Source: Oceanobacillus damuensis | GTDB lineage: Bacteria > Bacillota > Bacilli > Bacillales > Amphibacillaceae | NCBI RefSeq assembly: GCF_001618145.1 | Contig: NZ_KV392043.1 | Span: 127,726-191,725, forward strand | Length of the DNA: 64,000 bases | Direction of reading: 5' to 3' | In this document: one piece after another, positions 1 through 64,000 of the stretch | How positions within the stretch are numbered: the stretch's first letter is position 1 | How the letters are laid out: each line of letters starts with the position of its first letter | Notes under the pieces: model-generated | Databases searched by the model: none | What the model saw: only the letters and a program-made list of their open reading frames with translations | What the model was told of the DNA's origin: nothing | Program-made: the position numbers and the translations under genes

Positions 1-272
1 GAGAAATGAACTTCATCAAGCTTATGAACGTCATTTTAGGGCTGAAATCAAAGAGAAATGAACTTCATCAAGCCGATGAAGTTCACTTTAGGGCTGAAAT
101 CACTGAGAAAAGAACTTCATCAAGCTTATGAACGTCATTTTAGCCCTGAAATCACAGAGAAAAGAACTTCATCAAGCTTATGAAGATTACTTTAGCCCTG
201 AAATCACAGAGAAAAGAACTTCATCAAGCCGATGAACGTCACTTTAGGCCTGAAACCACTGAGAAATGAACC
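1..272. repeat. 52-bp tandem repeat with palindromic units
   Basis: Five complete 52-bp units start at 1, 53, 105, 157 and 209, and a partial sixth starts at 261. Each begins GAGAAAWGAACTTCATCAAG and ends near CTGAAATCAC. The second unit contains a perfect inverted repeat, gaacttcatc / gatgaagttc with a 5-nt loop; the others carry degenerate versions (gaacttcat...atgaacgtc). The array is cut by the window edge, so the copy number is unknown. There is no spacer diversity, so it is not CRISPR. No open frame runs through it. Confidence 0.9.
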
Positions 273-448
273 TGGAAGTCAGTAGTATTAAAGGAAATCG
301 ACAATGCAATAGCCTCTGAAGTGTTTATCTTACAATTAATTGGTCCCCAAATTAAAATGTAACTGTGCTGTAACTATTGATTTCTATAATTGATTCAAAC
401 AATAAGTATGTCAAAGTTTTTTGAATTGACGGGGGAGGAATCGGGAGC

Positions 449-1957
449 ATGAAGTCTGACATTAATTGGTTTGAAAGTCGGGTTAGCCTGACACCAAATG
501 AAATAGCAATTATCGATTCACATACAAATGATTCCTGGACATATGCAGCGCTTCATCGACGTGTTGCTGAAGTTGCCAATTATTTCCACTCAAAAGGAAT
601 CCGTAAAGGGGACCGGGTGGCGATACTCGCTCCAAACCATATCAGCTATTTTGATTTCTTCTTTGCTGTAATGAAGATCGGAGCTATTTTTATCCCACTC
701 AACTGGAGATTGGCTGAAGCTGAGCTAGAGTACGTGATAAAGGACTGTGATCCCAAGATAATTGGGATCGATCCATTGTTCGCAGACAAAATAAAATCGA
801 TGGATGGGAATCCCGAGCTGATACTCATCGAGCATAATGATTATTTAAATGAATTAATAACAGAGAAGCAATTCACAATCAAACCACAATTGAAAGAGGA
901 AGACCCTTTAGCGATGATCTATACAGGAGGTACAACAGGCCGGCCAAAAGGTGTTGTCTTATCCCATCGATCCATTTTATGGAATGCATTGAATACGACA
1001 ATCAGCTGGGACCTGACTCAAAATGATACGACATTGACATGCCTGCCGATGTTTCATACAGGAGGACTAAACGTGTACTCCTTGCCGTTATTGCTTGTTG
1101 GTGGAAGGGTAGTGATTAGCTCTGAATTCGACCCGGAGAGAGCGGTCGAGGATCTTATCACATACAAATGTACGGTTGTATTATTTGTGCCGACAATGTA
1201 TCACATGATCATTCAGACAGATATATTTAAGCGGTCAAGTTTTCCGGATATGAAGGTGTTCGTATCGGGTGGAGCGCCTTGTCCGCTTAAAATATATCAT
1301 GCATTTTCTGAAAAAGGATTGGCTTTTAAGGAAGGGTATGGTCTGACGGAAGCAGGTCCGAATAATTTTTATATTGATACGGAAGATACCTTGCGTAAGC
1401 TTGGCTCTGTAGGAAAGCCAATGATTTTCAATGATATAAAAATTATCGGGGAAGACGGTTTGATGACTGAACCAGATGAAGTTGGCGAGTTATTAATACG
1501 AGGAAATCACGCATTCGAGTATTATTGGAATAAACCGGAGGATACAAAAGAAACGATCAAAGGAGGGTGGATCCATACTGGTGACCTGGCTAGAAGGGAT
1601 AAAGATGGATTTTTCTATATTGTCGGCAGAAAAAAAGATATGATTATAACTGGAGGGGAAAATGTATATCCGCTTGAAGTCGAACATTGGCTTGAGTCCC
1701 ATGAGGCTGTTGGTGAAGCGGCAGTTGTAGGTCTGCCTGATGATAAATGGGGAGAGGTGGTCGTGGCATTTGTCGTTACCAAGCGTGACATTACACCAAA
1801 GGCACTTGAAATGTATTGTGATCAGAAAATAGCCCGTTATAAGGTTCCTAAGAAGTTTTACTTCTTGGATGAGCTGCCTAAAACACATGTCGGTAAAATA
1901 AATAAGGCAGCCCTAAAAGAAAATATCAGATATACTAATGACAGCACAGTATCCTAA
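449..1957 (+). CDS. Class I adenylate-forming acyl-CoA synthetase
   Basis: A 502-residue member of the ANL superfamily (fatty-acyl/aryl-CoA ligases). It should activate a carboxylic acid with ATP to an acyl-adenylate and transfer it to coenzyme A in the cytoplasm. Visible motifs in order: the P-loop-like YTGGTTGRPKG (158-168), the A5 motif YGLTE (297-301), TGDL (377-380), the hinge GRKKDMI (393-399) and the catalytic-lysine motif VGKINK (481-486). Length is normal for the family. A strong SD (ggggagg) lies 12-15 nt before the ATG. It stands alone between the tandem repeat and the purine control region. The substrate cannot be read from sequence; MenE-like, medium-chain or aryl substrates are all possible. 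Confidence 0.9.
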   Translation: MKSDINWFESRVSLTPNEIAIIDSHTNDSWTYAALHRRVAEVANYFHSKGIRKGDRVAILAPNHISYFDFFFAVMKIGAIFIPLNWRLAEAELEYVIKDCDPKIIGIDPLFADKIKSMDGNPELILIEHNDYLNELITEKQFTIKPQLKEEDPLAMIYTGGTTGRPKGVVLSHRSILWNALNTTISWDLTQNDTTLTCLPMFHTGGLNVYSLPLLLVGGRVVISSEFDPERAVEDLITYKCTVVLFVPTMYHMIIQTDIFKRSSFPDMKVFVSGGAPCPLKIYHAFSEKGLAFKEGYGLTEAGPNNFYIDTEDTLRKLGSVGKPMIFNDIKIIGEDGLMTEPDEVGELLIRGNHAFEYYWNKPEDTKETIKGGWIHTGDLARRDKDGFFYIVGRKKDMIITGGENVYPLEVEHWLESHEAVGEAAVVGLPDDKWGEVVVAFVVTKRDITPKALEMYCDQKIARYKVPKKFYFLDELPKTHVGKINKAALKENIRYTNDSTVS

Positions 1958-2044
1958 TGGAAACTGTGCTTTGCTTATGATACTGAATCGTACCGATGGA
2001 TAGTCTTGTACCTATATATCCCTTAAAAAGTGAATCGTTTTCAT

Positions 2045-2093
2045 CAAAACCCGAACATTAATTTAATATATTAAAAAATCGTTCGTTATTTTG
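2045..2093 (+). promoter_or_regulatory. PurR operator (two inverted PurBoxes)
   Basis: Two PurBox-like sequences in opposite orientation lie directly upstream of the pur promoter. One reads aaaaCCCGAACATTA with the CGAA core at 2052-2055. The other, on the minus strand, reads aaaataaCGAACGATT with its core at 2082-2085. In B. subtilis, PurR binds paired PurBoxes of this kind and is released by PRPP. Core spacing is 30 bp. This is a comparison with the known consensus, not a measured site. Confidence 0.75.
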
Positions 2094-2122
2094 TTGATTT
2101 TTCACCTGCTATTTGTTATGCT
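2094..2122 (+). promoter_or_regulatory. Sigma-A promoter of the pur operon
   Basis: A -35 TTGATT (2094-2099) and a -10 TATGCT (2117-2122) are separated by 17 bp. The -35 abuts the second PurBox, which suits repression by PurR. Transcription would start near 2129, just before the riboswitch. Confidence 0.7.
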
Positions 2123-2144
2123 TAATCCGACAAATAAATACGGT

Positions 2145-2216
2145 ACCTCATATATTTCCTGAGAATATGGCTCAGAAGTTTCTACCCAGCACCGTAAATG
2201 CATGGACTATGAGGGA
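2145..2216 (+). ncRNA. Guanine-class purine riboswitch aptamer
   Basis: P1 pairs cctcata (2146-2152) with tatgagg (2209-2215). The conserved core gtttctaccc...gcaccgtaaatg and the 3' segment ggactatgag match the purine riboswitch. The specificity base in the gACTATG segment is C rather than U, which predicts guanine/hypoxanthine binding. P2 is cctgag/ctcag. B. subtilis pur has the same element in this position. Confidence 0.93.
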
Positions 2217-2276
2217 GGATGAGTCGTTGCGCGTACGGGCAATGATCTGTTTGAATATGTTTTTCGAAGTATGTTA

Positions 2277-2323
2277 AGTCTATTCATCTTCTCTCGTTAT
2301 GAGGAAGACGAATAGACTTTTTT
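2277..2323 (+). terminator. Riboswitch expression-platform terminator
   Basis: agtctattcatcttc (2277-2291) pairs with gaagacgaatagact (2304-2318) with one G-T wobble and is followed by five T. It lies 60 nt after the aptamer and before purE, so ligand binding would stop transcription here. Confidence 0.9.
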
Positions 2324-2515
2324 AATGAAAAAGCGAAGGGACGCTCGCTTATGCCCGGGTGATGCAGCTGACTTTATAAAGCTTGGCAAATCCTCAGCTG
2401 CCCTTATGCAAGTATGAAAGTCTTATACTTTTTACTTGCCAGCAAAAGCGAAAGCGCCCAATCAGAGACGTTTGAATGTGATTTATGACATAATCAGAAA
2501 GAAAAGAGGGATATA
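2324..2515. other. Untranslated leader between attenuator and purE
   Basis: About 190 bp without a gene. It contains aagcgaagggacgctcgctt and gcgaaagcgcccaatcag, which resemble a fragment of a dispersed Bacillus repeat, and the purE SD (aaaagaggg). No further regulatory structure is clear. Confidence 0.4.
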
Positions 2516-3007
2516 ATGGCACAGGTTGGCGTTATTATGGGAAGCATCTCCGATTGGGAGACGATGGAGCATACGTGTAAAGTACTTGATGAATTGAACA
2601 TTCCTTATGAAAAAGATGTTATTTCGGCACATCGTACACCTGATGAGATGTTTGCTTATGCAAAATCAGCTCGTGATCGCGGATTAAAAGTGATTGTCGC
2701 AGGAGCGGGTGGAGCGGCACATTTGCCAGGAATGGTCGCATCACAGACTACTCTTCCTGTCATTGGAGTTCCTATACAAAGCAAGGCGTTAAATGGGATG
2801 GATTCCTTATTGTCAATCGTCCAGATGCCTGGAGGAGTACCAACTGCCACCGTTGCGATCGGCAAAGCCGGAGCAACAAATGCAGGAATTCTGGCAGCTC
2901 AAATCATAGGTGCTTTTGATGAATCAATAGAGGAAGCTCTTGAAAATTATCGTAAAAAAATGAAAGCAAATGTTGCTGAAATGAGGGATGAACTTGAAGA
3001 AAAATAA
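2516..3007 (+). CDS. purE: N5-carboxyaminoimidazole ribonucleotide mutase PurE
   Basis: A 163-residue cytosolic enzyme that converts N5-CAIR to CAIR in IMP synthesis. The N-terminal phosphate-binding motif GSISDW (residues 9-14), the AHRTP motif near 38-42 and the [10 protein letters not shown] segment are all present. Length is normal for class I PurE. It is the first gene after the guanine riboswitch and overlaps purK, matching the usual purEK pairing. SD aaaagaggg precedes the ATG. Confidence 0.97.
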
Positions 3008-4124
3008 CACCCTTCTTCCACCACAAACAATCGGAATTATTGGCGGAGGACAACTTGGCAGGATGATGGCTATTGCAGCCCGCTATATGGGATATAAGAT
3101 TGCGGTCCTTGATCCGACACCTGACTGCCCGACAGCGCAGGTAGCAGATATTCACATCACAGCTGCCTACGATGATATGGAAGCGATCAAGGAACTAACC
3201 GAAATCAGTGATGTTGTCACATATGAATTTGAAAATGTTGACCTCAACGCTGCAGCGTATATTGAAGAAAAAGGAAAGCTTCCACAAGGTGCATATGCAC
3301 TTGAAATTACACAAAACCGTGAAAAAGAAAAACGGTTAATGAAAGATACTAACCTCCCGATTCCTCAGTTTGCCATCGTGACAAATGCTGAAGAATTTAG
3401 TGAATCCATAAAAGAATTTACCTTACCGGCTGTTATTAAAACCTGTCGTGGAGGGTATGATGGGAAAGGTCAATTGAAGATAAATTCAAGCGATGATATG
3501 GAACTTGCTCGAGAATTTGCAGATAAGAACGGACATTGCATTATCGAGCAATGGATAACGTTTGATAGAGAAATATCTGTTGTTTTTACTAGGTCTGCTG
3601 ACGGAAAGATTACCTTTTTCCCAATTGCTGAGAATGAACATCGCGACCACATTTTATACAAAACAACGGTTCCGGCAAAAATAAATGCTGCCATTGAGAA
3701 AAAGGCATACGAAGCGGCACAATCACTCGCAGACAAGATGAATATTGTTGGAACGTTTGCCATTGAGATGTTCGTTAAAGGAGAGGAAATCTTTTTGAAC
3801 GAGATGGCTCCAAGGCCTCACAATTCCGGCCATTATACGATAGAGGCATGTAATATTTCGCAGTTTGCACAGCATATCCGTGCGATTTGCGGACTTCCTT
3901 TGACAGATATAAAACTTCTGATGCGGGCGGTGATGATCAATGTTCTTGGTGAGGACCTCAATGGTACATTGAAAGCAATGTCTCAAACCGGAGATGGTTT
4001 TATTCACCTGTATGGAAAATCAGAGCCTAAAGAGAAACGCAAAATGGGTCATATAACATTTATTGCAGAAAATGAAGAAGCATTGGAAAAACAGATAGAG
4101 AACTTCAAGGAGGCAACACGATGA
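2994..4124 (+). CDS. purK: N5-carboxyaminoimidazole ribonucleotide synthase PurK
   Basis: An ATP-grasp enzyme that carboxylates AIR with ATP and bicarbonate to make N5-CAIR, the substrate of PurE. It begins with [13 protein letters not shown], the hallmark of PurK, and has the ATP-grasp core with [10 protein letters not shown] near residue 265. I choose TTG at 2994 because SD tgaggg (2982-2987) is then 6 nt away; the in-frame ATG at 2988 would have almost no spacing. The start lies within the end of purE, implying translational coupling. Encoded length is 376 residues. Confidence 0.93.
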
Positions 4125-5413
4125 TCGGACGTTATACAAGAGAAGAAATGGGCAACATCTGGACCGAAGAAAACAAATTCAAAGCATGGCTTGAAGTTGA
4201 GATTTTAGCATGTGAAGCATGGAGCGAGTTAGGAGTCATACCTAAAGAAGATGTCAAGAAAATCAGAGAGAATGCATCTTTTGACATTGATCGCATTTAT
4301 GAAATCGAAGAAGAAACACGTCATGATGTAGTTGCCTTTACACGTGCAGTATCCGAAACGCTTGGAGAAGAGCGGAAATGGGTTCACTATGGATTAACTT
4401 CTACAGATGTGGTGGATACAGCATTATCCTATTTAATTAAACAAGCAAATGAAATTATCCGTAAAGATTTGCACAACTTTATCGAAATTTTAAAAGACAA
4501 AGCTATCGAGCATAAACATACCGTAATGATGGGACGTACACATGGTGTTCATGCCGAACCAACCACTTTTGGGTTGAAAATGGCACTCTGGTACGAAGAG
4601 ATGAAACGTAACCTGGAACGCTTCGAAGCTGCTGCGAAAAATATCGAATTTGGCAAAATGTCCGGAGCTGTCGGAACGTACGCGAATATCGATCCATTTA
4701 TCGAGCAATACGTATGCGAGAAGCTTGGCACTTCACCTGCACCTGTATCCACACAGACATTGCAGCGCGATCGTCATGCAGCCTACTTTTCTACATTGGC
4801 ATTAATTGCTACGTCCGTTGAAAAATTTGCAACTGAAATTCGTGGTTTGCAAAAAACAGAAACTCGTGAAGTGGAGGAACGTTTTGCTAAAGGACAAAAA
4901 GGTTCATCGGCCATGCCGCATAAACGTAATCCGATCGGTTCGGAAAATATGACTGGTATGGCACGAGTGATCCGTGGCTATATGCTGACATCCTATGAGA
5001 ACGTATCGCTTTGGCATGAACGTGATATTTCCCATTCTTCAGCCGAACGTGTCATCTTACCTGATGCAACGATCGCACTAAATTATATGCTGAATCGCTT
5101 CAGCAATATCGTTAAAAATCTTACTGTCTTCCCTGAAAATATGAAACGAAATATTGACAGAACCCATGGTGTTATTTTCTCTCAGCGTGTTCTGCTCAAA
5201 TTGATCGATAAGGGAATGGCCCGTGAAGCTGCATATGATCTCGTTCAACCGAAAGCAATGGAGGCATGGGAAACGGAAACCCATTTCAAACAGCTGGTGG
5301 AAGCTGATGAGGTCATTACCGAACAACTGAGCCAGGATGAGATTGATGATTGCTTCGATCATACGTACCACTTGAAAAATGTGGATGTCATCTTTGAAAG
5401 AATCGGACTATAA
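4121..5413 (+). CDS. purB: Adenylosuccinate lyase PurB
   Basis: A 430-residue fumarase/aspartase-superfamily lyase acting twice in purine synthesis (SAICAR to AICAR and adenylosuccinate to AMP, releasing fumarate). The superfamily signature [11 protein letters not shown] is present near residue 264, and TSTDVVDTA near 88. It overlaps purK by 4 nt (ATGA). SD aaggagg lies 8 nt before the ATG. Length is typical of Firmicutes. Confidence 0.97.
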
Positions 5414-5427
5414 AAGGAGTGGATCAC

Positions 5428-6141
5428 ATGAAAGCCGAGCTATTATATGAAGGTAAAGCAAAAAGAGTTTATCAGGCGGAGGGAAAAAGCGGTCAGCTCG
5501 TATTGTCATATAAAAATGATGCGACTGCATTCAACGGAGTAAAAAAGGATTCCTTTGACGGAAAAGGCAGACTCAATAATGAAATATCATCACTTATTTT
5601 CACAGCATTGCATGAAAAAGGGATTGAAACCCATTTTATCGAACGATTGAATGAGACAGAACAAATGGTTGTCCAAACGGAAATTATCCCATTGGAGGTT
5701 GTAGTTCGTAATGTTGCCTCTGGCAGTATTACAAAACGTCTCGGAATTGAAGAGAAAACCCATTTTGATAAACCTCTTATTGAATTTTTCTATAAAAATG
5801 ATGAGCTCGGCGATCCACTGATCAATGATGAACATGCATTATATTTAACAAGTGCAACGCCAGCGGAAATAGACGAAATAAAAGAAAAGGCGCTGGAGAT
5901 CAATAAACAATTAATGGATCTCTTTCAATCCATAAATATTACATTGGTCGATTTTAAGCTTGAGTTTGGACGTAAAGCTTGTGGAACAATTGTACTCTCT
6001 GATGAAATTTCTCCGGATACATGCCGATTATGGGATGCTGCAACAGGAGAGAAGCTTGATAAAGATGTTTTCCGTCAAGGTACGGGAGATTTGATTGAAG
6101 TGTATAAAGAAATTTTAAAACGGCTGGAGGCAAAAGCATGA
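5428..6141 (+). CDS. purC: SAICAR synthase PurC
   Basis: Phosphoribosylaminoimidazole-succinocarboxamide synthase, joining CAIR and aspartate with ATP. It starts KAELLYEGKAKRVYQ, the typical N-terminus, and contains EVVVRNVASGS and KLEFGR. The frame is open to a GTG at 5419, but ATG 5428 sits 9 nt after aaggag (5414-5418) and gives the conserved N-terminus, 237 residues. It overlaps purS by 4 nt. Confidence 0.96.
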   Translation: MKAELLYEGKAKRVYQAEGKSGQLVLSYKNDATAFNGVKKDSFDGKGRLNNEISSLIFTALHEKGIETHFIERLNETEQMVVQTEIIPLEVVVRNVASGSITKRLGIEEKTHFDKPLIEFFYKNDELGDPLINDEHALYLTSATPAEIDEIKEKALEINKQLMDLFQSINITLVDFKLEFGRKACGTIVLSDEISPDTCRLWDAATGEKLDKDVFRQGTGDLIEVYKEILKRLEAKA

Positions 6142-6389
6142 GGAAGGTTACTGTCTATATTACATTAAAGCAAGGTGTTCTTGATCCACAAGGTAAGGCA
6201 ATCCAGGAATCATTGAACTCACTCGGATATAACGAAATTGAAGATGCAAGAGTTGGTAAATATATTGAACTGAAGGTTGAAGATGGACCGAATTTGGAAG
6301 CACGTGTGACAGAGATGTGTGACAAGTTGCTTGCAAATCCGGTGATAGAAGATTACCGCTTTGATGTGGAGGAGGCTGAAGGCTTGTGA
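6138..6389 (+). CDS. purS: FGAM synthase subunit PurS
   Basis: An 83-residue small subunit of the three-part formylglycinamidine ribonucleotide synthase (PurSQL) found in Firmicutes. It links PurQ and PurL for ammonia transfer. The sequence [20 protein letters not shown] is characteristic. It overlaps both purC and purQ by 4 nt, so translation is probably coupled. Confidence 0.96.
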
Positions 6390-7066
6390 AATTCGCTGTT
6401 GTAGTTTTTCCGGGATCAAATTGTGATCGTGACATGTACCATGCAGTAAAAGAAGTATTACAGGCTGAAGCAGATCTCGTATGGTATGAAAGTAATTTGG
6501 AAAAGTATGATGGAATTCTAATACCAGGCGGCTTCTCCTATGGAGACTATTTGCGTTCGGGAGCAGTTGCATCCACTTCTAACGTAATGAAGCAAATCAA
6601 GGAACATGCAGCACAAGGTAAACCGGTGCTGGGAATTTGCAATGGGTTCCAAATTTTGACAGAAGCGGGATTACTACCTGGAGCTTTAATGCGTAATGAA
6701 AAACTATCCTTCATGTGCCATCAGGAAGAATTGGTTGTAGAAAATGAAATAACTCCTTTTACTTCCGGTTATGATAAGGGTGAAGTTGTACGTTTTCCAA
6801 TCGCACACGGCGAGGGAAATTATTTCTGTGATGAGGAGACACTTGCCGATTTGAAAGCGAACAATCAGATTGTATTTACGTATAAAAATAACCCGAACGG
6901 ATCAGTAGAAAATATTGCAGGAATAATTAATAAAGAAGGTAATGTACTCGGTATGATGCCGCACCCAGAACGAGCAGTTGAAAAATTGCTTGGCAGTGAC
7001 GATGGCTTAAGATTATTCCAGTCAATGGTTCAGAATTGGAGGGACACCTATGCTAAAAACGCATGA
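6386..7066 (+). CDS. purQ: FGAM synthase glutaminase subunit PurQ
   Basis: A 226-residue class I glutamine amidotransferase that supplies ammonia to PurL. The nucleophile motif GICNGFQ lies near residues 83-89 and the catalytic His/Glu motif HPERAVE near 196. It starts with GTG inside the purS stop region (4-nt overlap), with ggagg upstream. Its 3' end overlaps purL by 17 nt. Confidence 0.96.
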
Positions 7067-9278
7067 TATCAGTCCAGAGCAAATAGAACAGGATAAATTA
7101 TATCGTGAAATGGGCCTGAGTGATCAGGAGTTTGACATGATTAAGGATATTATGAAAAGACTTCCGAATTTCACAGAGACAGGGATTTTTTCCGTCATGT
7201 GGTCGGAACATTGCAGCTATAAAACATCAAAACCGCTTTTAAGAAAATTCCCGACAAAAGCCCCCCATGTACTCCAAGGACCTGGTGAAGGTGCAGGAAT
7301 CATTGATATTGGCGATAACCAGGCAGTTGTATTTAAAGTGGAAAGCCATAATCACCCTTCTGCAGTAGAACCTTACCAAGGTGCAGCAACAGGTGTTGGC
7401 GGGATTATTCGTGACGTATTTTCTATGGGAGCTCGTCCAATCGCTTCAATGAATTCCCTTCGTTTCGGTAATTTAAATACGGATCGTACGAAATATCTGT
7501 TTTCTGAAGTTGTCGGTGGCATTGCCGGATACGGAAACTGTGTCGGTGTTCCGACAGTTGGCGGGGAAGTTCAATTTGATGACAGCTATGAAGACAATCC
7601 ACTCGTTAATGCAATGTGTGTCGGATTGATCAACCATGATGAAATCCAAAAAGGAATTGCAGCAGGAATTGGAAATACGATTCTTTATGCAGGTCCTCCA
7701 ACAGGACGTGACGGAATTCATGGTGCAACCTTTGCTTCAGATGATTTAGGTGAGGATGCTGCGAAAGATCGTCCGGCAGTTCAGGTTGGCGATCCATTTA
7801 TGGAAAAACTCCTGATCGAGGCCTGTCTTGAGGTGATTCATTCCGACGCATTGGTTGGGATGCAGGACATGGGAGCTGCCGGGTTGACTTCATCTGCCAG
7901 TGAAATGGCAAGTAAAGCTGGAACAGGAATGGAAATGAATCTGGATCTTGTTCCACAGCGCGAGCAAAACATGACAGCATATGAAATGATGCTTTCCGAA
8001 TCACAAGAGCGTATGCTGCTCTGTGTTAAGCGTGGGCGTGAACAGGAGATTATTGATATATTTGAAAAATATGGGTTGAAAGCTGTCCCTGTCGGTGAAG
8101 TAATCGAGGAAAAAGTATTCCGAATCAAGCATCATGGGGAAGTAGTTGCTGATATTCCAGTGGACTCTCTTGCAGATGATGCACCAGTATTCCATATGCC
8201 TTCACAGGAAGCGGCATATTTTAAAGAATTCCAGCAAATGGAAAACAGCATCCCGCAAGTAGGGAACCACAAAGAGATGTTGAGAACATTACTCCAACAA
8301 CCAACAATCGCAAGTAAAGAATGGGTTTATGATCAATATGATTCGATGGTACAGACGAACACGGTTGTAACACCTGGTTCTGACTCTGCTGTAGTCCGGA
8401 TTAAAGGAAAAGACAAAGCCCTTGCAATAACGACCGATTGTAATTCACGTTACATTTATTTGGATCCGGAAACTGGCGGGAAAATTTCTGTTGCAGAAGC
8501 AGCCCGCAATATCGTGTGTTCTGGTGCTCGACCACTAGGTTTGACAGATGGGTTGAACTTCGGCAATCCGACTAACCCGGAAGTATTCTGGCAAATGGAG
8601 AAAAGTGTGGAAGGCATGAGTGAGGCATGTGAAGCGTTAGGTACCCCGGTTATCAGTGGAAATGTATCTTTATACAATCAATCAAAAGGAAAATCAATTT
8701 TCCCAACTCCTGTAGTTGGTATGGTTGGGCTTCATGAATCATTGGAACATATTACACCAAGCCATTTCCAGACTTCTGGAGATGCGGTTTATGTGATTGG
8801 TGAGGCGGAAGCTGAATTTGGCGGAAGTGAGCTGCAGAATGTGGTCCATGGAAAATATGAAGGCAAGGCACCAAAAATTGATTTGAATATAGAAGCAGCA
8901 AGACAGAAGCAATTATTGGATGCAATCCAGTCCGGTTTGGTTGAATCCGCACATGACCTTGCAGAAGGCGGGCTTGCAGTAGCATTGGCAGAGAGTGTGT
9001 TTACAGACAGTGGATTGGGTGCAAATGTAAAACTTACCGGTGAAGCGACTGTTGAACTTTTCAGTGAAACCCAATCAAGATTCCTTGTTACTGTAAAAGA
9101 AGAAAATAAAGCTTCTTTTGAAAATAAAATTGCAGATGCCAAGCAAATTGGTGTCGTAACAAATGATGGAACGTTGGAAGTATCGGTTAATGGCACAGCA
9201 GTTATTCATGACGATGTAAAACAACTTGAGAACTTATGGAGGGGAGCTATCCCATGCTTGCTGAAATCAAAGGCATAA
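7050..9278 (+). CDS. purL: FGAM synthase large subunit PurL
   Basis: A 742-residue small-type PurL that converts FGAR to FGAM with ATP and ammonia. It is a duplicated AIRS-fold protein; WSEHCSYK (near 50), [17 protein letters not shown] (near 87) and the second-half [15 protein letters not shown] are visible. Length fits the PurS/PurQ-dependent form, not the 1300-residue single-chain enzyme. Its start is inside purQ. Confidence 0.97.
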
Positions 9279-10663
9279 ATGAAGAATGTGGTGTGTTTGG
9301 AATATGGGGACATGAGAAAGCAGCAGAATTGACTTACTACGGTTTACATTCCATGCAGCATCGCGGACAGGAAGGTGCCGGAATTGTAGTCAGTGATGGG
9401 AAAGAATTAAAAGCACATAAAGGCATGGGGCTTGTCAACGATGTTTTTAAACATGCCAAGTTTGATGATTTGAGCGGGCGAGTGGCTGTCGGACATGTGC
9501 GCTATCCTACACAGGGTGGCAGAGGATTAGAAAATATTCAACCTTTATTATTCCGTTCCCAAACAGGTGGTATGGCACTCGCTCATAATGGTAACCTCAT
9601 GAATGCACATAAACTGCGGGGGGAGCTGGAGAATGAAGGAAGTATCCTTCAAACCTCTTCGGACACAGAAGTGCTTGCCCATTTGATTAAGCGGAACGGC
9701 AATAAAACAAATGAAGAAACCATTTCAAATGCATTGAATCAGGTTGTTGGTGCCTATGCCTACCTGATTCTTAAAGAAGATAAAATGTATGCAGCACTTG
9801 ATCCAGCTGGTATTCGACCGTTATCTATCGGGAAACTTGGTGATGCTTATGTAGTTGCATCCGAAACATGTGCATTTGACCAGATTGGGGCAACATTTGA
9901 AAGAGAAGTCTTACCTGGCGAACTTGTGACAATCAGCGATGAAGGCATAAAATCAACGAGATTCGCTCCACGTTATGGCAGGAAAATGTGTGCAATGGAA
10001 TATGTGTACTTGTCCAGACCGGATAGTGATTTGAACCATGTTAATGTTCATGCTTCCCGTAAACGAATGGGGGTCGAACTGGCGAAGGAAGCTCCTGCAG
10101 ATGCGGATATGGTAGTCGGTGTACCGGATTCGAGTATTTCGGCTGCGATCGGATATGCTGAAGAGAGTGGCTTGCCATATGAGATGGGTATTATTAAGAA
10201 CCGTTATGTTGGAAGGACATTCATCCAACCTTCCCAGGAACTTCGAGAATTAGGTGTTAAGATGAAGCTTTCACCAGTTCGCGGAATTGTGGAAGGCAAG
10301 CGCATTGTCATGATTGATGATTCGATTGTAAGAGGAACGACAAGTCGACGCATTGTGCAGATGTTAAAGGATGCAGGTGCAAAAGAGGTTCATGTACGTA
10401 TTGCCTCCCCATCTATTCAGAACCCATGTTACTACGGCATCGATATGTCCACAAGAAAAGAATTGATCGCTGCCAATAACACGGTGGAAGAAATTTGCGA
10501 AATCATTGGAGCTGACAGTGTTGCCTATTTATCGGCAAAAGGTCTTGAAGAAGCAATTGTAAAAGATAAAACAATTAATCAGGGTGTATGCATGGCATGC
10601 ATGACAGGAGAATATCCTGTGATGGAAGAAGGAGAAGCGGAAATCAACTATACCAGATGTTAA
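9254..10663 (+). CDS. purF: Amidophosphoribosyltransferase PurF
   Basis: Catalyses the first committed step, PRPP plus glutamine to phosphoribosylamine. It is 469 residues. The N-terminus [12 protein letters not shown] carries an 11-residue propeptide whose removal exposes the Ntn nucleophile Cys12, as in B. subtilis. The PRPP loop [12 protein letters not shown] is present. C-terminal cysteines ([10 protein letters not shown]) fit the 4Fe-4S cluster type. ATG 9254 with SD ggagggg (9238-9244) gives the conserved start; the frame also opens at 9236 inside purL. A structured repeat, not purM, follows directly. Confidence 0.97.
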
Positions 10664-11202
10664 TCAGCAGTTGTTTTCTACCTATTGAATGCACATTTTG
10701 TGATGATTGTTGCTTTGTAATTGCAGCAGTTGATATAAAGTGCGACATAATAACTATGTTAGATATCTAACCTGATAATGAAAATAAGTTACTTCGGCAA
10801 CCGCAGCCCGTATACACTTCGCTTTCCGCGGGCGGCTGGTAAGCCCTCCTCGTGCTTTCGCACTGCGGGGGCTCACCGATGCCTCTCTTCCCGCAGGAGC
10901 TTCGTGTATACGGGCTGCTGGTATGGAGTTTTTAAAAAAGAATTCTGCGCAAGAACGATCAATACATTTGATTTACTTTCAGCGCATCCAGCATTTTTAA
11001 AAAACGATAAAAAATGCTTCATCATTAGCTACTGCAAGGATAGTAAATGGTAGCCGAAGTTGCCTATTCCGCGTCGCAGTCTATCATTTTTGAACAAAAA
11101 CAACAATCTTTTCGGTGGGGCGTATCGCAATCCCATCTTCAAGAAAACAGCCTTGGAAAAAAGCCTGCTAATTAATAATCAATCATAGAGGATGTGTCAA
11201 GC
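10664..11202. other. 540-bp purF-purM gap carrying an inserted repeat
   Basis: In B. subtilis purF and purM are nearly adjacent. Here 540 bp separate them, including structured element E1 (10788-10925). After E1 comes about 260 bp of unassigned sequence with ggtagccgaagttgcc at 11048-11063, an imperfect inverted match of the E1 left end (gttacttcggcaacc). No promoter or poly-T terminator is evident, so purM-D probably depend on read-through. Confidence 0.6.
10788..10925 (+). repeat. Structured intergenic element E1
   Basis: It begins GTTACTTCGGCAACCGC. The outer stem cagcccgtatacac (10804-10817) pairs perfectly with gtgtatacgggctg (10904-10917). Inside are GGCGGCTGGTAAGCCC pairing with GGGGGCTCACC and a small hairpin gtgctttcgcac. 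The right part ends ATGCCTCTCTTCCCGCAGGA. The same architecture recurs at 51188, 51446, 56692 and 56927. Confidence 0.85.
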
Positions 11203-12222
11203 ATGTCAGACGTATATAAAAATGCTGGAGTAGACGTGGAAAAAGGCTATGAAGCTGTGGAACGAATGAAAAAGCACATAGCCAAAACCACTCGACCAGA
11301 AGTACTTGGTGGAATCGGATCGTTTGCCGGATTATTTGACCTTTCCGGATTTAACTATAAAGAACCAGTCATGGTTTCAGGAACAGATGGAGTAGGAACA
11401 AAATTAAAACTTGCCTTTGAATCGAATAAACACGATTCAGTTGGGATTGATCTTGTGGCAATGTGTGCCAATGACATCGTTGCCCAAGGAGCACAGCCTT
11501 TATTTTTCCTTGATTACATTGCATGCGGGAAAAACGAGCCACAAATGATTGAGCAGATTGTAGCTGGAATCTCTGACGGATGTGTTGCAGCAGGAGCAGC
11601 GCTCATCGGGGGAGAAACAGCTGAAATGCCAGGAATGTACAAGGAAGATGAATATGACCTGGCTGGTTTTGTTGTAGGAATTGCCGAAAAATCAAAGCTT
11701 GTGACCGGAGAAACGATTGAAGCTGGAGACAGTGTAATTGGTCTAAGCTCCAGTGGCATTCATTCAAATGGTTATTCTCTCGTCCGCAAGATTATTGAAG
11801 ATATGGACTTGAAAGAAAGCTACGAAGGTCTATCAGATACGCTTGGCAATACGGTAATGACACCTACAAAAATTTATGCGAAGCCAGTGGCTGCAGTTTT
11901 AAAAGAAACGAATGTAAAAGGTATTTCCCATATCACCGGCGGCGGATTTTATGAAAACTTCCCAAGAATGATGCCAAAAGGTTTAGGTGTGGAGTTGGCG
12001 AAGGAAAGCTGGAAGGTTCCCGAGATTTTTAGCTTCCTCCAGGAAAAAGGAAATATTCCTGAAAAGGATATGTATGGTGTATTCAATATGGGAATTGGAA
12101 TGGCGCTTGTTGTTTCGGAAAAAGATGTCAATCAGACACTTGAAATCCTGCAGGAAAATGGTGAGGATGCAGCAGTAATCGGCAAAGTTGTTGCAGACGA
12201 AGGAGTGCATTTTACATTATGA
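11203..12222 (+). CDS. purM: Phosphoribosylaminoimidazole synthetase PurM
   Basis: AIR synthetase (339 residues), closing the imidazole ring of FGAM with [26 protein letters not shown] and HSNGYSL are hallmark segments of the PurM/AIRS fold. ATG 11203 is 10 nt after agagga; a GTG at 11194 is also in frame but too close to the SD. It is the first gene after the repeat insertion. It overlaps purN by 4 nt. Confidence 0.96.
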
Positions 12223-12785
12223 GTAAAGTGAAAGCAGCAGTGTTTGCTTCGGGGACAGGGAGCAATTTTCAGGCGATAATGGAAACGGATGATCTCGCCT
12301 GTGACATTGTACTGCTAGTCTGCGATAAACCCAATGCAAGCGTGCTGGAAAAAGCAAAAAAGTATGGTGTGCCATCATTCGTATTTGAGCCGAAACAGTT
12401 CGCTTCCAAATCGGAGTATGAAAAACTGATCGTACAAAAGCTTCAAGAGTCAGGGATTACATGGATTTTCCTTGCTGGCTATATGCGGATTGCAGGTTCA
12501 ACATTACTGGAAGCTTATGAAGGGAAAATCGTAAATATCCATCCATCCCTTCTTCCTGATTTTCCGGGTATGGATGCTGTTGGACAGGCCTTTAAAGCCA
12601 ATGCTGACGCAACCGGAGTGACGGTTCACTTCATTGATGAGGGAATTGATACAGGACCCATTATTGCCCAGGAGCCAGTTGACATATTGAAGGAAGATAC
12701 AGAGGCATCTTTAAAGGAACGAATACAAAAAGTGGAACATGAGCTGTATCCACGTGTAATCAATCAACTTCTACAATCAAAGTGA
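12219..12785 (+). CDS. purN: Phosphoribosylglycinamide formyltransferase PurN
   Basis: A 188-residue folate-dependent GAR transformylase. [12 protein letters not shown] at the N-terminus binds phosphate. The catalytic Asn-His-Asp set is visible in [10 protein letters not shown] (near residue 105) and in [15 protein letters not shown] (near 135-150). It starts in the 4-nt overlap with purM. Confidence 0.96.
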
Positions 12786-12795
12786 GGGATTTGCA

Positions 12796-14328
12796 ATGAG
12801 TAAAAGAGCACTGATCAGTGTTTCTGATAAAACGAATATTGAGAAATTTGCCAAAGGCCTTGTTGAAGCAGGATATGAGGTTATTTCAACTGGTGGTACA
12901 TTACGTGCATTGGTGAATGCCGGTATCGAAGCGAAAGCAGTAGATGAAATTACAGGTTTCCCGGAAATTATGGATGGTCGTGTGAAAACATTGCACCCAT
13001 TAATCCATGGTGGATTGCTTGGAAAACGTTCCAATCCGGACCATATGAAGCAAATGGAAGCAAACAATATCGCACCAATCGATATGGTTGTTGTTAATCT
13101 GTACCCTTTCAAGCAGACATTGGAAAAAGAGGGCGTATCTAAAGAAGAAATTATTGAAAATATTGATATCGGCGGTCCGACAATGCTTCGTTCTGCTGCA
13201 AAGAACTTTGAAGATGTAGCTGTTGTTACAGATCCATCTGATTATGAAAGAGTACTTCAGGCAGTGCAGGCAGGCAAATTGGAATTCGATCTATTACAAG
13301 AGCTTGCAGCGAAAGTGTTCCGTCATACTGCCAATTATGATGCGATGATTGCCCAGTATTTCATGGGAGAAACGAAGGAAGAATTCCCTGAAACGTATAC
13401 CGTTACATATGAAAAGGTACAAGACCTGCGTTATGGTGAAAACCCGCATCAGCAGGCAGCATTCTATAAAAATCCAATCAATAAAAGTATGAGTCTTGCT
13501 ACTGCGAAACAATTGCATGGCAAGGAACTTTCTTATAACAATATTCAGGATGCAAATGCAGCATTGGAAATTTTAGCGGAATATGATGACCCGGCGGCAG
13601 TAGCTGTTAAACATATGAATCCTTGTGGTATCGGTGTTTCTGAAACACTATCCGGTGCTTTCCAGCGTGCATATGATGCCGACCCAATTTCCATTTTCGG
13701 AGGAATCGTAGCATGCAACAGGGAAATTGATACTGCCACCGCAGAGAAATTAAGTGAGATCTTCCTTGAAATTGTTATCGCACCAGGATTCCAGGAGGAT
13801 GCACTCGAAATTTTGACAAGAAAGAAAAATATTCGACTGCTTGAACTGGAATTGAAAACTAGTGAGACAGCAACGAAGAAGCTGACTACTGTCAATGGGG
13901 GAGTATTAATTCAAAACAGTGACAATGGAACCGTTACTGCAGAAGATTTGAACGTTGCCACCAAACGTCAGCCGACAGAAGAAGAAATTGAAAATCTGTT
14001 ATTTGCCTGGAAAGCTGTTAAACATGTAAAATCAAACGCAATTTTACTTGCGAAAGATAACCAGACAATTGGTGTCGGTGCTGGACAAATGAATCGAATC
14101 GGTTCTGCCAAAATTGCAATCGAACAGGCAGGGGAGAAGGCGAAGGGCGCTGTATTGGCTTCAGATGCATTTTTCCCGATGCCGGATACAGTGGAGGCAG
14201 CTGTAGAAGCTGGCATTACCGCTATCATTCAACCAGGCGGCTCCAAGCGCGATCAGGATTCCATCGATGTATGTGATGAACATGGAATTACAATGGTATA
14301 CACAGGGATGCGTCACTTTAAACATTAA
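12796..14328 (+). CDS. purH: Bifunctional AICAR transformylase/IMP cyclohydrolase PurH
   Basis: A 510-residue enzyme performing the last two steps to IMP. The N-terminal MGS-like cyclohydrolase domain (ALISVSDKTNIEKFAKGL...STGGT) occupies about 1-190. The C-terminal AICARFT domain includes the catalytic Lys-His within AVKHMNPCGIG near residue 270. SD gaggg precedes ATG 12796, 10 nt after purN. Confidence 0.97.
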   Translation: MSKRALISVSDKTNIEKFAKGLVEAGYEVISTGGTLRALVNAGIEAKAVDEITGFPEIMDGRVKTLHPLIHGGLLGKRSNPDHMKQMEANNIAPIDMVVVNLYPFKQTLEKEGVSKEEIIENIDIGGPTMLRSAAKNFEDVAVVTDPSDYERVLQAVQAGKLEFDLLQELAAKVFRHTANYDAMIAQYFMGETKEEFPETYTVTYEKVQDLRYGENPHQQAAFYKNPINKSMSLATAKQLHGKELSYNNIQDANAALEILAEYDDPAAVAVKHMNPCGIGVSETLSGAFQRAYDADPISIFGGIVACNREIDTATAEKLSEIFLEIVIAPGFQEDALEILTRKKNIRLLELELKTSETATKKLTTVNGGVLIQNSDNGTVTAEDLNVATKRQPTEEEIENLLFAWKAVKHVKSNAILLAKDNQTIGVGAGQMNRIGSAKIAIEQAGEKAKGAVLASDAFFPMPDTVEAAVEAGITAIIQPGGSKRDQDSIDVCDEHGITMVYTGMRHFKH

Positions 14329-14334
14329 AATCTA

Positions 14335-14368
14335 CATCAGGAAGTTACCAAACTGGTACTTCCTGATG
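14335..14368 (+). promoter_or_regulatory. Intra-operon hairpin between purH and purD
   Basis: catcaggaagt (14335-14345) pairs perfectly with acttcctgatg (14358-14368) across a 12-nt loop, just before the purD SD. No poly-T follows, so it is more likely an mRNA-stabilising or processing hairpin, or a leaky terminator, than a full stop. Confidence 0.7.
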
Positions 14369-14389
14369 CTTTGAAAAGGAGGCTTTTCC

Positions 14390-15637
14390 ATGAATGTGTT
14401 AGTAGTCGGACAGGGTGGACGTGAACATAGTATTGTGATGAAACTTGCCGAAAGTGACCAGGTCAGCAAACTTTATGCTGCCCCAGGGAATGGCGGGATT
14501 CAGGAGCAGGCGGTTTGCGTAAACATTGACGAAATGGATATCGACGGGTTAGTTGAATTTGCCAAAGAAAATGCAATTGATTTAACGGTAGTGGGCCCTG
14601 AGAATCCACTGAATGCGGGCATTGCCAATCGCTTTAAGGAAGCTGGTTTGCGTGTATTTGCACCAACGAAGGAAGCGGCTCTTCTTGAGGGAAGCAAAAG
14701 CTTTGCAAAAGAGTTTATGAAGAAATATGATGTACCGACTGCGGATTATGCGGTATTTACCGATCCACAGGAAGCGAAGGCATATATTGAAGAAAAAGGT
14801 GCACCAATTGTTATAAAGGCAGATGGTCTTGCTGCAGGAAAAGGTGTTATCGTCGCGTTGACAAAAGAAGAAGCACTGCAGGCTGTGGATGATATGCTCG
14901 TTTCGAAAGCTTTCGCAGGTGCAGGGGCAACCGTAGTCATTGAAGAATTTCTGGAAGGAAAAGAATTCTCTCTGATGGCTTTTGTACATGAAAATCAGGT
15001 ATATCCGATGGTGACCGCAAGAGATCATAAACGTGCATTTGACAATGATCAGGGGCCGAATACAGGCGGGATGGGTGCCTTTGCCCCAGTTCCGGATGTA
15101 ACGCGTGAACATCTGGATTTCTCCATGGAGTATATTTTGCAAAAGACTGCTGATGGAATGATGCAGGAAGATCGTGCCTTTACCGGAATCCTCTATGCTG
15201 GATTAATCATGACTTCCAGAGGGCCAAAAGTTATTGAGTTTAATACACGGTTTGGTGACCCGGAAACACAGGTTGTCTTGCCATTATTGAAAAATGACCT
15301 TTTCCAGGTTTTTGCAGATGTACTGGATGGTAAAAATCCAGAACTTAGGTGGGAAGATCAGACTTGTGCCGGAGTGGTACTGGCTTCCACTGGATATCCG
15401 GAATCCTACGAAAAAGAGATTCCGATTCCCGAATTTAATCAAGGTGAGAATACATTTATCGTTCATGCAGGAACAAAACAGGCAGGTGCCACCATTGTTT
15501 CTGATGGTGGGCGAGTATTGCTTGCAGGTGCCAAAGCGGCTGACTTAGAAACTGCTGCAGATCGTGTTTATGAAATTCTTGAAAGTGCGACGATTACCGA
15601 GGAATTTTTCTATAGAAAAGATATTGGCAAGCAGTAA
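14390..15637 (+). CDS. purD: Phosphoribosylamine-glycine ligase PurD
   Basis: GAR synthetase, an ATP-grasp enzyme of 415 residues that joins phosphoribosylamine and glycine. It starts MNVLVVGQGGREHSI and contains the ATP-grasp GPNTGGMGAF and the metal-site segment FNTRFGDPE. SD aaggagg sits 10 nt before the ATG. It is the last gene of the operon and is followed by a terminator. Confidence 0.97.
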   Translation: MNVLVVGQGGREHSIVMKLAESDQVSKLYAAPGNGGIQEQAVCVNIDEMDIDGLVEFAKENAIDLTVVGPENPLNAGIANRFKEAGLRVFAPTKEAALLEGSKSFAKEFMKKYDVPTADYAVFTDPQEAKAYIEEKGAPIVIKADGLAAGKGVIVALTKEEALQAVDDMLVSKAFAGAGATVVIEEFLEGKEFSLMAFVHENQVYPMVTARDHKRAFDNDQGPNTGGMGAFAPVPDVTREHLDFSMEYILQKTADGMMQEDRAFTGILYAGLIMTSRGPKVIEFNTRFGDPETQVVLPLLKNDLFQVFADVLDGKNPELRWEDQTCAGVVLASTGYPESYEKEIPIPEFNQGENTFIVHAGTKQAGATIVSDGGRVLLAGAKAADLETAADRVYEILESATITEEFFYRKDIGKQ

Positions 15638-15646
15638 ATCATACAT

Positions 15647-15686
15647 GGAACCATCTTCTCTTCTTAGGGGATGGTTCTATATTTTT
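15647..15686 (+). terminator. Terminator of the pur operon
   Basis: gaaccatc (15648-15655) pairs with gatggttc (15670-15677), followed by tatattttt. It lies directly after purD. Confidence 0.8.
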
Positions 15687-15911
15687 GGGCAGAAAAGTGT
15701 AAGTAGGGTGAATTGCGGGTAGACTTATGTAGTCACGGGAAAATAGGAATAGTTTGCGCCAATACATTTTAATCAGAACATGCAACAGTTTCTTCGCCTC
15801 TAACCAGCATGCACTTTATTTAAAAAATTTAATTAATTTGACAAAAACTTTACCAAATGGAAGCGTAACTTATGATAGAATAAAGAAAATGACTTATTGG
15901 AGAGTTGGCTT

Positions 15912-17654
15912 ATGATAGAGAATGGATTGAATTGGAGAAATCGAGAACTTAGACAACATGTTAAAGTAATTGATGGTCTGGAAGCACCAACACTTGTACT
16001 GACCAATACGACTTACTTGAATGTATATACAAAGAAATGGCTGAAAGCGAATATATGGATTTTTAACGAACGGATCGTATATGTTGGTGATAAATTGCCG
16101 CAGAATATGGAAAACGTGGAAGTGGCAGATTGTGCTGGAAAGTATTTAGTGCCTGGTTATATTGAACCCCATTCACATCCGTTTTTACTGTCAAATCCGG
16201 AGGAAATTGCTCTGAATGCTGCAAAGTATGGTACAACTGCATTAATAAATGATAATTTAACATGGGTTTTTTTGTTGGACAAAAAGAAAGCGTTTTCTAT
16301 TTTGAGCGAGTTTAGCAGACTTCCAGTTTCGATGTACTGGTGGGCGAGATTTGATTCGCAGACAGCATTGCATGATGAGGAAGAATATTTCAATACGAAT
16401 GATGTCCTTTCCTGGCTTTCACACCCGAATGTCGTGCAGGGGGGAGAACTGACTGACTGGCCAAGTCTGCTTGATGGAAATGACCGATTGCTGTATTGGA
16501 TTCAGGAGGCAAAAAGGCTCGGAAAACCGGTGGAAGGACATCTTCCGGGAGCATCGGAAAAGACATTGACAAAAATGAAACTGCTTGGTGTGAGCGCCGA
16601 CCATGAATCGATGACAGGGGAAGAGGTTTTAAACCGGCTGCAGATGGGATATAGTGTAGGCTTGCGGTATTCTTCCATCAGAGCGGATTTACCGAAGCTT
16701 ATTGAGGAAATTTTGGAAGCTGGTTTGGAAACATTTGATAATCTGACGATGACAATGGATGGTTCACCACCAGAGTTTATGGAAAAAGGCATTATGAATG
16801 TCTGTCTGGAAATTGCAATCGAAAAAGGAATACCACTGGAGGATGCATACCGCATGGCGAGTTATAATGCTGCAAGGCATTTTCATCTCGATGAACAGAT
16901 TGGCAGCATTGCTCCGGGTAGAATCGCTCATATAAACTTTTTAAAAGATAAATCCAACCCACATCCGGTGAGTGTACTGGCAAAGGGGCAATGGATTGTG
17001 AAGGATTCCGAGGCAAAGGATTGTCAGGCAACAATCGACTGGAAACAGCTTGGTATGGGGCCAGTAAATGTCGACTGGGAACTTGATGAAGGTGACCTGC
17101 AGTTCTCTGCCCCTGTAGGTATGGAGATGGTCAATAATGTTATTGTAAAGCCATATACGGTCGATACGGATATCGCAGTGGAAGATTTGACAGGTACAAA
17201 GGGAGATCAATTTTTGCTTCTTATGGATAGTAATGGGAAATGGAGAGTAAATACAGCTATCCGTGGATTTGCTCCAGGGTTGGGGGCGTTGGCCAGCACA
17301 TTTTCTGCTTCCGGTGATTATATATATATTGGCAAAAATAAAAGAGATATGTTACTTAGCTCAAAGCGATTGAAGGAGATCGGTGGAGGAATTGTGCTTG
17401 CTCATGAAGGAGAGATTCTGGTGGAAATCCCTCTTAATCTTGGTGGGACAATGTCAGATGATAGAATGGAAAACATGATAGACAAAGAGAGAAAGCTAAA
17501 AAAATGCCTAAATGAATTTGGTTATGCGTTCGATGATCCTTTACACAGCTTGCTGTTTCTGTCAACAATACATTTGCCGTTTTTACGTGTCACGCCACAA
17601 GGGTTAATGGATGTAAAAAATAGAGAAATTCTCTTCCCAGCGACAATGAGGTAG
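15912..17654 (+). CDS. Adenine deaminase-like amidohydrolase (YerA type)
   Basis: A 580-residue protein of the metal-dependent amidohydrolase superfamily, matching B. subtilis YerA in size and position after purD. AdeC enzymes deaminate adenine to hypoxanthine. The first metal site reads EPHSHP, the variant found in YerA-like proteins; canonical AdeC has a DGHVH-type motif, so activity on adenine is not assured. The frame opens at TTG 15897, but ATG 15912 lies 7 nt after ggagag. A possible promoter is TTTACC (15849) -16- TATGAT (15871). Confidence 0.85.
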   Translation: MIENGLNWRNRELRQHVKVIDGLEAPTLVLTNTTYLNVYTKKWLKANIWIFNERIVYVGDKLPQNMENVEVADCAGKYLVPGYIEPHSHPFLLSNPEEIALNAAKYGTTALINDNLTWVFLLDKKKAFSILSEFSRLPVSMYWWARFDSQTALHDEEEYFNTNDVLSWLSHPNVVQGGELTDWPSLLDGNDRLLYWIQEAKRLGKPVEGHLPGASEKTLTKMKLLGVSADHESMTGEEVLNRLQMGYSVGLRYSSIRADLPKLIEEILEAGLETFDNLTMTMDGSPPEFMEKGIMNVCLEIAIEKGIPLEDAYRMASYNAARHFHLDEQIGSIAPGRIAHINFLKDKSNPHPVSVLAKGQWIVKDSEAKDCQATIDWKQLGMGPVNVDWELDEGDLQFSAPVGMEMVNNVIVKPYTVDTDIAVEDLTGTKGDQFLLLMDSNGKWRVNTAIRGFAPGLGALASTFSASGDYIYIGKNKRDMLLSSKRLKEIGGGIVLAHEGEILVEIPLNLGGTMSDDRMENMIDKERKLKKCLNEFGYAFDDPLHSLLFLSTIHLPFLRVTPQGLMDVKNREILFPATMR

Positions 17655-17682
17655 CATATAATGGAATAGGTCAAACTATAAA

Positions 17683-17709
17683 AGGCAGTTTAATGTTTAA
17701 CTGCTTTTT
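17683..17709 (+). terminator. Weak terminator after yerA
   Basis: gcagtt (17685-17690) pairs with aactgc (17699-17704), followed by five T. The stem is short. Confidence 0.55.
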
Positions 17710-17742
17710 GAACATACACTACAAAAGAGAAAGCGTGTTGGG

Positions 17743-18810
17743 ATGAGAAAGTTATTTTTGATGTTACTTGCAGTTTTTGTTGTTTTACTTGTCGGCTGTT
17801 CGAAAGATGAACTATCCACAAGTGATAATGAAACTAAAGAAAATGACCGTGATGGTGGAAAAACCGTGACGGAGACTGATGAAGTGGTCAAAGAAAATGA
17901 AAATGTTTTTCCGCTTACAGGTATTGGAACAGATGAAACAGTTGATAATCGTATCATAAGTGTTATGATAAACAATCATTCAGCAGCCAGACCACAGTCC
18001 GGATTGTCTGAAGCTGATATTGTGTTTGAGATTCTAGCAGAGGGTATGATTACACGATTGCTTGCTTTTTACCAGAGTGAGTTGCCGGATGTTGTTGGGC
18101 CGGTGAGAAGTGCCAGAGAATATTATTTCGAACTGGCAAATGGATATAATGCGCTTTATGTGTATCATGGAGCTGCAGGTTTTGTAAATGACATGATCAA
18201 AAGTCGCGGCATCAACTATCTGGATGGCGCGACCTATGATAATGATGGTAATCTATTTAAAAGGGAGTCCTTCCGTAAAGCGCCCCACAATTCCTATTTG
18301 CTTCTCGATGCGGCCTATGATGTTGCAAGTGGAAAAGGATATGAAACCAAAGTCTCCCACGAACCAATGGAATTTTTGACGGATGAAGATGTCCAGAATC
18401 TGTCAGGTGATGCGGCTGAGCATGTCAAGATTGTCTATAGCAACAACCCCTCATGGATTGTGGAATATTCCTATGACGAAACGAATGGAAATTACTTCAG
18501 ATCCAGTGATGGGGAACGGACAGTTGAGCTTACTTCAGAAGACCCCGTTAAAATAGAAAATATATTTATAGTGGAAACTCACCATGAAGTAATAGATGAT
18601 GTCGGACGAAGAGCAATCGATTTTGAAACAGGTGGAAATGGCTATTTAATTCAAAACGGTCAGGCTCAGGAAGTCCAATGGGAGAACAGGGATGGAAGAA
18701 TTGTTCCAGTGAAAGATGGCCAGACTGTTGGCTTTGTTCCTGGGAAAACATGGATCAATGTTGTACCGACAAACCCTGGAATGCAGCAATCCGTAACTTT
18801 TTCAAACTAG
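17743..18810 (+). CDS. yerB: YerB-like lipoprotein (DUF3048)
   Basis: A 355-residue secreted lipoprotein. The N-terminal signal peptide ends in lipobox LVGC with lipidated Cys19, followed by an acidic low-complexity linker to about residue 55. The rest matches DUF3048 as in YerB (SEADIVFEILAEGMITRLLAFYQ, VGPVRSAREYYFELA). Function is unknown; it should be anchored outside the membrane. Position between yerA and yerC matches B. subtilis. The SD is weak. Confidence 0.88.
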   Translation: MRKLFLMLLAVFVVLLVGCSKDELSTSDNETKENDRDGGKTVTETDEVVKENENVFPLTGIGTDETVDNRIISVMINNHSAARPQSGLSEADIVFEILAEGMITRLLAFYQSELPDVVGPVRSAREYYFELANGYNALYVYHGAAGFVNDMIKSRGINYLDGATYDNDGNLFKRESFRKAPHNSYLLLDAAYDVASGKGYETKVSHEPMEFLTDEDVQNLSGDAAEHVKIVYSNNPSWIVEYSYDETNGNYFRSSDGERTVELTSEDPVKIENIFIVETHHEVIDDVGRRAIDFETGGNGYLIQNGQAQEVQWENRDGRIVPVKDGQTVGFVPGKTWINVVPTNPGMQQSVTFSN

Positions 18811-18833
18811 TATAACAATCAGGAGGGTTTTCT

Positions 18834-19130
18834 GTGCAAATCGATAAATTACGCGGAGAGCAGCTGGATCAACTGTTCGATGCTATCCTATCATTAAAAG
18901 ACCGGGAAGAATGCTACCGCTTCTTTGATGATATAGCGACAATGTCTGAGATTCAGTCGATTTCGCAGCGGTTACAGGTTGCGAAAATGCTGACAGAAGG
19001 CAATACCTACAGTGCAATAGAGCAAGAGACAAAAGCATCCACTGCCACTATTTCCCGTGTCCGCCGCTGTATTAATTATGGAAGTGATGGGTATCAGATG
19101 GTATTGGGAAGAATAAATGGAAATAAATAG
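18834..19130 (+). CDS. yerC: TrpR-like DNA-binding protein YerC
   Basis: A 98-residue protein of the TrpR-like YerC/YecD family. It has a TrpR-type helix-turn-helix (QRLQVAKMLTEG...SAIEQETKASTATISRVRRC, about 45-80). The target genes are not known. GTG start at 18834, 7 nt after a perfect aggaggg SD. A strong terminator follows. Confidence 0.9.
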   Translation: MQIDKLRGEQLDQLFDAILSLKDREECYRFFDDIATMSEIQSISQRLQVAKMLTEGNTYSAIEQETKASTATISRVRRCINYGSDGYQMVLGRINGNK

Positions 19131-19170
19131 AAACCGCAAGCCCAACCGGGTTGGCGGTTTCTAATTTTTA
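19129..19170 (+). terminator. Terminator after yerC
   Basis: gaaaccgc (19130-19137) pairs with gcggtttc (19154-19161) around an inner ccaaccgggttgg hairpin, followed by taattttta. Confidence 0.88.
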
Positions 19171-19197
19171 TGTGAAATTACCTCTGGATGCCAGTTT

Positions 19198-19331
19198 CGC
19201 CGATAAATGGGAAGGAATCGCCGATAAATGCACTCTATCCGCCGATAAACCTGCCTTATCGCCGATAAATGCAGTAAAGTCGCCGATAAATAGAAAAAAC
19301 CGCCGATAAGTTGCGCACGTATCGCCGACAG
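19198..19331 (+). repeat. Seven phased CGCCGATAA motifs
   Basis: cgccgataa occurs at 19198, 19219, 19240, 19260, 19281 and 19301, with a degenerate copy (cgccgacag) at 19323. Spacings are 21, 21, 20, 21, 20 and 22 bp, about two helical turns. The 11-12 nt between motifs differ each time. The array fills the gap between the yerC terminator and pcrB. It is not CRISPR: the repeat is too short and the spacers too small. Confidence 0.9.
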
Positions 19332-19468
19332 ATCATCAAACTGCAATTACGCAGGCAGGAAATACTAAACTTTCCTGCCTGCCAAAAAAGATTAACCATA
19401 TCCCTAAATTCCGCCAGATATTTTTGGTATAATAAACGAATGAATGACGTTGATGGAGGATTAAACTT

Positions 19469-20152
19469 TTGAAAACAATAAACGAATGGAAACATATATT
19501 TAAACTCGACCCGGCAAAAGATATATCGGATGAGCATTTGGATATGATTTGCGAATCTGGAACAGATGCTGTGATTGTAGGCGGAACAGATAATGTTACA
19601 TTGGATGGTGTGCTTGATTTGCTGTCACGCATACGTCGCAGACACACCGTTCCATGTATTCTGGAGGTTTCGGATGAGGAAGCACTCACTCCAGGTTTTG
19701 ATTATTACTTTATTCCGATGGTGCTGAACTCCAGGGAAAAGAAATTTATGATGGATATCCAGCATAAAGCAATAAAGGAATATATAGATATGATGGAATA
19801 CAGTGAAATCTTTTTTGAAGGATACTGCATATTAAATGAAGATGCCAAGGCTTTCAAACATACGAACAGCTATCTTCCCGATGCAGAAGATGTTAAAGCT
19901 TACGCATATATGGCAGAGCATGTATTTCACCTTCCGATTTTTTATATGGAATATAGCGGTACATATGGCGATCCTGAACTTGTCCAGGAAGTGAAGGACA
20001 GCCTTGAAAATACGCTGCTTTTTTATGGCGGCGGAATTGAGAACAGCGAGCAGGCAAAAGAAATGAAAGAACGTGCGGATGTGGTGATCGTTGGGAACAG
20101 TATTTATACAGATATTAAAGGAGCTTTAAAAACAGTAAAAGCAGTAAAATGA
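19469..20152 (+). CDS. pcrB: Heptaprenylglyceryl phosphate synthase PcrB
   Basis: A 227-residue TIM-barrel prenyltransferase that joins heptaprenyl diphosphate to sn-glycerol-1-phosphate, giving archaeal-type ether lipids in Bacillaceae. [10 protein letters not shown] (about 164-173) and LLFYGGGI (about 189-196) form the phosphate and substrate site. TTG start at 19469, 8 nt after tggagga. It begins the pcrB-pcrA-ligA-camS cluster, 19 nt before pcrA. Confidence 0.94.
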
Positions 20153-20171
20153 TTCAGAGGACGGTGTAATA

Positions 20172-22391
20172 ATGAGTCAGACGATTGACGAAATGATAAA
20201 TGGATTGAATAAAGAGCAGCAGGAAGCTGTCAGACATACAGAAGGCCCACTATTGATCATGGCTGGGGCAGGGAGCGGAAAAACAAGAGTATTAACACAT
20301 CGTATCGCGTACTTGATGGGAGAAAAAGAAGTTTCTCCAAGAAATATTCTTGCCATTACATTTACGAATAAGGCTGCGAGAGAGATGAAAGATCGTGTGA
20401 GCAGGCTTGTCGGCCGACAGGGAGAGAATATGTGGGTATCCACCTTCCACTCGATGTGTGTGCGGATTTTGCGCAGGGATATCGACCGGATCGGCTACAA
20501 CAGCAGTTTTACCATTCTCGACAGTGGTGATCAGCTGTCTGTTGTGAAGCAGGTGCTTAAAAATTTAAATATTGACCCGAAAAAGTTTGACCCTCGTGCC
20601 ATGCTCGGGCAGATCAGTGCGGCAAAAAACGAGCTGATTACCGATGTGGAGTTTACCAAGAATGCTGGTAACTTTTATGATGTACAGGTTGCAAAGGTTT
20701 ATGAAGGCTATCAAAAGATGCTGCGGAAAAATCAGTCCCTCGATTTTGACGATTTAATCATGCAGACGATCCATCTGTTTGAACGAGTGCCTGAGGTGCT
20801 GGAATATTACCAGCGGCGTTTCCAGTATATTCACGTTGATGAGTATCAGGATACGAACCATGCGCAATATTTCCTTGTCAAGCAGCTGGCAAGCCGTTAT
20901 CAGAACCTATGTGTTGTCGGTGACTCGGATCAGTCGATCTATCGCTGGAGGGGTGCAGATATAGCGAATATCCTATCTTTTGAAAAGGATTATCCGAAAG
21001 CACGGACGGTCTTCCTCGAACAAAATTATCGTTCGACGAAATCCATTCTTGCTGCTGCAAATAAAGTAATTGGAAATAACTCCGGGCGCAAGCCTAAAAA
21101 TCTTTGGACCGAAAATGCAGACGGGAAAAAGATTAATTACTTCCAGGGGGCGACAGAACAGGAAGAAGCCCTGTATGTGACGGATAAGATACAGGAACTG
21201 ATGAGAAACGAAGGGTACACCCCCGGTGACGTAGCCATTTTATACCGTACAAACGCACAATCCCGTGCGATAGAGGATACCTTTTTAAAATCCGGTATTT
21301 CCTACCAAATGGTTGGTGGACAGAAATTCTACGACCGCAAAGAAATCAAGGATATGGTTGCATATCTCCGGCTGATCACGAATCCGGATGACGATCTGAG
21401 CTTTGAGCGTGTCGTCAATGTACCGAAACGCGGGATTGGGAAGACTTCTGTGGAGCGTCTTCGTGCACATGCAGCACAGCATGATATTTCAATGTATGAA
21501 GCAGTGAAAGAGGTCGATTTTACGGGAGTTTCTGGGAAAGCGGCTAATGCACTGGCAGAGTTCGGTAACTTAATTAAAACATTAACACAGCAGCAGGAAT
21601 TTCTTACTGCGACAGATATGGTTGAAGCGGTCCTGCAACGGACAGGCTATGAGGAAATGCTTAAAAATGAGAAATCAATCGAAGCACAGAGCCGTTTGGA
21701 AAACCTGGAAGAGTTTATGACAGTAACACAGGATTTTGAAGAAACAAGCGAAGACAAGACACTGATCGCATTTTTGACAGATCTCGCTCTAATTGCAGAC
21801 ATTGACCGTGTTGATGAAGAAGATCCTGAAAACGCGGAAAAAATTACTTTAATGACATTGCATGCAGCTAAGGGATTGGAGTTTCCGGTTGTCTTTTTAA
21901 TTGGTATGGAGGAAAATGTTTTCCCTCATAGCCGTTCCATGATGGATGATGAAGAAATGGAAGAGGAACGCCGCCTCGCATATGTCGGTATTACCCGGGC
22001 GGAAAAGGAATTATATCTAACCCATGCCAAGATGCGCACACTTTATGGTAGAACGAACATGAATCCAATCAGCCGGTTTATCAATGAAATTCCCGAAGAA
22101 CTGATAGATGGTATTGAACAGGCAAGAAACTCCATGTTCGGAAGGTCGATTGAACGGCCTAAAGACAAACCAGCCCCAATAAAGAGAAGGGCAGAACGTA
22201 TGCATAAAACAACTGGCACCGAAAGCAAGGATTGGTCTGCGGGGGATAAGGCGAACCATAAAAAATGGGGTGTTGGAACGGTTGTTAAGGTACAGGGTGA
22301 AGGGGATAAAATGGAATTGGATGTCGCATTCCCGGCTCCTGTCGGCATCAAACGACTCTTAGCTGAATTTGCGCCAATCACGAAAGAATAG
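20172..22391 (+). CDS. pcrA: ATP-dependent DNA helicase PcrA
   Basis: A 739-residue superfamily 1A 3'-5' helicase (UvrD/PcrA) for repair, rolling-circle replication and removal of RecA filaments and stalled RNA polymerase. Walker A AGAGSGKT is at 31-38, motif II is VDEYQDTNH near 224, then [13 protein letters not shown] and [15 protein letters not shown]. The C-terminal segment after residue 680 ([11 protein letters not shown]) is the Tudor-like RNA-polymerase-binding region. Order pcrB-pcrA-ligA is as in B. subtilis. Confidence 0.98.
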
Positions 22392-24410
<2,019 letters not shown>

Positions 24411-24422
24411 GGAGTGTTTCAC

Positions 24423-25526
24423 TTGAAAAAAATAAGTGCGTTATTATTAGGTACACTCCTTTTTATAACAGGCTGTGTACAAGATTCAAATGAAGAAGTT
24501 CTGCAAAATGATACGACGGAGCAGGAAACGTCGATTGTTCCGAGTTATCAATTATCTGATGAAAACTACCGAATGATCCTCCCTTACAAAACAAGTCAGG
24601 CAAGGGGAGTAATTGTTAACCAGATGGCCAACCGTGTCGATATTGACGAGATGGAAGAAGGTCTCCGGAGATTGTCCAAAGAAGTATATGACCCGAACGA
24701 ATTATATTTTCAGGAAGGACAGTACTTAGATTCAAGTACAATATACTCGTGGATCGATGAGCTTAACCCGGTAGTGGAGAAGGGAGCCGATGAAGATACG
24801 TATCGGGAAAACCCTCGATATCTATCCCACATCCTTGAACAAAATTACATGAGACATAATGAAGACCAAACCGTGGAACTTGCAGGCCTGTCCCTCGGGA
24901 TTGCTATGAAATCTGTTTATCGTTTTCAGACGGAAACAGGTGGGCCATATTATTATGAAAATATATCTGAACAAGAAATGCTCTCCCAGGCAAATGAGAT
25001 TGCCCAAACGATTGTCCAGGAAATCCGCCAAATGGATGGGATGATGGAAGTACCCATTATGGTTGCCATCTACCAGGAAGAAGAACAGGCTTCTCCCGTA
25101 CCAGGGAATTTTGTCGCTAAAGCGAACGTTCCAGGCGGCAGCAGTGCCGTAGAGAATTGGCAATCTGTGAATGAAGAAAATATTCTATTCCCATCCACTG
25201 AAGGAAGAGAAAAATATTATGATGATCAGGAAATCGTTTCCAGCTTCGGAAACGAAATTGCACAATTCTTTCCTAATTACGTTGGATTGATTGGCGAAGG
25301 GTTTTACATTGATGAAGAACTCCAGAAACTTACCATTGAAATACCGATAGAATTTTATGGAAAAGCTGAGGTTCTTGGTTTTACCCAATATGCATATGGA
25401 CTCGTTCAGGAGATGTTCCCGAATTACTATGATCTTGAAATCAATGTCACTTCGAGTCAGAAGGTGGAAAGCCTGATTTACCGTAATGCAGGTGATGAGA
25501 CACCTACTGTACACATATACCATTAG
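24423..25526 (+). CDS. camS: CamS family lipoprotein (YerH)
   Basis: A 367-residue lipoprotein of the CamS sex-pheromone precursor family (YerH in B. subtilis). The signal peptide ends FITGC with lipid Cys18. In enterococci the cAM373-type peptide is cut from the end of such a signal peptide; here that part ends LLFITG, so pheromone activity is not implied. TTG 24423 is 8 nt after taaggag. Position after ligA is conserved in Bacillaceae. Confidence 0.9.
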   Translation: MKKISALLLGTLLFITGCVQDSNEEVLQNDTTEQETSIVPSYQLSDENYRMILPYKTSQARGVIVNQMANRVDIDEMEEGLRRLSKEVYDPNELYFQEGQYLDSSTIYSWIDELNPVVEKGADEDTYRENPRYLSHILEQNYMRHNEDQTVELAGLSLGIAMKSVYRFQTETGGPYYYENISEQEMLSQANEIAQTIVQEIRQMDGMMEVPIMVAIYQEEEQASPVPGNFVAKANVPGGSSAVENWQSVNEENILFPSTEGREKYYDDQEIVSSFGNEIAQFFPNYVGLIGEGFYIDEELQKLTIEIPIEFYGKAEVLGFTQYAYGLVQEMFPNYYDLEINVTSSQKVESLIYRNAGDETPTVHIYH

Positions 25527-25527
25527 A

Positions 25528-25698
25528 TTATAAGGAGCTGTTCAAAAAGGCCGGTAAAAAGGATAGATTGAATTTCGCAGGATGCTTGCTTTCTTTGTTC
25601 CTTGGAAAAGCAATACACTTTCCGAGGTGGTCGTTTGTTCACGCTAAAACAGTCAAGCAGCTTGTGATTATTATCCCCTTTTTGAACAAGCACTATAA
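25528..25698. repeat. MITE-like repeat, copy 1
   Basis: A 171-bp element with imperfect terminal inverted repeats: ttataaggagctgttcaaaa at the left against the complement of ttttgaacaagcactataa at the right. Internal text (ccggtaaaaa, gaatttcgc, gcttgctt) recurs in a second copy at 61545-61710. It has no ORF of note. It sits 2 bp after the camS stop codon. Confidence 0.8.
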
Positions 25699-25705
25699 GA
25701 TGAAT

Positions 25706-25745
25706 TGAATGCCGTCTGGTTTAACGCGGCATTCATTCGGCTTTA
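25706..25745 (+). terminator. Probable terminator of the pcrB-camS cluster
   Basis: tgaatgccg (25706-25714) pairs with cggcattca (25727-25735), followed by ttcggctttaatta. The T-tract is poor. Confidence 0.5.
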
Positions 25746-25836
25746 ATTATTTTAATATTCCGCCTTTGGTGGTGTGATATACATCATATTACCAATTTAC
25801 CATTTTTCAGCTTGAAAATTCGTAAAATCGCTAGGA

Positions 25837-25866
25837 GTTTTCCTATATCAGGAAAACAGGAAACTT
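25837..25866 (+). promoter_or_regulatory. Inverted repeat upstream of the NprR-like gene
   Basis: gttttcct (25837-25844) and aggaaaac (25850-25857) form a perfect inverted repeat, followed by aggaaactttttt. It can be a terminator hairpin or an operator; it lies about 70 bp before the -10 of the regulator gene. Confidence 0.45.
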
Positions 25867-25927
25867 TTTTATGACTTAAAACACGGTTAACCCCTATGAT
25901 TTTCCCAATATGAATTCTTGGAAACTA

Positions 25928-25936
25928 TGATATAAT
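25928..25936 (+). promoter_or_regulatory. Extended -10 promoter for the NprR-like gene
   Basis: TGATATAAT is a perfect extended -10 (TGN-TATAAT), 46 bp before the TTG start. No good -35 is present at 17 bp, which is common for extended -10 promoters. Confidence 0.6.
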
Positions 25937-25981
25937 GAGGTTAATTAAAATATTTCTGAATTTGATGATAGGGTGGGTATT

Positions 25982-27250
25982 TTGATAGAGATAGGGTCAT
26001 TTATAAAACTGCAGCGTACCAAACAGGAAATGACTTTAGGTGAACTTTCTGAAGGGATTGTATCTGTATCCTATTTATCAAAAATTGAAAACCAAAAAAC
26101 CCAGGCAAGCCCAGAGATCATACAATTACTGTGTAATCGCCTAGGTATTGAAGTGGACAACAATCAGGAAGAAGCTATTAAAGAGAAATGCCAGCAATGG
26201 TACAGCATGTTGTTTGAGGTTAGTGACAAAGATGAAGTTATTGCAACATATAAAGAAATCCAGGAAATGATGGATAAAAACCTTTCTGACAGCCTGATGA
26301 TGTTTGAGATTCATAAGATCAGGTATTATCTGATTCTGGGTGAATATGATGAGGCACTGAAAAAGATCAATGAGCTGAGTGAGATTTCAGGTACATTCGA
26401 TAATTTACAGCAGTATTATTGGTTTAAGTTTAGAGGGAATTATAACTCTTCTTCGGGAAATCAAAACCAAGCAATGTATTATTATAAGCTAGCTGAAGAA
26501 AGAATTAGCAGACTAGAGATAGAAGAAAATGAAATTGCCGATCTTCAATACATTATAGCAATCACTCAAAGTAAATTGAGAAATACATTAGAAGCTATAG
26601 ATTATGCTAATAAGTCTTTAAATATATTCATGAAACAATATAACTTTATTCGATGTGCACAGTGTCATAACGTTCTGGGAATTTCCTATAGAAGAATAAA
26701 GTTATATGATAAAGCAATCAAAAACTTTAACTTGGCACTCCATCTTGGAAAACTTGACAAAAATAAACAGTTAATTCAGCTTACCAACCAAAATCTAGGC
26801 TATCTATATTCAACAAAGGGAGATTCTGTTGAAGCAATTAAGCATTATAAAGAAATAATATTTGATTGTGAAGTTGATATTGTTGAAAGATTAGCTTCAG
26901 TATCTTCATTGGTAAGGGAATACTATAATATTAAAAATTACCAAGAGGCACGAAATAGTATCAAATATGGATTAAAATTGATTGAGGAAGTTCAAGATAT
27001 GGAGCCTTATAAAATTTTTTATTATGTAATTTACACATACAATTATTTACTTAGCGAAAAATTTGACAAGTTTGAAACTCTAGTAGCCAAGGAATTTATC
27101 CCTTACCTAAAACTTCATAAGGATTATGCCAGCATAGTGATTTATGCAGAATTATTAGCTAAACATTATGAGAAGCTATTCAAATATAAGGATGCAGCGA
27201 AATATTACAAAGAGGCTAACTTTGCCTATGAGCAAATTTCTAATATTTAA
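25982..27250 (+). CDS. RRNPP quorum-sensing regulator, NprR-like
   Basis: A cytoplasmic peptide-responsive transcription regulator of about 422 residues. Residues 5-58 form an XRE-type helix-turn-helix (MTLGELSEGIVSVSYLSKIE). The remainder is a series of helical TPR hairpins (for example LGEYDEALKKINEL, LRNTLEAIDYANKSL, KLYDKAIKNFNLALHL, YKDAAKYYKEANFAYE). Length is close to NprR (about 423 aa) and well above PlcR (about 285). A secreted pro-peptide gene follows 25 nt downstream, the diagnostic arrangement for RRNPP systems. TTG 25982 is favoured by SD ataggg; GTG 25973 is also in frame. AT content rises in its second half, which may indicate transfer. Confidence 0.85.
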   Translation: MIEIGSFIKLQRTKQEMTLGELSEGIVSVSYLSKIENQKTQASPEIIQLLCNRLGIEVDNNQEEAIKEKCQQWYSMLFEVSDKDEVIATYKEIQEMMDKNLSDSLMMFEIHKIRYYLILGEYDEALKKINELSEISGTFDNLQQYYWFKFRGNYNSSSGNQNQAMYYYKLAEERISRLEIEENEIADLQYIIAITQSKLRNTLEAIDYANKSLNIFMKQYNFIRCAQCHNVLGISYRRIKLYDKAIKNFNLALHLGKLDKNKQLIQLTNQNLGYLYSTKGDSVEAIKHYKEIIFDCEVDIVERLASVSSLVREYYNIKNYQEARNSIKYGLKLIEEVQDMEPYKIFYYVIYTYNYLLSEKFDKFETLVAKEFIPYLKLHKDYASIVIYAELLAKHYEKLFKYKDAAKYYKEANFAYEQISNI

Positions 27251-27275
27251 TTTCACTTGGAAAGGGGGGAGTAAA

Positions 27276-27419
27276 ATGAAGAAGCTATTAGCAGGACTAT
27301 CATTAGTTGCTCTATTGGTTGGTGGATTTGCATTCGTACAGGATAATAATGCAACAGATTTAACAATGGATAGAGAACCAACTATCTACGGAACAAGCAG
27401 TACTACTGTACAATTCTAA
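27276..27419 (+). CDS. NprX/PapR-like secreted signalling pro-peptide
   Basis: A 47-residue exported pro-peptide. MKKLL plus a hydrophobic core (residues 4-21) forms a Sec signal, followed by a polar C-terminal part. Residues 33-39, REPTIYG, share the x-x-P-x-I-x-G pattern of the NprX heptapeptide SKPDIVG of the Bacillus cereus group. The extreme C-terminus SSTTVQF is an alternative mature peptide, PapR-style. SD aaaggggggag sits 5 nt before the ATG, and a terminator follows. Expected life cycle: export, extracellular trimming, re-import by an oligopeptide permease and binding to the TPR regulator upstream. The pairing is inferred from gene order. Confidence 0.8.
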   Translation: MKKLLAGLSLVALLVGGFAFVQDNNATDLTMDREPTIYGTSSTTVQF

Positions 27420-27479
27420 TCAGTAATAATCAGTTTTTAATCAATTTGTTTTTTACCCTATTACTATATGATGGATTGA

Positions 27480-27517
27480 CCTGAAACGGCGTGGAACCTG
27501 TTTCAGGTATTTTTTTG
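27480..27517 (+). terminator. Terminator after the pro-peptide gene
   Basis: cctgaaac (27480-27487) pairs with gtttcagg (27500-27507), followed by tattttttt. Confidence 0.9.
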
Positions 27518-27846
27518 CATTTTTAGGGAAAATTAAGCTTTGCAGGATATTTTTTTAAAAAAATTTTTTTCACTTTAAATGTGTAGGTAAAAGCAGTTAT
27601 ATGGATGAAATTGTAGCATTTTATGTTATCTGCGACTTCTATCCGTATAATGTCGCTATATCCAATTTTATAAAAATATATGGCTGAATATACCCAAATT
27701 ATAATTGTGAAAAAGCTTGTAAATAGCGGTATATCAACTTTCTCCGCTTGAAATTAATCCTAATCTGTGAAATCATAGTTGGGTCCCACTCGCGGAGAAG
27801 TCAAATAAAAATAGAAAAAGAATTTAAATCATGGGAGGTAGAAAGG
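27518..27846. other. AT-rich gap before the symporter genes
   Basis: About 330 bp without a gene. It has A/T runs (ttttttaaaaaaatttttttc near 27550) and one isolated TATAAT at 27646-27651 without a matching -35. It presumably holds the promoter of the symporter pair, which I cannot fix. Confidence 0.4.
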
Positions 27847-27951
27847 ATGGAATATGCAATTAGGGGAGTAACTTGGTTTTGGTTATTTGTACCAATGCCG
27901 ATCGTATTATTATTATCCATCATTACATTGTTTACAGAGAGGAGAAAATAA
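27847..27951 (+). CDS. 34-aa membrane peptide, probable symporter accessory subunit
   Basis: A 34-residue peptide with one hydrophobic helix (about residues 9-28, WFWLFVPMPIVLLLSIITLF) and a basic end (ERRK). SD gggaggtagaaagg precedes the ATG. It ends 3 nt before the sodium/proline symporter start. Small single-span proteins coded directly before sodium/solute symporters are known as accessory subunits; the role here is inferred from position. Confidence 0.65.
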   Translation: MEYAIRGVTWFWLFVPMPIVLLLSIITLFTERRK

Positions 27952-27954
27952 AGA

Positions 27955-29478
27955 GTGAGTCTTACAACATTAATTACTTTTATCGTATATTTACTTGGAA
28001 TGCTTGTAATTGGTTTAGTTATGTATTACCGAACTAATAATTTATCGGATTATGTTCTAGGAGGCAGAAATCTGGGGCCTGGTGTAGCGGCATTGAGTGC
28101 CGGTGCTTCGGATATGAGTGGATGGCTCTTGCTTGGTTTGCCTGGTGCGGTATATGCAACGGGGATGGCAGAGGCCTGGATGGCAATAGGACTAGCGATT
28201 GGTGCCTATCTGAACTGGCAATTCATCGCAAAACGTTTGCGCGTCTATACAGAGGTATCGGATAATGCCATCACACTTCCGGATTTTCTCGAAAACCGTT
28301 TTAAAGATAAGTCACATATTCTCCGCGTTTTATCTGCGTTAGTAATCTTACTGTTCTTTACATTCTACACTTCTTCAGGGATGGTAGCGGGAGCGAAACT
28401 CTTTGAAGCATCTTTTGGTCTTTCCTATGAATCCGCATTGTGGATTGGAGCTATTGTCGTAGTAGGGTACACATTACTCGGAGGTTTCCTTGCTGTAGCT
28501 TGGACTGATTTCATTCAAGGGATACTGATGTTCCTTGCATTGATTGTTGTACCGATTGTAGCTTTAAATGAAATGGGAGGTTGGGACGCAGCAGTACAAG
28601 CTGTGGGAGAAATTGATCCAACTCACCTGAATATGGTACAAGGTGTAAGTATAATTGCCATTCTTTCATCGATGGCATGGGGACTTGGCTATTTTGGCCA
28701 ACCACATATCCTGGTAAGATTTATGGCGTTACGTTCAGCGAAAGATGTACCTAAAGCTCGCTTTTATGGTACTGCATGGATGGTACTAGGTTTATATGGT
28801 GCAATCTTTACCGGGTTTATCGGTTTGGCATTTATCAGCACACAAGATGTGTCAGTATTAAGCAGTTTCGGAATTCAAGTTGGAACTGAAAACGGAATCC
28901 AAATGCTGGCTGACCCTGAAAAAATATTTATCGCATTTTCACAGTTATTATTCCACCCGGTAATTGCCGGAATTCTATTAGCGGCAATCCTTTCAGCTAT
29001 CATGAGTACAATTGACTCTCAGTTGCTTGTATCATCTTCAGCTGTAGCGGAAGATTTCTATAAAGCGATTTTCCGTAAAAAGGCTTCAGGCAAAGAGCTT
29101 GTTTGGGTCGGACGAATTGCTACAGTAGTAATTGCATTAATTGCTGTTATTATCGCAATGAATCCAGAGAGCTCAGTACTTGATCTTGTAAGTTACGCTT
29201 GGGCAGGTTTTGGTGCAGCGTTTGGACCATTAATCATCCTTTCCCTATTCTGGAAAGGAGTAACGAGAAATGGTGCGCTTGCAGGTATACTTGTTGGTGC
29301 TCTTACAGTCATTATCTGGGGAGATATGCTTGAAGGCGGGATTTTTGATCTGTATGAATTGCTTCCTGGGTTCATCCTTAGTCTTATCGTTACCATTATT
29401 GTCAGTCTCTTGGGCAAACCTGCTCCAGAAGTTGAAGCAGAGTTTAATCAAGCAGTCGAAATCACTAAAGAAAGATAA
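27955..29478 (+). CDS. putP: Sodium/proline symporter (PutP/OpuE)
   Basis: A 507-residue membrane transporter of the SSS family with about 13 predicted helices, importing proline with Na+. The N-terminal GGRNLGPGVAALSAGASDMSGWL is the PutP signature, including the Na+-site residues. B. subtilis has opuE (osmoprotective proline uptake) at the same place before gatCAB, so osmotic use is likely. GTG start 27955, 11 nt after gaggag. No SigB-type promoter was found. Confidence 0.92.
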   Translation: MSLTTLITFIVYLLGMLVIGLVMYYRTNNLSDYVLGGRNLGPGVAALSAGASDMSGWLLLGLPGAVYATGMAEAWMAIGLAIGAYLNWQFIAKRLRVYTEVSDNAITLPDFLENRFKDKSHILRVLSALVILLFFTFYTSSGMVAGAKLFEASFGLSYESALWIGAIVVVGYTLLGGFLAVAWTDFIQGILMFLALIVVPIVALNEMGGWDAAVQAVGEIDPTHLNMVQGVSIIAILSSMAWGLGYFGQPHILVRFMALRSAKDVPKARFYGTAWMVLGLYGAIFTGFIGLAFISTQDVSVLSSFGIQVGTENGIQMLADPEKIFIAFSQLLFHPVIAGILLAAILSAIMSTIDSQLLVSSSAVAEDFYKAIFRKKASGKELVWVGRIATVVIALIAVIIAMNPESSVLDLVSYAWAGFGAAFGPLIILSLFWKGVTRNGALAGILVGALTVIIWGDMLEGGIFDLYELLPGFILSLIVTIIVSLLGKPAPEVEAEFNQAVEITKER

Positions 29479-29484
29479 TCAAAG

Positions 29485-29517
29485 AACCACTTCTATTAGT
29501 AATAGAGGTGGTTTTTT
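29485..29517 (+). terminator. Terminator after putP
   Basis: aaccacttctatta pairs with taatagaggtggtt and is followed by six T. Confidence 0.92.
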
Positions 29518-29658
29518 GCTTTACTTAGTCAAAATTTGGGATTCTTATGACATGATTTGCCTATAAGTGACTATCTCTGCTATTATCAATAGTGTTATAA
29601 TAGTGAAATGAGAAAATGAAGTAACCTATATAAAACTTCGATATGGAGGTATAACCTA

Positions 29659-29955
29659 ATGGCAGATATATCAAAAGAGCAAGTGAAACACGTGGCACAT
29701 CTGGCAAGGCTTGCTGTTACAGATGAAGCAGTCGAAAAGATGGCAAAAGAATTAAGCTCGATCATCGATTACGCTGAACAGCTGAATGAATTGGATACTG
29801 ATGGTGTCGAGCCAACTACACATGTACTTGACCTGAAAAATGTTATGCGCAAAGATCAGCCAAAAGAGTGGATCACACAAGAGGATGCACTGAAAAATGC
29901 ACCTGATCAAAAGGACGGTCAGTTCCGTGTTCCATCGATATTGGCAGATAGCTAA
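29659..29955 (+). CDS. gatC: Glu-tRNA(Gln)/Asp-tRNA(Asn) amidotransferase subunit GatC
   Basis: A 98-residue small subunit that stabilises GatA and joins it to GatB. The segment [14 protein letters not shown] and the C-terminal FRVPSIL are typical. SD tggaggt precedes the ATG. It is the first gene of gatCAB. Confidence 0.95.
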
Positions 29956-30038
29956 GCATGTAACTTCTATCTGCAGAAGGCATTTGCCGAAAATGCATAC
30001 ATATGCCAAGTTAACTAAGAAGAGGGAGGGTCACATAG

Positions 30039-31505
30039 ATGCCATTATTTGACCATACGATTAAAGAATTGGAAGAAAAGCTACATAATAAAGAAATTAC
30101 GGTGCAGGATCTGGTGGACGAGTCCTATAAAAGGATTCATGAAGTAGATAGCCAGGTTCATGCTTTTTTAACGTTGGATGAAGAAAATGCACGAGAAAAA
30201 GCCAAAGAACTGGACGAAGCTCAGAACCAATCGGCAAGTCTGTTTGGCATGCCGGGCGGAATCAAAGATAATATTATGACGAAAGGCTTGCGTACTACTT
30301 GTGCAAGTCAATTTCTAGATAACTTTACCGATCCATTATACGATGCGACCGTTGTTCAAAAGCTCGATAAAGAAAAGATCATAAACATTGGGAAACTGAA
30401 TATGGATGAATTCGCAATGGGGTCTTCCAACGAAAATTCCAGCTATAACCCGACAAGAAATCCATGGAACACGGACCACGTCCCTGGGGGCTCCAGTGGA
30501 GGTTCCGCAGCAGCAGTGGCAGCCGGAGAGGTACTATTCTCACTAGGCTCTGATACTGGTGGATCAATCCGCCAGCCTGCAGCATTTTGTGGCGTAGTAG
30601 GCATGAAGCCTACATATGGCCGTGTATCCCGTTTCGGTCTTGTTGCATTTGCTTCATCATTGGATCAAATCGGACCGATCACTCGCTCCGTAGAGGACAA
30701 TGCACGTGTGCTTGAAGTAATTTCCGGGCATGATGAAATGGACTCGACAAGTGCAAATGTAGATGTGCCAAAATATACAGAGGCACTTACAAACGATGTA
30801 AGCGGCCTGAAAATCGCCGTTCCGAAAGAATACTTAGCAGAAGGTGTAGCACCGGAAGTAAGGGAATCTGTGCTTGAAGCATTAAAAGTATATGAATCAC
30901 TTGGCGCTACATGGGAAGAAGTATCCCTTCCGCATTCCAAATATGCTGTAGCAACCTATTACTTATTGTCATCATCCGAAGCTTCTGCCAACCTGGCCCG
31001 TTTTGACGGTGTCCGCTATGGTGTGCGCAGTGAAAATGCCGAAAACATGATTGATATGTTCAAAAAATCCCGCAGCCAAGGATTCGGTCCAGAGGTAAAA
31101 CGCCGAATTATGCTTGGAACATTTGCATTGAGCTCCGGTTACTATGATGCGTATTACAAAAAGGCGCAAAAAGTGCGTACATTGATCAAAAATGATTTCG
31201 ATAAAATCTTTGAAGACTATGATGTAATCATCGGACCTACTACACCTACTCCAGCGTTTAAAGTAGGCGAGAAAACCGATGATCCTTTAACGATGTATGC
31301 AAATGATATTTTGACAATCCCTGTCAATCTTGCAGGTGTACCGGGAATCTCCATTCCATGTGGATTATCTGAAAAAGGTCTCCCGATCGGCTTGCAGATT
31401 ATCGGAAAGTATTTTGACGAAAGCACAGTTTACCGTACTGCACATGCATTTGAGCAGGCAACAGACCATCATAAAAAACGACCTCAGCTTGGAGGTGCCA
31501 ACTAA
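30039..31505 (+). CDS. gatA: Glu-tRNA(Gln) amidotransferase subunit GatA
   Basis: A 488-residue amidase that releases ammonia from glutamine for conversion of misacylated Glu-tRNA(Gln). The amidase-signature Lys-cisSer-Ser triad is visible in GIKDN (about 72-76), [15 protein letters not shown] (about 149) and [10 protein letters not shown] (about 172). Length is typical. It follows gatC by 83 bp and its stop overlaps the gatB start by 1 nt. Confidence 0.97.
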
Positions 31506-32935
31506 TGAATTTTGAAACGATTATTGGACTAGAGGTTCACGTAGAATTAAAAACGAATTCTAAAATTTTCAGCCCAAGCATCAATGAATTTGGTTCAAAC
31601 CCAAATACAAATGTAAACCCGATTGATCTTGGGTACCCAGGAACATTGCCGGTATTGAATGAAGAGGCGGTGAACTTCGCTATGAAAGCTGCAATGGCAC
31701 TAAACTGTGAAGTTGCAACTGACACGAAATTTGACCGTAAAAACTATTTCTATCCGGATAACCCGAAAGCATATCAGATTTCACAATTTGACAAGCCGAT
31801 CGGTGAACATGGCTGGATTGAAATCGAAGTCAATGGCAAGAAAAAGAAAATTGGCATTACCCGCCTTCATTTGGAGGAAGACGCAGGTAAACTGACACAT
31901 GGCGAAGACGGTTATTCCTATGTCGATTTTAACCGCCAAGGGACACCATTGATCGAAATCGTATCTGAGCCGGATATGCGCTCACCAGAAGAAGCATATG
32001 CCTATTTGGAAAAACTGAAAAACATCATTCAGTATACTGGTGTTTCCGATGTGAAAATGCAGGAAGGTTCACTAAGATGTGATGCCAACATATCGTTAAG
32101 ACCGATTGGACAGGAAGCGTTCGGTACAAAAGCAGAATTGAAAAACCTGAACTCCTTCTCCTTTGTACAAAAAGGTCTTGAGTTCGAAGAGAAACGTCAG
32201 GAAAAGGTATTGCTTTCAGGTGGAGAAATCTTACAAGAAACACGCCGTTACGATGAGAAAACAAAAGAAACCATTCTAATGCGTGTCAAAGAAGGTTCTG
32301 ATGACTATCGTTATTTCCTTGAGCCAGATCTTGTTCCATTATATATTGATGAAGAATGGAAAGAGCGTGTACGCAGTGAAATTCCAGAGCTTCCGGATGC
32401 CCGAAGAGAGCGTTATGTTTCCGAGCTTGGATTATCGGAATACGATGCAGATGTACTGACAGCATCCAAGCAAATGTCTGATTTCTTTGAGGAAGCCGTT
32501 GAGCACGGAGGAGATATCAAACAGGTTTCCAACTGGTTGATGGGCGAAGTCTCTGCATACATGAATAAGCATTACAAAGAACTGCAGGAATTGGCTATTA
32601 CACCGGACGCATTGGCTAAGATGATTAAGCTGATTGAAGATGGAACCATTTCATCCAAGATTGCGAAGAAAGTATTCGCAGAGCTGGTTGAAAAAGGTGG
32701 CGATCCGGAACAGATTGTAAAAGATCAAGGTCTTGTCCAAATTTCGGACCCTGAACAGCTGAAAGAAATCGTCAATAAAATTCTTGATGAAAACGAGCAA
32801 TCTATCATCGATTTCAAAAGTGGGAAAGGGAAGGCCAAAGGATTTCTCGTTGGTCAAATCATGAAGGCAACAAAAGGCCAGGCAAACCCGCCATTGGTAA
32901 ACAAAATCCTTGCAGAAGAATTGGAAAAAAGATAA
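31505..32935 (+). CDS. gatB: Glu-tRNA(Gln) amidotransferase subunit GatB
   Basis: The 476-residue tRNA-binding kinase subunit that phosphorylates the misacylated glutamate before amidation. It starts [14 protein letters not shown], the family hallmark, and contains [17 protein letters not shown]. The C-terminal YqeY-like tail domain lies after about residue 330. TAATG overlap with gatA. Confidence 0.97.
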
Positions 32936-32946
32936 ATCATTTTTCT

Positions 32947-32974
32947 AGGCTGCCATTTCTTGGAATGGCAGCCT
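32947..32974 (+). terminator. Hairpin after gatB
   Basis: aggctgccatt and aatggcagcct form a perfect 11-bp stem with a 6-nt loop, 11 nt after the gatB stop. No T-run follows, so termination may be partial. Confidence 0.6.
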
Positions 32975-33089
32975 CAAATATGTCAGTCTCAAACTTTTCA
33001 AATCGATGGAAAAGGTCTATGATATGGATAGACATTAAGAAAAATTAACATCAAAGTAACCCTTCATTATATTTGGGGGAGGAAATAAA

Positions 33090-33998
33090 ATGAAAAAGGC
33101 CCGAATAATATATAACCCAACATCTGGGCGCGAAGCAATAAAACGAGCACTGCCTGGTATTCTGGAAAGGTTGGAAGTAGCTGGGTATGAAACCTCTGCA
33201 CATGCAACCACCTGTGAAGGCGACGGCATTAAAGCAGCAAAAATCGCTGTGGAACGTGGCTATGATCTAGTGGTGGCAGCTGGTGGAGACGGGACAATCA
33301 ACGAGGTTATAAATGGGCTCGCAGAACGGGAAGGTCGACCGAAGCTTGGGATCATTCCATCTGGGACAACAAATGACTTTGCCAGGGCATTACATATTCC
33401 AAGAGATATAAAGAGCGCAGTTGATATTATTGTCTCCGGGAAATCAATGTTCCTTGATATTGGTAAAGTGAATGACCACTACTTTATAAATATTGCCGGT
33501 GGTGGAAAATTGACCGAGTTAACCTATGATGTACCAAGTAAGCTGAAAACAATGCTTGGACAGCTGGCGTATTATATGAAGGGAATTGAGATGCTCCCAT
33601 CCCTGAAGCCTACCAGAGTTAAGATTGAGTATGATGGGCAGGTAATGGAAGAGGACATCATGCTGTTTCTGGTTTCCAACACAAATTCAGTAGGCGGTTT
33701 CGAAAAACTTGCTCCTGACGCAAAAATGAATGATGGATATTTTGATTTGCTGATTTTACGCAAAATCAACCTTGCAGAATTCATCCAAATAGCAACCCTC
33801 GCTGTTAGAGGGGAGCATTTAAAAAGCAAGAATATCATCTACACACAGGCAAGAAATATAACAGTACACAACGATGAAAAGATGCAGTTGAATATCGACG
33901 GAGAATACGGTGGCCTGCTGCCAGGCAAATTCACAAACCTCCAGCGCCATATCGAGTTTTGTGTCCCCGAAGCGTTCATCGAGACAGAGGAAGACTGA
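33090..33998 (+). CDS. dgkB: Diacylglycerol kinase DgkB
   Basis: A 302-residue soluble lipid kinase that recycles diacylglycerol, formed during lipoteichoic acid synthesis, to phosphatidic acid. IYNPTSGRE (residues 6-14), AAGGDGTINEVINGL (about 64-78) and PSGTTNDFAR are the DAGK catalytic-domain motifs. SD gggggagg precedes the ATG. Position after gatB matches yerQ/dgkB. The stop codon lies in the loop of the terminator. Confidence 0.94.
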   Translation: MKKARIIYNPTSGREAIKRALPGILERLEVAGYETSAHATTCEGDGIKAAKIAVERGYDLVVAAGGDGTINEVINGLAEREGRPKLGIIPSGTTNDFARALHIPRDIKSAVDIIVSGKSMFLDIGKVNDHYFINIAGGGKLTELTYDVPSKLKTMLGQLAYYMKGIEMLPSLKPTRVKIEYDGQVMEEDIMLFLVSNTNSVGGFEKLAPDAKMNDGYFDLLILRKINLAEFIQIATLAVRGEHLKSKNIIYTQARNITVHNDEKMQLNIDGEYGGLLPGKFTNLQRHIEFCVPEAFIETEED

Positions 33999-34018
33999 GT
34001 AAGAGGTCTTCCTTTTTT
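33989..34018 (+). terminator. Terminator overlapping the dgkB stop codon
   Basis: ggaagac (33989-33995) pairs with gtcttcc (34006-34012), followed by six T. The last dgkB sense codons form the 5' arm. Confidence 0.88.
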
Positions 34019-34069
34019 GGTGCCTGTCACTCCCCGAATTTTGTCAAAAACCGAACAGTGCCAGGCACC
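34019..34069. repeat. GGTGCCTGTCAC dispersed repeat with hairpin
   Basis: ggtgcctgtcac (34019-34030) pairs with gtgccaggcacc (34058-34069) with one mismatch. The first 27 nt recur exactly, in reverse orientation, at 43746-43772. It lies directly after the dgkB terminator. Confidence 0.85.
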
Positions 34070-34177
34070 ACCCGAAATTTGTCGAATGGGATCCAAGCGG
34101 GTAATTTATCAACTTCCCGGAGAAAATATGGTAAGATAGGTACCACATAAACTTGTACGTAAAAGGAAGATATACAA

Positions 34178-35557
34178 ATGGCTAAACATACAGCTCCAGT
34201 AAATAAAAACGATACATTAACATTCACCTTCGAGGACTTGACCCACGAAGGAAATGGCGTTGCGAAAATTGATGGCTATCCATTATTTGTACCAAACGGC
34301 TTACCCGGTGAAGAAGCGATTGTTAAAGTAGTTAAAGCAAATAAAAATTTTGGCTTCGGCAAATTGCTTGAGCTCAAAACCGAAAGTCCTGAACGTGTCA
34401 CAGCTTCCTGCCATGTCCACTGCGGCGGGTGTCAGCTTCAGCATATGAGCTACAAGCTGCAGCTGGAAATGAAAGAAAATCAAGTGAGAAACGTGATGAA
34501 AAAGGTTGCACATCTTGATCATGTCCCAGTACATCCAATAATCGGAATGGAGAATCCACTGAATTACCGTAATAAAGTACAGATTCCTGTCGGGGAAAAG
34601 AACGGAGAACTCATTGTTGGGTTCTATCAAAAACGCAGCCACCGAATTCTCGAAAATATGGACACCTGCAGCATTCAGGATGAAACTATCAATGAAATTG
34701 TGAAAACAACCAGAGAGATTGCAAATCGCCTCGGCGTCAAAGCATATAACGAGGAAAAGCACAGTGGCGAATTGCGTCATATTATGGTGCGGACAGGCTA
34801 TGCGACGAACGAAGCAATGGTTGTATTGATTACACGATCTAATAAGCTACCTGGTAAAGAATTAATTATCAAAGAACTGACAGAGCAATTCCCGCAAATC
34901 AAGTCAATCATCCAAAATATCAATGATCAGCGTACAAGTGTCATTTTAGGAAACAAGACAAAAGTACTCTGGGGCGAAGAATATATATATGACAAAATCG
35001 GTGACATCACATTTGCAATCTCGGCAAAATCCTTTTTCCAGGTAAATCCTGGTCAGACAAAGATACTTTATGACAAGGCATTGGAATATGCCAAAATTGG
35101 CAGCGATGATACCGTTATTGACGCTTACTGCGGTATTGGTACCATTTCATTGTTCCTTGCTCAAAAGGCGAAAAAAGTATATGGAATAGAAGTAGTCCCA
35201 GAGGCAATCAATGACGCCAAAAACAATGCGAAGCTAAATGCTATAGACAATGCCGAATTCTTTGTGGGCGAAGCGGAAAGCGTAATGCCGGAATGGAAGA
35301 AAAACGGTTTTGATCCAGATGTTATTGTCGTCGATCCACCACGCAAAGGCTGTGACGCAGACTTTCTGCAGGCAATGCTTGATATGGAGCCGAAGCGAAT
35401 TGTATACGTGTCCTGCAATCCATCAACATTGGCCCGTGATCTCCGGATTCTTGAAGATGGCGGTTATGAGACAAAAGAAGTCCAGCCTGTTGATATGTTT
35501 CCCCAGACACCTCATGTTGAAGCTGTAGCGTGGCTGGAGAAGCGGGTGTCTAGTTAA
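34178..35557 (+). CDS. rlmCD: 23S rRNA (uracil-C5)-methyltransferase RlmCD
   Basis: A 459-residue SAM-dependent RNA m5U methyltransferase. A TRAM domain spans about 5-65; Cys78, Cys82, Cys85 and Cys164 are the 4Fe-4S ligands; [16 protein letters not shown] is the SAM site; DPPRKGCD and the catalytic [11 protein letters not shown] follow. In B. subtilis the protein in this position (YefA) methylates U747 and U1939. The start is preceded by ggaag, a modest SD. Confidence 0.94.
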
Positions 35558-35858
35558 TTTAAACATCCCGCAAACATAATAAACATTTCCGATTCCAACC
35601 CTGATTTTCGTAAAAATAAACATTTTCGATTTTCTGGGTTGGATCCTATAATTTCCCGGTTCTTATCAATTGAAACCCGGGATTTTCCATGTCCCCTTCA
35701 ATACTTGTAAATATTAAAGTGTATAATGATTAAAATAAATATAGATTGATAAAAAGTGCTTAAGCATGGTATAAGTAAAAGATGCAAAGATATCTTTGCT
35801 TATTAATTTTGAGACTAGGTTTTGACCAGGTAACATAATGAGAGGATTTGGATTGAAT
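35558..35858. other. Intergenic region rlmCD-dus
   Basis: About 300 bp. tccaaccc near 35595 pairs with gggttgga near 35636, and cccgg/cccggg occurs near 35660-35690; either could end the rlmCD transcript, though neither has a T-run. A TATAAT lies at 35722-35727 without a clear -35. Confidence 0.4.
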
Positions 35859-36842
35859 ATGATAGATAATTTTTGGCGTGATTTACCAAGGCCATTTTTT
35901 GTATTGGCACCGATGGAAGATGTGACAGACGTTGTTTTCCGCCATGTGGTGAGTGAAGCTGGCAGACCTGATGTGTTTTTTACCGAGTTTACAAACTCTG
36001 TAAGTTATTGTCACCCAGAGGGGAAAGAAAGTGTGCGTGGGCGCTTGACTTTTACAGAGGATGAACAACCAATGGTAGCCCATATATGGGGAGATCAGCC
36101 TGAACACTTTCGGCAAATGAGTATTGGTATGGCCGAGCTTGGATTTCGAGGTGTCGATATCAATATGGGCTGTCCAGTCCCTAATGTGGCAGGGAAAGGG
36201 AAAGGGTGCGGTCTGATCCGCCGTCCGGAAGTAGCAGCAGAGCTAATAGAAGCAGCGAAAGCGGGAGGGTTGCCCGTAAGTGTGAAGACAAGACTTGGTT
36301 ACACGAACGTAGACGAATGGCACGACTGGTTAACGCACATATTAAAACAGGATATTGCGAATCTTTCCATTCATCTTCGTACAAAAAAGGAAATGAGTAA
36401 AGTAGATGCTCATTGGGAACTGATTCCGGAGATAAAGAAACTTCGTGACCAGGTGGCACCAAATACTCTTTTGACGATTAATGGAGATATCCCTGACCGT
36501 CAAACCGGCTTACAGCTCGCTCATCAATACGGTGTGGACGGGATTATGATTGGGCGTGGCATTTTTAAGAATCCATTTGCCTTTGAAAAGGAGACGAAAG
36601 ATCATAGTAGTCAAGAATTGCTTGATCTCTTAAGGTTGCATTTGGATCTCTTTGATAAATATTCGAAATTAGAAGCCCGTCCGTTCAGGCCCTTGCGTCG
36701 CTTCTTTAAGATATATGTCCGTGGGATTCGAGGAGCGGGTGAGTTAAGAAATCAGTTGATGAGTACAGAGTCAACAGATGAAGTGCGTGCATTGCTTGAT
36801 AACTTTGAGCGAAAGAATGTTGACGTGGCGGGGGGACAGTAG
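35859..36842 (+). CDS. tRNA dihydrouridine synthase
   Basis: An FMN-dependent enzyme of 327 residues that reduces uridine to dihydrouridine in t[14 protein letters not shown] is the FMN-binding N-terminal motif; catalytic Cys is in [17 protein letters not shown] and [15 protein letters not shown] bind phosphate. ATG 35859 gives the conserved [18 protein letters not shown] start; ATG 35838 is in frame but has a poor SD. It stands alone. Confidence 0.92.
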
Positions 36843-37388
36843 AAGCTTCCCAATTCAATGCAAGGTGAAATCACAGATCGGTAGGAACGTGGGATTCCAC
36901 AGTGCAAGCTTTAGCAGGAAGACTTAAAATACGCTAATAATAACGAAACAAATACAGAGGAAAATAGAAATAAAAATTAAATAAGGAGAATCATATGGGG
37001 AGCTATTATTACCTTATTACACTTTCTGCTGGAGCTTGTTTAACCTTTGTATTTCCTAATCAAGCAAATGATTCTACATGTAAACGATTATATTAAATAC
37101 AAATTACATTACTTTCATTATATCCAAGATGGGATAATAATTGGGGTTTTAGTCAAGAACAAATGAAATTGGTGGAAGAGTTAAACTAGGAGATCATAAA
37201 TTTTCATATAATAATGATTTATGGTGGCTGCGTAAACAGAAGGGCAAATTACTTTATAACTTTTTTATCAATTAAGCCAAGCCGACTAAGAATGATTGGA
37301 AAAAATAGGAAATAGATAAAGCTTTTGGTCCCGAAGATAATGTGGAATATTCTTTTCTCTATTTTTTCGTTACTAGGAAGTGCCATAC
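36843..37388. other. Gene-poor stretch with probable decayed coding remnants
   Basis: Several short frames look protein-like but are broken. One, near 37097-37188, reads IQITLLSLYPRW...QEQMKLVEELN before a stop. Another, near 37175-37276, reads GDHKFSYNNDLWWLRKQKGK...NFFIN before a stop. They lie in different frames and could be pieces of one pseudogene with the small ORF at 36995. I do not recognise the parent family. Confidence 0.4.
36995..37096 (+). CDS. Possible 33-aa hydrophobic peptide or truncated gene start
   Basis: ATG with SD aaggag 6 nt upstream codes for a 33-residue peptide with a hydrophobic N-terminal half (YYYLITLSAGACLTFVF) and a polar tail. It could be the signal-like start of a decayed secreted protein whose remnants follow to about 37276. 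No family recognised. Confidence 0.3.
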   Translation: MGSYYYLITLSAGACLTFVFPNQANDSTCKRLY

Positions 37389-38174
37389 CTATAAATTTAT
37401 CTCTTGCTTTTCATCTGATGTTTCTGCTGTTTTTATAATTCCCACTAGAAGTATTATCCACAAAGGGGCATTCCCGATGGCATGAACCGCAAAAGAAGCC
37501 CACGTAGATTCAGTATATTGTGCAATTAATGGGGCTGCCATCATACTAGGAATCATTCCGATAACGTGCCATTTCAGTGCAATATGTAACACCCAAGCCC
37601 ATAGAAACCCATTAATTACCCAAGCCATATTTCCAAACATTATTTCTTGTATCGGTAAAAGATATCCTCGCCACATCATTTCTTCACTGAACATTGCCAG
37701 TAAGTGAATGGGTATAAATAATATTAGTAGCTTCCAGTTACCTTTTAATGGAACACCAAAAAACTCTCTTGGAGGAATATCGAATTTTTTTAGGGGGTTA
37801 AATGGTGCAGGTAGATAGCTGGGTGGTGATAATAGTTTATACTTTGCTAATACCTTTCCTATTGGTTCCAGAACTTGGTCAAAGACGATAGTTAATATAA
37901 CGGCCAAACCAACCCAAAGCCAATCATTTCTGCTTATAGGATTTAAACGGAACCGTTGCTGAATGGTTTCAATGGTTAAAGTTCCACCTTCGAGAACGAT
38001 ATACAAACCTATGGATAAAGGTAATAACAGCAGAACTGGGATCCACAACCAAAACCAGAAAGAATAAATTAAAGGGATACCTTTCCTCACCATTTTCGGA
38101 GTACCATAAAAGACACCATAATATACGAGAATGCCTGGTATTGCAAACAACAAAATCTGTATCCATATTGACAT
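37389..38174 (-). CDS. CPBP family intramembrane metalloprotease
   Basis: A 261-residue multi-pass membrane protein of the CPBP (CAAX protease/Abi) family. EEMMWRGY at 164-171 is the glutamate motif, and histidines in WVLHIALKWH lie in a later helix. Family members act as prenyl-protein proteases or in bacteriocin self-immunity; the substrate here is unknown. The frame extends to 38189, but ATG 38174 is 9 nt after tggag on the minus strand. Base composition is more AT-rich than the pur region. Confidence 0.85.
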   Translation of the reverse strand: MSIWIQILLFAIPGILVYYGVFYGTPKMVRKGIPLIYSFWFWLWIPVLLLLPLSIGLYIVLEGGTLTIETIQQRFRLNPISRNDWLWVGLAVILTIVFDQVLEPIGKVLAKYKLLSPPSYLPAPFNPLKKFDIPPREFFGVPLKGNWKLLILFIPIHLLAMFSEEMMWRGYLLPIQEIMFGNMAWVINGFLWAWVLHIALKWHVIGMIPSMMAAPLIAQYTESTWASFAVHAIGNAPLWIILLVGIIKTAETSDEKQEINL

Positions 38175-38436
38175 CTGGTAACACTCCATCTTTAATTAAT
38201 TCTTAACCCCACACGCAGGAATTTTTTTGGTTACCTTTTGATAACTGTTTCAAATCTTTGATGCTTAACTTTTCTTCTCTATTATAAGGTAAGCTAGAAT
38301 ATTTTTTCCACACAATAATCCGAATATCTTGAAACTTTAACTTATATTTATACTTGTAAATAAAAACCGGAAAGGAAAAGTTATTCATACATTCATCCAA
38401 AAGATTGATATTTCTCACAATATTTTTTCTCTATGA

Positions 38437-38464
38437 TATAATAGGTTCATAAGTTTAAACTTAT
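38437..38464 (+). promoter_or_regulatory. ArsR promoter -10 and 16-bp palindromic operator
   Basis: A perfect TATAAT (38437-38442) is followed by a perfect 16-bp palindrome, ataagtttaaacttat (38449-38464), over the expected start site. This is a good site for autoregulation by the ArsR-type protein coded 21 bp later. The -35 is poor. Confidence 0.7.
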
Positions 38465-38485
38465 TGACGTTAGAAGGGAATTAGC

Positions 38486-38806
38486 ATGGTAAGCCCAAAT
38501 AATAGATCACTCATGGATATTTTTAGAGAAAACACAGCATTGTTACAGGCTTTAGGTGATCCGATAAGACAAAATATAATTATTATTTTAGGAGAAAGAG
38601 GAAAACTAAATGTAAGTGAAATAACCGCTTTAGCTGATATTTCGAGGCCAGCAGTATCACATCACCTTAAAATTCTCAAAGATGCAGAAGTTATCAAAAT
38701 GGAAAGACAAGGGAAAAATAATATTTATTATTTAGATGCAAGGAAAAAATTACAAAGTTTAAAAGGTTTAATCGAAGAAGTAGAAAGGCAGATGAATATG
38801 GCTTGA
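38486..38806 (+). CDS. ArsR family transcriptional regulator
   Basis: A 106-residue winged-helix repressor. The LGDPIRQNIIIIL start helix, SEITALADISRPAVSHHLKILKDAEVI recognition region (about 46-72) and beta wing (RQGKNNIYYL) are typical. There is no CxC metal-binding motif, so a metal sensor is unlikely; the signal is unknown. SD agaaggg. The next gene, 21 nt later, codes for an SRPBCC protein, a pairing also seen in the SRPBCC/ArsR operons of other bacteria. Confidence 0.9.
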   Translation: MVSPNNRSLMDIFRENTALLQALGDPIRQNIIIILGERGKLNVSEITALADISRPAVSHHLKILKDAEVIKMERQGKNNIYYLDARKKLQSLKGLIEEVERQMNMA

Positions 38807-38827
38807 ATCAAAAAGGGAGGAAGTTTC

Positions 38828-39274
38828 ATGGCTCGATTCAGTAATACATTGATGATTTCATCCGATGCAAAAGACGTATTTCATTACCTTGCAAAAATGG
38901 AAAACTTCACCGTCTGGAATTATGCAGTTCAACAAATAACAAAAGTAAAATCAACTGAAGGTATTGTTGGTTCCAAGTATCATTTGTTAAGAGGGATGGG
39001 TTTACAGTCTTTTGAGGAAATAGTAATCACCGAATATGTGCCAAACGAAAGATTGACTTTTGATGCATCTGGAAAAGTCTTTTCTTATAGGATGGCGTAT
39101 GAATTGGAACAGCAAAGCCAAGGGACATTATTAACCAACAAGGCCGAAATTATTTCATCAGGAATGAAAGGCATCATGATCGGGATTATGAAAAACAACA
39201 TAAAGAAAGCCGTAAATCAGAACTTACATGTCTTGAAAAGTCTTTTCGATAATGAAAAGTCTGAATTTATCTAA
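38828..39274 (+). CDS. SRPBCC family protein
   Basis: A 148-residue protein of the START/polyketide-cyclase-like fold with an internal ligand cavity. The pattern FSNTLMISSDAKDVFHYLAKMENFTVWN at the N-terminus and the amphipathic C-terminal helix (about 115-140) support this. The ligand is unknown. It is co-transcribed with the ArsR regulator (21 nt gap, SD aaaaagggagg) and may bind the inducer or act on it. Confidence 0.82.
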   Translation: MARFSNTLMISSDAKDVFHYLAKMENFTVWNYAVQQITKVKSTEGIVGSKYHLLRGMGLQSFEEIVITEYVPNERLTFDASGKVFSYRMAYELEQQSQGTLLTNKAEIISSGMKGIMIGIMKNNIKKAVNQNLHVLKSLFDNEKSEFI

Positions 39275-39438
39275 ATGTACCTCCCATTTTTAGTTATCCC
39301 CTTTAGTGAAAGATTGGGCAACGCGAATATTAAAGATTATTGGAAATCGACACCGAACAGTGAGCGAGCATATTCTGATTAATCATTTGCAACGACAAAT
39401 CCAACCGGTTGTGCCATCGCCAAATCAATTTGAAATCA

Positions 39439-39470
39439 GACTGAATTCACTAATGGGTTCAGTCTTTTTT
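39439..39470 (+). terminator. Terminator of the ArsR-SRPBCC operon
   Basis: gactgaa (39439-39445) pairs with ttcagtc (39458-39464), followed by six T. Confidence 0.85.
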
Positions 39471-39674
39471 CTTTATATAGCACTTATCCACACTTCTGCC
39501 TGTTCTAGACTCATGGTGAAATTTCCATTCAGTTGTTTTCAGTTCTTATATCAAAGAATCTCTTTCCTTTTAAATCTTTTTTCCCTGTTATAAAAGAACC
39601 TGATATAAGAATTAAGAAGGAGCAAGCATGGATGGATTCTATCATAAATTTGGGTTAGGCTGTTAAAAAGTATT

Positions 39675-39703
39675 TTGAATATATGGTAGACTGGGTATAT
39701 GTT
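39675..39703 (+). promoter_or_regulatory. Possible promoter of the PAS-STAS gene
   Basis: TTGAAT (39675-39680) and TATGTT (39698-39703) are 17 bp apart. A SigB-like GGGTAT overlaps at 39693 but lacks a GTTT -35. Confidence 0.4.
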
Positions 39704-39800
39704 ATAGATATAGTGAAACTGTGTACTTAAATGGAACAGGTTCAATAAAGCTAGCATCAAATAGGTATATTTAAGTTTTGTAAAAAAAGGTGGAAAAATT

Positions 39801-40577
39801 ATGACCAATAGATCATTACCCATAAATATAACTGGCACAGATGCTTTAAATAGTATTGGAGAAAATATTATTATTGCTGATGTGAACTATAAAATTATTT
39901 GGTTAAATTCATATGCCAGACAATCACTTAATAAAATTGCTCCTTTGTATGGTTCTTCCAACTCAGATGACTTGATTGGCTTAAGCATGGATTTCTTTCA
40001 TAAAGAACCTGCACACCAGCGTCAAGTGATGTCCGGATTGGAAAATGGTCATAGAGCCAGAATCAATATTAAAAACAAATTTATTGCTGATATTGTAGTG
40101 ACACCAATAAAAAGCTTACAGCACCAAAATGAGGAGATTGAAGGTTACATGGTGATGCTTATGGATGTTACTAGCCAAGCGGATGAAGAAAAGAGGTTAC
40201 AGGAAAAAGTCAGGGAATTATCTGCTCCAATACTGAATATTTGGGATAACACTATAGCTCTTACCCTAGTGGGGGAATTTGATGTAAGTCGGGGAGAAAC
40301 AATAATACCAGCTGTGTTGGAGGAATGTATCTCAAACGAGGTAGAATTTGTTATGGTCAGTCTCAGCGGGATAAATAATTTTGATGACAGTGTAAGACAA
40401 ACACTTCAAAAATTATACGAGTGTTTAAAATTAATAGGAGTGCAATGCATTATAGTTGGTATTAAGCCAAACTTAGCAGTTAGAATTGGTGCGTTAAGCA
40501 ATATAGCTACTTTTAGTGATGCCCACGATGGGTTGAAATATATTATCAACCTACAGGAAAACAGCTCCATTAACTAA
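39801..40577 (+). CDS. PAS-STAS sensor protein, RsbR-like
   Basis: A 258-residue cytosolic protein. Residues about 12-122 form a PAS domain (GENIIIADVNYKIIWLNSYAR...GYMVMLMDVTSQ). A short coiled linker (ADEEKRLQEKVRELS) leads to a C-terminal STAS domain (about 140-250). RsbR paralogues of the stressosome have an N-terminal sensor plus a STAS domain with two phosphorylatable Thr; here the equivalent loops read FDVS and FDDS, with Ser in place of Thr (my alignment by eye). No rsbS, rsbT or sigB genes lie nearby. Partners are unknown. SD aaggtgg. Confidence 0.82.
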   Translation: MTNRSLPINITGTDALNSIGENIIIADVNYKIIWLNSYARQSLNKIAPLYGSSNSDDLIGLSMDFFHKEPAHQRQVMSGLENGHRARINIKNKFIADIVVTPIKSLQHQNEEIEGYMVMLMDVTSQADEEKRLQEKVRELSAPILNIWDNTIALTLVGEFDVSRGETIIPAVLEECISNEVEFVMVSLSGINNFDDSVRQTLQKLYECLKLIGVQCIIVGIKPNLAVRIGALSNIATFSDAHDGLKYIINLQENSSIN

Positions 40578-40718
40578 AGTACGTAAAATCTGAATGACCT
40601 TTTTTCTGACAAAAGATAGACTTATAATGTGATTTTCCAAAGACTGTACAACTTATCCAATCGGGTAAATTGTGACTTACATAGTATAATTTGTATCTTA
40701 GCAGAAGGGAGGGAAATC

Positions 40719-41000
40719 ATTTGGAAAAAAAACGACGATAATGTAGTTCTGCAAGAAGAGCAGGAGTGTCCAACATGCCCTGAAGGAACTGTTTGTGAAG
40801 ATAGTGACCTTCTATGTATAAACATTCCGTGTACGACTACGGTTGTACTTTTAGGGTTAATCCAATTGAATATTGGTCCTTTGTGTATTCGAGCTGGTTC
40901 AGTAGGTGACTTGGATAATTTAACAGATGAAGAAAAACTAGCACAATTACAGCAAGCTTTCGGTGCACTTAAAAATACGCTTCCAAACTTCACTGCGTAG
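40719..41000 (+). CDS. Small Cys-rich hypothetical protein with unclear start
   Basis: About 93 residues with six Cys: ECPTCPEG and VCED near the start, LLCINIPC in the middle, PLCIRAG later. A hydrophobic stretch, TTTVVLLGLIQLNIG, lies between them, and a helical acidic C-terminus follows (DLDNLTDEEKLAQLQQAFGALKNTL). A strong SD (aagggaggg, 40705-40713) lies ahead, but the correctly spaced TTG (40721) is out of frame by one base because of an A8 run (40725-40732). In frame, only ATT 40719 or ATC 40716 is near the SD. The frame is also open upstream to GTG 40629, without an SD. Family not recognised; a spore-surface or secreted disulfide protein is only a guess. Confidence 0.6.
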   Translation: MWKKNDDNVVLQEEQECPTCPEGTVCEDSDLLCINIPCTTTVVLLGLIQLNIGPLCIRAGSVGDLDNLTDEEKLAQLQQAFGALKNTLPNFTA

Positions 41001-41017
41001 AATAGCCATTGGGTAAT

Positions 41018-41107
41018 GAGGCTGGGACAAAAGCAGCTTAGGTATATAAAAATCCGAAGTCTGATTCAGAATTCTTTAGTTAGAATTCGAATTAGTTCGG
41101 ATTTTTT
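41018..41107 (+). repeat. GGCTGGGACAAAAG repeat with terminator-like stem, copy 1
   Basis: gaggctgggacaaaag (41018-41033) precedes aaaaatccgaa (41048-41058), which pairs with ttcggattttt (41096-41106). An inner gaattc...gaattc pair extends the structure. It lies 18 nt after the Cys-rich gene and would terminate it. The second copy is at 57148-57238 on the other strand. Confidence 0.85.
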
Positions 41108-41206
41108 CTATTTTAAAGCTTGCTCATCTTGTAATCATACACATGTTTTTTTCTGGAGACTCATGGGAACAAGTATGATAAAGCACTTATGCAGGAGGGA
41201 TACCCA

Positions 41207-41992
41207 ATGGGTAAAACTGTTTTTATTACTGGGGCAGGCAGTGGACTTGGGAGAGGCACCGCACTCGGCCTTGCAAAGAAAGGTCATCATGTCATTGCCA
41301 CTACGGAACTGACTTCCCAGAAGACCGACCTGATGCGGGTAGCGGACGAACAGAATGTGGAAATGGAAGTATTCAAATTGGATATTACAAACGAACGCAA
41401 TCGTGATCAGATAAAAGCATATGATTTCGATGTATTTGTGGCAAATGCTGCAATCAATGAGGGAGGGCCACTTGCGGAAATCCCAATGGACCGGTTTCGT
41501 GCGTTATTTGAAGTGAACGTGTTCGGAACGCTTGAGACCGTACAAATTGCTGCTCAGAAGCTGGTGGAAAAAGAAAGTGGCAAGATTATCTTTCTGAGTT
41601 CCATGGCAGGTATTTCGGCAACACCATATGTTGGTCCATATACAGCAACAAAGCATGCTATTGAAGGGATTGCCCAGACAATGAAGAAAGAGCTGGAAAA
41701 CTTCGGTGTGCAAGTGGCTACAATCAATCCAGGTGCATTTGACACAGGTTTTAATGACCGCAGCGGAGAAGAGATATGGAAATGGTATGATGAGGAAAGG
41801 AATTTTACCCGTAAAGAAGATATATTAAAACAACAGGAAGGATTGAAAGATCAATTTAATCCGGAAGATATGATTGAAAAGATGATCGAAATTATTCCAG
41901 CTGATCACCATAAGTTCCGTACTGTCTATCCTCAGGAAACGGAAGACCAACTGAAAAAAACAGAAAAAGAACGATGGGATATGGGAATCTAA
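41207..41992 (+). CDS. SDR family oxidoreductase
   Basis: A 261-residue classical short-chain dehydrogenase/reductase using NAD(P)H. Rossmann motif TGAGSGLG (8-15), NAA in VANAAINEGG, and the catalytic Ser (FLSSMAG) and Tyr-x-x-x-Lys (YTATK) are all present. The frame opens at 41189, but ATG 41207 is 8 nt after caggaggga. Substrate unknown. Single gene facing doxX across a hairpin. Confidence 0.9.
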   Translation: MGKTVFITGAGSGLGRGTALGLAKKGHHVIATTELTSQKTDLMRVADEQNVEMEVFKLDITNERNRDQIKAYDFDVFVANAAINEGGPLAEIPMDRFRALFEVNVFGTLETVQIAAQKLVEKESGKIIFLSSMAGISATPYVGPYTATKHAIEGIAQTMKKELENFGVQVATINPGAFDTGFNDRSGEEIWKWYDEERNFTRKEDILKQQEGLKDQFNPEDMIEKMIEIIPADHHKFRTVYPQETEDQLKKTEKERWDMGI

Positions 41993-42004
41993 CAATAAAT
42001 AACA

Positions 42005-42051
42005 GAAGGCACCTTTTCTTAGGATATACTCCGTTAAGATAGGGTGCCTTC
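42005..42051. terminator. Bidirectional hairpin between SDR and doxX genes
   Basis: gaaggcacc (42005-42013) pairs with ggtgccttc (42043-42051), with an inner ctta/taag pair. The T-tract is weak on both strands. Confidence 0.6.
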
Positions 42052-42099
42052 GTTTACAGGATGAATTAGCTTTCACTGACCCAAACCTTAAAGATTTAG

Positions 42100-42504
42100 T
42101 TAGGCGTTTCTTTTATTTTTAATCAGATTATCCAATGATAGCTGATTGCTCTCTGCAAGAATCATATAAATGGAGATAGCGAGTAATAACAGGTCAAGTT
42201 CATATCCTGCACCTTGGCCATCACCAAGAAATCCTGCAGACAGTTTGGCTATGAAAATTCCTCCCAGCATAATAACAATAAATAATACGGCAACAATTTT
42301 TGTTCCGATACCAAGTATCATTGCAAGTCCACCTATTAATTCTATCAATGCAACAGCATATGCTAAGAATCCAGGAATACCAAGAAAATCAAAATATCCA
42401 ACCGTATTTTCTATTCCTCCCTGAAACTTGTCTAGTCCATGAATGAAGAATGTCAACCCTAGCACTACACGTAAAATAACTGTACCAATTTCGCTTTTAG
42501 TCAT
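42100..42504 (-). CDS. DoxX family membrane protein
   Basis: A 134-residue four-helix membrane protein of the DoxX family. RVVLGLTFFIHGLDKFQGGIENT is the characteristic first segment, followed by GIPGFLAYAVALIELIGGLAMILGIGTKIVA. Relatives are often controlled by quinone- or thiol-stress repressors. A perfect aaaggagg SD lies 7 nt before the ATG, and the promoter carries a likely operator. Confidence 0.9.
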   Translation of the reverse strand: MTKSEIGTVILRVVLGLTFFIHGLDKFQGGIENTVGYFDFLGIPGFLAYAVALIELIGGLAMILGIGTKIVAVLFIVIMLGGIFIAKLSAGFLGDGQGAGYELDLLLLAISIYMILAESNQLSLDNLIKNKRNA

Positions 42505-42538
42505 GTTCGTTTCCTCCTTTAAGTATGGTTATTTTATG

Positions 42539-42573
42539 TAAGTAACTATATAATAATTACTTAATCATGTCAA
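42539..42573 (-). promoter_or_regulatory. doxX promoter with overlapping operator
   Basis: On the minus strand, TTGACA (42573-42568) and TATAGT (42550-42545) are 17 bp apart. A perfect inverted repeat, taagtaa (42539-42545) and ttactta (42557-42563) with an 11-bp centre, covers the -10 and spacer; a third half-site, caagtaat, lies at 42571. Placement suggests a dimeric repressor of HxlR/MarR type, not coded nearby. Confidence 0.75.
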
Positions 42574-42635
42574 GTAATCATTTGATTTAAAAATAATAGG
42601 ATACCAATTTTTTGATTAATAGAATGAAATAGTAA

Positions 42636-42663
42636 TAAATACCCAGCTTTCTGCCGATATAAT
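42636..42663 (+). promoter_or_regulatory. Possible SigD-type promoter of the amidase gene
   Basis: GCCGATAT (42653-42660) is a perfect SigD -10. TAAA occurs at 42636-42639 with a 13-bp spacer, slightly short of the usual 15. A SigA -10 (TATAAT, 42658-42663) overlaps. SigD drives autolysins in B. subtilis, which fits the product. Confidence 0.4.
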
Positions 42664-42700
42664 ATGTGATTAACATTCTAGGAAGCAGGAAAGGGATAAA

Positions 42701-43675
42701 ATGGAGAAAAAAACATACTTGTTATTTATACTGGTAGTTATTGCATGCTTAAGCGCATGCGGTACAAAAGGGATTGCAGTTACGGTAACGGAGGAAGAAG
42801 CCCCATTGGAAATTTCCGATGTGAAAACAGAAGAAGGTCAAGTTCAGGAAACGGACGAAGAAAAAGAACAAGAGATTCGTAAAAACCTCAAACAGGTTGA
42901 AACAGAAGAACAACAGGAAGCAACCGAATTTCAAGAGAGGCAATTAAAAGAACAAGAATCAGAATCAGAAATACATATGAGAGACGATAAGGACGAGTCC
43001 ATAAGTGAAAAAGAGAAGAATATATTGAGTGAAGCAATCGAAACTGAACCAGTGGAAAATGAGGTGGAGGAGGAGAAGGGGCAGCAGGAAGTTTCGGCAA
43101 AAGAGACTGTGAAGGCAGGTGTCCCTGTTGTAGATGCTCTTCTTCCTGAGGAAAACTCGAAGGAAAGAACAGAACCTATTACACATGTGGTCATGCACTT
43201 TTCAAGCAATGTACTCGAAAACCCTCATCAACCATATGAACTGGAAGATACCCGTGATATTTTTATAGCGTATGGTGTCTCTGCGCATTATATCATTGGA
43301 AGAAATGGAGAGATTTATGAATTAGTCCCAGAAGACAGGGTGGCCTTCCATGCTGGGAAGGGAGAACTGCCAGGTTACCCAAATTATAAAGACCGATTAA
43401 ACGACTACTCGATCGGGATTGAGATAATGGCAATCGGTACAAAAGAGGAAATGAACACAATGATGTCGGATTCATTCTATGATTCCATTAATCTCGGGCA
43501 TATCGGTTATACAGATGCACAATATAAATCTCTTCAGCTGTTGCTGGATGACATATTGCTACGTAATCCAGCAATTGAAAAGGACAGGGAGCATGTTATC
43601 GGTCATGATGAGTATGCACCGAACAGAAAAACAGATCCAGGGTCTTTATTTGATTGGTCAAGCATCGGTTTCTAA
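42701..43675 (+). CDS. Lipoprotein N-acetylmuramoyl-L-alanine amidase
   Basis: A 324-residue cell-surface hydrolase cutting the MurNAc-L-Ala bond of peptidoglycan. The signal peptide ends LSAC, with lipid Cys20. Residues about 30-140 are a Glu/Lys/Gln-rich low-complexity spacer. The C-terminal Amidase_2 (PGRP-type) domain has the zinc ligands in HVVMHF, AFHAGK and VIGHDEYAP. The N-terminal lipid anchor and charged linker would hold the enzyme in the wall near the membrane. SD aaaggg. Confidence 0.9.
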   Translation: MEKKTYLLFILVVIACLSACGTKGIAVTVTEEEAPLEISDVKTEEGQVQETDEEKEQEIRKNLKQVETEEQQEATEFQERQLKEQESESEIHMRDDKDESISEKEKNILSEAIETEPVENEVEEEKGQQEVSAKETVKAGVPVVDALLPEENSKERTEPITHVVMHFSSNVLENPHQPYELEDTRDIFIAYGVSAHYIIGRNGEIYELVPEDRVAFHAGKGELPGYPNYKDRLNDYSIGIEIMAIGTKEEMNTMMSDSFYDSINLGHIGYTDAQYKSLQLLLDDILLRNPAIEKDREHVIGHDEYAPNRKTDPGSLFDWSSIGF

Positions 43676-43684
43676 GCATGAAAA

Positions 43685-43725
43685 AGCCCGGTCCCAATCT
43701 TTACTGAGAAGGACCTGGCTTTCTC
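43685..43725 (+). terminator. Terminator of the amidase gene
   Basis: agcccggtcc (43685-43694) pairs with ggacctggct (43711-43720), with one mismatch, followed by ttctc. Confidence 0.75.
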
Positions 43726-43745
43726 TATACCGCTAAAAATTAATC

Positions 43746-43772
43746 GACAAAATTCGGGGAGTGACAGGCACC
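43746..43772. repeat. Second copy of the 27-nt GGTGCCTGTCAC repeat
   Basis: The reverse complement of 34019-34045 without a mismatch. It ends exactly at the TAG stop of the minus-strand TraB gene. This copy lacks the second arm, so it cannot form the hairpin seen at 34019-34069. Confidence 0.88.
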
Positions 43773-45019
43773 TAATGGATATGCTGGGCTTGGTAGCCTT
43801 GTTCTTCCAGGATTGATATGATATGTGGTTCGAGGATTAGGTGGAGGCTTCCGACGATTACAAAATATGTCTGACCGTTATCTTCTTTAAGAAATTCGGT
43901 GATAGACGCCGCCATTCCTTCGTTGCGCTTATCGTTTAAAGCCTCCATAAATGCTTGATCTTCCTCTGTTGCTTCTTCACCATCAAGCTTTAATGTGTTT
44001 AACAGGTTATCTGTATCGCCTTCTTTATAGAGTGTAAATAACTCCTGCAATTCTTTATCATACTCCTCAATGTCCATTAAAGACTCATCAAGCATTTGGA
44101 TTTGATAATCCTCAGAAGTATCCGCAAAGATATTTAATTGATCCTCTGCAGTTTCCAAAGCTATTATTTCCTTTCCATCCTCGGCTGCCCTAACTAAAAA
44201 GTATTCGTCAACACCGTAAATATAGCCGAGCTGCTCCGTCATTAACTGCTGGACAGTAGAAGATAAAATCCAAGGTTTATACGTTTCAAATAATTGTAAA
44301 GGCACCTCCAATTCTTCCATCGTCCTATCCAGCTCAGAGTATAATTCATCGCTAATATGATTTTTTATTGTGCTTCCGTCCTGGTACACACCGATTTCCA
44401 TTAAGATATTCTGCATTTCAATTGGATTGATGGTTGTAATATCAATCTCAGGGACAATTACATCAGATTCGTTGTAAGCTTGTTCAATCTTCTCATGCAG
44501 AGGATAAAAATCCTCCGTGCCTGCATGTACGGTACCTTGCAAATAGACAGTCGTATCCCCATTTTCCACCTTCCATAAAAAACCGCCTGGTCCATCAGGT
44601 CTGCCGACTACTTCGGCCTTTTCCGTATAGTGGACAGCAATTCCCTGCTCTCTAAGTTCTTCCAGTATGGCTTTCTGTCTTTCATCGCCATCGATTGGAT
44701 TACCGGACACATCGACTTCTTCCATACTGGTTAATCCCTTTAATGCAGTAAAGTCGGAAATCTGATTATCCTGAAGTGATAATGTCTTCAAATCATCGAA
44801 ATGCTCCATATCATTAAGCACTTCTATTCCTGAATCAGATAGGTCAAGCTCATCAATTCCTTCAAAATCCGATGGGTAAAGCACACCTTCTGCTTTACCG
44901 ATTTCTTCCCGTAATGCACTCTCCAATTGCTCGTCAGAAAACGTAAGTGCTTCTTCTACCTGGCAAGCAGCCATAACGAAAACCAGTAAAACCATCAGCA
45001 AACTACGTAATTGCCACAT
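43772..45019 (-). CDS. Lipoprotein with LRR and TraB/GumN domains
   Basis: A 415-residue surface lipoprotein. The signal peptide ends MAAC (Cys19). Residues about 55-110 are leucine-rich-repeat-like (IDELDLSDSGIEVL, LKTLSLQDNQISDF, MEEVDVSGNP). From about 145 the TraB/GumN domain follows, with the GTVHAG motif at 162-167 and a late GSLHL motif. This family includes the metalloprotease TIKI and pheromone-shutdown TraB; the His motifs suggest metal binding. The LRR fusion is unusual and may bind a peptide or protein partner. SD gtgagga. Confidence 0.82.
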   Translation of the reverse strand: MWQLRSLLMVLLVFVMAACQVEEALTFSDEQLESALREEIGKAEGVLYPSDFEGIDELDLSDSGIEVLNDMEHFDDLKTLSLQDNQISDFTALKGLTSMEEVDVSGNPIDGDERQKAILEELREQGIAVHYTEKAEVVGRPDGPGGFLWKVENGDTTVYLQGTVHAGTEDFYPLHEKIEQAYNESDVIVPEIDITTINPIEMQNILMEIGVYQDGSTIKNHISDELYSELDRTMEELEVPLQLFETYKPWILSSTVQQLMTEQLGYIYGVDEYFLVRAAEDGKEIIALETAEDQLNIFADTSEDYQIQMLDESLMDIEEYDKELQELFTLYKEGDTDNLLNTLKLDGEEATEEDQAFMEALNDKRNEGMAASITEFLKEDNGQTYFVIVGSLHLILEPHIISILEEQGYQAQHIH

Positions 45020-45205
45020 TCATTCCTCACCTTATTCCTCTAAAATTATGTAAAAAGAATCAGCTCAATTCACTGTCTATTATGAATTATTTTTCTGCTC
45101 TTAACAATAGTGGAAATAGGAGGAAGCTGGTTTTTCAGTTATAAATGCTGCCATACGAAGTTAGATGGTTTCTAGAGTGGCCATTCGTGAGTAAAATCAA
45201 CTAAG

Positions 45206-45252
45206 ACATGAAAAAACCTGCAAGCATAAACATGACGTTCATACTTCCAGGT
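45206..45252 (-). terminator. Terminator of the LuxR-type gene
   Basis: On the minus strand, acctggaagtat pairs imperfectly with ataagcttgcaggt-like sequence and is followed by tttttt. It lies 20 nt after the stop at 45273. Confidence 0.65.
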
Positions 45253-45272
45253 CCCAAGTCGTGCTATTTCTT

Positions 45273-45905
45273 CTACATCCAACCATTTTTGAGTGCGAGC
45301 AGCATGGCATTCGTGCGATCATTGACATTCAATTTCCGTAACACAGAGGTTACATGATTTTTAACCGTTTTATCTGAAATATCAAGATTCGCGGCAATCT
45401 TCTCATTACTATGCCCTTTGGAAATTTCTGCCAATACTTGCCATTCGCGTGAGGTTAATAATCCTTTTGGTCGATGCTTGAGTGTGTTGGATAATCTTAC
45501 ATATTCCTTGTGAAGCAGTGTAGTTAGTCGAGGATGGACGTATGTATAGCCAGTTTCTATAAGTTTAATGCCTGCCACAATCTCCTCGACTTCCATATCT
45601 GCAAGAAAATATCCATCTAAATTTAACCCGAGCAAATGGGTTAAATGCATTACTTCGACTTCAGAGAGAATCACACCGATTTTTACTTTTGAATTTGCGT
45701 AATGTTTAATTAGGTTTTCCAAGTCTATGTCACTGCTCATATCCAAAAGAATAAGATCATTATCAGCAGTATACTTTTCTTTATATAAAAAACTAATATT
45801 TGATGGCCCTAGAAGGGTGATATTGTAATTGGTGTGATTGATTAAAGAGTTATTAAAATTACATCCCAATAATTTCTTTCCCTCTAAGATAGTTAATTTA
45901 CACAA
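45273..45905 (-). CDS. Orphan LuxR-type response regulator
   Basis: A 210-residue DNA-binding regulator. Residues 1-115 resemble a divergent receiver domain (NDLILLDMSSDI, with a possible phospho-Asp). The C-terminal LuxR/NarL HTH (LTSREWQVLAEISKGHSNEKIAANLDISDKTVKNHVTSVLRKLNVNDRTNAML, about 147-200) is clear. TTG start at 45905, 10 nt after aggag. No histidine kinase is adjacent. The N-terminal half is poorly conserved, so regulation may not involve phosphorylation. Confidence 0.82.
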   Translation of the reverse strand: MCKLTILEGKKLLGCNFNNSLINHTNYNITLLGPSNISFLYKEKYTADNDLILLDMSSDIDLENLIKHYANSKVKIGVILSEVEVMHLTHLLGLNLDGYFLADMEVEEIVAGIKLIETGYTYVHPRLTTLLHKEYVRLSNTLKHRPKGLLTSREWQVLAEISKGHSNEKIAANLDISDKTVKNHVTSVLRKLNVNDRTNAMLLALKNGWM

Positions 45906-46237
45906 ATTTTTTCATCTCCTATGTATTATTATGTAATGCAATGAAAAAACCATAGTAGTATTCTTATTAATTTTATCTTTAAAAAATCCAGTTCTCAAGG
46001 TTCTGAGCGATTTCACTTTAAATTAACATAATCCTGTAACCTAAATATAATATATCTTTATTTTTGAAAAATTAAAAAGCTGTCGGTTTATACGGAGTCC
46101 ATTAGTTTAGGATAGTTGAAATGCTGTCGAAGTCGATCCTGACGGCAATAAATTTCCAACCTGAAAAGAATGGCTTTCTACTTTTAAGAAAAGTTTTTGT
46201 TGGAATCACAGTAATATGTATAAAAGTGAAAAGGCGA
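45906..46237. other. Intergenic region without recognised features
   Basis: About 330 bp, AT-rich. It presumably holds the LuxR gene promoter. I see no ORF with an SD, no repeat shared with other gaps, and no convincing terminator. Confidence 0.4.
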
Positions 46238-46942
46238 CTAAATGAAGTTCTTGTATCCTTCAAATAGCCGTCCTCCATGGGGTGCTAACACTTCATCTAT
46301 CATTGTGATAAAGGGTTTGCTTTCTCCGTTTTTAATAAGTATGTTGTAAGTCTCCAATATTCTTTCCGAAAAAGATGCATCAAAGTTACGTAAAGAACGG
46401 TACATCCATTTACCATGGCCGAGCCACTGCCCATTTACTTTTAACGTATATTCAGTGACTAAATCAAAAAGCTTATTGGCGGTAAATACCTTCTCTTGAT
46501 TACTGATTGAGCTGTCTAAATCGTTCAGCAAGTCGGTAATGGTATACCGCAAATAGTTTTCTTTTTCTTTATTTATCGGTGCAGGACCATCTTGCAAATA
46601 ATTTTCAGCTTCATTTCGGATTTCCTCTGCCGATCCATCATCCCTTATAATGGTCCCCTCCACACACATATGGGGTATCGTCGGTAATCCTTCAATACGG
46701 CAAATGTCAAAAAAGAAGGATAAGGAAGCTCTATTAAATACAAACAGTTCCATATCCCAATCGCAGAAGTGAAGACAATGAAGATAGGAGGAAGACTGTG
46801 TTTCGTCGATAATGACAATATCTAAATCGGAATGCTCCGTTAACTCTTTTCGTACACTGCTGCCTGCCAAAAAAGCGACGTGGCAATCAGGGAAAAACTG
46901 CTCAATGCATCTTCCTGCAGCTGATTGTGCAGACATTTTCAT
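46238..46942 (-). CDS. Nucleotidyltransferase-domain protein
   Basis: A 234-residue protein of the Pol-beta/MNT-type nucleotidyltransferase superfamily. LAGSSVRKELTEHSDLDIVII (about 24-44 from this start) holds the GS motif and the DxD metal ligands. The C-terminal half is helical, as in aminoglycoside or tRNA nucleotidyltransferases. Substrate unknown. The frame extends to 46966, but ATG 46942 is 8 nt after a perfect aggaggg. No HEPN antitoxin partner is adjacent. Confidence 0.75.
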   Translation of the reverse strand: MKMSAQSAAGRCIEQFFPDCHVAFLAGSSVRKELTEHSDLDIVIIDETQSSSYLHCLHFCDWDMELFVFNRASLSFFFDICRIEGLPTIPHMCVEGTIIRDDGSAEEIRNEAENYLQDGPAPINKEKENYLRYTITDLLNDLDSSISNQEKVFTANKLFDLVTEYTLKVNGQWLGHGKWMYRSLRNFDASFSERILETYNILIKNGESKPFITMIDEVLAPHGGRLFEGYKNFI

Positions 46943-47121
46943 GCTGTAGACCCTCCTGTAAGTCAATTCAAAATATATATCACATTGTATTCATCCTCTT
47001 TTATAAAGTGACATAAACAATTTGGTTTGACTCTGCAGGATGGTACATTACAAATGAAGACCGAAAAAGCCGGAAAGGGGGGAAGAATGTCCGGAATCCA
47101 AGCAGTTTTAGCAAGATCTAG

Positions 47122-47580
47122 CTAATTAACGATTTCCAACTTTCCATTTTCTAAGTCGTACCTTGCCTTTATACTTTCTGCCGGGAAAATAAACGCCCAA
47201 GGCATACTCGTTTCCGGAGCCAATGTTAGCTGTGGTATCGTAAATGGATGCTCTGCGATAATTTCTTCGTTTTCCATATATCGTAATTTTGTCTGATTGA
47301 AATTGAATACTTCATCACTGAAATTATGAACAAGTACAGTAATCAATAATTCGCCTCGGTAATTCTTTGTCTGCCATAAAGGCACAAAATCAACAGCCGT
47401 TTTGCTTGCCTGTTGGTTCTTTGGACTTCTCCTTTCAGCTTCACTGTAATGAGGGTATTTGCCTGAAGGCTCTGAAGGACTGGCGGCCGCCATGTATTGT
47501 GAAAAAGCGTTCTCAATAGCTTTGCGGTCTCTATCTGGTAGGGCTTTGTCCCATGATGCTTCAAACCGAAGTTTTTGCAT
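47122..47580 (-). CDS. SLAP domain-containing protein
   Basis: A 152-residue protein matching the SLAP family of Bacillaceae: LRFEASWDKALPDRDR near the N-terminus and the beta-rich GELLITVLVHNFSDEVFNF...LAPETSMPWAFIF later. No signal peptide or membrane segment is visible. The family function is not established; one protein of the group is linked to the accessory Sec system in Bacillus. SD aggtgag. Confidence 0.75.
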   Translation of the reverse strand: MQKLRFEASWDKALPDRDRKAIENAFSQYMAAASPSEPSGKYPHYSEAERRSPKNQQASKTAVDFVPLWQTKNYRGELLITVLVHNFSDEVFNFNQTKLRYMENEEIIAEHPFTIPQLTLAPETSMPWAFIFPAESIKARYDLENGKLEIVN

Positions 47581-47846
47581 ACGATCTCACCTCTTCTATT
47601 TTTTCCTGTAAGTTCTTTATAACATGGATCCATAGAAAAGTTTATGAATAAGCAGTAATATTTCCATATGGAATCGCCAATATATAAAAGCAACACGTGA
47701 TAACCAGAAAATTAATATGTCGAAATGACAGTGATATGTAAATTTATGTTAATATTGTTAGAGGTGAATCAGGAATTGTTCGTTGTGGAAGGATAACAAG
47801 AATTGAAATCATCAACGATAGTACATCATTGGCAAGGAGGATTAAA

Positions 47847-48062
47847 ATGGAAGAAGAAAACGTAGAGGTAAAGAAGAAAGCTATAAAACAAGCGGATGTG
47901 GGCGAAACGATTCAGGTAGTCAAAGGCGAACAAAAGGGAAAAAAGGGGACAGTTTTGACGGTAAGGGAAAATTCTGTAATCGTTAAGATTGGGACCCATC
48001 CTGTAACCGGAGAGCCAATCAAGACTGTTGTTAATCATAAAAATTATAAGAAGCAAAAATAG
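47847..48062 (+). CDS. DUF2187/KOW-like small protein (YkvS type)
   Basis: A 71-residue basic protein. After a charged N-terminus, DVGETIQVVKGEQKGKKGTVLTVRENSVIVKIG forms a KOW-like beta barrel, and KTVVNHKNYKKQK is the typical end of DUF2187/YkvS proteins. A nucleic-acid role is suggested by the KOW fold only. ATG 47847 with a perfect aaggagg SD; the longer frame from 47829 has none. Confidence 0.85.
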   Translation: MEEENVEVKKKAIKQADVGETIQVVKGEQKGKKGTVLTVRENSVIVKIGTHPVTGEPIKTVVNHKNYKKQK

Positions 48063-48140
48063 TGAACAATAGCAAGTTCGATAGCTGCAGCACCTCCAAC
48101 CACAGTGATTCCACTAGAATTGCATATTAAAATAAAAATC

Positions 48141-48175
48141 AGAAAGACCCTTCCACATAAGCGGAAGGGTCTTTC
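48141..48175. terminator. Bidirectional terminator
   Basis: agaaagacccttcc (48141-48154) and ggaagggtctttct (48162-48175) pair perfectly over 14 bp between convergent genes. Confidence 0.92.
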
Positions 48176-48179
48176 TCGA

Positions 48180-50093
48180 CTATATTGCCTTTAACAACAG
48201 CTTTTTCAACAGTGGGGCAAAATGAGCCGGCAATTCGCCAACACCTGGAACCATAACTCGTTCTCTTCCATAAATATTTTTCATTGTCTCATCTTCTCTT
48301 TCACCGATCTCCCCATTTGCCAAGAACATTCCAATAACATCGATTTGCTTTTTTCGAGCTTCGGACACTGCAAGATGTGTATCGACAATACCGTTTTGGT
48401 CATAGCCTGAAGCTGCAGGCTCCCCATCTGAAAAGACAAGCAGAAATTTATTTTTTTCCCTTCTTGAGTCGAGTTCTTTCGTGGCAACTCGAATACTGAA
48501 TCCGTCCCGATTATCTTCCTGGGGTTCCAATTGCATTATCTTAGGTCCATTATTTTTATAAAGGGAATCTGAAAAGGAGTGAATGACGTGAAAGTGATTT
48601 GGCTGGTAATTTTCCTTCACTTCATTTGCATCCTCCCAAAAACCGATGATAGAGTGGGGAATTTTTAAATCCTTTAACACCTCATGAAATAAAACAATAC
48701 CTCTTTTCGTTTCCTCCATTTTGTCTTTCATTGAAGCCGAGCAGTCTACAAGTAAAGTGAATGCTGCATCAAAGTCCTTTGATTCAAGATCTTTTTTATA
48801 AAAGATCCTGTGGTCTTCCTCGAGGACGATAGGGAGCAGCTTTTTGGATAGGCGTCCTGCCAAAAGGTCTTTTCTTGGTGTGTTTTTCTTATGCTCAATT
48901 GTCTTTTTGATCGTATTTGCAAGCTTTCGTTTGTATGACTCAATAGCCCGTACAAATTCCTGATAGAGCTGCCCGTCTTCATCCGATGGGAAGCTTGCAT
49001 GTTGGATGATATTTACCGCATCATTGTTTTCTTCCCCAAAAATATTCTCGTTGCCTTGATCGGTTGCCGACTCCTCCTTTTTATCCAGAGCTTCCATTTT
49101 GGAGTAATCTTTTTCCTTGCTTTCTCCTGAAGCGCCCTGAATGGATGCCATTGCCTGATCTGCATCCTCCGTTTCTCTGGCTCCGCCACCCATCATGCTT
49201 GTTTTCGTGCCTTGCTCCAGCTCGAATTGCAGGAAGTTTTGTTTTCGTTCACCGTTCTTATTTTCCCGATGCCAAGTGGAAAATTCCTCATCAAAGTATT
49301 CGCTGTTCTCTTCGTCAATATCTTCCTTGTCTTGGTTGACCAATTCATCTGTCCGTGTAAGTTCATCAAATAGCGTATTTTTTGTGTAACTTTCAATATG
49401 ACTGATTGGAAAAATAAAGTATTTATTGACGGAATCCTCGTAATCACGGCTAATATGGAATGTGATTTTTTCGGCAATGCGTACAATATCTTGCGTTGCT
49501 TTCGCATCAAAGACCGAATAGATGAGCGATTTCAAGCTATTCAGCTGATGAATTTGGCTTTCGTTGGCGCGTGGGAAAACCGGGTCTGGGTTATCAGACT
49601 GGATTGATAGGTAGAGCAGACAAAATAACTCATCTGTTGCAAAACCTCTCGTAACATTGGCAGATAACTGGTTTTCAAAATAATGCTTCAAATGTTGTCG
49701 ACGGATAGCAAACCACTTTTTTGTACCTGGGCGCTCTTTTTTAACAATTTCCTCGAGACGTATATCCTCGAGAAGTGCAAATAATTGACTGGAAAATTTC
49801 GGGAGTTTGAGTACACTGATGTTTTCCAAATAGGACTTCATCGAGGGCACATTTGAATAATGCAGCGTCCCGATCGTCCGTAAAAGGACATCCGTTCTTA
49901 GCCCTGCTTCCTTTATCTCTTCTTTTGATTTATCCCAAAACCTGCTTCCGGTTATTTTGTGATTAGTCAAATCAATAAATGATCCATAATTATGTTCAAA
50001 ACTCAGCTCTGGATTGCCGGATAGAACTGTAGTCAAGTCTTGCAGCTGCATAAAAAGATCTGTGTCCACCTTTGCATCATGGAAACGATACAT
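48180..50093 (-). CDS. yojO: VWA-domain protein YojO
   Basis: A 637-residue cytosolic protein matching B. subtilis YojO. The C-terminal von Willebrand A domain carries a MIDAS site (VDCSASM, near residue 450, with FSDGEP later). A long acidic, low-complexity centre (about 270-360) separates it from a helical N-terminal half. MoxR-type AAA+ ATPases work with such VWA proteins to insert metals or remodel protein complexes; NorQ/NorD in nitric oxide reductase maturation is the named parallel. It lies 15 nt after yojN. No nor genes are in the window, so the client is unknown. Confidence 0.88.
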   Translation of the reverse strand: MYRFHDAKVDTDLFMQLQDLTTVLSGNPELSFEHNYGSFIDLTNHKITGSRFWDKSKEEIKEAGLRTDVLLRTIGTLHYSNVPSMKSYLENISVLKLPKFSSQLFALLEDIRLEEIVKKERPGTKKWFAIRRQHLKHYFENQLSANVTRGFATDELFCLLYLSIQSDNPDPVFPRANESQIHQLNSLKSLIYSVFDAKATQDIVRIAEKITFHISRDYEDSVNKYFIFPISHIESYTKNTLFDELTRTDELVNQDKEDIDEENSEYFDEEFSTWHRENKNGERKQNFLQFELEQGTKTSMMGGGARETEDADQAMASIQGASGESKEKDYSKMEALDKKEESATDQGNENIFGEENNDAVNIIQHASFPSDEDGQLYQEFVRAIESYKRKLANTIKKTIEHKKNTPRKDLLAGRLSKKLLPIVLEEDHRIFYKKDLESKDFDAAFTLLVDCSASMKDKMEETKRGIVLFHEVLKDLKIPHSIIGFWEDANEVKENYQPNHFHVIHSFSDSLYKNNGPKIMQLEPQEDNRDGFSIRVATKELDSRREKNKFLLVFSDGEPAASGYDQNGIVDTHLAVSEARKKQIDVIGMFLANGEIGEREDETMKNIYGRERVMVPGVGELPAHFAPLLKKLLLKAI

Positions 50094-50108
50094 CCAGCAT
50101 TCTCCTAA

Positions 50109-50987
50109 CTAAAATAATGTTTCTGTCAGATTCATTACAAATTCTTTTTCTCGTTCTTCCTCCAATTTATCAGCAATAGAACGGCGAATCGCTCTTTTTG
50201 GTGGTATGATGACACTCAAATCACAAGCATCCAATAAGGCGCGAATCGATGCAGCATCTTCGGATAGTTTCCCTTGATGAACAGCAGTAATGAGGTCTTT
50301 GGATAATTTGACAAATAAGTTTATCGCCGTTTCATCAGCCAACCTTGTATTTGTCTGAATTAATTGCTTCAACTGATCCCCTTCGATATAAGGAATCTCG
50401 ATAACGATAAAACGGTTTTTAAGTGCTTCGTTAAGTGGAACAGTTCCAATATAGCCTTCATTAATAGCGGCTATTACACCAAAACCATCTTTTGCTGTTA
50501 TGATTTCATTTGTAAACGGATTGGTTATCGTTCTGCGGTAATCAAGCACACTGTTAATTAGGGGCAGCGTTTCCGGCTTTGCCATGTTTATTTCATCAAT
50601 ATACAGGAAATTGCCATAATTCATGGCATTAATTACAGGGCCAGGTATAAATTCTATCACCTGTCTTTCTTCTTCATATGCTATCGTTTTAAAACCAAGT
50701 AAACTCTCAGCGTCCAGGTCGACCGAGCAATTGACACTGAACATTGGCTGGTTGAATAAATAAGACAATGTCTCGGCAAACTTTGTCTTTCCAGCCCCGG
50801 TTGGACCTTTAAGTAAAACATTTTTCCCCATACTTAAAGCAGAAATCGCATCTATTAATAAATCGATCACAGGAGGTACATACCCATCCTGTCTGATCAA
50901 TTCCTCGAATGCACTTGTCTGATAGTTGCGGTTGGTATCCAATAGCTTACTTATATTTGTTGGTAAATTATAATTAATGTCCATCAT
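50109..50987 (-). CDS. yojN: MoxR-type AAA+ ATPase YojN
   Basis: A 292-residue AAA+ ATPase. Walker A GPTGAGKT at 61-68, Walker [11 protein letters not shown] near 130-139, and the [18 protein letters not shown] sensor/arginine-finger segment near 195. The family is NorQ/MoxR. It precedes and is paired with VWA-protein YojO. Two adjacent ATGs follow aaggag; the second (50984) has the better spacing. Confidence 0.9.
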
Positions 50988-51187
50988 AAAACTCCTTTCA
51001 TAACCATTGTAATCCTCCTGCTGTTTTAAAACAAAACACTGAATTTTCGCGGAGTGATATTGACAAATAAACCCTGTAAGAATTAGAAGGATTGGAGATA
51101 CACTGCTTGAGATGATTATGGATTAACTATAAGACTTTTATATGCTTTGATTTAAAATGCGAAGTAACTGGAGATATATCACCGAAA

Positions 51188-51403
51188 CTGTCCTCTTGTC
51201 GCCGTCCGGGATCGCTCTGGGCGGATGCGCATCCTTAGGGCACGGCCTCAGCCCCGAAGAGAAAACCACTCTGCGGGGTCTTCGGACACGTGCTATTCCC
51301 GCAGGACAAGGAAAGCTTCGTTAGCTTTCACATCGCACGAAGGAAATTGATTTGTATTTCCGAGGAGTCACCGCCCGGAGCGATCCCGGACTGGTATAGG
51401 CGT
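51188..51403 (+). repeat. Structured intergenic element E2
   Basis: The 21-bp outer stem at 51204-51224 (gtccgggatcgctctgg...) pairs with 51371-51391 with one wobble. The interior reads tagggcacggcctcagcc ... gcggggtcttcggacacgtg ... attcccgcagga. The interior is nearly identical to the reverse complement of E5. Confidence 0.85.
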
Positions 51404-51445
51404 ATGATTTTATTTTAGCTGTTACTAGTGTAGTAATTATAACAA

Positions 51446-51660
51446 ATCCTCTAACCAGCTCTGGGAAATACACGGAGACACCTTGAAAATGCATCCGCAT
51501 TTTCTGCGTGCGATGTAAAGCTTCCGAAGAATTCCTTGTCCTACGGGAAGAGAGGCATAGGTGAGACACTGAAATGCGTGATTCTTGAAGGGGCTCACCA
51601 GCCGCCTTAGGATGCGCGCAGTGTATTTCCCAGAGCGGTCGCCGAAGTAACTTGCTTCCA
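51446..51660 (-). repeat. Structured intergenic element E3
   Basis: ctctgggaaatacac (51459-51473) pairs perfectly with gtgtatttcccagag (51621-51635). Read on the minus strand it starts gttacttcggcgaccgc and has ggcggctggtgagcccc and atgcctctcttcccgtagga, the order seen in E1. It is almost the same sequence as E4 in opposite orientation. Confidence 0.88.
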
Positions 51661-52102
51661 TTGTTCTTGCCAAGGTTTTAACACAAATGGTAGTTAGTTC
51701 GCATTTTACACAAAATGCGAGGCTGGAAAAGTCGAGCAAAAAATTAACACTCTTTCTAGTATTGAAGTGTGATTTGTTAATGGATAGGGTAATTGGTAAT
51801 ATTAAGGGAATTTTTTGTGACTTTAGAATGACTAGTTAAAGAAGTATAAAGAAAGAGATGCAATGCTATGCAAGGTCTCATCCAAAATGCGAGAAGAATG
51901 GTGGATTATTGTCGAGGATATCGGGGAAAACTTTCACGGATATTATTTTAGCATGTAGCATTAACCTACCAGTCTGCATAAGTGCAACGAAGGCTGTCAC
52001 CAAAAGAGCTGGTGACAACCAAGATTTCTAATAAAGACTGCACATGTTTCGCTTATAAACGTAAATAATACGAATGATCGCACGGTAGATAGAGGTGACA
52101 TA

Positions 52103-52939
52103 ATGAATTCAAAAAACTATGCGAAAACGAATATCTATTTAGGCAATGTAAAAGTGTACTGCGAAGTTATCCTTAACGGTAAACCACCGCTTGTATTGAT
52201 CCATGGGTTTGTCTCCTCGACTTACACATTTAATCAACTTATTCCAATGCTGGAGAAACATTTTTCAATTATAGCTTTAGATTTACCCGGTTTTGGAAAA
52301 AGCGAGAAATCTACATCGTTTGTTTATACGTATGAAAATTATGCTAAGTTAGTTGCTGAGTGTATTGATTATTTTAATCTTGAAGACGTTTGCATTATTG
52401 GTCATTCAATGGGAGGACAAATTGCCTTATATACTGCAAGGATCATACCTGAAAAGGTAAAAAGGTTGGTTTTACTGAACAGTTCCGGATATTTGAAAAG
52501 TGCAAACCGATTAATGATCTACTGTACTTATTTGCCATTGTTCAATCTGGCAATTAAACGAAGAGTCAGAAACAAGACCGTTAGAGAAAGCTTGCAAAAT
52601 GTATTTTTCAATCATACATTGATTACGGATGATCATATTAGGGAGTATGAAAGTCCATTAAAAGAAGAGAATTTCTATAAATCACTAGTAAGATTACTGC
52701 GTCATCGGGAAGGGGATTTAAGCACAGATCAATTGAGGGAAATCAAAACACCTGCATTGTTGATCTGGGGAGAGGAAGACAGGGTTGTCCCGATTGGGAT
52801 TGGTAAACGTTTAGCAGCAGATTTACCAAATGCACAGCTGATTACTTACGAGAAAACCGGACATTTAGTAACGGAAGAGCGAACGGAAGATGTTTATGAA
52901 CAAATTTTGATCTTCAATGGTATGGAAATCAACACTTAA
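52103..52939 (+). CDS. Alpha/beta-fold hydrolase
   Basis: A 278-residue hydrolase. Oxyanion HGF (34-36), nucleophile elbow GHSMGG with Ser102, acid Asp in WGEEDRVVP (near 221) and His in EKTGHLVTEE (near 252) form the triad. No signal peptide. Substrate unknown; the size fits esterases, lactonases and MhpC-type C-C hydrolases. First gene inside the repeat-flanked segment. SD agaggtg. Confidence 0.88.
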   Translation: MNSKNYAKTNIYLGNVKVYCEVILNGKPPLVLIHGFVSSTYTFNQLIPMLEKHFSIIALDLPGFGKSEKSTSFVYTYENYAKLVAECIDYFNLEDVCIIGHSMGGQIALYTARIIPEKVKRLVLLNSSGYLKSANRLMIYCTYLPLFNLAIKRRVRNKTVRESLQNVFFNHTLITDDHIREYESPLKEENFYKSLVRLLRHREGDLSTDQLREIKTPALLIWGEEDRVVPIGIGKRLAADLPNAQLITYEKTGHLVTEERTEDVYEQILIFNGMEINT

Positions 52940-53060
52940 CTGGAAATACGGTGCCTATAAAGCAACAAACATTTCCAAAGCCGGTTTTATTTGCACTAAA
53001 GTTAGCAAGGCGATTAATGAATATAACGGGTTAACCTATTTTATTGGTACGAAAACTAAG

Positions 53061-53102
53061 CCCCCAGTAAGAGCCTTATAGCTAGACGGCTCTTACTGGG
53101 GG
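53061..53102. terminator. Bidirectional terminator hairpin
   Basis: cccccagtaagagcc (53061-53075) and ggctcttactggggg (53088-53102) form a perfect 15-bp stem between convergent genes; T-tracts are weak. Confidence 0.78.
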
Positions 53103-53120
53103 GCAATTGGAACCATTGGA

Positions 53121-54806
53121 TCAATCCACATTAAATTGCTTGGTAATCTTTGACAGTGAGCTTGATATATTCATCAGCTTTAGTCCAATTTCATGAGTGC
53201 TTTCTGTTTGTTTGTATTGATGCTCACTGCTAGCAAGCATTTCTTCAGCGCTGGCTAACGTTTCCTGTGAAATGGAAGCAAAATCTTCAGCCGATAGTTC
53301 CAATTTAGGTAGTTCCTTTTTCAATTCTTTCAGTTCTTCCTGTGTATGATGAAGTTTACTCGTTGTTTCTGTAATTTTGGTCATTAATTTGTCAAAGGAA
53401 GCTTTTGAATCAGATGCAATCGATAAATTAGTACTTGTCTTTTTAAGCATTTGCTTAAATTCTTTGGTTGCGTCTTGAGTAATTTCTTCCATATTGGTGA
53501 TCGCACTGGTAATTTCATACGCCGCAGTTGAAGACTGTTCAGCCAGCTTTCCAACTTCATTTGCCACAACTGAAAAACCTTTACCAGCCTCTCCGGCCCG
53601 TGCTGCCTCTATGGCCGCATTAAGTGATAATAGTTTTGTTTGTTCAGCAATCCCCTGAATCAATCCAACCAGCTTTGATATCGATAAAGAGTAATCATTT
53701 ACCTGCTGGACTGTTGCAGTCAGATCATTGAAGTCTTTTTCAAATGTTTGAAAGGTACTGATTAATTTCGATATGTTTTTATCGCCACTCTCTGCATAAG
53801 TACTCATGTTCTCTGCATTTGCAAAAACGCTGTCCATATTTTCCATCATAATCTCTGTTTTATGTTTCATCGCCATGGAACTGGTGACATTGCTTTCGGA
53901 ACTGCTTGCGGTTTGTTCTGCACCTTGCTTGACAACATTAATCGATTCGGTCAGATCTAGACTTGACTGAAGGGCGCCATTTGAGGAAGTTTTTAACTCT
54001 TCCCCTGTATGGTTTAATTCAACCGTTGTACCCTTCAGTTCATTTAACATAGATCGCATTTGATCAATCATGGCATCATAGCTTTTATGTAAGGAAATGA
54101 ATTCCGGCAGGGTAGTTTTGGGTTTTGGTGCTTGCTTCAGATTGCCATCGCGTACCTCGCGCATCGTGTTCCTCAAGACGGTGAGCGGTTTCGTCAATGT
54201 TCTGACGAAAAGCGTAAGCAGTAAAGTTGAGATAAGCACACTTGCAATAATGATTGAAATGATAAAATAGCCCATATTATCTACTGGTGCCATGAAAGAA
54301 CTGTTAGGTACAAGCAGCACATAAATACCACCGACTTCCTCCATTTCCTGGAAGGATATGGTATATTGTTCGCCTTCAATCTCTCTGGTGATCTGCCCAT
54401 TTTCGATTTCTGCAATATCTGCAACAAGCTGTTCTGATATCTGGGGTAATGAATCTGTACTGACTGTAAACGGGATCGCCTCGTTTTCAACAATATATAA
54501 AAACTCGGACTCGATTCCATCCTCTTCCAGTTCTTTTTGCTGTGTCCGGATATTTACATTTAGCTGTTGAACTAAATAATCGGGATCGCTAACATATAAA
54601 AATTGCAGATTCTCTGCTATATATCCCATTAATTGTGTCTCTCTCGTCAATCTGTCCTCCATAGTATTCAATGTGAGATTTTTTGCCTGTATGTATGTAA
54701 CGGTCCCCACTGAGACAATTGAGATAACAATTAAAGAAATAAATAGGATTAATAATCGAGTACGCAATGTTGCCTTTGAAAGAAAGTTACTGGAAAATCG
54801 TTTCAT
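53121..54806 (-). CDS. Methyl-accepting chemotaxis protein
   Basis: A 561-residue chemoreceptor. Membrane segments at about 16-38 and 180-202 enclose an extracellular sensor of about 140 residues. A HAMP domain follows ([21 protein letters not shown]), then the coiled-coil signalling domain with the conserved tip [40 protein letters not shown]. The sensor looks like a single-Cache type by length; the ligand is unknown. SD aaaggag. A TGATATAAT extended -10 lies upstream on the minus strand near 54863. No che genes are nearby. Confidence 0.93.
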
Positions 54807-55014
54807 AATTGCCGTTTTCTCCTTTTTGAGTAGTTCATTTGTACTGTTACTAATTAATTATATCAGAAGAAATATTAAATTACTGTTAAGTTTTTAAACT
54901 ATTTGAATAGGTGGTTGGAGAAAAAAGGAAATACAAGATAATTTACACCCATTCCAATAATAGAAAAAAAAGAGTATAATATATAGATGATTCTCAATTA
55001 TTAGGAGGAATAAC

Positions 55015-55293
55015 ATGACTATTATAAACAAAGGGGCAAATAAATTCTATGTAGGGGATAACATAAAGAATCCATTGGCAGAAATAACTTTTGTGGAATC
55101 TGGAGAGAAAAGAATAGTCATCGATCACACCTATGTATCGAATGATCTTCGCGGCCAAGGTATAGCAGGGCGTCTAGTGGAAAATGTCGTACATTATGCA
55201 AGAGAAGCAGGAAAAAAAATACTGCCTTTATGTCCTTATGCTAAGGAAAAGATAGAAAAAAATGAAGAATATCATGATGTTTTAAGCAAATAA
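55015..55293 (+). CDS. Small GNAT-like N-acetyltransferase (YjdJ type)
   Basis: A 92-residue single-domain protein of the short GNAT family. IDHTYVSNDLRGQGIAGRLVENVVHYAREAGKKILPLCPYA contains the acetyl-CoA loop (RGQGIAG) and the conserved late CPYA. Substrate unknown. SD aggagg, 8 nt before ATG. Confidence 0.85.
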   Translation: MTIINKGANKFYVGDNIKNPLAEITFVESGEKRIVIDHTYVSNDLRGQGIAGRLVENVVHYAREAGKKILPLCPYAKEKIEKNEEYHDVLSK

Positions 55294-55342
55294 TAGTTTT
55301 GAATCCAAAATTACAAAAAAATGATGAAAGGTGCTGAAGGTC

Positions 55343-55573
55343 ATGTACCTAACTGTTCAGGAAACCGCAGAATATTTATCCATGGACGAAACGAAAGTAT
55401 CTGCTTTAGTATTGCAGGGGCGTATTCGCGCGATTCATGATGGTGAACAGTACCTTATCAATAAATCACAATTTACCACCCACTTTGAACAAGTGGAAAA
55501 GTATCGACTGATGATTGAAGAGTTCTTGAGTGAGCCGATACCTGATGATATCGATGTGAAAGACGAAGATTGA
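55343..55573 (+). CDS. Excisionase-type HTH protein
   Basis: A 76-residue protein with a MerR/excisionase-like winged helix at the N-terminus (YLTVQETAEYLSMDETKVSALVLQGRIRAIHDGEQYLINKSQF) and an acidic tail (IPDDIDVKDED). ATG 55343 follows aaaggtg by 10 nt; GTG 55331 is also in frame. No integrase is nearby, so it is probably a chromosomal regulator rather than a true excisionase. Confidence 0.75.
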   Translation: MYLTVQETAEYLSMDETKVSALVLQGRIRAIHDGEQYLINKSQFTTHFEQVEKYRLMIEEFLSEPIPDDIDVKDED

Positions 55574-55611
55574 TGATAGAGTAACATTTGCATTTCAAAT
55601 AAATTCCATCT

Positions 55612-55662
55612 AATGTTAAGGTTAAGCTGGACATAATACCGGCATAATCTTAACATTTTTTT
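55612..55662 (+). terminator. Terminator before the RluA gene
   Basis: aatgttaag (55612-55620) pairs with cttaacatt (55649-55657), with inner gttaag/cttaac and gctgg/ccggc options, followed by T5. Confidence 0.82.
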
Positions 55663-55677
55663 AAGGAGCTAACTAGT

Positions 55678-56589
55678 ATGGTTAAGAAAAAATACACAAA
55701 CTACAGAAAAGAAGCAAAGTCATTAAAATATGAAGTAGATGAACCGGTTGAACTGCTGACGTTTTTATTGAAGGTAATGTCCAATAGAAGCAGAAATTCA
55801 GTAAAGTCTATCTTGGCAAGGGGTCAAGTGACTATTGATGATCACATAGAAACGAAATACAATTATAGGCTGCGGCCTGGTCAGACTGTAAACATTCTGA
55901 AGAATAAAGCAGCTATTAAGGAAAACGTTTTAATTGGTATGTCGATATTATACGAAGATGAGGATATCATTGTTATTAATAAAGAAGCTGGTTTATTATC
56001 GATTGCGACGGAAAAAGAAAAGAAGCAGACAGCACTTCACCAATTAATGGAGTATGTAAGAAGAGAAAATCCGGAAAACAGAGTATTCGTCGTTCATCGG
56101 TTGGATAAGGATACTTCAGGTGTAATGATGTTTGCCAAGAGTGAACAGGTTAAAAGGAAATTGCAGGATAACTGGAAAGAGATTGTTAAAGAACGCACTT
56201 ATGTTGCATTGGTTGAAGGTCAGGTAATGAAGGAAAAAGGTTATATTTCTTCCTGGCTGAGAGAAAGCAAGACGCGTTTGATGTATTCGAGTCAAACACC
56301 TAATGATGGAATGCACGCAATAACGCATTATACACGTATCCAGTCAAATGAGGAATTCTCTCTGTTGGAAGTGCAGCTTGAAACAGGACGCAAGAATCAA
56401 ATTCGAGTTCATATGCAAGATATGGGCCATCCTGTTGTCGGTGATAAAAAATATGGATCGAAGCGGCGTAATGCTATTGGAAGACTTGGACTGCATGCAA
56501 AAGTATTGTCATTTAATCATCCGGCGACAAATAAATTTATGCGGTTTGAAGCGGATGTTCCTTCGTCGTTTTTGGCTAAATCAAGATAA
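55678..56589 (+). CDS. RluA family pseudouridine synthase
   Basis: A 303-residue rRNA/tRNA pseudouridine synthase. An S4-like RNA-binding domain spans about 20-80. Catalytic Asp143 lies in HRLDKDTSG (140-148), then the RTYVALVEG and GRKNQIRVHM motifs. The target uridine is not deducible; RluD and YhcT/YjbO-type paralogues are close. SD aaggag, 9 nt before ATG. Last gene inside the repeat-flanked segment. Confidence 0.9.
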   Translation: MVKKKYTNYRKEAKSLKYEVDEPVELLTFLLKVMSNRSRNSVKSILARGQVTIDDHIETKYNYRLRPGQTVNILKNKAAIKENVLIGMSILYEDEDIIVINKEAGLLSIATEKEKKQTALHQLMEYVRRENPENRVFVVHRLDKDTSGVMMFAKSEQVKRKLQDNWKEIVKERTYVALVEGQVMKEKGYISSWLRESKTRLMYSSQTPNDGMHAITHYTRIQSNEEFSLLEVQLETGRKNQIRVHMQDMGHPVVGDKKYGSKRRNAIGRLGLHAKVLSFNHPATNKFMRFEADVPSSFLAKSR

Positions 56590-56691
56590 TTAAAACGAGG
56601 CTTGGAGATAAACGGCCTAAGTTGACTTTGAATTAACCGTTAGGCTTACTTCGCATTTGAGATAAAGTGCGAGCAAAGCTAAGACAAGTGG

Positions 56692-56885
56692 CTTCGGCGA
56701 TCTCTCGGGGAAATACACTGCGCGCATCCTAAGGCGGCTGGTGAACCCCTTCAAGAATCACGCATTTCAGTGTCTCACCTATACCTTTCTTCCCGTAGGA
56801 CAAGGAAAGCTTCGGCAGCTTTACATCGCACGCAGAAAATGCGGATGCATTTTCGAGGAGTCTCCGTGTATTTCCCAGAGCTGTT
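56692..56885 (+). repeat. Structured intergenic element E4
   Basis: It starts gcttcggcgatctctcgggg. gggaaatacac (ending 56718) pairs with gtgtatttccc (from 56866), and an outer ctct/agag pair is offset by a 2-nt bulge. The interior matches the reverse complement of E3 closely (gcgcgcatcctaaggcggct). Confidence 0.87.
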
Positions 56886-56926
56886 ATATTGTCCAAATAA
56901 TGAATTCGCTCTTTTATGGCAGTTCA

Positions 56927-57045
56927 TAGGAGCGGAGGACAGTTGACTCCTGCGGGAATAGCACGTGTCCGAAGACCCCGCAGAGTGGTTTTCTCGAGGA
57001 GGCTGAGGCCGTGCCCTAAGGTGCGCAACTGTCCGCAGCGGAAAT
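56927..57045 (-). repeat. Structured intergenic element E5
   Basis: ggacagttg (56937-56945) pairs with caactgtcc (57026-57034). On the minus strand the interior reads tagggcacggcctcagcc, gcggggtcttcggacacgtg and attcccgcaggagt, as in E2. Shorter than E2 because the E2 region 51310-51370 is absent. Confidence 0.83.
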
Positions 57046-57147
57046 CAACCAGCAGTTACTTAAAGTTTACACAAAATGCAAGGCTTATATAGTAAAATAA
57101 TTACGCCGTTTGATTTTTTTAATGTTGCAAAAGCTGAGTTATTAAAA

Positions 57148-57238
57148 GAAAAATCCGGAACTAATTCGAATTCTGACTCAAGAATTCTAACCATAGTTTC
57201 GGATTTTTCTATAACTGACCACTTTTGTCCCAGTCCGT
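57148..57238 (-). repeat. GGCTGGGACAAAAG repeat with terminator-like stem, copy 2
   Basis: On the minus strand it reads actgggacaaaagtgg, then aaaaatccgaaac (57209-57197) pairing with gttccggattttt (57161-57149), with gaattc pairs inside. It begins directly after the stop codon of the P1 peptidase gene and would terminate it. Confidence 0.85.
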
Positions 57239-58224
57239 TATAATGGAGCTTTTTCGAGCACTCTTCCTTTTCTGCCCTTGGTTGTATCAGCATGTTTCAT
57301 TGAACTGATAATTGCTTCTTCTGTTGATTCTGCGACTGCTTGAAATAATTGATTCATGATAGGGTGGTCATCGCGTACAAAGGATAAAGATTCCAAAACT
57401 GTAGAAGAATGGTGATCGTACTTGTTTGCTGACGAAAAGGCAATTGCAATATCCCCACTACCATGATCAATATTGCTTCCGGTTCTGGCAAGTCCTGCAG
57501 CACAACGCTTGGCGAGCCGGTTTAACTGGCGATCATATAGCGGAGCGTCGGTAGCGATGATCATCATGATGGAGCCCTCAGGCGTGTCCTGATTTTTCTT
57601 GCCCAAGTCTGCAAATAAGGCATCATCGCTTTTGCCGAAATTACTTAAAACAAGGCAGCCTACTGTATAACTCACCCCATCTGCGGAAACGATCCGGGAA
57701 GCGGTCCCGATGCCTCCTTTATAGCCAAAGCATTGCATCCCTTTTCCTGCCCCTATCGCACCTTCTTTGACAGGATGGCTCACAGCACTTTTAATAGCTT
57801 CAATGGCATGATCTGGTGTGATTGCCTGTATCCGAATACTGTTCAAAAAGCTGTCATTGCATTCGCCCACAACAATATTAATCGTACCTGTCGTATCGCC
57901 TATCTCTTTATTTTGCTCCAGCATATATTGCAGTGTACCCTGCTTAACGTAGCCTACGCTGAATGTATTTGTTAACATGATCGGAGATTCCAGGAGTCCG
58001 AGCTCATCAATTTGGACAAGACCGGCTGTTTTTCCGAACCCATTGATAACAGAGCTTCCAACCTGAAGCTTCTGCCTGAACAGATTGCCGGAATGAGGAA
58101 GGATGGCAGTTACTCCTGTACATATCGTATTTTCTTCATCGATTTCCTCATACAACGTGACATGACCGACTTTCACATCATGAACATCGATAATGCAATT
58201 ATGTTTTCCTTTTTGCAATTTCAT
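57238..58224 (-). CDS. P1 family (DmpA-like) peptidase
   Basis: A 328-residue Ntn-type aminopeptidase of family S58. DVKVGHVTL near the N-terminus, GAIGAGKGMQCFGYKGGIGTASR (about 155-177) and GLARTGSNIDHGSGDIAIAFSSAN (about 244-267) are family motifs. In DmpA, self-cleavage occurs between Gly249 and Ser250; the matching site here is G255-S256. Such enzymes release N-terminal amino acids from amides or small peptides. SD aaaggag, 8 nt before ATG. Confidence 0.9.
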   Translation of the reverse strand: MKLQKGKHNCIIDVHDVKVGHVTLYEEIDEENTICTGVTAILPHSGNLFRQKLQVGSSVINGFGKTAGLVQIDELGLLESPIMLTNTFSVGYVKQGTLQYMLEQNKEIGDTTGTINIVVGECNDSFLNSIRIQAITPDHAIEAIKSAVSHPVKEGAIGAGKGMQCFGYKGGIGTASRIVSADGVSYTVGCLVLSNFGKSDDALFADLGKKNQDTPEGSIMMIIATDAPLYDRQLNRLAKRCAAGLARTGSNIDHGSGDIAIAFSSANKYDHHSSTVLESLSFVRDDHPIMNQLFQAVAESTEEAIISSMKHADTTKGRKGRVLEKAPL

Positions 58225-58414
58225 AACGTTTCTCCTTTAGTGGACATGGAATGGTTGTAAACTTTCTATTATTTTCCCCTTTTTGCATGGCTTATTCATT
58301 TAAAGCAGCTATTTTCTGTATTATAGCAAATTCTCAGCAGGTATTTAGAATGTTTTTGAATGTTATTGAGGAACTATGGGAAACTATAGGCAATATTTCT
58401 TTGGAGGCAGGATA

Positions 58415-58912
58415 ATGAAAAAGTTATTGGTTATAGTGATGATTACCGGCATATTTCTTTGGGGAGCAGAAGCAATTTCAGCAGATAATGAGGGGACGGA
58501 GATCGGCAATAAGGCACCTGATTTTGAATTGATGTCGATGACAGGAGAAACTGTCAAACTATCCGATTATACCGGTCAGCGAGTGATGCTGAATTTCTGG
58601 ACAACCTGGTGTCCGCCATGCAGGGAAGAAATGCCTGATATGCAGAGATTTTACGAAGACAAGGAAGCGGTCATACTGGCGATCAACTTAACGGATATGG
58701 AAAAGAACAGAACTCAGGTGACCGAATTCGCGGGGGAGTATGGATTAACCTTTCCAATCTTGATGGATGAAGCTGGTGAAGTTTCAACCCTATACAGAAT
58801 AAGCCCAATTCCTACAACATATATGGTTGATTCAAAAGGGATCATTCGTCATAAAGCATATGGAGCGATGGATTATGAGCGGATGGTATCCGAATACGAA
58901 AAAATGGAATAG
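58415..58912 (+). CDS. Exported TlpA/ResA-like thiol-disulfide oxidoreductase
   Basis: A 165-residue extracytoplasmic thioredoxin-fold protein. Residues 1-22 are a Sec signal or membrane anchor. The active site is WCPPC (Cys66, Cys69) and the cis-Pro loop is PIPTTYMVD. B. subtilis ResA reduces apocytochrome c; StoA acts in spore cortex formation. No ccd or res genes are adjacent, so the client is open. ATG 58415 is 7 nt after tttggaggc. Confidence 0.88.
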   Translation: MKKLLVIVMITGIFLWGAEAISADNEGTEIGNKAPDFELMSMTGETVKLSDYTGQRVMLNFWTTWCPPCREEMPDMQRFYEDKEAVILAINLTDMEKNRTQVTEFAGEYGLTFPILMDEAGEVSTLYRISPIPTTYMVDSKGIIRHKAYGAMDYERMVSEYEKME

Positions 58913-58969
58913 GGGCAAAATAATGTAATGGTAATTATTTGTAAGTTAGTAACTTTTGAAGATATATTC

Positions 58970-58998
58970 TTGTATTTCTTCATTAACTGATGTATACT
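58970..58998 (+). promoter_or_regulatory. Promoter of the rib operon
   Basis: TTGTAT (58970-58975) and TATACT (58993-58998) are 17 bp apart, with the riboswitch starting about 20 bp downstream. Confidence 0.75.
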
Positions 58999-59018
58999 GA
59001 TAATAATTTAATACGTAT

Positions 59019-59162
59019 ATTCCTTCGGGGTCGGGTGAAATTCCCAATCGGCGGTGATGAAGCAAATGCTTCAAAGTCCGTGACCCGTGCGGTTTTCTAA
59101 CCAAGCGGTGGATCTGGTGCAACTCCGGAACCGACAGTTAAAGTCTGGATGAGAGAAGGGAT
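59019..59162 (+). ncRNA. FMN riboswitch (RFN element)
   Basis: The conserved tccttcggggtcgggtg...aattcccaatcggcggtgat...agtccgtgacccg...tggtgcaactccggaaccgacagt...gtctggatgagagaagg is complete, with the P1 ends closing. It senses FMN and controls the rib genes downstream. Confidence 0.97.
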
Positions 59163-59262
59163 TTTAGGAAAGCAGTTTAATAGTAGCTGTTGTAATTTTT
59201 GCATATTGTTATCATTGTGCAAAAATCGCAGTAAACTTTATGCCAATTAAAATTCTGACTTA

Positions 59263-59292
59263 AACCCCTGAAGATAGCTTCAGGGGTTTTTT
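59263..59292 (+). terminator. FMN riboswitch terminator
   Basis: aacccctgaag pairs with cttcaggggtt across atag, followed by T6. It lies 100 nt after the aptamer and 37 nt before ribE. Confidence 0.93.
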
Positions 59293-59328
59293 GATACGCT
59301 ACATAACCGATAAGAAAGGGTGAGAGTG

Positions 59329-59979
59329 ATGTTTACAGGTATTATTGAGGAAATGGGCACTGTGGAAAAAATGCAGAAAGTTTCCCAACAAGCGGTTCAA
59401 CTGACGATCGGTTCAAATAAAATAATTGAAGATATGAATATTGGTGACAGCATTTCAGTAAACGGGATATGTCTAACCGTAACGAATTTTTCCAAAACGA
59501 GTTTTAATGTAGATGCAATGCCGGAAACGATTAAGGCAACCTCATTGCAAATGTTAAAGCCTGGTTCAAAGGTAAACCTTGAAAGAGCGATGGCTGCAAA
59601 TGGGCGGTTTGGCGGCCACTTTGTTTCAGGCCATGTGGATGGTATAGGCACAATCATTGATAAGCATAAACAGGAAAACGCAATCTATTATGATATTGAA
59701 ATTCCTGAAGAATTAGCTGGATATTTACTCCATAAAGGGTCGATTACAGTGGATGGTACAAGTCTGACACTGTTCGGAGTCAACAAGAATGTGTTTACCA
59801 TTTCTCTGATTCCTCACACCGTATCAGAAACCGTACTTGGAGGAAAAGATAAGGGTGACATCGTAAATATTGAATGTGACATGCTTGCAAAACATGTGCA
59901 ACAGATGCTTAGCGGCCAGCTTGACAAGCAACAAAAAGGTATTGACGAAGAGTTTCTTAATAAAAATGGTTTCATGTGA
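59329..59979 (+). CDS. ribE: Riboflavin synthase alpha subunit RibE
   Basis: A 216-residue enzyme that dismutates two 6,7-dimethyl-8-ribityllumazines to riboflavin. It starts [10 protein letters not shown]; two lumazine-binding repeats are visible (VNGICLTV...DAMPET and [11 protein letters not shown]...LIPHT). ATG 59329 is 10 nt after aaggg; the frame opens at 59320. In B. subtilis ribD precedes it; here it directly follows the riboswitch terminator. Confidence 0.95.
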
Positions 59980-59992
59980 GGAGGTAAATAAA

Positions 59993-60613
59993 ATGATACA
60001 TGCAATTGAACTTGCGATAGAAGATTTAAAAGCCGGAAAGCCCATTATCGTTGTTGATGATGAAAACAGAGAAAATGAAGGCGACTTTATTGCATTGACA
60101 GAAATGGCAACCCCAGAGGTCATCAATTTTATGATTACCCATGGAAAAGGTTTAGTCTGCACGCCAATTCAAGCTGAGCTTGCTGAAAGACTCAGTTTTC
60201 CGATGATGGTGGATAAGAGTACGGATCCTTTAGGAACTGCATTTACGGTATCCATTGACCATAAAGATACAACTACCGGCATCAGTGCGGAAGAAAGATC
60301 AAAAACGATTCAGGCATTAATCGACCCAAATGTACGAAAAGGGGACTTCAAGCGGCCTGGGCACGTCTTTCCGCTTATTGCAAAAGAGGGAGGGGTATTG
60401 ACTCGTCCCGGTCATACGGAAGCGGCTGTGGATTTGGCACTATTAAGTGACAGCTTCCCATCGGGTGTTATTTGTGAAATTATCAAGGAAGATGGGACAA
60501 TGGCACGGTTGCCTGATTTAGAAGAAATGGCCGATAGATTTGACCTTAAATTAATTACGATTGCAGATTTGGTTGCCTATCGGAAAAAACAGAAAAAATT
60601 GATTTATAACTAG
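59993..60613 (+). CDS. ribB: 3,4-dihydroxy-2-butanone-4-phosphate synthase RibB (no RibA domain)
   Basis: A 206-residue enzyme that makes DHBP from ribulose 5-phosphate. [20 protein letters not shown] is the metal-site motif; [14 protein letters not shown] and [12 protein letters not shown] follow. In Bacillus the protein is normally a RibBA fusion of about 400 residues. Here the chain stops in the linker ([11 protein letters not shown]) and ribH begins 18 nt later, so the GTP cyclohydrolase II half is absent, not frameshifted. ATG 59993 follows aggaggt. Confidence 0.94.
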
Positions 60614-60631
60614 GCTAAGGAGATGGAACAA

Positions 60632-61102
60632 ATGGGTAAAACTTATGTGGGAAATGTTGTAGGAACAGATTTAAAAATTGGGATCGTAGTGGCTAGATTT
60701 AATGAATTCATTACAGGTAAATTGCTGGATGGGGCACTGGATACGTTAAATAGACATGGAGTCGTTGAAGAAAATATCGACACTGCATGGGTACCTGGAG
60801 CTTTTGAACTGCCATTGATCGCACATAAAATGGCAAACAGTGATAAGTATGATGCTGTCATCACCTTAGGAACTGTTATTCGTGGCTCAACACCTCATTT
60901 TGACTATGTTTGTAATGAAGCAGCAAAAGGTATTTCCAGTGCATCCATACAAACAGGTAAGCCGGTTGTCTTCGGCCTATTGACAACAGAAACGATCGAA
61001 CAGGCAATTGAACGTGCTGGAACAAAGGCAGGGAATAAAGGAGCAGATGCAGCTGTTACCGCAATCGAGATGGCAAACATGGTAAGGATGCTGGAAAACT
61101 AA
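60632..61102 (+). CDS. ribH: 6,7-dimethyl-8-ribityllumazine synthase RibH
   Basis: A 156-residue lumazine synthase, forming icosahedral or pentameric shells, that condenses DHBP with the ribitylaminouracil. [37 protein letters not shown] and the C-terminal [14 protein letters not shown] are complete. ATG 60632 is 10 nt after aaggag; ATG 60623 is too close to it. Confidence 0.96.
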
Positions 61103-61126
61103 GAATATAAGATGAAGCAGTAAGTA

Positions 61127-61162
61127 AGCCGGAAAAGCGTCCATAGCTTTCCCGGCTTTTTA
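61127..61162 (+). terminator. Terminator of the rib operon
   Basis: agccggaaaagc pairs with gctttcccggct, with one mismatch, and is followed by ttttt. Confidence 0.9.
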
Positions 61163-61189
61163 AAGTGAAAAAATCATATCTGGAAACAA

Positions 61190-61317
61190 TTATCCTACCA
61201 AGGAAATGCCACATCTATAGGCTATCGTACAACAACCCAGGTCCTATGGGTGCAGCCCATCCGTCGGTAACGGCGCTTGCGCTCTTGTTATTGGAAAATT
61301 ATATGTTAGTAGGATAA
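61190..61317. repeat. Three-hairpin element bounded by inverted repeats
   Basis: ttatcctac (61190-61198) and gtaggataa (61309-61317) are perfect inverted ends. Between them lie three tandem hairpins: atggg-tgcag-cccat (61246-61260), ccgt-cggta-acgg (61261-61273) and gcgc-tt-gcgc (61273-61282). It matches no riboswitch class I know. It resembles a dispersed repeat, but no second copy is in this window. Confidence 0.6.
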
Positions 61318-61358
61318 ACTATAAATCAGGGAATTTTTAATGGACGGGGGAGATTACA

Positions 61359-61541
61359 ATCAAATTATTAGTGGCACAACTCGTTATCATAGCTGTAATA
61401 TGGGCAGGGATGGCGTCTTTCTTTTCAGATATGAACGAAGTCAGCAGGCTGATTTTCTATTTGGTTACATCCTGGTTATTATTTTTAATCGTTATTATCA
61501 TAAAGATACTTATTAAGAATCGGACAGGTAAAAAGAATTAA
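61359..61541 (+). CDS. Small two-helix membrane protein with probable ATC start
   Basis: About 60 residues with two hydrophobic helices (LLVAQLVIIAVIWAGMASFF and LIFYLVTSWLLFLIVIIIKILI) and a basic tail (KNRTGKKN). The SD gggggag (61346-61352) is 6 nt from an in-frame ATC (61359); the nearest in-frame GTG (61371) is 18 nt away and no ATG fits. Family not recognised. It lies between the three-hairpin repeat and MITE copy 2. Confidence 0.5.
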   Translation: MKLLVAQLVIIAVIWAGMASFFSDMNEVSRLIFYLVTSWLLFLIVIIIKILIKNRTGKKN

Positions 61542-61544
61542 TCG

Positions 61545-61710
61545 CTATAAGAGGATGTTCAAAAAGTCCGGTAAAAATGACACATCGAATTTCTTCGTTA
61601 GCTTGCTTTTCCGTTGCTCATGTATTAAAAGCATACATTCCGCTACTCAAAGCTACGCTGCCTCGAACTTCTCGGTCCTTTTTATCCTCCTTTTTGAATA
61701 TGCACTATAA
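61545..61710. repeat. MITE-like repeat, copy 2
   Basis: A 166-bp element with imperfect inverted ends: ctataagaggatgttcaaaa at the left against the complement of tttttgaatatgcactataa. It shares ends and the tccggtaaaaa/gaatttctt interior with 25528-25698. It starts 3 bp after the small ORF and ends 23 bp before the ABC-F start codon. Confidence 0.8.
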
Positions 61711-61733
61711 TAAAATGCGAGGAAGGTTTTACG

Positions 61734-63611
61734 ATGCTTACAATAGAAAATTTACATAAATCCTATGGAGAAAAGATCCTGTTTAATAATATTACATGTA
61801 CCATTGCCGATCGGGAAAGAATTGGGTTGATCGGTGTAAACGGTACAGGAAAATCAAGTTTCTTAAAGGTTATTGCAGGGCTGGAATCACCTGAAAAGGG
61901 TACGATCAAACATCCAAAAGATTACCATATCGAGTATTTGGCACAGGAACCCGCTTTAGACCATAATCTGACTGTCATTGATCAGATTTATGAAGGGGAA
62001 GCAGAAATAATGAAGCTGATGCGCACCTATGAAGCAGCATTATTAAAGCTTCAGCAGGATGCGGAAAATAGTGTGTACCAAACACATCTTATGGAGATCC
62101 AGCAGAAAATGGATGAAGCGGAAGCATGGGAAGCGAACACTGCTGCCAAGACCATTTTGACCAAACTTGGCATCACAGACTTTGGTAAGAAGATTACGGA
62201 GCTATCGGGCGGACAGCAGAAAAGGGTCGCCATTGCCAAAGCTCTTATTCAACCAGCCGATTTACTGATTCTCGATGAGCCGACAAACCATTTGGATAAT
62301 GAAACTGTCGAATGGCTGGAAAAATATTTGCAATCCTACAAAGGATCCTTGCTTTTGGTAACGCATGACAGATATTTCCTGAATCGGGTCACAAATCGCA
62401 TATATGAATTGGATAAAGGGAATTTGTATATATATGAAGGGAATTATGAAGTTTTCCTTGAGAAAAAGGCGGAACGTGAGGCATTGGAAATCAGCAGCGA
62501 ACAAAAGCACCAAAATACGTTGAAGCGTGAATTGGCATGGCTTAGACGAGGAGCTAAAGCAAGGTCGACAAAACAGAAGGCGAGAATCGAACGGGTTGAA
62601 GACATGAAGAAGGAAACGTTCGATACAAAGAAAGATAATGTTGAATTCCAAGTAGGGTCGACCAGGTTAGGAAAGAAAGTCATTGAACTTAAAAATATCA
62701 GCAAGTCCTACGAGGATAAAGTCCTCTTGCATAATTTTAGCCATCTGGTAGTACCTGGCGAACGTCTTGGGATCATTGGTGCAAATGGTTCCGGTAAAAC
62801 CACCTTATTGAATATCATGGCAAACCGTATCGCGCCTGATGAAGGTGAAATAGAAATCGGCGAAACTGTAAAAATCGGTTATTATACACAGGGCGATGAA
62901 GAACTCGATGGAAGCATGCGCATCATCGACTATATCAAAGAAGTAGCAGAAGTTATCCATACAAAAGATGGACAGGTGATAACTGCAGAACAAATGCTGG
63001 AAAGGTTTCTGTTTTCCCGTGCGGAACAGTGGACCTATATCCGAAAACTCTCGGGTGGCGAAAAGAGAAGGCTCTATTTGCTTAAAGTGCTGATGACGGA
63101 ACCGAATGTGCTCTTTCTCGATGAACCTACAAATGATTTGGATACGCAAACATTGAGTGTCCTGGAAGAATACCTCGATCACTTTCCAGGAGTGGTAATT
63201 ACCGTGTCCCATGATCGATATTTTCTCGATCGGGTTACACAGAGGCTACTCGTGTTTATTGGGCAGGGCAGGACAGAGCTATTCTATGGCAATTACAGCG
63301 ACTATCTAAATCTTCGTGAAAGCAGTGTAAGCAATGATTCAGCGCCTGATAAAACGCCGGATCGACCAAAGAAACAGAAGAAAAAGCTATCCTATAAAGA
63401 TCAACGTGAATGGGAAACAATAGAAGATCAAATAGCCGAACTTGAAGGAAAAGTGGAAGAGCTCCAGCAGGGAATTATAGATGCCGGCAGTGATTCGGAA
63501 CAAGTGCAGAAGCTTTTTGCCAAGCAACAGGAGACGGAAGCAGAGCTGGAAGCAAAAATGGAACGCTGGGAAGAGCTTTCCCTATTGATAGAGGATTTGG
63601 AGAATAACTAA
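61734..63611 (+). CDS. ABC-F family ATPase (YfmR/Uup type)
   Basis: A 625-residue soluble twin-ATPase without membrane domains. First Walker A GVNGTGKS (34-41), signature LSGGQQKR, then LILDEPTNHLD; a linker rich in Arg/Lys (LAWLRRGAKARSTKQKARIERV); the second cassette has GANGSGKT, LSGGEKRR and LFLDEPTNDLD. A C-terminal coiled coil (about 545-625) after a Lys-rich hinge is typical of Uup/YfmR, which act on stalled ribosomes. SD gaggaagg. Resistance-type ABC-Fs lack this C-terminal arrangement. Confidence 0.93.
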   Translation: MLTIENLHKSYGEKILFNNITCTIADRERIGLIGVNGTGKSSFLKVIAGLESPEKGTIKHPKDYHIEYLAQEPALDHNLTVIDQIYEGEAEIMKLMRTYEAALLKLQQDAENSVYQTHLMEIQQKMDEAEAWEANTAAKTILTKLGITDFGKKITELSGGQQKRVAIAKALIQPADLLILDEPTNHLDNETVEWLEKYLQSYKGSLLLVTHDRYFLNRVTNRIYELDKGNLYIYEGNYEVFLEKKAEREALEISSEQKHQNTLKRELAWLRRGAKARSTKQKARIERVEDMKKETFDTKKDNVEFQVGSTRLGKKVIELKNISKSYEDKVLLHNFSHLVVPGERLGIIGANGSGKTTLLNIMANRIAPDEGEIEIGETVKIGYYTQGDEELDGSMRIIDYIKEVAEVIHTKDGQVITAEQMLERFLFSRAEQWTYIRKLSGGEKRRLYLLKVLMTEPNVLFLDEPTNDLDTQTLSVLEEYLDHFPGVVITVSHDRYFLDRVTQRLLVFIGQGRTELFYGNYSDYLNLRESSVSNDSAPDKTPDRPKKQKKKLSYKDQREWETIEDQIAELEGKVEELQQGIIDAGSDSEQVQKLFAKQQETEAELEAKMERWEELSLLIEDLENN

Positions 63612-63635
63612 ATAGGACATTATCCATAAACAAGA

Positions 63636-63678
63636 ACCACACAGACAATCAACCTATAATCTCTGTGTGGTCTTTTGT
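63636..63678 (+). terminator. Terminator after the ABC-F gene
   Basis: accacacaga (63636-63645) pairs with tctgtgtggt (63662-63671), followed by cttttg. Confidence 0.85.
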
Positions 63679-63782
63679 TTAAAGTGTATTGTTTTAGGTT
63701 ACGTTCCATATTATCGATAGGTATAGGGAAGTATATTGATAACAATATTTAATTAGAGAATGATTGAAATGGGGTAATGCAA

Positions 63783-64000
63783 GTGAGCGAGGATATGAAT
63801 CGAAAAGAGGAACAACGGCGAGTAGATGATATAATTCGCGAAATTAACCGAAAAGAAGAACGTTTATATGAGAAATCTTCCGGTTTAAAAGAAAGTGTGA
63901 TCGAACTTCGAAAGAGCTTTTGGGATGATGTCACCGTTAACGTGGACGAACCGGATGATGTGATTGAAACAGAAGCCAGCATTAAACAGCAGGCTGAACT
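63783..64000 (+). CDS. helD: RNA polymerase recycling ATPase HelD, N-terminal part
   Basis: The first 72 residues of a larger protein cut by the window edge. [29 protein letters not shown] is an alpha-helical, coiled-coil-like start, followed by [37 protein letters not shown], which resembles the N-terminal arm of HelD (YvgS), a UvrD-like ATPase that frees stalled RNA polymerase. GTG 63783 follows ggggt; ATG 63795 is an alternative start. The helicase motifs lie outside the window. Confidence 0.8.
   Translation, partial: [72 protein letters not shown]

Follow-up and report, generated by a model that had tools for sequence, protein, structure and literature searches.

The cassette between camS and putP

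The window, that is, the whole 64,000-nucleotide stretch of Oceanobacillus damuensis DNA analysed here, carries between camS and putP a receptor gene that is followed, after a gap of 25 nt, by a gene for a short propeptide. The features of the locus, with their positions in the window, are as follows.

25838..25856, no strand assigned: box 1, a perfect palindrome TTTTCCT-N5-AGGAAAA and predicted operator; the only match without mismatch in the window
25900..25914, forward strand: box 2, TTTTCCCAATATGAA, over the -35 region, a predicted operator or activator site; the only exact 15-mer in the organism's own genome
25928..25936, forward strand: extended -10 promoter element TGATATAAT, read from the sequence and aligning in relatives
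25970..25977, forward strand: receptor ribosome-binding site (RBS) AGGGTGGG, conserved across 18 aligned upstream regions, four of which show small changes
25982..27250, forward strand: receptor gene, TTG start, 422 aa, XRE HTH and TPR repeats, NprR type
27260..27269, forward strand: RBS of the peptide gene, GAAAGGGGGG, read from the sequence
27276..27419, forward strand: propeptide gene, 47 aa, MKKLLAGLSLVALLVGGFAFVQDNNATDLTMDREPTIYGTSSTTVQF, Sec-type N-terminus
27369..27392, forward strand: coding positions for propeptide residues 32-39, DREPTIYG, the predicted pheromone core, which lines up with the family core [DE]xEPSI[FL]S
27479..27508, forward strand: intrinsic terminator-like hairpin with a T run, from a hairpin scan

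We took the TTG at 25982 as the receptor start because an alternative in-frame GTG at 25973 falls within the conserved RBS and because the starts of relatives, which use the equivalent TTG or ATG, align with it. Pfam searches identified HTH_3 (E 2.8e-9, residues 8-59) and TPR_2 (E 6.7e-12) in the receptor, CamS upstream of it and an SSF symporter (PutP) downstream, and the N-terminus of the propeptide gave weak matches to the PhrK and Phr_nterm models, both under the model cut-offs. The anatomy proposed in the first-pass annotation (extended -10, receptor of 422 aa, gap of 25 nt, 47-aa Sec peptide, terminator) was borne out by sequence reading and domain matches, and its placing of REPTIYG at propeptide residues 33-39 was correct. 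Terminator-like sites numbered three in 2.5 kb versus 1.0 +/- 1.1 in shuffled sequence, Rfam gave no match between 24300 and 30200, and the receptor is single copy in its own genome at E<=0.001. As to the neighbours, camS (24414-25526), beside which the RRNPP receptor stays family-wide, bears the Pfam name sex pheromone cAM373 precursor, and a 34-aa membrane-type ORF at 27847-27951 (MEYAIRGVTWFWLFVPMPIVLLLSIITLFTERRK), immediately 5' of putP, had no NCBIfam match and is kept in the congener G172 (L299).

When the receptor was compared as a single sequence with known structures, Rap105, Rap3T, RapJ/F and NprR matched at similar strength, Rap105 standing first, above NprR. With a profile of 27 family sequences the best match was NprR (4GPK, 6.1e-40), ahead of Rap105 (1.6e-33) and PlcR (3.2e-5), the PlcR match being confined to positions 3-124. 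Members of the NprR subfamily have a Rap-like 3-helix-bundle region and then about nine TPRs; NprR 4GPK aligned over profile positions 62-412, and the tryptophan of the 3-helix-bundle fold, Trp79, is kept in 94/94 syntenic rows, a table in which one genome is present twice (L031 duplicates L040; L031 was left out of all other counts). Identity to NprR is 20.6% over 344 aligned residues, or 24.7% over 361 by BLASTP, and an identity of at least 30% over 80% to the reference NprR was not reached; this threshold is the known-cluster rule of RRNPP_Detector, which is cluster-based as published and was applied here pairwise. NprR is described as an HTH, a 3-helix bundle and a TPR domain, in a subfamily found in 21 genera including Virgibacillus (PMC9765709). 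Because the profile preference, the HTH and the conserved tryptophan go together with only 20.6% identity, the pair reads as an RRNPP system of NprR type but a divergent one. This agrees with the earlier proposal of an RRNPP pair resembling NprR, since the profile comparison among NprR, PlcR and Rap puts NprR first.

The known systems differ in how much they share with the pair. NprR-NprX of the B. thuringiensis / B. cereus group, with the pheromone SSKPDIVG, has the same XRE HTH, 3-helix-bundle tryptophan and TPR array, a propeptide gene just downstream and a pheromone with a central proline, but a different chromosomal place. The Rap-Phr systems (Rap105, Rap3T, RapF/H/J) share the TPR fold and a Phr propeptide downstream, whereas Rap proteins are without the HTH that the window receptor has, score lower against the profile and use a different pheromone code. 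PlcR-PapR likewise combines an HTH-TPR receptor with a secreted heptapeptide partner, but its profile match is only partial (E 3e-5) and its pheromone is C-terminal; PlcR is moreover described as having no 3-helix bundle (PMC9765709). An NprR-type system on a plasmid of Priestia koreensis FS-1 (L081) has a receptor 33.5% identical to that of the window and a peptide gene 13 nt downstream with the core EKEPGPLK, but it is plasmid-borne and not beside camS, and neither box was found within 2 mismatches in the 260 nt upstream of it. RRNPP_Detector is reported to find two NprR-NprX systems in this strain (PMC10075063), which may or may not include L081. In a phage collection six records matched the receptor, all of them Rap-type by annotation or match length and none covering 80%. 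A second receptor class occurs in the same family (L155, L157, L158, L160, L162-L164, L184), about a third identical to the window receptor where measured, with peptides of EEP-, KEP- or EHPDP-type.

The residues that NprR uses for its several contacts are unevenly kept. Equivalents of the tetramer residues are conserved (Y223 in 94/94 and F225 in 90/94 syntenic rows, and also that of Y410), and the peptide-contact residues R126, N306, D309 and R343 are not kept. Among the four Spo0F-contact residues only Y223 remains; D107, Y118 and E188 align with S102, K112 and I185, Y118 with K112 firmly and the other two with an uncertainty of one residue from nearby indels. With the Spo0F contacts for the most part unmatched, NprR's part in the phosphorelay should not be taken for granted here. 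The closeness to Rap proteins suggests another explanation, by which the receptor would mainly bind Spo0F or another response regulator and be released by the peptide, the upstream boxes belonging to another regulator. Consistent with it, Rap proteins are close matches, B. thuringiensis NprR is reported to have this second activity (PMC4970707) and the equivalents of W79 and Y223 are conserved; however, the HTH is intact and highly conserved, three of the four Spo0F contacts differ, and the box pair described below is found again at 11 of the 33 receptor loci that do not lie beside camS, every one of these 11 belonging to the genus g34. We regard the Rap-like explanation as quite improbable and retain the NprR-type reading. 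The genome encodes ten SBP_bac_5 oligopeptide-binding proteins that pass the cut-off, together with one Spo0A, so that the uptake and sporulation components required by a system of this kind are present in outline.

A fixed locus of the family

We searched for the receptor in 39 genomes, of which 29 matched at 1e-20, and in 147 genomes of the family, of which 110 matched at 1e-30, the organism's own genome being in both sets, and retrieved 119 regions for comparison of gene order. The order camS-receptor-(putP)-gatC-gatA was found, as far as the regions reached, in 93 distinct genomes from 25 genera, all of one family, with putP seen in 44/93. A Sec-type peptide ORF lies downstream of the receptor in 83 of these 93 loci, 82 recognised by our filter with a gap of 6-29 nt and one (L168), which the filter missed, added by eye; a false match of the filter at L046 was counted as peptide-less. 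Because signal-peptide ORFs follow 83 of 93 syntenic receptor genes, the pairing is more than chance; its absence in relatives had been named beforehand as the observation that would speak against the pair. The first-pass annotation had also taken the cassette to interrupt a conserved order between camS and putP, and this view has to be given up, the site being fixed family-wide with the receptor there in 93 genomes.

Distances between receptors correlate with those between CamS proteins (Mantel r 0.64, n=93, 0/999 permutations as high), which, CamS being the neighbour gene, is also compatible with transfer of the block. Moreover, 20 genomes were chosen for having no orthologue or distant relatives only, and 19 of them have camS: a receptor was found within 1.5 kb after camS in 0/19, putP or gatC stands there in 13, and neither was found in six. 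Two congeners are among the 13, and in the congener G172 (CamS 84% identical) boxes, receptor and peptide are cleanly absent and the region before putP is kept. A receptor search of the genome contigs returned one relative only. Taken together, the distribution and the receptor-less camS genomes point to an old locus with loss in places and not to a local insertion. On this comparative sequence evidence we consider the cassette a largely vertically inherited, fixed chromosomal locus of the family. Among the best matches of a literature search, largely of open-access articles and with preprints little covered, we found no description of a locus at the camS site. The genus g34 carries up to five receptor copies per genome, most of those retrieved lying away from camS (L122, L124, L127, L128, L132-L138, L152-L154), many with their own peptides and two side by side in L122.

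The pheromone core and the residue that reads it

The C-terminal part of the propeptide contains a family core block, [DE]xEPSI[FL]S, whose version in the window is DREPTIYG. The residue before the core proline is E in 64, H in 10 and another residue in nine of the 83 syntenic peptides, and position P+2 is I or V in 72/74 scored syntenic cores, a position that the core-placing score favours. That score favours E/H before P, I/V/L at +2, S/G/N at +4 and D/E/G at -3, and because the core was chosen by it, low entropies at exactly these positions are partly built in. A MAFFT alignment of the propeptides made without the score gave the proline as the only invariant column and a consensus containing ExEPSI. 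The core block is conserved and the flanks on both sides of it vary, the tail positions +5 to +11 being among the most variable (2.5-3.4 bits in an entropy table of 63/74 peptides, those longer than 55 aa left out), and core position -2 is variable too (3.17 bits). The string EPTIY is unique to the window propeptide among the propeptides compared. When aligned with NprX, SSKPDIVG and DREPTIYG have P, I and G in common, and DREPTIYG agrees with the pattern xxxPxIxG.

Propeptides with tandem copies repeat the core block and not the tail, with ten copies in L034 and three to seven in 12 other syntenic loci. These loci (L034, L109, L114-L119, L121, L123, L144, L148, L178) stand among single-copy relatives; the eight matches counted by pattern in L178 include one that lies in the tail, and at least three copies are present in L168. 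Tandem propeptides of NprX type have been described before, with as many as six copies (PMC9765709), and some Rap-Phr systems are reported to have tandem Phr copies (PMC11343458). Since the final copies in L114, L144 and L148 end at P+3, the mature pheromone likely ends at P+3 or P+4. The first-pass annotation had preferred REPTIYG and had named the C-terminal SSTTVQF as the alternative, which would make the pheromone PapR-like. The last residue of the propeptide, encoded in the window at 27414-27416, is F, Y or L in 71/82, and the residues before it vary; this recurrent ending is what the PapR-like alternative has in its favour. Against it stand the variable tail, the tandem propeptides that repeat the EPSI block up to copies ending at P+3, and the covariation set out below, in which one receptor column ranks first only for the position before the proline. 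We hold the C-terminal alternative to be very improbable, and the block conservation, the tandem repeats and the covariation argue for DREPTIYG as the core and SSTTVQF as a variable tail.

A comparison of peptide with receptor alleles had been suggested earlier. We scanned 399 receptor columns across 85 loci (74 syntenic), peptides without E or H before the proline being left out, and found that E and H were best separated by receptor residue 198 (rank 1/399), which aligns with NprR H201. An EP pheromone goes with K198 in 72/74 and an HP pheromone goes without it in 8/11, the exceptions being HP with K198 in L034, L097 and L180 and two of 74 EP without K198. The fourth-ranking column, residue 161, aligns with NprR W167, and in NprR both H201 and W167 are reported to stack on the lysine before the proline of NprX (PMC4970707); the pocket pair is thus K/H201 in NprX/NprR versus E/K198 here. 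The window itself combines K198 with E34 and has an unusual Q at residue 161. E and H changed eight times on the receptor tree by parsimony, and a test of dependent evolution gave LR 25.1 with 4 df, the highest of six columns tested. Column 198 ranked first for the position before the proline and eighth or worse at all other tested positions (-8 to +11). Peptide positions +1 and +4 reached 4e-12 and 2e-8 with columns outside the reported contacts; as raw p-values are inflated by relatedness, the weight lies on which column ranks first and not on the p-value. The columns of NprR D309 and N306 rank second for peptide positions -2 and -4, but since D309 ranks second for +5 too, we did not lean on them. 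The covariation points to the peptide residue before the proline as the part read by the receptor. That the peptide might be an ordinary small secreted or antimicrobial peptide and not a signal seems barely credible to us, given its position, its length, the tandem copies and the covariation with a pocket residue known from NprR.

Ten syntenic receptors have no recognised peptide gene (L045-L050, L141, L147, L150, L151). The six congeners among them (L045-L050) gave dN/dS of 0.07-0.115 in 15 pairs, compared with 0.02-0.11 in five pairs of paired receptors, and these six receptors are under purifying selection. Residue 198 is K or R in the six congeners, K in three of the other four and N in L150. 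A profile search (A3, from an alignment of 68/69 peptides with L146 left out) of 14 genomes recovered the known peptide genes (4e-19 to 3e-5) in the four genomes that carry one. The best A3 matches in the ten orphan genomes had values of 6e-4 to 0.2, and no second pheromone gene was recognised, in a search whose sensitivity is limited for tandem or divergent peptides. The seven matches inspected, in G002, G007, G014, G018 and G019, proved to be longer proteins that begin like a signal peptide or a short ORF lacking the core; NEPTTF occurs in one of them (L189) but in none of its relatives L191, L193, L194 and L207. It is possible that the orphan receptors listen to E-type pheromones of others.

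Paired upstream boxes and the proposed switch

Two DNA boxes stand upstream of the receptor gene, box 1 in the family forms TTTTCCT-N5-AGGAAAA or TTTCCT-N6-AGGAAA and box 2 as TTTTCCCAATATG at the -35 position. Box 1 (TTTCCT-N5/6-AGGAAA, <=2 mismatches) is present in 71/83 peptide-bearing syntenic loci. The 13-mer of box 2 is present at <=1 mismatch in 69/83 peptide-bearing versus 0/10 peptide-less syntenic loci (Fisher 2e-7, the ten peptide-less loci coming from only three genera), and at <=2 mismatches in 79/83 and 5/10, respectively; at the ten syntenic loci without a peptide gene the boxes are decayed. The start of box 2 lies 31-32 nt from the -10 in 92/93 loci with a measurable -10, paralogues included. 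When both boxes were placed freely over 260 nt upstream at <=2 mismatches, 84 loci had the pair, and in 80 of them the box centres are either 58-59.5 nt (59 loci) or 68-69 nt (21 loci) apart, with none between; the other four are three peptide-less loci and one distant paralogue. The half-site starts are 61-63 or 71-72 nt apart, which is about six or seven helical turns, but because the tree of receptors shows just two changes of spacing class, this argument from phasing rests on few events. Two of the 11 loci away from camS that have the box pair, the second receptor of L122 and L138, are without a recognised peptide gene. The boxes therefore go with the receptor gene, the link to the peptide being strong only at the camS site.

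We considered whether box 1 is simply the terminator of camS and box 2 a mere promoter element, so that there would be no autoregulation. The RNA of box 1 can form an 8-bp hairpin with a T-rich sequence some bases later, and box 2 does occupy the -35 position. The hairpin, however, is no better than that of shuffled sequences (z -1.03), camS has a closer terminator-like site behind it at 25577-25589, the T run is missing in some relatives (for example L038, L039 and L041), and the boxes keep to one of two narrowly defined distances that differ by 10 nt, including at paralogues that are not next to camS. We consider the terminator explanation unlikely and favour operators, in line with the report that peptide-bound NprR forms a tetramer and with the structure-based suggestion that this tetramer contacts two DNA sites (PMC4970707). 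Such a tetramer fits two spaced boxes, and the pair predicts autoregulation through a bridging tetramer; the place of box 2 instead of a -35 element hints at activation.

A search for a regulon by matching the boxes gave no target that we accepted beyond the receptor's own promoter. Exact TTTCCT-N5/6-AGGAAA occurred one to five times per genome in 21 genomes, 61 times in all on one strand versus 90 for the reversed control, and twice in the own genome versus three control sites, the second site lying inside coding sequence. Box 1 with A/T flanks and one mismatch, flanks that exclude the window's own box, gave 13 sites versus nine. The 15-mer of box 2 at <=2 mismatches gave 44 sites on both strands of the own genome versus 17 in the control, comprising the receptor's own exact site, one site with one mismatch in a coding sequence that we take to be glutamate synthase-like, and 42 with two mismatches; inspection covered the first two of these groups. 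In 70 family genomes the exact 13-mer of box 2 occurred at 45 places, spread over 32 genomes; known receptor genes lie downstream of 15 of these sites, and the remaining 30 compare with 28 for the reversed control. A Sigma-H promoter in the 3' end of the receptor gene, found loosely in 21/93 loci (12 strictly) versus 14.7 +/- 3.3 loosely in codon shuffles, was too weak a signal to be claimed.

The mechanism that we infer, from export to the direction of regulation, runs as follows. The 47-aa propeptide would be exported, trimmed to a peptide of seven or eight residues with DREPTIYG at its centre and taken back up by an oligopeptide permease; the pheromone would then bind the TPR groove of the receptor, with E34, the residue before the proline, sitting on K198 as the NprX lysine does on NprR H201. 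Binding would yield a DNA-binding receptor tetramer that holds the two in-phase boxes 5' of its own extended -10 and controls its own operon, probably by positive feedback. Overall, we consider it quite likely that the locus is a largely vertical NprR-type quorum-sensing pair with a DREPTIYG-centred pheromone and a tetramer that acts on two boxes to control its own operon. More tentatively, and with considerable doubt, the boxes may be the footprint of an NprR-type tetramer bridging its own operators, an ancestral self-amplifying switch with a readable specificity pair, on which the peptide-less congeners, with their basic residue 198 and purifying selection, would eavesdrop through the E-type pheromones of neighbours.

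The first-pass annotation thus holds for the gene pair, but it had overlooked the paired upstream boxes, the orphan receptors, the tandem-copy propeptides and the covariation of receptor and pheromone. New here are the two conserved upstream DNA boxes of an NprR-type locus. They amount to a predicted pair of operators in a class of receptors for which DNA binding at two sites has been suggested on structural grounds (PMC4970707). The B. thuringiensis nprR-nprX genes are reported not to be autoregulated but under CodY and PlcR, plcR being described as autoregulated (PMC4147580); unlike them, the window operon has two predicted operators of its own, and autoregulation, if true, would be a real difference. 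RRNPP systems are reported mostly from Bacillus and streptococci (PMC9765709), and the family that contains Oceanobacillus now offers, at one fixed chromosomal locus, 83 natural pheromone-receptor pairs among the genomes compared, ten peptide-less receptors and one clean absence in a congener. These natural pairs make pheromone specificity, the multiplication of propeptide copies and eavesdropping by receptors directly testable.
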